Positions 1 through 32,255 of a DNA stretch of 32,255 bases are shown one piece after another (within the stretch, counting starts at the first letter, position 1; every line of letters begins with the position of its first letter). The translations under genes were made by a program, and so were the position numbers. The stretch covers positions 1-32,255 of IMG/VR virus record IMGVR_UViG_3300046009_005978; one strand, given 5' to 3'. Under the pieces are notes generated by a model. That model was not told where the DNA came from and did not search any database. It was given only the letters and a program-made list of their open reading frames with translations. The DNA is from a virus.

Positions 1-85
1 CGAAAATGCTATATAATGATGTTGTGATGATGATAAAGTGGACAAGTCGATATACATTTAATACTACGCTATACGGAGAATACAA
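1..85 (+). promoter_or_regulatory. Leader and ribosome binding site of the gp32 gene
   Basis: This AT-rich stretch lies before the gp32 start. GGAGAA at 75-80 stands five bases before the ATG at 86 and is a strong ribosome binding site. A TATAAT hexamer at 12-17 could be a -10 box, but its -35 partner would lie outside the window. T4 gp32 represses its own translation by binding its leader. I see no clear pseudoknot here, so that control is not supported by what is visible. Confidence 0.45.
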
Positions 86-982
86 ATGAGTCTATCAAGT
101 CTAAAGAAGGGTTCATCCCTTGATAAGTTGAAGAAGGCAGTTGAGCAATCTTCTGCTGGTAACACTGGTGGCAAGAACGTTGATGATCGTTTTTGGCAAC
201 CAGAAGTTGACGCTGCTGGCAATGGATACGCAGTTATCCGTTTTCTTGATACGCCAGCCGTTGACGGTGAGGATGGTCTTCCGTGGGTTCAGATTTGGTC
301 ACACGGTTTCCAGGGTCCAGGTGGTTGGTACATTGAGAATTCTCTCACAACTCTTGGCAAGACCGATCCTGTTTCTGAGTACAACACTGTTCTGTGGAAC
401 TCAGGTATCGAAGCAAACAAAGAAATTGCTCGTAAGCAGAAGCGCAAGTTGACTTACATCGCCAATATTCTTGTTGTGTCTGATGCAAAGCGTCCGCAAA
501 ATGAAGGTAAGGTTTTCTTGTTCAAGTTCGGAAAGAAAATTTTCGACAAGATCAAGGAACAACTCGAGCCGCAGTTTGCTGATGAGACTCCAATGAATCC
601 GTTTGACTTCTGGAAGGGTGCTAACTTCAAGGTCAAGATTCGTAACGTCGAAGGCTATCGCAACTATGATAAGTCGGAGTTTGAGGCTCCTGCTGCATTG
701 CTCAGTGGCGACGACGATAAGATCGAAAAGGTCTGGAAGTCTGCATACTCACTCAAGGAATTCCTGAAGCCAGAAAACTTCAAGTCCTATGATGAACTCA
801 AGGCGAAGTTGGATAAGGTTCTTGGTGCAGGTGGAGCAACTGCTGCCACTGCAAAAAAGATCGAGGATGAAGAGGCACCTGCCCCTGTAGTCCGTTCGGC
901 TCCTGCAAAGAAAGTGACTGCTGAAGATGTTAACGTCGATGATGACGATATGGCATTCTTCGAGAAACTTGCTGCTGAGTAA
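86..982 (+). CDS. gp32: Single-stranded DNA-binding protein, T4 gp32 family
   Basis: A cooperative ssDNA-binding protein for phage replication, recombination and repair (family knowledge). At 298 residues it is close to T4 gp32 (301). The basic N-terminus (residues 1-20) fits the self-association B domain. The OB-fold core has signatures shared with T4: SHGF at 72-75, WYIEN at 81-85, ANILVV at 126-131, NEGKVF at 139-144 and FGKKI at 148-152. The tail, from about 259, is acidic, with DDDD at 285-288, matching the partner-binding A domain. The three zinc-ligand cysteines of T4 gp32 are replaced: Ser86 in ENS, then Asp94 and Ser97 in DPVS. The histidine equivalent, His73, remains. The gene is monocistronic here and converges on the minus-strand cluster. 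The start is fixed by the strong ribosome binding site. Confidence 0.95.
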   Translation: MSLSSLKKGSSLDKLKKAVEQSSAGNTGGKNVDDRFWQPEVDAAGNGYAVIRFLDTPAVDGEDGLPWVQIWSHGFQGPGGWYIENSLTTLGKTDPVSEYNTVLWNSGIEANKEIARKQKRKLTYIANILVVSDAKRPQNEGKVFLFKFGKKIFDKIKEQLEPQFADETPMNPFDFWKGANFKVKIRNVEGYRNYDKSEFEAPAALLSGDDDKIEKVWKSAYSLKEFLKPENFKSYDELKAKLDKVLGAGGATAATAKKIEDEEAPAPVVRSAPAKKVTAEDVNVDDDDMAFFEKLAAE

Positions 983-991
983 TTTCGATTA

Positions 992-1036
992 GAAAACCGT
1001 AGATGTTTTCAGGGGGACTTCGGTCCCCCTTTTTTT
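992..1036 (+). terminator. Rho-independent terminator of gp32, UUCG tetraloop
   Basis: The main hairpin has an 8-bp stem, AGGGGGAC at 1011-1018 and GTCCCCCT at 1023-1030, closed by a TTCG loop (C-UUCG-G in RNA, exceptionally stable). T1030-T1036 form the U-tract. A second weak hairpin, GAAAAC at 992-997 with GTTTTC at 1005-1010, stands just before it. The T-tract serves plus-strand transcription. On the minus strand the same stem has no U-tract after it, so it probably stops gp32 transcripts from entering the convergent tape-measure gene. The T-tract overlaps the tape-measure stop codon at 1035-1037. Confidence 0.93.
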
Positions 1037-3695
1037 ATACTAAAGAAACAGATGTAAATGTCGATGGGTGAGAGAAATCTTTTGCGATTGCTCTAATGAA
1101 GGTGTCATCACCGATTCGTGGTTGCGCTTTGACAGGCGATCCTTGAATTTCTGGTTTTCTTTGTTCTCTTTGAGCTCCACCGCCACCAGCTGAAGCAACA
1201 ATTGCTGGTGCAACTGCAGCAGCTGCTTCTCTTGTTGCTTGCATTTCTGTTGTTGCTGCATTAATTTGAGCACCAGATGATGGTGTTGGCGTTACTGCGC
1301 TTGCAACTGCTTGAACTGCTTTCTTTGATTGATATGATTGACCATCTAATGGGATAATCGCTTCTGTGCCATGAAGCGTTGCTGGATAACCAGAAGTTGG
1401 ACCAGAGGCAACACCACCAGCAGCTGCATACATACTGCCGTCTGCTGCCCTTCCAGTAGTTCCTTGAAGATTCTTAGCAAATAAACCAACCTTTGATGCA
1501 TACTTATCTGGACTTGCAGTTGCATATCCTGCTGCTGCCATTTTATATCCAAATTCTTCTGGAGTTCTTGCTGCAACAGCATCTGCGTATCTTTTAGTTT
1601 TCAAAAATCCAACATAGCTGTCAGCAAAATCTTTTAGGTCTGCAAACTCAGCAAAATATGATTTAACTTGCACCCACTGTAATCCTTGATCTTTTGCTTT
1701 TTGCCAAGAACCCTTACCATACCATTGATCAACAGTAACGTCATTGCCTTTCTTTCTTATGGTATCATTTGGTCCTAAAATTGCTGCCAATGATTCTCCG
1801 CTTTTCTGTGCTCGTTCAAGTTGAGCTGCATTATATCGTTCTTCAGTTAAAACATAATCTCCTTTTTTATATTTTGTTCCAGCTTTAATTCCTGCATAAT
1901 TAAAACCTGCAGGTAAACTTTTTCCTGACCCAGATTCACCAGCCCATTGACCCAAAATGCCAAGGACAGGTGTACCACCTAATGCTTTAGATGCATATTC
2001 TGCCCATGGCGTCATTGTATTCACAAATTCTTCTTGGTTCTTAAATTTGCCGCCTGGAGGTGCCTTTCCAGTTGGTGCTGGTGCTGCACCACCTGGCATA
2101 TTGCTCTTTGCTCTTGATGTAGTTGTTGTGCTAGAACTTCTGGTAACTGTAACCTGATCACTCCCTTCATTTCTAGTGTCTGTTCTTATTTCAGATGATG
2201 TAAATGACTCTCCTGCTGCTGGTTTAGGTGCAGCTTCAGGTGCTGTAGTAGCAGGTGCAGCTGCTTCTGGTTTTGCTGCTAGAATTGATGGAGCTGCTCC
2301 ACCACCCCCTCCAGATGATGTTGGGGTAGGAGTTGCTGCAGAAGCAGTGGAACCACCACCTCCTCCACCTCCACCGCCAGTCGCGCCAGCTGAAGAAGGT
2401 CTCTCAAGATTACCACCACCAGCAACAGCAGCTGCTTGCGTTTCTCGCGTCATTGCATCTGTTTCTGGTTGTTCAATTTCAGGCATTGATTTTGGTTTTT
2501 CAGCACCGCCTAAAAATTTAAATGGTTGGAACGTAAAGCCACCAATTGGACCAACTTTAAAATTATCACCGAATGGATTTGGCAGTTCGAACTGCCCCAT
2601 TATTTCTGGAATTTCTAGTTTAATTCCAACTAAAAATTCTTTAATATTTGACCACACTTTAGATGCAATGTCCGTTACAATTGCAAAACCTTTTTGAGCA
2701 ACTCCCCATAAGAATTTACCTATGGCAACAATTCCAGGAATCAATGCACCAATGGCTCCACCTATAAGTCTATAAAACTTTTTAATTGAGAAGATTTCCA
2801 TAATATCGTCAAGTGTGTCTTGTACTTTATCTACTTTTTTACCAAGACCAGCATTAGGATCTTTTGGTTCTGCTTCTTTTATTTCAGCACCACCAATGGT
2901 TTTACTTTGCAAATCTGTGTCAATCTTCGAAGCACTTGGAGGTGGAGCGCCCATGGCTGTTGATGTTGAAGCTGGGGTTGCAGTCTTTAGTGCTGTTGGT
3001 CTTAAATTCATTCGTTGTCTAGCGGCTTCATTGCTTACAAATTTACCACTATCAACGTCACGATATCTACCAGATTCTTTTGAATACTTGAGACCAGATT
3101 TTTTCTCAAGTTTTCTCATGTCTCGTTTTGATGCTGGAGTTTCTTTTGCCTGACCTGCTCTGAGTTTATTCGCAATTCCTTCCACAGACAACTGAACGCT
3201 CTTCAAGATCTTTGATGTTTCCATAACGACATTGAAGATTTCCTTCAACATCTCATCTCGTTTCTTTATTTTCTCAGCTGTTTCTTCTTTTTTTGCTTTA
3301 TTATTTCGTGCGATGTCTTCTTTATCTTTAATCCCAAACTTTTCTTTTCTTTTTTGCACTTCATCTTTTGATAACTTCTTACCGAAGATTTTATCAATCA
3401 TTTCGGCTTGTTTGCTATTTGCAAGACCTAAAGCCTTTGCAATATTACCGTAACGAGATTGAACACCAGTTTTGGCTTCTTTAAATTCTTGTTGTAAGTC
3501 ATAGGCTGCTTGAAGACCTTTCAAACCAGCTGACGCTTTACCAAATGCACCAGAACCCTCTGCACTCTGAGTTGTCTCATCAAATGCTTGTTTCTGCATT
3601 TCCATTAAATTTTTAATCTCAGGTGATTCAGACCCTTTCTTTTGCTGAGATTTTTTCTTTAGACGATCAATGCTTCTTGTCTGTTGTATTTTCAT
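1035..3695 (-). CDS. Tape-measure-like tail protein with FlgJ/GH73-type muramidase domain
   Basis: A protein of 886 residues, probably the tail tape measure. The N-terminal 180 residues are charged, helical and coiled-coil-like. A hydrophobic segment spans about 308-342. Low-complexity Gly/Ala/Ser/Pro/Thr linkers cover about 430-550. Residues about 555-745 match the FlgJ / glycoside hydrolase 73 pattern: WAGESGSG with probable catalytic Glu587, NYAGIK at 599-604, and the closing GYATASPDKYASK at 723-735. A GGVASGPTSGYPATLHGTEA segment at 760-779 is typical of tape-measure C-termini. The order gp26, gp51, then this gene fits the T4 cluster 26-51-27-28-29 with gp29 as tape measure. T4 gp29 is about 590 residues and lacks this enzyme domain. 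The start overlaps the gp51 stop as ATGA, suggesting translational coupling. It could instead be a separate tail hydrolase. The enzyme call is firmer than the ruler role. Confidence 0.75.
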   Translation of the reverse strand: MKIQQTRSIDRLKKKSQQKKGSESPEIKNLMEMQKQAFDETTQSAEGSGAFGKASAGLKGLQAAYDLQQEFKEAKTGVQSRYGNIAKALGLANSKQAEMIDKIFGKKLSKDEVQKRKEKFGIKDKEDIARNNKAKKEETAEKIKKRDEMLKEIFNVVMETSKILKSVQLSVEGIANKLRAGQAKETPASKRDMRKLEKKSGLKYSKESGRYRDVDSGKFVSNEAARQRMNLRPTALKTATPASTSTAMGAPPPSASKIDTDLQSKTIGGAEIKEAEPKDPNAGLGKKVDKVQDTLDDIMEIFSIKKFYRLIGGAIGALIPGIVAIGKFLWGVAQKGFAIVTDIASKVWSNIKEFLVGIKLEIPEIMGQFELPNPFGDNFKVGPIGGFTFQPFKFLGGAEKPKSMPEIEQPETDAMTRETQAAAVAGGGNLERPSSAGATGGGGGGGGGSTASAATPTPTSSGGGGGAAPSILAAKPEAAAPATTAPEAAPKPAAGESFTSSEIRTDTRNEGSDQVTVTRSSSTTTTSRAKSNMPGGAAPAPTGKAPPGGKFKNQEEFVNTMTPWAEYASKALGGTPVLGILGQWAGESGSGKSLPAGFNYAGIKAGTKYKKGDYVLTEERYNAAQLERAQKSGESLAAILGPNDTIRKKGNDVTVDQWYGKGSWQKAKDQGLQWVQVKSYFAEFADLKDFADSYVGFLKTKRYADAVAARTPEEFGYKMAAAGYATASPDKYASKVGLFAKNLQGTTGRAADGSMYAAAGGVASGPTSGYPATLHGTEAIIPLDGQSYQSKKAVQAVASAVTPTPSSGAQINAATTEMQATREAAAAVAPAIVASAGGGGAQREQRKPEIQGSPVKAQPRIGDDTFIRAIAKDFSHPSTFTSVSLV
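1461..2033 (-). other. GH73 / FlgJ-like peptidoglycan hydrolase domain
   Basis: Residues 555-745 of the tape-measure-like protein. The ordered motifs of the family are visible: ESG with catalytic Glu587 (codon 1935-1937), NYAGIK in place of the usual N-x-F-G-I-K, an aromatic F-A-E-F-x-D-x-x-x-F-x-D-S-Y stretch at about 681-694, and AAAGYATASPDKYASK near 720-735 where the family has A-G-Y-A-T-D-P-x-Y-A. It probably cleaves the glycan strand of host peptidoglycan during DNA delivery. The exact bond (muramidase or glucosaminidase) cannot be told from sequence alone. Confidence 0.8.
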
Positions 3696-3919
3696 TTTCT
3701 TCTACGAGTTCTAGTTATTTTAGCCGCAGCACTTTTTTGTTGCTGCTGTTGTAACTTAATTCTTTCTTTCTCTTCCTTCAACCAATTCATGAGCAATGAG
3801 ACATACGTTTGCCTTTCCCAAGGCAACATATTTTCAATTTCACTCACAGACCACTTGTGATGCTGAACTAAACCAAAATTACAATTGAAATAGTTCGCTA
3901 AATTATCATAACCAAACAT
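3692..3919 (-). CDS. gp51: gp51-like baseplate hub assembly protein, possible tape-measure chaperone
   Basis: A 75-residue protein whose last 35 residues are charged and Gln/Lys-rich, ending TRTRRRK. By sequence alone it is hard to place. The call rests on position, between a gp26-like gene and the tape measure as in T4 (26-51). T4 gp51 is much longer (about 250 residues). Its ATG overlaps the gp26 stop by one base (TAATG), and its stop overlaps the next start as ATGA, so all three genes are probably translationally coupled. It is also in the -1 frame of gp26, directly after a slippery heptamer. It may therefore be made as the C-terminal extension of gp26, like the T part of lambda G-T. Confidence 0.55.
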   Translation of the reverse strand: MFGYDNLANYFNCNFGLVQHHKWSVSEIENMLPWERQTYVSLLMNWLKEEKERIKLQQQQQKSAAAKITRTRRRK

Positions 3920-4641
3920 TAGCCGAAAAAATCGTCGATTCCTCGCACGAAAATTTTATGCTCAAATTCACATTTATTGCACTTCACATCTTTATGAGTT
4001 TCAACATAAGGCATTGTACTAAAGAAGTTCTTAAATGGCTCTAGTTGATCCAAACTCAACGCTCCCATAAAGTCATAAAATTCTTCTTTACTAAAACTTC
4101 CCGCCTCATATTTTGATTCTTCATCAAAGACATAATCTAAGTGTTCATAAATTAAATCTAAAATATTCTCAATGCTATCCATTTGAGAAGCAACAGATGC
4201 TGAAATCTTTAAAGAAGGATAGTTTAAAATGACACCAATAGAATCATTAATCATAACTTTGTTCGAATGATTCTCAGGCTCAACAACTTTCACTTCATTT
4301 AAATCAACCTCAAATGTCATATTGTTGCCGCATCTCTCATCATTAACAATATTTTCGCATTTATATGTTAGTTCTAAAACTTCTCCGACTGATTTAAGTC
4401 GAAGATTGATAAAGATAAGTTCTAGGTCAAATAGAGGAATATCATCAATATCAATTTCCTCTAATGCGCAATTGTTGATAATTTGTTTTACAGTCTCTAG
4501 GAGAGAAGAAAGATCTTGGGCTTCTTTAGCCATCAACAACAACTTTTCTTCTTTCACAAGAAATGGTCTAAATCTAACCTTTCTATTCAAAGACTTTAAA
4601 TACACGTCAAAAATTGGATAATCTAATTTTGGTAAAGCCAT
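3919..4641 (-). CDS. gp26: gp26-like baseplate hub / tape-measure assembly protein
   Basis: A 240-residue protein resembling the T4 gp26 family (T4 gp26 is 208 residues), needed for hub assembly. The N-terminal YPIFDVYLKSLNRKVRFRPF (8-27) followed by KEEKLLL is typical of the family as I recall it. Two Cys pairs, Cys95/Cys104 and Cys221/Cys224 (CNKC), could form a zinc ribbon split across the protein. The end, GIDDFFG, is encoded by GAT TTT TTC GGC TAA, which contains a T-TTT-TTC slippery site. The start has GGAG six bases upstream and lies 16 bases after the gp54-like stop. As first gene of the coupled 26-51-tape-measure set, it probably acts with gp51 on the tape measure. Confidence 0.75.
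   Translation of the reverse strand: MALPKLDYPIFDVYLKSLNRKVRFRPFLVKEEKLLLMAKEAQDLSSLLETVKQIINNCALEEIDIDDIPLFDLELIFINLRLKSVGEVLELTYKCENIVNDERCGNNMTFEVDLNEVKVVEPENHSNKVMINDSIGVILNYPSLKISASVASQMDSIENILDLIYEHLDYVFDEESKYEAGSFSKEEFYDFMGALSLDQLEPFKNFFSTMPYVETHKDVKCNKCEFEHKIFVRGIDDFFG
3925..3931 (-). promoter_or_regulatory. Candidate -1 ribosomal frameshift site (T TTT TTC)
   Basis: On the minus strand the last gp26 codons read GAT TTT TTC GGC TAA. T3931 to C3925 form T TTT TTC, a canonical X-XXY-YYZ heptamer in the right phase. A -1 slip would continue as CGG CTA ATG, exactly in the gp51 frame, giving a 26-51 fusion of about 315 residues. No clear downstream stimulatory stem was seen. The site sits where tape-measure chaperone genes of other tailed phages carry a programmed frameshift. 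Confidence 0.5.
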
Positions 4642-4657
4642 AATTTACTCCATATTA

Positions 4658-5395
4658 TTACCAACCACCAGAAGCACCACCCCCAGCAAATCCTCCTCCA
4701 CCACCAATAAATGGTTTTGTTTTCGGTAGAGTTAACGAATTTGTAGGTCTTAAATTGAATTGCCCAGCTGATGTGCTTGCAACTCCATCGACAGATGCTG
4801 AAGAGGTGCGAATAGGTTCTTGTGTAGGAACTGATGGCGCACTCACATCCAGCCAACGATCAAATTTAATGGAAACAGAAAGTCTATGAATATCATCTGT
4901 ACCCCAATTCAAATTCAATGCATTTACAGTTGCTGGAAATGCATTTAATAATTTGCATGCGTATATTACAGAAGGTTTTGGTGCGGAACCGCTTTCAGAT
5001 CCTGGAGTACCTTCGCTGTATTGGCGAATTACCATGTCAGTAACATAACTTTGTTTATAATTTACCAGGTATGTTTGTTTTGGGATAATGAAGTCTAACC
5101 ATCGGTCGAAAAAGCGTTTTTCCCAAAGATCGCCAGCACAAATAAAGGTCAAGGTTAAATCGCCGAATGCTGGAGTTCCAGCAACTGGAGTCGGTGCTCC
5201 AAAGATCTTACTTTCTACTGTGTTAATAGTATATCCAGGCAATTCTGCAGATTCACACTGAAGCGAGAGTTCCTCTGCCGTTCCATATGATTGCAAGAAT
5301 GGAGGGACCGTAATGATAACATCAAATTTAGATGTTTTCGAGAATCCTGCATGAGAATCGAAATGCGCGATAAATTTGTTTACATTAAATGCCAT
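4658..5395 (-). CDS. gp54: Tail-tube-fold baseplate protein, probably gp54 tube initiator
   Basis: A 245-residue protein with the style of the T4 gp19/gp48/gp54 tube fold. It has CESAELPGYTINTVESKIFG at 47-66, then GDLTLTFICAGD, the conserved strand-turn-strand pattern, and a KFDRWLD return strand near the end. It probably seats the first tube ring on the baseplate hub. T4 gp54 is 320 residues. The last 20 residues are a glycine-rich tail (GGGGG, GGG) of no known role. The start overlaps the previous stop as TAATG. A gp19-type tube protein is possible, but gp19 normally sits next to the sheath gene, which is not here. Confidence 0.55.
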   Translation of the reverse strand: MAFNVNKFIAHFDSHAGFSKTSKFDVIITVPPFLQSYGTAEELSLQCESAELPGYTINTVESKIFGAPTPVAGTPAFGDLTLTFICAGDLWEKRFFDRWLDFIIPKQTYLVNYKQSYVTDMVIRQYSEGTPGSESGSAPKPSVIYACKLLNAFPATVNALNLNWGTDDIHRLSVSIKFDRWLDVSAPSVPTQEPIRTSSASVDGVASTSAGQFNLRPTNSLTLPKTKPFIGGGGGFAGGGASGGW

Positions 5396-5943
5396 TACCT
5401 TTTATACACCATCTTTTGCGTTGGTAAGAAGATCGCAGTTTCCCAATTATTCGGCTCAATGTAAATCATAGAAGAAACGATATGATTCAATAGATATCTT
5501 TTTAGACAGTCTTGAATCATTTTATATCTGCGCGATTTCGCGAGCAAATCATACGATAAACGAAACTTTGTTGTATCGTCATATTTATCGTTGTTTATAA
5601 AATCGTGCAAGCGATCTAAAAGAGCGAGTCGACTGTATGGATCGAGATAATGTAGGTTTAACCCTAAGAATCCGTCTGGATACATTTCTATGGGAATGAC
5701 TAGAGGAAACTTATCCCAAACTGGGAGAACATCTTTAAGTTTCGGATCGTACTGATAGGTGTACATACGACCTATAAACGCTCTTGGAGAGATTCTTCTA
5801 GCGTCATTTAGCACATTCGAACGATCAGCTGGCATTCGAAGTGCCATTAGTTTATTGCCAAGCCATGTTCTGGCTTCTGCGCTTCGTGGTCGAATACCAG
5901 CAGCGGTCATTTCTCGACTTAATTTATCGAATAGTGATGGCAT
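5395..5943 (-). CDS. Conserved T4-like phage protein, function unassigned
   Basis: A 182-residue soluble protein with no membrane segment. The pattern YTYQYDPK at 62-69, then FPLVIP, GFLGLNLHYL and, near the C-terminus, NWETAIFLP resembles a conserved protein of marine T4-like phages that I recall only as hypothetical or structural. It lies between gp4 and the tube-fold gene, joined to both by TAATG overlaps. That suggests a role in head completion, the neck or tail assembly. T4 has genes 3 and 2 beside 4, so a distant gp2 or gp3 equivalent is possible, but nothing in the sequence proves it. Confidence 0.6.
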   Translation of the reverse strand: MPSLFDKLSREMTAAGIRPRSAEARTWLGNKLMALRMPADRSNVLNDARRISPRAFIGRMYTYQYDPKLKDVLPVWDKFPLVIPIEMYPDGFLGLNLHYLDPYSRLALLDRLHDFINNDKYDDTTKFRLSYDLLAKSRRYKMIQDCLKRYLLNHIVSSMIYIEPNNWETAIFLPTQKMVYKR

Positions 5944-6377
5944 TAGATTCCGAGATGTTCCTCTGTTATAACCTTAAAAGTCCATTGCTTATTCTTGCAA
6001 TACTCTGTCGCAGCCTTCCATTTCGCCTCATTGACGCCCCAAGTCATAACCTCATTGATGTATCTTCGTGTAATCTTCGACTTCTTCTGTGGAGGAACAG
6101 ACTGGCTTTTAGGTTTTACCTCTAAAATGAGAGACTCAATCACACCAATTTTATTCTGTACCCTCACAAAAAAGTCGGGAAAATAACGATGCCAACGATT
6201 ATCTACAGGCGATAAATAAGGAATTACGATCTCTTCGTTCGACCAACCAACAACGTTGGTATTTTCGTCTAAATGCACCATAACTCTTCTCTCCCACAAA
6301 CTTCGATACCATATGTTTGTAGGATCGCCTAAATATTTATTGGTATTTTTGGGACTGAATTTACCTGAATATGCCAT
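5943..6377 (-). CDS. gp4: Head completion protein gp4 with nuclease-like PD-(D/E)XK motif
   Basis: At 144 residues it is near T4 gp4 (150), which completes filled heads before tail joining. Shared features with T4 are FSPKNTNKYLGDPTN (7-21), IWYRSLWERRVM (22-33), EEIVIPYLSP (48-57) and RYFPDFF (64-70) followed by LILEVKP (83-89). P67-D68 and E86-V87-K88 form a complete PD-(D/E)XK nuclease motif. It is the first gene of the minus-strand cluster, diverging from gp48 across a 33-base gap. No clear Shine-Dalgarno was found. Its stop overlaps the next start as TAATG. Confidence 0.9.
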   Translation of the reverse strand: MAYSGKFSPKNTNKYLGDPTNIWYRSLWERRVMVHLDENTNVVGWSNEEIVIPYLSPVDNRWHRYFPDFFVRVQNKIGVIESLILEVKPKSQSVPPQKKSKITRRYINEVMTWGVNEAKWKAATEYCKNKQWTFKVITEEHLGI

Positions 6378-6410
6378 GAGACTATTTAGAAGAACTTTTA
6401 GGGAATCTTA
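6378..6410. promoter_or_regulatory. Divergent gap between gp4 and gp48
   Basis: Thirty-three bases separate the start codons of the minus-strand assembly cluster and the plus-strand baseplate cluster. AGGGA at 6400-6404 is the gp48 ribosome binding site. On the minus strand TCTAAATA (6390-6383) differs by one base from the T4 late -10 consensus. It ends only five bases before the gp4 ATG, too close for a normal leader. No convincing promoter is visible for either direction. Confidence 0.35.
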
Positions 6411-7586
6411 ATGCCATCTCCTATCTCACCTATGACGATTTCTCAAGACCTTAACCCATACGCAGCAAAAGGTCCCCTTGAGAAACTTACGAGAAACGCA
6501 TTCGCATCGTCAGATTTACGATATCCAATTGATCTCGGAACTAATAATTTCGAAGGTCTTCATTACATCACTTTTTACATCAATGTACAGGAAAAGTCGC
6601 AATATAACGTTACTGAAAGAACTGGAGTTGGTGCTACCATTAACGCAAATAGAGAACTTGATGCTGGTGGCGGTATTGGTCAGCTGGCTACAGAGGGTGT
6701 TGGGTTTTTCGGTTCTTTAGTTAGTGGTGCTGCGTTTGGTGCAGCTGCAGGTGAGATTGGTGGACAATTAGGTTTTGCTCTTGGTGGACCAGCTGGTGCT
6801 GTCGGAGGAGCTGTTGGTGGTGGTGTACTTGGTGGAGCATTGGGTACTGCAGTTGTTGAATCAATAAACCTATCAAGAAAAACGAAAAGAATTAGTTCAA
6901 CGATATCGATGTATATGCCTGACACAATTAATCAGCAAATTGTGCATGAGTATGGCGAAATTTCTATGACGGAAGCATTGGGTATGGTTGGTGCGATTGG
7001 ACAAGGCGCGTCATCAGTTGGGGCGAGTGTTGAAGGATACTTCAACGAAACATTTGGTGATGGGACTAAAGTCAATTTAAAGGGTGCTGGTGTTGGTTCT
7101 CTCGCTGAACTCGGTGGAACGCTCGCAGAAAAATCTGGAGTGTTTGGAGCAGGCATGAAAGAAGCCATTCTGTTTTCTGCTGGTCTTGCTCTCAATCCCC
7201 AAGTTGAAATTCTCTACCAGAAAACAGGACACAGAGAATTCTTATTTGATTTTAAGATGATTGCACGAAGCGTTGCAGAAGCCTCTGCAATTCGTAAAAT
7301 TATTAAACAATTTAAATTCCATTCAGCCCCAGAACTACTCCCAGGATCACAAGGACGTTTCTTCATTCCACCAGCAGAATTTGATATCAAATTTTTCTAT
7401 AATGGAGCAGAAAATACAAACATACATAAAATATCATCTTGTGTATTAGTTGGTATAGACGTCAACTATGCATCAGCTGGTCAATGGACAACATTTGATG
7501 ATGGTATGCCAGTAGAAGTTTCAATGCAATTAAGATTTAAAGAACTCGAACTTATTCATAAAGCTCGTGTTGAGGAAGGCTACTAA
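6411..7586 (+). CDS. gp48: Baseplate tail-tube cap protein gp48
   Basis: A 391-residue protein (T4 gp48 is 364), predicted to form the ring that joins the baseplate hub to the tail tube. LRYPIDLG at 36-43 followed by HYITFYIN (51-58) is the N-terminal signature of gp48 in marine T4-like phages as I recall it. The C-terminal part has tube-fold features: ALNPQVEILYQKTGHREFLF and FFIPPAEFDIKFFYNGAENT. Residues about 97-150 are strikingly Gly/Ala-rich and hydrophobic with repeated GxxxG spacing. A good ribosome binding site (AGGGA) fixes the start. The stop overlaps the gp53 start as TAATG. Confidence 0.8.
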   Translation: MPSPISPMTISQDLNPYAAKGPLEKLTRNAFASSDLRYPIDLGTNNFEGLHYITFYINVQEKSQYNVTERTGVGATINANRELDAGGGIGQLATEGVGFFGSLVSGAAFGAAAGEIGGQLGFALGGPAGAVGGAVGGGVLGGALGTAVVESINLSRKTKRISSTISMYMPDTINQQIVHEYGEISMTEALGMVGAIGQGASSVGASVEGYFNETFGDGTKVNLKGAGVGSLAELGGTLAEKSGVFGAGMKEAILFSAGLALNPQVEILYQKTGHREFLFDFKMIARSVAEASAIRKIIKQFKFHSAPELLPGSQGRFFIPPAEFDIKFFYNGAENTNIHKISSCVLVGIDVNYASAGQWTTFDDGMPVEVSMQLRFKELELIHKARVEEGY

Positions 7587-8269
7587 TGGCATCTTTAGGA
7601 TACTTTAATTATTTTCCTAAAATTTTATACACCTTTGATAAGAACACACTAAATCAACAGGCTGTTACTAATATTTTTGCTAGATCTACTTTCTTGAAAG
7701 AGATCTCAGAGAATTCGGCAATTTATTTTAAATACCAAGTTCAAGATTCAGATACACCAGAAATCATTGCCCATAAAATTTATGGAAGTGAATATCGTAG
7801 TTGGATTATTTTATTATTCAACAAATATATTAATCCTTTATATGAGTTCCCATTGAAAAGTTCTGTACTTGATGAATACGTTGTGAACAAATATGATCAA
7901 ACAATAGAACAAGCGCAAACAACAATTCATCATTATGAAGAAGAGACTACAAAAACAGTAACCTATAATGGAATTAAATTTTATGAGTCGATAGATTCAC
8001 ATATAATTTCAGATAAAGAATACAATTTTGTTACTTTGACATTAGTTGATAGAACTCTTCCAGGAACGGCTGACACCTCTCTTGTTGTGAGCAGCGAGCA
8101 AAAAACTTTAGATAATGGTCAAACGGTGACTATTGTTATTAGAAATAAGGCTATATCAAATTATCAATACGAAGTTAATGAGAATGAGAACAGAAGAACA
8201 ATCCAATTAGTTGACCCCTCTTATGTGACTCGCATTGAGCAAGAATTTAAACAATTAATGAGAATATGA
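7586..8269 (+). CDS. gp53: Baseplate wedge protein gp53
   Basis: A 227-residue protein (T4 gp53 is 196). In T4 gp53 joins wedges to the hub. Diagnostic features are FNYFPKILYTFD near the start and the LysM-like segment DTPEIIAHKIYGSEYRSWII at 55-74. NKYINPLYEFPL follows, as in T4, where a block of the same kind reads ELANAIYG...YWVLLMCND. The C-terminal end has RIEQEFKQLMRI. It begins inside the stop of gp48 (TAATG), so translation is probably coupled. The hub gene follows after six bases. Confidence 0.85.
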   Translation: MASLGYFNYFPKILYTFDKNTLNQQAVTNIFARSTFLKEISENSAIYFKYQVQDSDTPEIIAHKIYGSEYRSWIILLFNKYINPLYEFPLKSSVLDEYVVNKYDQTIEQAQTTIHHYEEETTKTVTYNGIKFYESIDSHIISDKEYNFVTLTLVDRTLPGTADTSLVVSSEQKTLDNGQTVTIVIRNKAISNYQYEVNENENRRTIQLVDPSYVTRIEQEFKQLMRI

Positions 8270-8275
8270 TTTATT

Positions 8276-9583
8276 ATGGAATCTCCTGGTTTAACAAACT
8301 CTAAAGATTATGAGATAAAGGTGCTAGATTTAATTAATTCTGGCGGTCAAGTCGTTGATGTAAGAAAAATCTTTATGGAACTTCAATTGTTCCAAGATAT
8401 CTACTCTTCAGTCATGAGCGGAACGATTGTAATTCAAGATGGTCACGACATCTTTTCTAACTTTTATTTTTGCGGAAACGAGTTTATTCGAATTTCTATC
8501 GATAAACCATCTCTTGGAAAACCTATACAAAAAGTCTTTAGAATTTATAAAGTTGGTGGTAGAAAGCCTGCATCAGATTCTGGTCAAATTTATTCTTTAT
8601 TTTTCTGCTCTGAAGAATTGATATTCTCAAATCAAAAACGAGTAAGTAAATCATATAAAGGATTGAGAACTGCAGATATTATTCGCGACATCTTAATCAA
8701 AGAACTGCAAGTTGACCCTACTCGAATTGGAGCATTAGAAAGGACTTCTGGTGTTTATGACCTTGTTGTTCCAGGATATCGTCCATTTGAAGTTGTTCAG
8801 TGGGCTGCATCACGTTCATATGATGCGTCTGGAAAGTATTGCTATTTCTTTTATGAAGACAGAGATGGCTTTCAGTTTAAATCATACAATACAATGATTA
8901 AACAAAAAACAATTAAAGATTTAAAATACGAGATTAAAAGAGTTGATCAAATTGATCCTGCATTAAATAAAGATTCTATTGATAGAGTTGAGATTAAACA
9001 CGACTTTGATATTTTGACTACGATGGCAAATGGTGGTTATGCATCTAAATTACTTTCTGTTGACATATTCAATCAGTCATTTAAGTATGACAATTATTCG
9101 ATTGATGTTGCAGAAGGTCAGAAAAATTTAATTAATGAATTCAAAGCAACTAATAGTTTAAAAAATTATGATAAAATTCCTATCACCAAAGCATTTGACT
9201 CCTATTTCTTAACAAACATTGCAATAAATGATACATCTTCCGAAAAAAGTAATGATCGCGATAAATGGTTGATGACAAGAACATTGCATATGACTGCAAT
9301 GCATACTTTTAAATTGAATATCCTTATTCCTGGAGATATTTTACTCAAAGCAGGTGATATGGTAAAATATGAGTTTCCAAAATTTGAATCACCAGATCCA
9401 TCTGGAAAAGATCCTGATGAATATAGAACAGGAAAATATCTTGTAGCAGCGATCTGCCATAAATTTTCTGGTGGGGATAAAGGTGACTTTGAGAGTATCG
9501 TAGAACTTGTTTCTGATTCAGTGTCAAAACAAATTCCATCACCCAAAGATGGGCTTGATAAAGTGACAAGAAGATTCACATGA
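8276..9583 (+). CDS. gp27: Baseplate hub protein, gp27 / GpD-like
   Basis: A 435-residue protein (T4 gp27 is 391) with hub-family features: a beta-rich N-terminal barrel, VMSGTIVIQDGHDIF at 46-60, a helical segment with TADIIRDIL, and PGYRPFEVVQWAASRS, where hub proteins carry a conserved F-x-x-x-x-W-x-A-S-R. It should form the trimeric cylinder that carries the gp5 spike. Its stop overlaps the gp5-like start as ATGA. In T4 genes 27 and 5 are apart, so the close pairing supports a joint hub-spike complex. The ATG at 8276 has only weak Shine-Dalgarno support. Confidence 0.75.
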   Translation: MESPGLTNSKDYEIKVLDLINSGGQVVDVRKIFMELQLFQDIYSSVMSGTIVIQDGHDIFSNFYFCGNEFIRISIDKPSLGKPIQKVFRIYKVGGRKPASDSGQIYSLFFCSEELIFSNQKRVSKSYKGLRTADIIRDILIKELQVDPTRIGALERTSGVYDLVVPGYRPFEVVQWAASRSYDASGKYCYFFYEDRDGFQFKSYNTMIKQKTIKDLKYEIKRVDQIDPALNKDSIDRVEIKHDFDILTTMANGGYASKLLSVDIFNQSFKYDNYSIDVAEGQKNLINEFKATNSLKNYDKIPITKAFDSYFLTNIAINDTSSEKSNDRDKWLMTRTLHMTAMHTFKLNILIPGDILLKAGDMVKYEFPKFESPDPSGKDPDEYRTGKYLVAAICHKFSGGDKGDFESIVELVSDSVSKQIPSPKDGLDKVTRRFT

Positions 9584-11232
9584 AAGCACAAAAGAACTTT
9601 ATTGGTCTCGAGGGGTTCATTTGGTGGGTTGGTGTTGTTGAAGACCGACAAGACCCTGAGCAACTCAATAGAGTTAGAGTTCGCTGTTTTGGTTGGCACA
9701 CAGAAGATAAAAAACGAATTCCGACAAATGCACTACCGTGGGCGCACCCAACCATTCCAGTAAATAGTCCTGCTGCATATAATCCAAAAGAAGGCGACAT
9801 GGTTTTTGGATTTTTCCTTGACGGAGATCAGGCACAAAATCCCATCATAGTTGGAGTTTTTCCTGGCAAACCAGATAAGAAACCAAATTATGAAAATGGA
9901 TTTAGCGATCCAGGAACAACATTAAGTAGCAGACCAAAACGTCCTGATGATGCATCTGAAAAATATCCAAAATCAAAGTATTTGAAAGAAGCAACAACAA
10001 ACAGACTTGCTCGAGGTAAGGCTGAAGGCACAGTCATTAAAACTAGAAAAGATAACAAAACTAGTGGGATTAAATCAGCTGGTGGTGTTACATGGTCTGA
10101 GCCTAATCCTGCATTTGCACCAAAGTATCCATACAACTATGCACACGAGTCGGAATCTGGTCATGCATTTGAACTAGATGATACACCAGAAAAAGAAAGA
10201 GTTCATTTAGCCCATAGAATGGGATCTTTCTTTGAGATCGATTCTCAAGGCAGCAAAGTAGAAAAGGTTGTAAAGGATAATTACACTCTCATCATGGGCT
10301 CTGATCACGTTTATGTGAGTGGAAAATGTTCTGTAACAGTCGATGGAGATTGTAATCTCCGAGTTGGCGGAAACATGAATATTGAAGTTGCTGGGCAAAT
10401 CAATATGGCAGCTGGAGACGATATTCGCATTAAAGGCAAGAATGTGATGATTGAGTCTACTGGAGCATTTGACGTTAAGTCTGGTGCTGTAATGAATATT
10501 AATGCCTTTGACAAACTCAGCCTCAAGGGTGCAAATACAGCACTTCAAGGCGAGATTGTAGATATTCCTGCAGCCAGAATTAACATGCAATCAGGTTCAG
10601 CAGCTGATGCAACACCAACTGGATTAGCTGGTGGACAAGCGTCTCCTTCATCTGCTGCTGCGAATATTGCATCCAATACTGCTGCAAATACAGCATCAGC
10701 TGGTGGAACTGGCATCACTGGTGCAATAGATACTGCGCTCACGACAACATCGAAGATAACATCAGTTGTTGGCGCCGCAACCAATACAGTGGCTGGAGCA
10801 TTGTCAAATGTAACTTCTGCAATTAGTGGAAGTGCATTGGGTAAGGCTGTTGGTGGATTAACCTCCTCGGTATCAGGGATTGTTGGAGATTTAGGTAGGA
10901 CTTTAGATTCTACAATAGGTGCTCTCCAGTCAGTAACTTTACCGCTCGGAGAAATTACAGCTCGAGTAACTCAAACAGAAAATTTGGTCAATGGACTTCG
11001 TGGAGATATTTTGAGTTTAACTGGAACAGAAAGAAATACTACTCTCGGTAAGATCGATACAGTGTCAACTCTAGCGTCAAGTAAAAATATCGATTTCAAT
11101 ATTGATCAAGACATTACAACTGCAATTAATGTTGTTAAGAACGTTGGGGTTGCTGCATTCGAAACAGTTACTGGAAAGAGACTATATCCAAAAACAGAAT
11201 CTGTTCAAGTCCCAAGTTCAAACACAGGTTAA
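9580..11232 (+). CDS. gp5: gp5-like baseplate spike protein lacking the lysozyme domain
   Basis: A 550-residue protein. Residues about 9-97 form the gp5 OB-fold: GFIWWVGVVEDRQDPEQLNR (12-31) with VRVRCFGWH, then LPWAHP and GDMVFGFFLDGDQAQNPIIV. Residues about 110-185 are a Lys/Pro/Ser-rich linker. Residues about 190-340 are a beta-helical needle with short repeating strands (VTVDGDCNLRVGGNMNIEVA). T4 gp5 (575 residues) carries a lysozyme domain of about 170 residues between OB-fold and needle. No such domain is present here. Instead about 210 Ala/Ser/Thr/Gly-rich residues follow the needle. The piercing role is retained, but the enzyme appears to sit on the tape-measure-like protein. The start overlaps the hub stop (ATGA). 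Confidence 0.85.
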   Translation: MKAQKNFIGLEGFIWWVGVVEDRQDPEQLNRVRVRCFGWHTEDKKRIPTNALPWAHPTIPVNSPAAYNPKEGDMVFGFFLDGDQAQNPIIVGVFPGKPDKKPNYENGFSDPGTTLSSRPKRPDDASEKYPKSKYLKEATTNRLARGKAEGTVIKTRKDNKTSGIKSAGGVTWSEPNPAFAPKYPYNYAHESESGHAFELDDTPEKERVHLAHRMGSFFEIDSQGSKVEKVVKDNYTLIMGSDHVYVSGKCSVTVDGDCNLRVGGNMNIEVAGQINMAAGDDIRIKGKNVMIESTGAFDVKSGAVMNINAFDKLSLKGANTALQGEIVDIPAARINMQSGSAADATPTGLAGGQASPSSAAANIASNTAANTASAGGTGITGAIDTALTTTSKITSVVGAATNTVAGALSNVTSAISGSALGKAVGGLTSSVSGIVGDLGRTLDSTIGALQSVTLPLGEITARVTQTENLVNGLRGDILSLTGTERNTTLGKIDTVSTLASSKNIDFNIDQDITTAINVVKNVGVAAFETVTGKRLYPKTESVQVPSSNTG

Positions 11233-11235
11233 ATT

Positions 11236-12408
11236 ATGGCGATCGTAGTTACATTGCCTTGTCCTGCAACTTTGCTGCCGACAAAAGCAGACCTTGCAAA
11301 TATCTTTATGCAACTTGCAAGTTTACCTGCTCAATTTGAGGCAGAAGTTGAAAAAGTAAAACGATCTGCTGAGTCTCAGATAGATGCTGCTGTGAGACAA
11401 GCCATTCTAGAAAAGACTGCGCCATTGTATGCAGCTGCGGATAAGGTTCGAACGATATTAAATCAGATAGATTCTTTACTCGGAAACTTCCCGATATCTC
11501 TAACAGACCCGATTTATGCATATCTGAGTGTTCCAGCATGGGAATGGGAGAGAAGAATTACGGCAATTGTGCAAGAATATCATCTTTATGTACAAGCGAA
11601 ATTTATGGAACTTATCGCGAAGGTTCTTCCATTAAGTTTTTCTATCCCAATTTTAGGTTTAAGTATCGATGTTGTCCAGTTATTCTCTAATGCTGCGTAT
11701 AGAGCAGCTTTAAAGGCTCAAATTTTAGAAAGATTAGATTTCTTTTATAATCTAGTTCCTGAAATTTATAGAACTTTTAATGGCTTGTATGGAGTATTCT
11801 CCGCAGCAATCCAAGCAGAAATTATTTGGTCGTATATCATGAGCCAACTTAAAAAGGGAGCTCTGCAGATAATTTACAATGCACTCGGTGGACTAATCAG
11901 TAAATTCAGCACAATATGGAATGCATTAGGTCTTCCAGCTCTACCTGCTCTCTTAAGTTTAGACGTTGCTGCATTGATTCAGACAATCCTTGCAAGTATT
12001 ATAGAGCGAATAAAAAACGCTCCATATGAACTGAAAGAGAAACTCTTAAAAGAGGCAGTCGAACTTATCGAATCTCTCTCTATATTCGGGTTTAATGTTG
12101 TGACCTTGATTGGTGGAGAGATAGATCGGTATGTCACGAGTTACGAGCAGAAACTGAACGCATACATAGAGGCTTTACGAGACTTTGCAGAAGATTGGCC
12201 ACAGTACCTAATAAAACTATGGATGCAGAAGGTGACGGCATTCTTTAATGCAATAGGTTTGGGTGCTCTTTTGCAGTGGATAAACTTCAATTTTTGTACA
12301 TTCTTAACATTGATTGGAGTTCCAACTTCCATCTCGATTGACGTAGATGTTGCAGTTGATATAACCCAAGGATCGTTTTCAGCTTCTATAGAACCTGTCA
12401 CGACATAA
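11236..12408 (+). CDS. Unrecognised alpha-helical protein between gp5 and gp25
   Basis: I do not recognise this 390-residue protein. It is almost wholly helical, with amphipathic coiled-coil-like stretches (about 33-82, 104-131, 255-282 and 305-330). Hydrophobic segments lie near 132-150 (PLSFSIPILGLSIDVVQLF), 283-293 and 335-362 (AFFNAIGLGALLQWINFNFC onward). The hydrophobic patches are amphipathic enough for either core packing or membrane contact. There is no signal peptide. It follows gp5 after three bases and ends just before the late promoter of gp25, so it belongs to the hub-spike unit. Options are a hub or needle accessory, a membrane-active injection protein or an internal tube component. 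None of these is demonstrated. Confidence 0.85.
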   Translation: MAIVVTLPCPATLLPTKADLANIFMQLASLPAQFEAEVEKVKRSAESQIDAAVRQAILEKTAPLYAAADKVRTILNQIDSLLGNFPISLTDPIYAYLSVPAWEWERRITAIVQEYHLYVQAKFMELIAKVLPLSFSIPILGLSIDVVQLFSNAAYRAALKAQILERLDFFYNLVPEIYRTFNGLYGVFSAAIQAEIIWSYIMSQLKKGALQIIYNALGGLISKFSTIWNALGLPALPALLSLDVAALIQTILASIIERIKNAPYELKEKLLKEAVELIESLSIFGFNVVTLIGGEIDRYVTSYEQKLNAYIEALRDFAEDWPQYLIKLWMQKVTAFFNAIGLGALLQWINFNFCTFLTLIGVPTSISIDVDVAVDITQGSFSASIEPVTT

Positions 12409-12410
12409 CA

Positions 12411-12418
12411 TATAAATA
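12411..12418 (+). promoter_or_regulatory. T4-type late promoter (TATAAATA) before gp25
   Basis: TATAAATA matches the T4 late -10 consensus exactly. It lies in the 40-base gap between the helical protein and gp25, 30 bases before the gp25 ATG. It is the only exact match found in an intergenic position. T4 late promoters need only this box and are read by host polymerase with gp55/gp33/gp45. Those factors are not in this window. It would start the wedge block gp25 to the fibre gene. Confidence 0.7.
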
Positions 12419-12448
12419 ATAAATTACAAGAATCCCTTTCAGAGCAAG

Positions 12449-12841
12449 ATGCCATTAAATTCCCGAACTTTTATTGATTTTGATGTGGATTTTCTTCCAA
12501 ATCCCATCACAAAAGATATTCTAAAGAAAACGAATGAGAGTTCTATTGCTCAATCGATCGGTAATCTTTTGCAAACCTCTCACTATGAGAGATTGTTTAA
12601 TGCTAACATCGGATGCAACCTGAAAAGACATTTATTCGAGCCAATAGATAACATTTCTACGAATAATATCAAAGAAGAAATCGTACAAACGATAACGAAT
12701 TATGAGCCTAGAGTTAAATTATTAGATGTTAGCGTTGTTCCAGATTATGATTCGAATGGATATACGGTTAGTATTAAATTCTTCGTAAATAACGACCCAC
12801 AGCCTATCACGATCACATTTTTCTTAGAACGAGTAAGATAA
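12449..12841 (+). CDS. gp25: Baseplate wedge protein gp25
   Basis: A 130-residue protein (T4 gp25 is 132) of the gpW/gp25 family. It connects wedge, hub and first sheath ring. The family's conserved motif EPR is at NYEPRVKL (residues about 88-95). Other typical features are DFDVDFLPNPIT near the start, SIAQSIGNLLQT and RHLFEPID. It is the first gene after the late promoter. AGAG at 12441-12444 is a weak ribosome binding site. gp6 follows one base after its stop. Confidence 0.93.
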   Translation: MPLNSRTFIDFDVDFLPNPITKDILKKTNESSIAQSIGNLLQTSHYERLFNANIGCNLKRHLFEPIDNISTNNIKEEIVQTITNYEPRVKLLDVSVVPDYDSNGYTVSIKFFVNNDPQPITITFFLERVR

Positions 12842-12842
12842 G

Positions 12843-14909
12843 ATGGCAAATATTGACGCAAAACTTCAAGTCGCTGAATTAGATTTCGATACTATCAAAC
12901 AAAATCTAAGACAATTTTTACAAGCGCAGTCAGAATTCAGCGATTATAATTTCGAAGGTTCTGGTCTTTCTGTTCTACTAGATGTATTAGCATATAATAC
13001 TCATTATATGGGATACTATTTAAATATGGTATCGAATGAAATGTTTATCGATACTGCACTTACTCGCGGTGCAGTGGTATCGCACGCAAAACTTCTTGGT
13101 TACACACCACGTTCTCGCGTCTCCTCAAAAGCGGCGATCGATCTAACTATCACACCAGTTGCCAACGACTCAAATAGTTCTATTGTAATTCCTCGTTTTA
13201 CAAGATTTGTTTCTGAAACGAAGGACGGAGTTAATTATATTTTTGTAACTCCTTCTGCTCGTATCGTTTCTAAAAATACAACAACTGGTTTGTTTAATGT
13301 AGAAAATCTCGAGATTAAAGAAGGTCAGCCAGTTACATTCACATACACTTATACATCCGATACAAACCCTAAACAAGTATTTGAACTTCAAGATGTTGGA
13401 ATTGACACTTCAACTTTAGTGGTTGCAGTTCAGAAGTCAGCTCAAAACGCAAACTTAGAAACTTACATTTTAGCCCAAGATGCAACTGATGTTGATGAGA
13501 ACGCACTCGTATATTATCTTGAAGAAAATAAAAATGGAAGATATCAAATTTATTTCGGCGATGATGTAATTGGTAAAAAACTTTCTGATGGAAATATCGT
13601 TATCGTTTCTTATGTTGTGACAACTGGTACTAATGCGAATGGATTAAAATCTTTCAAATTACTCGATAATGTATTAAATGGTTCAACAATTGCAGTTACT
13701 CTTCGAAGCGAATCTACTTCTGGTGCACCAGAAGAAACTATCGATCAAATTAAGTTTACTGCACCAAAGTCTTACATTGCACAAAATCGCGCTGTGACAA
13801 AGAACGATTATATCGCGCTTATTAGTCGCGATTATCCATACTTCCAAGCAGTGAATGTGTGGGGTGGAGAAGATAATGTTCCTCCTGTGTATGGTAAGGT
13901 ATTCTTTACGGCTAAACCACTTGGCAGTTATGAAATTACTGTAACAGAAATTGAGTATGTGAAGAATAATATTATTCGTCCATTCTCGGTTCTTACAGTC
14001 ACTCCAGAATACGTTGCTGCCGACTATAACTATCTAAACCTCGCCGTTGATGTTAACTTTGATCCAACAAAGACCAATAAAACTGCAGAAGAAGTTAAGA
14101 CAACGATTACAACAGCAATTCGCAATTTTGCAAATACAAATTTAGATACATTTAATAACTCATTTAAAGTGTCTCAATTGTCTAGAGCAATTGATGATTC
14201 TGAGAACTCAATTATGAGTAATGATATTAAAGTGTTTATTGAGAAAAGATTTGCTCCAGATACAACTCGCTCACAAAGTTATGAGATTAACTTCGGAACA
14301 GAACTCCAACAAGGTACAACTTTACAACGCATAACAACAACTCCATCATTTACCTATTTGGACAGTTCGAACGTTGATCGTGAGTGTTTTATTGAAGAAG
14401 TCTTGCAGTCTTATACAGGTATTGAAGAAATTGAAGTGACTGCAGCAGGTAGTGGTTATACATCTACACCATCAGTTTATATTGATGGTGATGGAACAGG
14501 TGCCGCAGCTCAAGCACTAATTGTAAACGGAACCCTTCGTAAAGTTACTATCACAAACCCAGGAAGTGGATATACTTCTGCTATCGCTCGAATTGAGGGT
14601 GGTGGTGGCGTTAATGCGACAGTAAGACCAATTCTTCAGGGTCGTGTGGGTCAGTTAAAGATCTTCACCATTATTAATTCAATTAAGAAAACAGTTGTTG
14701 AGAATATCGGAACTGTTGACTATAAAACTGGAACTATAACGCTAAACAATTTCTTCCCAACTGCGATTTCAGATCCATTTGGAACAATTGTAATAAAAGC
14801 CATACCTGTTAAGAAAATATTCTCTTCCGAAAGAAATAGAATTATTACACTTGATCAGTCAGATCCAGCAGCACTTTCAGTAACTGTAAACGCTATTGTC
14901 GAGTCATAA
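12843..14909 (+). CDS. gp6: Baseplate wedge protein gp6
   Basis: A 688-residue protein (T4 gp6 is 660), the core wedge scaffold and a baseplate J-like family member. Signatures are SGLSVLLDVLAYNTHYMGYY at 41-60 followed by LNMVSNEMFIDTALTRGAVV, and the AVTKNDYIALISRDYP block. FGDDVIGKKL also belongs to this family. About 60 residues near the C-terminus (nt 14430-14610) form a glycine-rich insert with two GSGYTS units, a motif also found in gp7 and the 1056-residue protein. The gene overlaps nothing: gp25 ends one base before, and gp7 starts one base after the stop. Confidence 0.92.
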   Translation: MANIDAKLQVAELDFDTIKQNLRQFLQAQSEFSDYNFEGSGLSVLLDVLAYNTHYMGYYLNMVSNEMFIDTALTRGAVVSHAKLLGYTPRSRVSSKAAIDLTITPVANDSNSSIVIPRFTRFVSETKDGVNYIFVTPSARIVSKNTTTGLFNVENLEIKEGQPVTFTYTYTSDTNPKQVFELQDVGIDTSTLVVAVQKSAQNANLETYILAQDATDVDENALVYYLEENKNGRYQIYFGDDVIGKKLSDGNIVIVSYVVTTGTNANGLKSFKLLDNVLNGSTIAVTLRSESTSGAPEETIDQIKFTAPKSYIAQNRAVTKNDYIALISRDYPYFQAVNVWGGEDNVPPVYGKVFFTAKPLGSYEITVTEIEYVKNNIIRPFSVLTVTPEYVAADYNYLNLAVDVNFDPTKTNKTAEEVKTTITTAIRNFANTNLDTFNNSFKVSQLSRAIDDSENSIMSNDIKVFIEKRFAPDTTRSQSYEINFGTELQQGTTLQRITTTPSFTYLDSSNVDRECFIEEVLQSYTGIEEIEVTAAGSGYTSTPSVYIDGDGTGAAAQALIVNGTLRKVTITNPGSGYTSAIARIEGGGGVNATVRPILQGRVGQLKIFTIINSIKKTVVENIGTVDYKTGTITLNNFFPTAISDPFGTIVIKAIPVKKIFSSERNRIITLDQSDPAALSVTVNAIVES

Positions 14910-14910
14910 T

Positions 14911-17900
14911 ATGGCAGCAGCTGAAAAAACTATATCAGCACTTGTTCAGACGCAGTTACCAGACTTCGTCAATGCAAACCATCCACAATTCAAAAGATTT
15001 ATTGAATTGTACTATCAATGGTTGGAGCAAAATGCTCCAGCTGGAATATCTAACACTGCAGGCAATACAATCTATCATGCTATGCAGATTGGTGATTATC
15101 GTGACATTGACGAAACCCCAGACGAGTTTGTTCGTTACTTTAAAGATGAGTTGTTACCATATTTCCCAGAGAACCCATCACTCGATATTAAAAAGATTCT
15201 CAAAAGTGCAAGAGAATATTACAGCAAGAAAGGTAGTGAAGAATCGCTCAAGTGGCTCTTTAAGGCACTTTACGATACTGATCTAGAAATCAACTATCCA
15301 AAAGAGCAAATTCTTATTGCTTCTGATGGTAAGTGGAAGAAGCCAAGAGCATTTCGAATTACTGTCGGTGAATCAAACAAGAACGTTGATGTTAATCTTC
15401 TAGAAAAGAAACTCGTTGTCGGTTCGGTTTCAGGCGCGACTTGTATTATTGAGTCGGCAAATCGTACAATCGATGAAACAAACGGTAGAGAAATTATTGA
15501 GATTTATATCTCAAACATCACAAAATACTTTAATAACGGCGAAGATATTATCGTAAATTATGTCGATGTAAATGGTATCGATCGCGTTTTCCGCGAACGT
15601 ATCATCGGAACATTGTCGAATGTTAGAGTTGATTCGAATATTCGCACAGATCCACGTCAGCGTCGTCGTGGTTTGCTTTATAACGTAGGCGATCCTGTCG
15701 TTATTACTGGAGGTCTTGGTACTTCTGCTGAAGCAAACGATGCAGCAGCACTCGTTGGTAACGTGACACGTGGATCTATTGAAGCCGTCACTCCAATCTT
15801 TTTTGGTTACGGATATAGAGAACATTATAACACTCAAGTCGTTGTATTAAGAACGTTAGGTGTTGATGATGATGAGGCAAATTCATCCACTGATTTGCGT
15901 GTCATTGGTTTAAACACATCTGCTTGTACATCAAACAGTCAAAGAAATTTTGTTGAAACAATTAATTATGATTTAACATCAATCGAGTTCCTTGGAGATA
16001 CACTCATTGGATCAGCAAATTTTGCTCCAATGACTCCAAATAACGTTAATCTTGTTCTCAATGTTACTGAAGAAGATTACACTGATTATTTCGAAAATTT
16101 CGAAACTGTTTGGGCGAACGGTAACAATCAGTTCGATGCATTATTCGTCGGTAAGGTTGCAACACCAAATGGCAACACACGAATTAGCGGCACGGTAAAT
16201 GTTTATAGCACCAATGGAACAGTTTGGGGAGCAGGAACTCAGTTCTCGTATGAGTTAAAGACTGGTCAAACTCTAAGAGTTGATGGTGAAGATCAAACGA
16301 TTTCTTCTATTACGAATAACGAACATCTTGTTGTATCCTCTGCTTATTCTTCTACATTAACCAATCAAAATGCTTACAGAATCGGTGTATTTGCAGACTC
16401 AGTTGGTCCTGATGCGACTGGTGGACTTCTCATCTATGATGCACAGTATTCTGGCACTTTAGCAGACATTTTCTTGGGTTCTGGATCGCAGCTCATTGCA
16501 GCAAATAGTGGAAAGACATGGAACTATAATTCCATAACTAGTTCTTCTCTTGATGCAAACGCAGATGCAATGATTATCCAGTGTCTAGATTTCACATCAG
16601 TGAACACTGGTGGAATCGCTGCAATTTCAGTGATTGATGGTGGCTACGGATTCCGCGCCGAACCATCATTAGACATTACATCACATTATGATACAAATTG
16701 GTCAGAAGATTATGATTATAATAATTCAACTGAAAGACAAGACAAATTAGATACTTGGCAAACGTTTAAAGATCTTGGATTAGTTGCTCACGTTTATATC
16801 GATAGTCCAGGAACAGCATATTCAGCTGGTGATGGATTAGTTTTTGTCGGTAGAGGATATGGGGCAAACGGATATGTGCAGTCTGTAAATGCTACTGGCG
16901 CCATTCAGTCTATTATTCTCGACAATCGCGGCGAAGGATATCTTGCAAGACCAGAAGTTTATGTGGAAAGAGCAACAAAAACATATCAAACTTTGACAGG
17001 TACTGCAACTGTTAATAATGAAAGCAGAATAGTTGTTGGTTCTGGTACTTCTTTCTTAACTGCTGTGTCTCCAAGAAGCATAATTAAAATCAACGATGAG
17101 ATTCGTCGCGTTACGACGATCACGAATTCAACTCACTTACTAGTAAATACTGCATTTACTGCAAATGCAACATCACAAACAATTTATGAGCAAGATGGAG
17201 AAGAAGCCACACTCACTGGATATTTGTTTGGCGATGGATTTGTTGAGACAATAGACACCTCTGCTATTGGTCGTGTTCAAGATATTCGACTACTCTATCG
17301 TGGTTATGATTATGTCAGCACACCAACGGTTTCTCTCAAGGTTGTGGATACAGTCGTCAGCCCAATTCCAGATTCTGAGACTCTATACGAACAAGAATAC
17401 ATCTACCAGGGAACTTCACTTCAAACATCTACGTTTAGAGCAAATGTGAAGTCATATAATCGTACATCAAACCTTCTTCGTTTGTATAATTACTCTGGAA
17501 CAATTGACACCACGCAGTTATTGAAGACTGCAAACAATGTTCTTATCAGCGTTGATACTGGTGAAAGAGTTCCAGTTCCTGCTCGCGGAATATTAGTTGG
17601 AACTGGACCGTCAACGTTCTATCCACAATCAGTCGCTGATCTTCCAAATCCAATGTATTACGGTAATGGTCGCGCGCGAGCCAATGCTCAATTTGCTAAT
17701 GGTCTAATTGAATTCAATGGGTTCTTCTTAAACACAGATGGATTCCCAAGTGCTGATAAGGTTTTGCAAGACGATACGATTTATCACAACTTCTCATACA
17801 TCATCCAAGCTGAAAAAGATCTAATCGAATATGAAACTACACTAAAGAACATTTCACATCCAGCTGGTCTCATACTTTCTGCAAAGAGAATTGTTTTAAG

Positions 17901-19746
17901 TGGCGATAATATGGGCGTTGACACTAAATCGAACGCTGACGTATTCTTGTCAAAATACGATAGTTCTAGAGTCGGTGTACTAAATTCTCGTTCAAATGTA
18001 ATCACTGGATACGGAACCGATTTCACGAATAGTATTGGTGGCGGTTTAGCCAACACCAAAGTCAACGTTGGTGACTTGTTTATTCTAAGTTATAGTGGTG
18101 CGTTCTCTGAAAATTCTATTGCAAATGATAGTTCACTTAGAACTCAAACGAAACTTATTACCGCAGTCAATTCAAACACTGAACTTGAACTTGAGAGTAA
18201 TTTTATTATTACTGGTCAAGGTCGTATGAACAGTAACGTAGCATATGCATCGATTACAGGAACTGTTGCAACAAATCCTGCAGTAACTGGAACAGTAACA
18301 ATTAATCCTGCTCTCACAGGAAATGTTAACGTAAATCCATACTTGACAGGAACGGTAAATGTTCTAACGTCGAATGTGGTTGTGGGTAATAATACCATAT
18401 TCACAACTGAACTTGTTGCAAACGACATTATCACGATTAATAATCAAACAAAACGTGTGACGTCGATTACTAACAATCAACATCTTTTTGTTAATTCAGT
18501 ATTCTCACAGTCAGGTACAGATAATACAGCAGTTCTTTCCTCTGCTGTTATCAGTGGTAACGGTACATACTTTATCGGAAACTTAACTATTGGTGATCTT
18601 GTTACTGTAAATAACGAAATTAGATCTGTTGTTCTCGTCGATAGCAATACTTCAGTAGAAGTTAATGCAGCATTCAAATATCATGCAGAAACAACACCAA
18701 TCTATACTCAATCAAACGTTGTAATTGGATCAGGTACAAATTTTGATCCACAAATTAACGTTGGTGATATTATCACAATCAATAATGAAATTCGTCGAGT
18801 AACAGTTCGTGCAAATGATACCTATCTCGAAACGAATACCAAGTTCACAAATGCTGGAAATACATTACCGCTTTATAAAGCAAATTCAATCATTCTAGGT
18901 TCGGGAACTACATTTACAACACAACTTGCCGCGAATGATGTAATTAAAGTCAATAACGAAATTAGAGAAGTTATTGCAATCACTGATAACACGCATCTCA
19001 CAGTCAATACTCCATTCACATATCGCGAAAGCGGAAATGCAGTGGTGAAACTATCCAATACTGTGTTTACGATTACAGGAAATGTTAATACTCTTGCACA
19101 AATGATTGTTGCTGGAGATAATGTGACCTTTAATATCGCAACTTCGAATGTGTATAAAGCACAAACTGGTAGCGTTCAAGTCTTTACTCAGAACGGTAAG
19201 ATTGTTGGAACATCAACCAATTTCAGTACTGATTTGCTCGTGGGCGACTTGATTAAGGTGAATAACGAAATTAAACAAATTGTGAACATCTCTAGCGCGA
19301 CTGTTATGAATGTAAACTCTTCATTCTTGAACGAAGCGACTGGAAATATTTTCTATAAGAGAGCAACTACACAAAACGCAAATGTTGTTTCAGTAGGATC
19401 AAAGACTATCACAACAAATGTCGCACTTCAAGCGAATACTTCGGGTCTTGTGTATTTGATTGTGCCAAACTATAATAAACCAGTCACTATCGCTGGAACT
19501 GTTAATGCCAGCGGAATTTATGTAACAGGAAACACCACAACACCAAATGTTACCTATTTTGTGGGTAACGTTGCGATTGGAATGAATATTACTGTCAATA
19601 ATGAAATTCGACAGGTTGTTGCAATTGATAACAACGCTAACCTAACTGTAAACCTAGCATTCACGAATGCAGCAGAAGATAAATACCTCTATGCAGTTGA
19701 ATCATATGACTATAGAGTTCTAACTCTCACCAAAGATCTCGGATAA
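14911..19746 (+). CDS. gp7: Baseplate wedge protein gp7, enlarged by repeated modules
   Basis: The preferred start is ATG 14911, one base after the gp6 stop, giving 1611 residues. A TTG at 14896 inside gp6 would add five residues but has no advantage. T4 gp7 is 1032 residues. The N-terminal 110 residues are helical, with PDFVNANHPQFKRFIELYYQ and KKGSEESLKWLFKALYDTDL, a signature of the large protein after gp6 in marine T4-like phages. The rest is beta-rich. Repeats of a module with core GD-x-I-x-VNNEIR occur about nine times, four of them in exact 171-nt tandem (18379-19062), with a 30-nt repeat just before them. Other parts hold G-x-G-Y-x-x-x-P motifs. The call rests on synteny and the N-terminus more than on overall similarity. 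Confidence 0.65.
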   Translation: MAAAEKTISALVQTQLPDFVNANHPQFKRFIELYYQWLEQNAPAGISNTAGNTIYHAMQIGDYRDIDETPDEFVRYFKDELLPYFPENPSLDIKKILKSAREYYSKKGSEESLKWLFKALYDTDLEINYPKEQILIASDGKWKKPRAFRITVGESNKNVDVNLLEKKLVVGSVSGATCIIESANRTIDETNGREIIEIYISNITKYFNNGEDIIVNYVDVNGIDRVFRERIIGTLSNVRVDSNIRTDPRQRRRGLLYNVGDPVVITGGLGTSAEANDAAALVGNVTRGSIEAVTPIFFGYGYREHYNTQVVVLRTLGVDDDEANSSTDLRVIGLNTSACTSNSQRNFVETINYDLTSIEFLGDTLIGSANFAPMTPNNVNLVLNVTEEDYTDYFENFETVWANGNNQFDALFVGKVATPNGNTRISGTVNVYSTNGTVWGAGTQFSYELKTGQTLRVDGEDQTISSITNNEHLVVSSAYSSTLTNQNAYRIGVFADSVGPDATGGLLIYDAQYSGTLADIFLGSGSQLIAANSGKTWNYNSITSSSLDANADAMIIQCLDFTSVNTGGIAAISVIDGGYGFRAEPSLDITSHYDTNWSEDYDYNNSTERQDKLDTWQTFKDLGLVAHVYIDSPGTAYSAGDGLVFVGRGYGANGYVQSVNATGAIQSIILDNRGEGYLARPEVYVERATKTYQTLTGTATVNNESRIVVGSGTSFLTAVSPRSIIKINDEIRRVTTITNSTHLLVNTAFTANATSQTIYEQDGEEATLTGYLFGDGFVETIDTSAIGRVQDIRLLYRGYDYVSTPTVSLKVVDTVVSPIPDSETLYEQEYIYQGTSLQTSTFRANVKSYNRTSNLLRLYNYSGTIDTTQLLKTANNVLISVDTGERVPVPARGILVGTGPSTFYPQSVADLPNPMYYGNGRARANAQFANGLIEFNGFFLNTDGFPSADKVLQDDTIYHNFSYIIQAEKDLIEYETTLKNISHPAGLILSAKRIVLSGDNMGVDTKSNADVFLSKYDSSRVGVLNSRSNVITGYGTDFTNSIGGGLANTKVNVGDLFILSYSGAFSENSIANDSSLRTQTKLITAVNSNTELELESNFIITGQGRMNSNVAYASITGTVATNPAVTGTVTINPALTGNVNVNPYLTGTVNVLTSNVVVGNNTIFTTELVANDIITINNQTKRVTSITNNQHLFVNSVFSQSGTDNTAVLSSAVISGNGTYFIGNLTIGDLVTVNNEIRSVVLVDSNTSVEVNAAFKYHAETTPIYTQSNVVIGSGTNFDPQINVGDIITINNEIRRVTVRANDTYLETNTKFTNAGNTLPLYKANSIILGSGTTFTTQLAANDVIKVNNEIREVIAITDNTHLTVNTPFTYRESGNAVVKLSNTVFTITGNVNTLAQMIVAGDNVTFNIATSNVYKAQTGSVQVFTQNGKIVGTSTNFSTDLLVGDLIKVNNEIKQIVNISSATVMNVNSSFLNEATGNIFYKRATTQNANVVSVGSKTITTNVALQANTSGLVYLIVPNYNKPVTIAGTVNASGIYVTGNTTTPNVTYFVGNVAIGMNITVNNEIRQVVAIDNNANLTVNLAFTNAAEDKYLYAVESYDYRVLTLTKDLG
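18256..18375 (+). repeat. 30-nt (10-residue) tandem repeat in gp7
   Basis: Units begin at 18256, 18286, 18316 and 18346, each coding TG-T/N-V followed by six residues such as TGTVATNPAV, TGTVTINPAL and TGNVNVNPYL. The DNA differs at third positions while the protein pattern is kept, so the repeat is old or under selection. It is a probable beta-strand ladder or spacer directly before the 171-nt repeats. Confidence 0.85.
18379..19062 (+). repeat. Four 171-nt (57-residue) tandem modules in gp7
   Basis: Units start at 18379, 18550, 18721 and 18892. The conserved Asn-Asn core codons start at 18439, 18610, 18781 and 18952, exactly 171 bases apart. Consensus: G-S-G-T-x-F, x-L-x-x-G-D-x-I-x-V-N-N-E-I-R-x-V, then N-T-x-L-x-V-N-x-x-F. 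Further single copies occur at about 16190-16400, 16995-17200, 19180-19370 and 19520-19690 in gp7. More are in gp8 and, in weak form, the DUF4815 protein. Confidence 0.9.
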
Positions 19747-19749
19747 AAA

Positions 19750-21765
19750 ATGAAAGCATCTATATCTCCATTTTTCGGTAAATTTATTGCTGAGGACGTG
19801 AAAGATCACTTTTCAGTAGACTCAAATGCATATATCGGAATCGGTCGTTCTTTAGACTTTGGTTCTTCAGTCACGGATGTCGATGAAGTTGTATTTTCAA
19901 CGATTGACGAGAACTCAATTTACAGAAACTTAATCGGATTAAAAAAGATCCAGCCAAGCGATATGCAGCTCGTCGCTGCTCGCGTAGACTGGGCTTCTGG
20001 TATTTCATATGATCAATATGAAGACCATATCAATATCTTCACATACACTGATGTTAATGCTATTGGAACTGCAAACGCTAACGCTAATACAACTCTCGCA
20101 GGAACGGCTAACATCTCATCTTCGAATATTGTTATTGGAAACGGAACATCGTTTACGAACTACATTTTCCCTGGAGATCAAATCGCTGTAAACTTGGCAG
20201 TCAAAACGGTTGTTTCGGTAACAAACAATACACATTTGATTGTCAATAGTGCATATGCAAATACTAATACAGGTGGATCTGTTGTATTGGTTCGAAATAA
20301 CAAGACTGTTGTTGCCAATTCCGCTGACTTTAGTGCGCGCACTGTAGGCGATATCATCAGAATTAATACAGACGACAGAGAAATTGTAGCCATTCGAAGC
20401 AGCAAGGTTATTTCTCTCAACTCTGGACTTACTTACTCTAATTCAAATATTAGTGTCTCAACAGTTTCAAACACATATCCTCTTTACGCAAATAATTTCT
20501 ATGTAAGAAATAGCCGTGATCAAGTGTTTAAATGTCTTTATGATAACAACGATGCTGTTTCTACTATAGAACCAACCATCGACATTGATGGTCAGTTACC
20601 AGAAAGCCCATTTATTCAAACTGGCGATGGTTATAAGTGGAAATACATGTACACTATTCCAGCAGGTTTAAAGCAAAAATTCTTTAATACTAACTGGATG
20701 CCTGTTCTTACAGATCAAGCTGTTGTGGCTGGAACTACGCAGGGCGCGATTGATATTATTGAAGTGCTTTGGGGTGGTTCAGGTCATATCGACGGCGGCA
20801 ATTCTAACACTGCTCGTATCCTCGAGATTACTGGAGCAGATGGCGCGAACGCAAATCTTGTCGCAACTGTTTCTGATGGTGTGATCTCTGGAGTAACGAT
20901 TCTCAACGGTGGCAATAATTATACTCTTGGAACGGTTACTGTTACAGATACGAATAAACTAGGTGCTGTGACTCTTCCTGGAACAGTGAACGTCACGGGA
21001 ACTACGGTGTATGCAAATACCGCAAACAATCCATATTTTGTGGGTAATGTCTTTGTAAACGATATCGTCACAATTAATGGCGAGAGCAGAAATGTGGTTA
21101 CTGTATCTACCACTCAACTCTCCCTAAATGCGGCTGTTAATACACCTACGAACACACAAATCGCAACGATCGTACGATCAAATGCTGCTTTTAATATTCA
21201 GTTCTCTCCATCCTCTGGTGGGCATGGATCTAATCCTCCAGAAGAACTCGGCGCTCACACTATTATGATCTCAACAGAGTTGGTTCAAACTGAGAACGAG
21301 ACGATTCCTGTAAGCCAGGTTGCTCAATTATTTGACTTCAATCAGGTCTCGATTATTCAAGATCCACTGTATCAATATGCTAATAATACAACTTATTATG
21401 CAAATGGTAACAATCTTCGCGCGACGACAAGACTATTCGTTTCTGACCCTGGAACATCTAATTTCGTCCAAGACGAAACTGTATTTGTTGGTTCTACGGT
21501 AGACGATGCAAATACAACAGGGGTTGCGAACGTCGCTCACTGGGATCCGAACGATAACTATCTGTATATAAATAATATCACTGGTGTGTTTAATGTGCAG
21601 GATCCAGTTAAGGGGTTATCTTCAGGGGTAACAGTTCCTATTTTAGAGATCGCAAATTCTGAGATTAAGCCATTTAGTGGAACAATGTTGTATACAGAAA
21701 ACCGTAAAAACGTTGTTCGATTAGACAATCAAATAGATCAGATTAAGATCGTTCTATCATTCTAG
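19750..21765 (+). CDS. gp8: Baseplate wedge protein gp8, with inserted modules
   Basis: A 671-residue protein, twice T4 gp8 (334). The gp8 signatures are an N-terminal PFFGKFIAEDVKDHF-VDSNAYIGIGRS run, VAARVDWASG (75-84) and, after an insert, NNFYVRNSRDQVFKCLYDNN (248-267) with EPT and DGYKWKYMYTIPAG (293-306). The insert at about residues 106-245 (nt 20065-20484) contains two copies of the gp7-type module. A third copy lies near nt 20990-21185. gp8 normally joins gp7 in the wedge. Sharing the same module with gp7 fits an interface or a common decoration. Three bases separate it from gp7. Confidence 0.8.
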   Translation: MKASISPFFGKFIAEDVKDHFSVDSNAYIGIGRSLDFGSSVTDVDEVVFSTIDENSIYRNLIGLKKIQPSDMQLVAARVDWASGISYDQYEDHINIFTYTDVNAIGTANANANTTLAGTANISSSNIVIGNGTSFTNYIFPGDQIAVNLAVKTVVSVTNNTHLIVNSAYANTNTGGSVVLVRNNKTVVANSADFSARTVGDIIRINTDDREIVAIRSSKVISLNSGLTYSNSNISVSTVSNTYPLYANNFYVRNSRDQVFKCLYDNNDAVSTIEPTIDIDGQLPESPFIQTGDGYKWKYMYTIPAGLKQKFFNTNWMPVLTDQAVVAGTTQGAIDIIEVLWGGSGHIDGGNSNTARILEITGADGANANLVATVSDGVISGVTILNGGNNYTLGTVTVTDTNKLGAVTLPGTVNVTGTTVYANTANNPYFVGNVFVNDIVTINGESRNVVTVSTTQLSLNAAVNTPTNTQIATIVRSNAAFNIQFSPSSGGHGSNPPEELGAHTIMISTELVQTENETIPVSQVAQLFDFNQVSIIQDPLYQYANNTTYYANGNNLRATTRLFVSDPGTSNFVQDETVFVGSTVDDANTTGVANVAHWDPNDNYLYINNITGVFNVQDPVKGLSSGVTVPILEIANSEIKPFSGTMLYTENRKNVVRLDNQIDQIKIVLSF

Positions 21766-21775
21766 GTAAAAAGAC

Positions 21776-24700
21776 ATGGAATTTAATATTGATCCATATT
21801 ATGATGATTTTGAGGATAATGCGAAAAATAATAATTACATGCGCATTCTCTTCAAGCCAGGAAAAGCAGTCCAGGCTCGTGAATTAACTCAAATTCAATC
21901 TATTCTGCAGAATCAGATTAAGCAATTTGGCGACCATGTTTTCCAGGATGGCTCCCCAGTTATCGGTGGCAATCTAACTCTCGACAATAAAGTTCGTCAC
22001 GTTAAACTTCTTGAATCTTACAATAACGTTGATATTGAAATCGATGATTTTGATCGCAAGGTTGTTCGCAATACATCAGGTTCTGTGCAAGCAAAAGTTC
22101 TAGCAACTTACTTCCCAACGGATGGTGTCCCTACTCTTATCGTAAAATACCTCACTGGACTTGAGTTCCAAGATGGCGACGTAATTAAAATTGCTGGAAC
22201 TACAACTCAAGCCCAATTAATTGCATCCAATGCTAGTGGACAAGCAACTGTTGTTTCTATCAACGATGGTGTTTTCTACGTTGATGGATTCTTTGTTCAG
22301 GTTTCTGATCAAACCGTTGTTGCTCAGGCTTATGGCGTAAATGCAAACGTAAAAGTTGGTCTTGAAATTACTGATACAATCGTAGACAGCGAAATCGATA
22401 CCACACTTCTAGATCCAGCTCAAGGATCATTTAACTATCAAGCTCCAGGTGGCGATCGATATCAGTTCAATTTAACGCTCTCAACTCGCCCTCTTGATTC
22501 TGTAGTTGATGAGGCTCAATTCTTTGAATTGATGCGTCTTGAAAATGGTATTATCACCAAACAAGTCAAGTACCCAGTTTACGCTGAACTCGAAAAAACT
22601 CTTGCTCGCCGCACATTCGATGAATCTGGCGACTATACAGTTCGTCCATTCCGTGCAACAGTTCTAGATGGAACTGACGCAAATAACTATACTCTTGCCA
22701 TTGAGCCAGGTAAGGCATACGTCAAAGGCTTTGAATTTGAAACGCTCGGCACAATCAAGATTGATGTTGAAAAGCCAAGAAGTGCAGCAGACGTAAAACA
22801 ATTATCAGATATTGATGTTGATACATCATCAGGAAATTACTTGTATGTAACGTCTGTGGTATCACCTGGACAGGGCAATGCGTTTATCAACATTGCATCA
22901 TTCGAAAAATTAGATATTCACTGCGGACTATCATCACAAATCAACGTTGGTTTAGGTGGTTCTGCTGCAAATGGTTTCATTTATCAAAATACTAAGATTG
23001 GTACAGCAAGAGTTCGTGACTTTATTCGTGATGATAATAGCACTGAATCTATTGTTGATGGAAATGGTGTTTATAGAATTTATCTAACCGATGTAAACAT
23101 TACTCCAAAAGTTCTAAAGGCTTCTGGAACTCATACATCAACAACTCTAAACGTGGCTTCTGGTCAGTTTATGCCACGCACTAATGGATTGTACACTAAC
23201 GTTTCAATAACCATTCTTCCAATTAGATTAGATGCTGTTGAGAATGTTTATGCAACCGCTCTTGGAAATACTTTTACAGTCAACGCTAATAACAACGGCA
23301 CATTTGCTGGTAAGGTAAATGTTGGTGACATTGTTCGAGTTGGAGACTTTGCTAAAGAAGTTACTGCTGTTGCCACAGGTAATTTGACAGTTAACTCAGC
23401 GTTCGCATATACTATGGCGAACTCATCATCAAACCCTGTTGTTGTGTATAAACAGACAGAATATTCTCAAAATGTTAGCGAACAAACACGCACCATCGCA
23501 AATTCTTGGTGGCAAGCAAACTATGCCACACTTGAAGTAGATCGTGCATTTGATAATGATGGTGTCCCAGATAATAATACAGTCTTTCAATTAAACTTTG
23601 GCGTTGATGACGCAAAATGTTTAGTTTCTGGCGTTGCAGTAGCAAACTCATTGCTTGCGAACGTAAACGTGGCAATGAATATTGCTCTTGATTCTAAGTT
23701 GATCACTGGCGATACTTATCTCTCAGATCCTCAAGATAAAATCTTTATATATCAGCTTCCTGGCTCATTCGTAAGAAGAACCTCAATTAATAATGCTGAT
23801 TACGAATATGATAAGATGGTGATGAACAAGACAGTTTCTGGTACTCCAGGTGTCTTCGTTATTGGATCTGGTACTCTTGCAGCTGCAGAATCTATTCCAT
23901 GGTCTGGCACAACGAGTTCAATTAGAGATAATCTAGTTGTTTATGTTCGAGACAAGGGTGCTTCCTCAACACCAAACGGATCATTGCTCAATCTAACCTC
24001 AGCAAACGTAACCGTCACATCAAGTCAGATTACGATCGATACTGGCGACGCTGCGCTTCAGGCAATTGATGCTGTTGTTCGTGTTAAATTGAATGATACA
24101 GAAGATCTAATTCGCACAAAAACGTACTATGCTGATTCGTCATTCAGCGCTGATCCGTTTACATATCCAACATCAAACGCAACAGCAAATGTTGAAGTGT
24201 CGTTAACTAACCTCGGACATGTTGCATCGCTTAATCTTGCAAACGGTTTGATTTGGCTCTCAAATCCATCGTTCAATGCTGTACGTCCTGGAGATTCAAT
24301 TTCTTTATTCCTTCCAGACGTTGTGAAGGTCAACAAAGTTCTAATGGGTAATACAACACATTATCCTGATTCGAATAATGTTGAAGATATTACAGAAAGA
24401 TTTGTATTTGATTACGGTCAACGCGATGACAAGTATGATCACGCAAGAATTATTCTAAAACAGGGTTATGGTTCTCCTTCTGGAAAACTGCTTGTCCACG
24501 TTGACTTCTATCATCATATCTTCTCAACTGTTAATAAACTATCTTTCTTTGGTCCATCATCATACAGTCAAGAGCAATATGACGACAACTTAATTCCTGT
24601 ATATGCTGCACAAATAAATGGCGGAATATACAATCTCCGTGATTGTTTGGACTTCCGTCCATCAAGACCAATCGGAGATGTTTCGGATAGTTTTAATGTT

Positions 24701-26296
24701 CCAAATATTCCAAACCCAGATTCAACTACTGAGTTATCATTTGACTATTACATGGCAAGAATTGATAAACTCGTGTTGTCGAAAGATAAAGAATTCAGAA
24801 TTATTAAAGGTAAGTCAGGTGTAGTCCCATCAGTCCCACGAGATGATGATGATGCAATGACTCTATACACATTGCGCTTACCACCATATGTTAATGACGT
24901 TCAAGCCATTCGTATGGAGTATAATGAAAATCGCCGCTTTACGATGAAAGACATCTCAAGTCTTGATAAGCGTATTGAAAAACTTGAGTTTTTTGTTTCG
25001 TTAAACAACGTAGAAAAACTCGCAATGTCTGATAAAACAAGTTACGAAGATAATACTGAAAAAGAAAAGTATGGTATTGTTGGTGAGAATTTTCAAAACT
25101 TCTCGATTGCAGACTTTAAAGATCCAGCATTTAGTTGTGGATTAGATCGAGGGTTCTTAATACCAAGAACAGAAACAAAGGCATTGTCATTCGCAAATAA
25201 ATTTTTATCAAATGCAAAACTTAATAAAAAGACAATATCACTAAACTTTACAGAAACACCTGCAATCTCTCAAAATCTTGCTTCTGATAAGGCAGTGTCT
25301 GTACAACCATTCCTATTCGGTCAGTTTAATGGTATTGTTGAGATGTATCCAGAAACTGATTTCTGGGTTGAGAATAAACTCAAGCCAGAAGTAATTACAG
25401 TTCCTGAGCGTATTATTGTTGAGCATACAACAGTTTATAAAGAAACAGTTATTGAAAGACAACCTCAAATCACGATTGAACAGATTTTCCCAACGAGAAA
25501 TGTTGAGACTATTATCATTCGTGAACCTGCAGTTGTTCCAATTCCATCTACGCCTGATGTGGTTATTGTGGATAATCCTCCACCACCAATTATTGTTCAA
25601 CCAGATGTGCCAGTTGAACCACCTCCACCTCCTCCACCACCAGAGCCACCACCTCTGCCGTGGGAACCACCACCTCCTCCTCCAGAGCCACCAACTCCTA
25701 TCGATTTGGGTAGCCCACCTGATCCAATCTGGATTCCATATGACCCACCACCAGTACCACCTGATCCTGAACCAGTGGTTGTCACTCAACCAATTGCAGC
25801 TGGCGGTGGTGGATGCGTTGTGCTCGAGAGTTTCATTCCACTTGTTGAATCAACAATTGTCAACAAGAGAGAAGTCAAACAAGCATTCCAATTAATCTCA
25901 GGATTTAAGATTAGTCTTGGATCTGAAAATGAATCTCTCGAACCAGTTATTGGGACTGTTGTAAATAATTTTGTGGATGTACAACCTTGCGTTAGAATAG
26001 AAACAGAAAGTGGAATTTCATTAGTATGTTCTACAACTGCACCAATTTACACTAAAGAGTTAGAATTTGTTAATGCTCCAGATTTGATGGGACGTTCAGT
26101 TGCTTGCATGAAAGACGGAGCAACATTCTGGGATAAAGTTGTTTCCGTTGAATCCGTTGGAGACAAATTTGTAAATGTGATTGATGCAGGTGGAACAGCA
26201 TTTTGGGCTGGAGAAAAAGAAGATTCATACATATTGCATCATAATGTGAAAGCATGGAATCGTACTGATCAGGGACTTGAATACGATAAGAAATAA
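21776..26296 (+). CDS. Large DUF4815-type baseplate protein with C-terminal Hint-like domain
   Basis: A 1506-residue protein. The N-terminus has the DUF4815 pattern of phage baseplate proteins: NIDPYYDDF (4-12), RILFKPGKAVQARELTQIQS (24-43), GDHVFQDGSPVIGG and VFYVDGFFV. The middle is beta-rich and includes one gp7-type module near nt 23250-23460. The region before about residue 1200 also has DCLDFRPSRP and YYMARIDKLVLSKDKEF. Residues about 1225-1266 (VPERIIVEHTTVYKETVIER and on) lead into a proline-rich linker (1267-1340), then Gly4 and a 144-residue Hint-like domain (1347-1490), with a 16-residue tail. It holds the position where T4 has gp9/gp10 and may replace them on the wedge periphery. 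Its exact role is unknown. RBS-like AGG lies at 21765-21767. Confidence 0.8.
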   Translation: MEFNIDPYYDDFEDNAKNNNYMRILFKPGKAVQARELTQIQSILQNQIKQFGDHVFQDGSPVIGGNLTLDNKVRHVKLLESYNNVDIEIDDFDRKVVRNTSGSVQAKVLATYFPTDGVPTLIVKYLTGLEFQDGDVIKIAGTTTQAQLIASNASGQATVVSINDGVFYVDGFFVQVSDQTVVAQAYGVNANVKVGLEITDTIVDSEIDTTLLDPAQGSFNYQAPGGDRYQFNLTLSTRPLDSVVDEAQFFELMRLENGIITKQVKYPVYAELEKTLARRTFDESGDYTVRPFRATVLDGTDANNYTLAIEPGKAYVKGFEFETLGTIKIDVEKPRSAADVKQLSDIDVDTSSGNYLYVTSVVSPGQGNAFINIASFEKLDIHCGLSSQINVGLGGSAANGFIYQNTKIGTARVRDFIRDDNSTESIVDGNGVYRIYLTDVNITPKVLKASGTHTSTTLNVASGQFMPRTNGLYTNVSITILPIRLDAVENVYATALGNTFTVNANNNGTFAGKVNVGDIVRVGDFAKEVTAVATGNLTVNSAFAYTMANSSSNPVVVYKQTEYSQNVSEQTRTIANSWWQANYATLEVDRAFDNDGVPDNNTVFQLNFGVDDAKCLVSGVAVANSLLANVNVAMNIALDSKLITGDTYLSDPQDKIFIYQLPGSFVRRTSINNADYEYDKMVMNKTVSGTPGVFVIGSGTLAAAESIPWSGTTSSIRDNLVVYVRDKGASSTPNGSLLNLTSANVTVTSSQITIDTGDAALQAIDAVVRVKLNDTEDLIRTKTYYADSSFSADPFTYPTSNATANVEVSLTNLGHVASLNLANGLIWLSNPSFNAVRPGDSISLFLPDVVKVNKVLMGNTTHYPDSNNVEDITERFVFDYGQRDDKYDHARIILKQGYGSPSGKLLVHVDFYHHIFSTVNKLSFFGPSSYSQEQYDDNLIPVYAAQINGGIYNLRDCLDFRPSRPIGDVSDSFNVPNIPNPDSTTELSFDYYMARIDKLVLSKDKEFRIIKGKSGVVPSVPRDDDDAMTLYTLRLPPYVNDVQAIRMEYNENRRFTMKDISSLDKRIEKLEFFVSLNNVEKLAMSDKTSYEDNTEKEKYGIVGENFQNFSIADFKDPAFSCGLDRGFLIPRTETKALSFANKFLSNAKLNKKTISLNFTETPAISQNLASDKAVSVQPFLFGQFNGIVEMYPETDFWVENKLKPEVITVPERIIVEHTTVYKETVIERQPQITIEQIFPTRNVETIIIREPAVVPIPSTPDVVIVDNPPPPIIVQPDVPVEPPPPPPPPEPPPLPWEPPPPPPEPPTPIDLGSPPDPIWIPYDPPPVPPDPEPVVVTQPIAAGGGGCVVLESFIPLVESTIVNKREVKQAFQLISGFKISLGSENESLEPVIGTVVNNFVDVQPCVRIETESGISLVCSTTAPIYTKELEFVNAPDLMGRSVACMKDGATFWDKVVSVESVGDKFVNVIDAGGTAFWAGEKEDSYILHHNVKAWNRTDQGLEYDKK
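25574..25800 (+). other. Proline-rich linker of the DUF4815-type protein
   Basis: Residues about 1267-1340 contain runs of four to eight prolines interrupted by Glu, Val, Trp and Tyr, for example NPPPP then EPPPPPPPPEPPPLPWEP. Such a stretch forms a stiff polyproline-II rod. It separates the baseplate-anchored part from the Hint-like domain, so the latter would project away from the body of the protein. Long apparent reading frames on the opposite strand here are artefacts of the composition. Confidence 0.85.
25814..26245 (+). other. Hint (Hedgehog/intein-like) domain, block B His replaced
   Basis: Residues 1347-1490. It opens with Cys1347 after Gly4 (GGGGCVVLESFIPL, block A-like). Block B appears as TESGISLVCSTTAPIYT, in which Ala1422 stands where intein-like domains have the TxxH histidine. 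LMGRSVACM and a long strand pair with FVNVIDAGGTAFWAGE follow (block F-like). It closes with HHN at 1488-1490 (block G-like). A length of 144 residues is right for a minimal Hint fold. Sixteen residues follow the Asn. Cleavage at Cys1347 or Asn1490 is inference. Loss of the block B His could weaken thioester formation. Confidence 0.6.
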
Positions 26297-26314
26297 TTTA
26301 ATTGGGAAACAATA

Positions 26315-29300
26315 ATGGCAATTAAAACAGAGTTTGGAACAGTAGTTGTTGATACAAATCTAGTTCCTTATATGAGACCTATAGATATCGAGTTTACTGC
26401 TCGAAATCTCAAACCATATAAAATCGGTAGTGTCTTTTTCGACGACATTGCCGTTAATCGCTTTTGTCAAGTTGGCAATAAAGTAGAAATTGATGCAAAG
26501 AAAGTTATTGCAATTACTTCAAATACGGCAACAGCACCAACCTCTGGTCAATTAGTATACCAAGGATCGTCAAACGAAGCCGCATCATTTACCGCAACTG
26601 TTGATGCATATTATTCTGGCAACACAACGGTAATTCTTCGTTCGTTATCTGGAAATTTTGATGATACAGCTTCGTTGTTTATTGAAAATGGTTCGGGTGC
26701 AACTTACGCAAATGCAAGAATTGTCACTGTAAACGATTTCAATACATCAGATTCTTTCTATGCTGGAGAAGGTGTTATTTCTCCACAATCAAATACGTTT
26801 GCGACAGTTATCGCAACGACTGGTGATGATGTTGTTTATCTAAATCAAAATTATCATAATATTAATGTTGTTGCAACCAGCGGTTCTACGCTTGCCGATT
26901 ATACTAGCAAGTTTAAGGTTGGTGATCTTGTATTCCAAACTGCAGATGGTCAAAACAGATATGACCTTGCAACATTCCGCGGACATGTTGAATACATTAA
27001 CACGACTGGTGGAGCAATTGCAATTCGTCCAATCGACGGAACATTAGTTGCTAATGCCACAAGCACTTCGACAAATGCAAACGCCAGACTCTGGTGTGTT
27101 ACTGATACATCTTCACCTAAACCACTTCACCTAAACTCATTTAATCTTTCTGGTTTTCCAGTAGATTCTTATCTTAAGAGCGTCGCAAACTCTGCAAACA
27201 TTAAGATTATGGCATACACACATACATCAGGTGTGCTTGCAAATACATTAAATGCGTCATTGACTGAGGTCTTATTACCAACTAGCGCAAATACTTCTTT
27301 TGCTGCTGGTAATCTAATTTACTTTACTAGTGGCACTTCTGCTGGTACACTTAAATTGATCACAGCAGTAAATGGTGCAACTGTTACTATTGACTCTGCG
27401 CTAGATCTAGATTATAACTCAAATACAACATATTCTATTGGTAACTTTATTGTAGATGATACTGGTTGCCTTGCTGGTGTGTTCAGCGTTCCAGCATATC
27501 CTGGATTTAAGTTTAAAACTGGTAATCGTGTATTAACAATCACTGACACTTCAACTGTAAGCGATCCAGATTACGCAATGCGCGCAGCTGGTTCATTTGT
27601 TGCAAGTGGTATATTAAAGACAACTCAAAGAATTCAAACAACACCAACACTTCCACCTCTCCCTGAAGTGGATTCTGATGCGCTTGTTCGTCCAATTTCT
27701 CCAGCTGATAGATCGTATAATACGGATGCAGTTAAAAATCCATCAACATCTTCTACTGGTTCAACAACACCAAGAATCAATCTCGGAGATGGTTTGTCTC
27801 AAACATTCTTTACACCACGTCCAAAATCAAGCGCAAACAAGCAAGATTATGGTATGTTCGTAAGTTCTGTTGATCTATTCTTTAAGAGTAAGCCATCAAC
27901 ATCTCTTGGTGCGATGCAGCTTCCAATCACATTGAAGATTGCAGAAGTTCAAAATGGTTATCCAACAAAGAATTATCTTGCTGCTAAGACAATTCAATGT
28001 AAGGATGTTAAGATTTCTACAGTTCCAAGCACGTCAAATACTTCAACTGTCACAAAGTTTACATTTGATGATCCAGTATTCTTAGAACCAGCTCGCGAAT
28101 ATGCGCTTGTTCTCGGATCTGACTCTCCAGATTATGAAGTATTCGTTGCAGAACTAGGCGCAGATGTTCTTGGTGCTACACCAACTCGTCGTATTTCCGA
28201 GCAGCCATACGCTGGTTCATTCTTCCGCTCACAAAACTCATCAACCTGGACACCATATCAGAATCAAGACTTGATGTTTGTGATCAATAAAGCAGTGTTC
28301 TTTAATTCTGGAGACGGCACTGCAAGATTTACACTAGATGAAGCACCAGAAGCAAATAACTTTGTTGATAAGGTTATTTTGATAGCGTCTGACCTTGACT
28401 TCCCAGTGACTGACCTTTCTTACAGCCTTCGTGGTGTTTACGCAAATGGATCAGGTCAAACTCAAGAAAGCGCCAGCGGCGTTGAATTGACTAAATTCTC
28501 ACCAGTTGAGTATGGAACTATTCTTGATAAGTCAAATAAAACATCTATCAATCGTCGTAAATTGCTCAAGGGTAACGCAAACAGCTTTATTTTAACAGTA
28601 ACTATGTCAACAGGCGATGCAGATATTTCTCCAGTAGTAAATATCGAAAGACTTGGTCTTACTGCATCTCGCTTCTTGATTAATAATGCTGGCATTCCAA
28701 ACAATCAAATTTCTCTTTTGAGTTATGGTAGTGGGTATAATGCAACAATTACTTCTGCTAATGTTTCAAATGCTCAAGAAAATGTATTTGGAACTTCAGC
28801 TTCGACATTAGTCGCAAATGCTGCGCTATATCGCCAATATATCTTTGCTAATAACGCAAATATTGGTTTCTATGCAATCAATATTGCTGGTGGTGGTGGT
28901 TCTGGCGCAACTGGCTTCGCTGTTGCAAACACTGATGGTCAAAATACTGTCAACTACGTTGTTATCACCGATCCAGGTAGCGGATATTTAACTAATCCGA
29001 CGATTCAAATCGTTTCTGGTAACGCATCACCAAATTCGAATGCAACAGCAGTAGTCGCTGGAGAAACAGGCAAATCTGGTGGTAATATTCAGGCGAAGTA
29101 TATTACTCGAGAAATTGTTCTAGAAGATGGCTTCGAGTCTGGTGATATTCGTGTGTTTATGGATGCGGTTCGCCCAACTGGAACAGACGTCAACGTTTAC
29201 TACAAAGTCAAATCAGTAGACGATAATGATCGTTTTAGCGATAAGAGCTGGCAGTTAATGTTCAAATATAAAGACATTTACTCCAAGAATCCTAGATCGC

Positions 29301-29485
29301 TCATTGGGTTAGAATTTAGACCAGACTTATTAGAAAACAGACTTTCATATGTTGAAAATGGAGTTACTTACCCTATTGGTGGTAAATTCAAGTCTTTTGC
29401 AATTAAGGTTGTATTGACCTCCTCTGACCCATCATTAGTACCTAAAGTTAGAAATCTTCGTATTATTGCGACCCCAGAAGGTTAA
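26315..29485 (+). CDS. Large phage structural protein of the baseplate periphery, unassigned
   Basis: A 1056-residue protein following the DUF4815 gene after 18 bases, with GGGA upstream. The N-terminal 55 residues (MRPIDIEFTARNLKPYKIGS and FFDDIAVNRFC) and a central block at about 510-651 resemble large structural proteins of marine T4-like phages, from memory. The central block has DYGMFVSSVDLFFKSKP, then LPITLKIAEVQNGYPTK, FDDPVFLEPAREYALVLGSD and SFFRSQNSSTWTPYQNQDLM. The region around nt 28700-29060 has a glycine-rich G-S-G-Y beta motif also seen in gp6. The final 130 residues include DGFESGDIRVFMDAVRPTGT. It may bind fibres or decorate the wedge. I know of no T4 counterpart. Confidence 0.75.
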   Translation: MAIKTEFGTVVVDTNLVPYMRPIDIEFTARNLKPYKIGSVFFDDIAVNRFCQVGNKVEIDAKKVIAITSNTATAPTSGQLVYQGSSNEAASFTATVDAYYSGNTTVILRSLSGNFDDTASLFIENGSGATYANARIVTVNDFNTSDSFYAGEGVISPQSNTFATVIATTGDDVVYLNQNYHNINVVATSGSTLADYTSKFKVGDLVFQTADGQNRYDLATFRGHVEYINTTGGAIAIRPIDGTLVANATSTSTNANARLWCVTDTSSPKPLHLNSFNLSGFPVDSYLKSVANSANIKIMAYTHTSGVLANTLNASLTEVLLPTSANTSFAAGNLIYFTSGTSAGTLKLITAVNGATVTIDSALDLDYNSNTTYSIGNFIVDDTGCLAGVFSVPAYPGFKFKTGNRVLTITDTSTVSDPDYAMRAAGSFVASGILKTTQRIQTTPTLPPLPEVDSDALVRPISPADRSYNTDAVKNPSTSSTGSTTPRINLGDGLSQTFFTPRPKSSANKQDYGMFVSSVDLFFKSKPSTSLGAMQLPITLKIAEVQNGYPTKNYLAAKTIQCKDVKISTVPSTSNTSTVTKFTFDDPVFLEPAREYALVLGSDSPDYEVFVAELGADVLGATPTRRISEQPYAGSFFRSQNSSTWTPYQNQDLMFVINKAVFFNSGDGTARFTLDEAPEANNFVDKVILIASDLDFPVTDLSYSLRGVYANGSGQTQESASGVELTKFSPVEYGTILDKSNKTSINRRKLLKGNANSFILTVTMSTGDADISPVVNIERLGLTASRFLINNAGIPNNQISLLSYGSGYNATITSANVSNAQENVFGTSASTLVANAALYRQYIFANNANIGFYAINIAGGGGSGATGFAVANTDGQNTVNYVVITDPGSGYLTNPTIQIVSGNASPNSNATAVVAGETGKSGGNIQAKYITREIVLEDGFESGDIRVFMDAVRPTGTDVNVYYKVKSVDDNDRFSDKSWQLMFKYKDIYSKNPRSLIGLEFRPDLLENRLSYVENGVTYPIGGKFKSFAIKVVLTSSDPSLVPKVRNLRIIATPEG

Positions 29486-29487
29486 TT

Positions 29488-29712
29488 ATGTCGAAAGCAA
29501 GGATTGAAGGAAGCCCCAATTTCATAAAAGATGAGAGAAACATTGCTGTGTTAAATACGAATAAAGCCGTTATTGCTAAACATGAGCAAAAAATGGCTGA
29601 ACTTCGTAGAAATAAGCAGGTTGACGACGACATAAATAATCTGAAATCTGAAGTTTCAGACATAAAAGATATGCTTTCCCAAATTTTAAAAGCCGTTAGT
29701 GGCGAGAAGTAG
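29488..29712 (+). CDS. Small coiled-coil protein
   Basis: A 74-residue protein, nearly all charged and helical. The C-terminal half, from DDDINNLKSEVSDIKDMLSQ on, has a clear heptad pattern of Ile/Leu/Val, so a coiled-coil oligomer is likely. It starts two bases after the stop of the 1056-residue gene and ends two bases before the fibre gene, so it is co-transcribed with both. Small coiled-coil proteins occur at this place in related phages as I recall. A linker or chaperone for the fibre is possible but unproven. Confidence 0.75.
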   Translation: MSKARIEGSPNFIKDERNIAVLNTNKAVIAKHEQKMAELRRNKQVDDDINNLKSEVSDIKDMLSQILKAVSGEK

Positions 29713-29714
29713 AC

Positions 29715-32255
29715 ATGGCAAATACAGTTAATGTAGGCATTACAACAACAGCCTGTACTTTCAATCAGTGGCGTATCACCGACAATCTCATGGCGAACGA
29801 CGTCAACGAGATTGCTCGTGGCAATTTCGTGAAGGCGACTGGAAATGTTACCATTTCTAATGGATTCCTTCTTCTTGCAAACTCCTCTGGTGGCGTTATT
29901 CTAGATGTTCGTGATGATACGAACATCGACGGAACACTTACCGTAAAAGATATCGAAGTTGATAACTCAACTGGTCACGTCTATGTTGATGCTGGCGATA
30001 TCTGGTTCCGTCGTATGGGCTCGGCAGATCGTTTCTGGAGCAACACAAACACAACATTCTTCTGTTCTAATGTTTCTGTAACAAACGCAGAAGTCGGAAC
30101 TTTGAATGTAAACAATCAGATGGTGACGGTAAATACCTCCATCTTTAATGTTGCAAATACTAATCTTGCAGCAACGATGAACGTCCACCCAGCCAATGTT
30201 TGGGTATTTGGCGCAAACTTAACTATTCAGAATACTTCTTCTGGATCTTTAAATGTCTTTAATAGACTATTGCACGTTAACTCTGGTAATTCGTTCTTCG
30301 GAAATACTTCTGCGCTTGCAACATTCAATGTCCATCCAGCAAATGTCAATTTCTTTGGCACGAATGTAACTGTATCAAATACAACTGCTGGATCGCTAAA
30401 CGTTGATAATCGTCTTGTGATGGTTACAACGCCAAATATTTTCTTCTCAAACACTCACTCATCAGCCAGATTTAATGTAAATCCAAATACTTACTTCCAT
30501 GGCGGTGAGGTGAATGTTGCGAATACTGCGCTTACTTCTACTGTAAACGTTCATACTGGTAATGTATTCTTCTTCAGTGGAAATGTTACAGTATCAAATA
30601 CAACTGATGGCTCTCTAAATGTCGACAATAGACTTGTTATGGTGACAACACCTAACATCTATTTCTCGAATACACATTCTTCTGCTCGCTTCAATGTAAA
30701 CCCAAACACCTTCTTTACTGGTGGCGAAGTCAACGTATCAAATACAGCATTGACTTCTACAATGAATGTTCACCCTGCAAATGTTTGGTTCTTTGGTGCG
30801 AATGTAACAGTATCAAACACCAGCGATGGCTCATTTAATGTTGATAATCGTTTGGTCAGAGTAACATCGCCAAATGTGATCTATGCAAACACTCATGCTT
30901 CCGCAAGATTCAATGTATTCCCAAATACATTCTTCCACGGTGGATTAGTAAACGTCGCAAACACTTCACAGTTTGCTACAGTTAACATTACGCCAAATAC
31001 TTGGATTTTTGCAAACCTAAACGTTGGCTCAAATCTTGAAGTTACTGCAAACACTTTCTTGTATTCTAATTTAACAGTATCTAAGAATACGCTAATTTCT
31101 CAAAATGCAAACGTCGTTGGAACATTCAATGTAACTTCTACTGCTGAAGTAACTGGAAACACATCGCTCTATTCAAACCTCGCTGTATCTAAGAATACAA
31201 CGATGTCGCAAAACGCGAATGTATCAGGTACGATGAATGTTGGTTCAATACTAGCAGTCACTGGCAATACTGAACTTCTATCCAACCTTGCAGTTTCTAA
31301 GAATACGACGTTGAGCCAAAACGCTAATGTCCTAGGAACTTTAAACGTAACATCTTTCCTCGATGTTGGTGCAAATACAGCAATTGCTGGCAATTTAGCG
31401 GTATCATGGAACACTTCTACTGGTAACTTGAGTGTTACGCAGAATGTTGCTGCTGGAAATATTGCTGCAGCAAATGCTGTTCTCACAAATAATCTAGCAG
31501 CAGGAAATCTTTCTGTTTCTGGTCTATCTAACTCTACTTGCGCAAACATTACTACGCTTTGGGTTCAAGACCTAACAGTACAAAATGCCATTGCTGCACC
31601 TGCAACAACGACAGGTTCTGAATATAGATTGCGCGTTAGCCAAGGTTCGCGCCAAGATGGTTTCTTTGGTGTTGGACTTGGAACTACGGCAAATGGTAAT
31701 GCATGGTTAAGATTTGATACTTCATCTGGCAATGTTTGGCGTGCAACGGCAAATAGCACTGAAGGAACTTACTATACGATTATCACGCGCCAAAATGTAT
31801 CTGATGATGTTGCAACAACTGATTCATCAAATGTTGCATCACTCACAGCAGTTAAGATCGCGAATGCAAATGCTCTTGCTGCGTTGGCTGCGGCAAACTC
31901 AGGAGCCAATTCTGTTTGGGTCTATGCTTACGGTGGTTCTGTTCTTTCAAAAGCAAATCTAAACTTTATCAATACTGCTTCTGTGAATGCATTTGCTGAT
32001 GCAAATGGTTCAACTCAAGCCAATGTATCGTTTGCAATGAACACTGCAAACATTGTGGCAATTGGTACTGGCGCTGCTGCTCTTACGATTTCGCCAAACA
32101 CTACGATTTCTCAAAATCTAACTGTAAGCGGTAATCTAACTGTCACAGGAAATATTACTGGTACATTGAAGTCGACAAAAGACTCGCTCACAACTGCTAC
32201 GGTTTCAGGCGCGACGACTGTCAACTTAAATAATGGTAACTGGTTTAGATATTTC
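29715..32255 (+). CDS. Repeat-built tail fibre-like protein (5' part, runs off the window)
   Basis: Open from ATG 29715 to the window end: 847 codons with no stop. The N-terminus has TTTACTFNQWRITDNLMAND followed by VNEIARGNFVK, a type of head that in related phages opens large fibre or adhesin proteins. After about 165 residues come three repeats of a unit of about 73 residues with core NVTVSNT-G-S-NVDNRLV. Four repeats of a 36-residue unit with NLAVSKNT-S-Q-NANV-G follow, and then a segment with EYRLRVSQGSRQDGFFGVGL, FDTSSGNVWRATANSTEGTY and VSDDVATTDSSNVASLTAVK. Composition is Asn/Thr/Val/Ala-rich, fitting a trimeric beta-rod. It should recognise the host surface, but the tip is outside the window. 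Confidence 0.85.
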   Translation, partial: MANTVNVGITTTACTFNQWRITDNLMANDVNEIARGNFVKATGNVTISNGFLLLANSSGGVILDVRDDTNIDGTLTVKDIEVDNSTGHVYVDAGDIWFRRMGSADRFWSNTNTTFFCSNVSVTNAEVGTLNVNNQMVTVNTSIFNVANTNLAATMNVHPANVWVFGANLTIQNTSSGSLNVFNRLLHVNSGNSFFGNTSALATFNVHPANVNFFGTNVTVSNTTAGSLNVDNRLVMVTTPNIFFSNTHSSARFNVNPNTYFHGGEVNVANTALTSTVNVHTGNVFFFSGNVTVSNTTDGSLNVDNRLVMVTTPNIYFSNTHSSARFNVNPNTFFTGGEVNVSNTALTSTMNVHPANVWFFGANVTVSNTSDGSFNVDNRLVRVTSPNVIYANTHASARFNVFPNTFFHGGLVNVANTSQFATVNITPNTWIFANLNVGSNLEVTANTFLYSNLTVSKNTLISQNANVVGTFNVTSTAEVTGNTSLYSNLAVSKNTTMSQNANVSGTMNVGSILAVTGNTELLSNLAVSKNTTLSQNANVLGTLNVTSFLDVGANTAIAGNLAVSWNTSTGNLSVTQNVAAGNIAAANAVLTNNLAAGNLSVSGLSNSTCANITTLWVQDLTVQNAIAAPATTTGSEYRLRVSQGSRQDGFFGVGLGTTANGNAWLRFDTSSGNVWRATANSTEGTYYTIITRQNVSDDVATTDSSNVASLTAVKIANANALAALAAANSGANSVWVYAYGGSVLSKANLNFINTASVNAFADANGSTQANVSFAMNTANIVAIGTGAAALTISPNTTISQNLTVSGNLTVTGNITGTLKSTKDSLTTATVSGATTVNLNNGNWFRYF
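30216..31019 (+). repeat. 219-nt (73-residue) tandem repeat in the fibre gene
   Basis: The anchor NVTVSNT begins at 30363, 30582 and 30801, exactly 219 bases apart. Within each unit come NVDNRLV, SARFNV-PNT and N-HP-NV-FFG blocks. A shorter, diverged 147-nt (49-residue) copy precedes the first unit at 30216 (NLTIQNT). Units differ mainly at third codon positions, so protein structure is conserved. The 24-residue difference between the short and full copies marks a possible inserted or lost block. Confidence 0.9.
31050..31481 (+). repeat. 108-nt (36-residue) tandem repeat in the fibre gene
   Basis: Units start at 31050, 31158, 31266 and 31374, exactly 108 bases apart. Consensus: N-T-x-L-x-S-N-L-x-V-S-K-N-T-x-x-S-Q-N-A-N-V-x-G-T-x-N-V. 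The fourth copy is the most diverged. Period and composition differ from the 219-nt repeat immediately before, so the rod changes architecture at about 31000. Confidence 0.9.

Follow-up and report, generated by a model that had tools for sequence, protein, structure and literature searches.

A GH73-type wall hydrolase at the tape-measure locus and a lysozyme-free gp5 spike in a T4-like phage

Which tail protein of a T4-like phage carries the peptidoglycan hydrolase, and how firmly is the enzyme tied to that protein? In T4, a GH24 lysozyme is located between the OB fold and the helix of gp5, and the tape measure gp29 is enzyme-free. The IMG/VR virus fragment analysed here (the window, 32,255 bases at full length) exhibits the reverse arrangement, with a GH73 enzyme. 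Profile searches of the window ORFs identified T4-type tail genes. The gp32 gene comes first; the minus strand then encodes gp4, gp2, a tube-like protein, gp26 and gp51, together with a protein of 886 aa. The plus strand encodes gp48, gp53, a gp27-like protein, gp5, a 390-aa protein, gp25, gp6 and more baseplate proteins. The gene order is nearly identical in Sinorhizobium phage phiM12, and the gp27-like protein has a homologue in phiM12, whose record carries an HHpred hit to gp27. The window shares with T4 the gp5, gp26 and gp51 families, and in both a single tail protein bears a hydrolase that would work during entry. The genes considered below are:

1035-3695, minus strand, 886-aa tape-measure-locus protein with hydrolase (ORF directly behind gp26-gp51)
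3692-3919, minus strand, gp51-like hub assembly catalyst (phrog_634, E 2.5e-25)
3919-4641, minus strand, gp26-like baseplate hub protein (PF12322, 190.5 bits)
8276-9583, plus strand, gp27-like hub protein (phrog_350 tail protein, E 2.2e-77)
9580-11232, plus strand, gp5-like spike without lysozyme (PF06714, 54.5 bits; alignments to PDB 1k28 and 9f4a; best Foldseek match 1pdl)

Other features of the window were recorded in passing. Between gp32 and the tape-measure-locus gene, which converge, a GC-rich hairpin with a T run behind it (1000-1040) looks by eye like a terminator. The 390-aa protein behind gp5 (11236-12408) is helical and hydrophobic; it has a counterpart with 54% identity in L014, and other proteins occupy its position in L018, L019 and L021. 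A 1506-aa protein (21776-26296) terminates with a proline-rich linker plus a segment that starts with Cys and finishes in HHN. This end resembles a Hint/intein-type domain by eye, and phmmer against the PDB gave nothing notable.

The window gp5 combines an OB fold with a trimeric β-helix, as in the T4 gp5 family, and has no lysozyme between them, in agreement with the sequence-only reading of this DNA. Both flanks align to T4 gp5 (PDB chain 9f4a): residues 13-112 correspond to T4 residues 8-118, and residues 170-257 correspond to T4 residues 375-462. Between these blocks stand 57 residues, compared with about 257 in T4, so a lysozyme cannot fit. A divergent lysozyme in residues 100-190 was sought and there is no room for one; the AlphaFold model, which is rough (18 sequences, mean pLDDT 58), is disordered at residues 95-149. 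The top Foldseek matches of this model are T4 gp5 structures, and PHROGs profiles cover the OB fold (residues 4-151) and, further on, part of the helix. After the β-helix, gp5 of this clade adds a helical C-terminal domain predicted with confidence, which in the window holds no hydrolase:

9916-10086, plus strand, gp5 linker, residues 113-169 (57 residues), at the position of the T4 lysozyme (T4 gp5 alignment; mostly disordered in the model)
10870-11145, plus strand, gp5 helical C-terminal domain, residues 431-522 (pLDDT mostly about 80-92; no Pfam domain)

The same form is found beyond the window. In 113 related gp5 proteins, the distance from OB fold to helix has a median of 83 and a maximum of 129, against 281 in T4. 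None of the 113 has an enzyme-sized insert at this site, a count to be read with the possibility that the gp5 scans favour insert-free forms, because ranking of the loci relied on tblastn scores against queries that lack the insert. The absence is general among the sampled relatives and is therefore not a loss specific to the window phage, as had been supposed.

The hydrolase is found instead in the 886-aa protein, where a GH73-type domain had been read from the sequence:

1461-2033, minus strand, GH73/FlgJ-type glucosaminidase domain, residues 555-745 (Pfam envelope 567-737; PF01832, TIGR02541)
1935-1937, minus strand, Glu587, putative catalytic acid of the ESG motif (aligned with FlgJ ALESG)

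The Pfam Glucosaminidase profile PF01832 scores 31.7 bits, above its curated cut-off of 30.2 (E 2.8e-7), so the domain does score as GH73. The NCBIfam FlgJ profile TIGR02541 matches at E 1.3e-8, below its full-length equivalog cut-off. Glu587 is located in QWAGESGSGK, and AGYAT occupies residues 722-726, both where they had been placed. A phmmer comparison with FlgJ structures was weak (E about 0.1) and aligned FlgJ ALESG to the window AGESG. The profile matches confirm a wall hydrolase domain of GH73/FlgJ type in the 886-aa protein, with predicted enzymatic activity. A single-sequence AlphaFold model of the domain was uninformative (pLDDT 47), and phmmer found no match to the whole protein in the PDB. 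Searches for relatives of the GH73 domain returned only near-identical contigs and faint matches to phage endolysins. The hydrolase HMMs built in this analysis detected no other hydrolase in any ORF of the window.

The protein that carries this domain is most likely the tape measure, judging from its gene neighbourhood, a motif in common with annotated tape measures and the longer locus proteins of a long-tailed phage. We infer the identity in this way because homology to T4 gp29 is undetectable: hhalign of eight tape-measure-locus proteins gave nothing (probability 0.2%), and the T4 gp29 family PF25671 had no Pfam match in the 886-aa protein at E 1. A large gene lies behind gp26-gp51 in the window and in its relatives wherever the contig reaches. 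The shared motif is located behind the enzyme:

1347-1418, minus strand, motif GGVASGPTSGYPATLHGTEAIIPL, residues 760-783, common to annotated tape measures (CGphi29 match)

A 40-aa stretch of the window containing this motif matches the protein annotated as tape measure in Salicola phage CGphi29 (E 6e-6) and cyanophage proteins at the same locus; matches to Streptomyces phage tape measures are weak (E 6 and above). The motif is absent from all 1281 other ORFs in the set that are at least 250 aa long. The idea of a PEAIMPL-type motif in the lambda tape measure was rejected, the lambda protein being without it, and the motif search was used instead.

Length at the locus was compared among cyanophages. 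S-CREM2, with a tail of 418 nm, has locus proteins of 1565 and 1456 aa, those of S-N03 (138 nm) are 933 and 722 aa, and those of S-H34 (129 nm) are 936 and 735 aa; S-CRM01 (140-170 nm) has a single gene of 864 aa. The S-CREM2 genes are thus about 1.7 and 2 times longer than those of the 129-138 nm relatives, a comparison of few phages in which length is not proportional to the tail. The extra length consists of low-complexity repeats, again not in proportion to tail length, and the neighbouring gp27-like gene is not longer in S-CREM2. The repeats (L238:4484-13555) are TTNNNSTTS-like and QQSMGSVAPAGGF-like.

The end of the 886-aa protein is conserved even where its enzyme is not:

1038-1103, minus strand, C-terminal tail TFIRAIAKDFSHPSTFTSVSLV, conserved in 7 of 8 clade members and a putative docking end for the hub

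The proteins of the window clade share 17-22% identity with the window protein and carry enzymes of unrelated families, and seven of the eight end in the pattern F-x-R-A-[IL]-[AS]-[KR]-D-F-[SA]-H-P. A recognisable version of this tail is also present in L190, where the enzyme is on gp5 and the tape-measure-locus protein is enzyme-free. The enzyme slot lies between the presumed tape part and the conserved tail, which probably docks in the hub. In a tree of the gp26, gp4 and gp27-like proteins, the seat of the enzyme changes at least 5-6 times among enzyme-bearing loci, the tree being a quick one with long branches and no bootstrap. Since it is unrooted, no direction from spike to tape measure is claimed over the reverse. 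Enzyme type and carrier both vary so readily among relatives that the site acts as a kind of interchangeable tool holder.

The distribution of the two seats was surveyed in loci from three gp5 profile scans of IMG/VR and from cultured phages. Fifty non-redundant loci have a complete gp5 and a tape-measure-locus protein, with the exception of L025, in which gp5 runs off the contig. Domains were called with Pfam, NCBIfam, a GH104-type match to the lambda lysozyme and HMMs grown from survey examples; the GH19 (L018, L019), GH104 and transglycosylase-like calls rest on our own HMMs or on motif reading, with no Pfam cut-off. A gene directly behind the tape-measure locus was scored as a third state, the only position outside the two proteins that was counted. 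The enzyme is fused at the tape-measure locus in 15 loci, located in the next gene in 6, and attached to the gp5 C-terminus in 8; it was undetected in 21. The fused enzymes comprise GH73 (window), VanY (L014, L025, L029), GH19 (L018, L019, L027), GH104 (L021, S-CAM4), GH24 (L038), a Pesticin-type domain (L122), Phage_lysozyme2 (L177 and L178, whose contigs are also listed as L060 and L099) and, less certainly, transglycosylase-like domains (L055, L216). The next gene encodes GH19 (L187, L199, L204, L223), VanY (L051) or GH24 (L208). The gp5 C-terminus carries GH24 (L046), M15 (L105, L180, L189), CHAP with GH19 (L104), GH19 (L087), GH104 (phiM12) or TIGR02594 (L190, below its cut-off).

In none of the 50 loci is a hydrolase fused to both proteins, a non-overlap limited by sensitivity because 21 of the 50 have no detected enzyme. 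Zero overlap of 15 and 8 among 50 independent draws has a probability of about 0.04, which is indicative only because the surveyed loci are related. The window phage is not alone in pairing an enzyme-free gp5 with an enzyme at the tape-measure locus. Thus, of the paired loss and gain that the sequence-only reading had proposed, the inverse occurrence of the two domains stands; the phage-specific loss from gp5 does not, and GH73 is just one of several families at the site. We tentatively extend this to a one-seat rule, for which we see a somewhat less than even chance: in a large T4-like branch, any one virion would have its wall hydrolases at the C-terminus of either the tape measure or gp5 and never at both, and cassettes of unrelated families would swap from seat to seat and from lineage to lineage without change in the structural ends.

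Known systems share parts of this arrangement. Hydrolase domains in tape measures are already known from TM4 (a mycobacteriophage), T5 pb2, phiIPLA35 and enterococcal phages; those named in one account are siphoviruses (PMC6116005), and in the enterococcal phages the domain is C-terminal (PMC10194240). The window differs from these siphoviruses in its T4-type baseplate, gp5 spike and exchangeable enzyme family. A spike with a C-terminal lysozyme is likewise known from RaK2, whose β-helix protein gp078 carries it (PMC3622015). In phiM12, gp5 also lacks a lysozyme between OB fold and helix, but a GH104-like enzyme is located at its C-terminus and the tape-measure-locus protein has none.

A parallel in position is found in the Kyanoviridae (S-CREM2, S-N03, S-CRM01, P-RSM4, S-CAM1, S-CAM4), which carry a hydrolase at the locus behind gp26-gp51. 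No Pfam hydrolase was found in gp5 of S-RIM8, S-CAM1, S-N03, S-CRM01 or S-CREM2. GH24, the tail-lysozyme family, is in gp5 in T4 and at the tape-measure locus in S-CRM01, S-N03, S-CREM2 and P-RSM4. The Kyanoviridae differ from the window in often having two tandem genes, in using GH24, GH19 and GH104 more commonly than GH73, and in their annotation as endolysin or chitinase. S-CAM1 has a sub-threshold PF01832 hit (26.3 bits); this candidate gave no convincing alignment with the window domain. The tandem large genes behind gp51 (L234:9310-14705, L235:6634-11675, L238:4484-13555, L239:10934-15903) show N-terminal similarity within the pair in P-RSM4 and S-RIM8 (24-33% identity), and the pairs of S-N03 and S-CREM2 carry different hydrolases, GH19 and GH24, suggesting paired tape-measure paralogues.

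Taken together, we consider it probable that the 886-aa protein is a T4-like tape measure with a peptidoglycan hydrolase in an exchangeable slot near its hub-proximal C-terminal end, behind a bare gp5 spike. The gp5 trimer, reduced to OB fold and β-helix, would pierce mechanically. After contraction, the tape measure would exit the tube behind the spike, and the GH73 domain would open the peptidoglycan in the periplasm. In the Anabaena myophage A-1(L), the tape measure has three distal ends that make up a tripod inside the hub (PMC10966104). If this arrangement holds here, the conserved tail would dock in the hub, and the enzyme would lie just above the spike and be released after it. The order of wall digestion may differ from that in T4, as the sequence-only reading proposed. 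A-1(L) and the window have in common a contractile tail and hydrolases at the centre of the baseplate, and the tape-measure ends that reach the hub in A-1(L) would do so here too. The carrier differs: A-1(L) has its enzymes in gp15, the barrel protein of the hub (PMC10966104).

It is unlikely, though the least improbable of the alternatives, that the 886-aa protein carries its hydrolase in some other role, in the hub or inside the tail, and that the ruler lies elsewhere, for example in the 390-aa protein behind gp5. The lack of detectable gp29 homology, weak PHROG matches of the 390-aa protein to tape measures and the two large genes at the locus of many cyanophages would fit such a reading. 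However, close relatives lack the 390-aa gene or have another in its place, whereas the large gene behind gp26-gp51 is constant wherever the contig reaches; the latter also encodes the motif of annotated tape measures, and the locus genes, unlike the gp27-like neighbour, are longer in S-CREM2. We regard as rather improbable a GH73 fold that is inactive or non-essential, such as a wall-binding module. The PF01832 score barely over the cut-off and the restriction of same-enzyme relatives to near-identical contigs would allow it, but Glu587 of the ESG motif is intact and relatives retain some hydrolase at the same site. Least probable is an endolysin-like lysis protein with no entry role. RefSeq names the locus proteins of P-RSM4, S-RIM8 and S-N03 endolysin or chitinase, and the two S-CREM2 proteins have been taken as endolysins possibly packed in the capsid (PMC10665884). 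Against this, the window enzyme is embedded in a large protein inside the baseplate gene block, and both counterparts in S-CREM2 were detected in the virion, by 73 and 71 unique peptides.

No description of enzyme and seat exchange in T4-like phages was found in the literature searched, which was mostly non-subscription. A survey of pelagimyophages found gp5 to be divergent and could identify no tape measure (PMC7029224), and the tape-measure reading of the 886-aa protein supplies a likely identity for this missing tape measure of uncultured T4-like phages. It also suggests that the cyanophage gene products annotated as endolysin or chitinase belong to the tail and function during entry. An exchangeable enzyme slot could be matched to the wall chemistry of the host, and it could serve to find out at which stage of infection wall cutting takes place.
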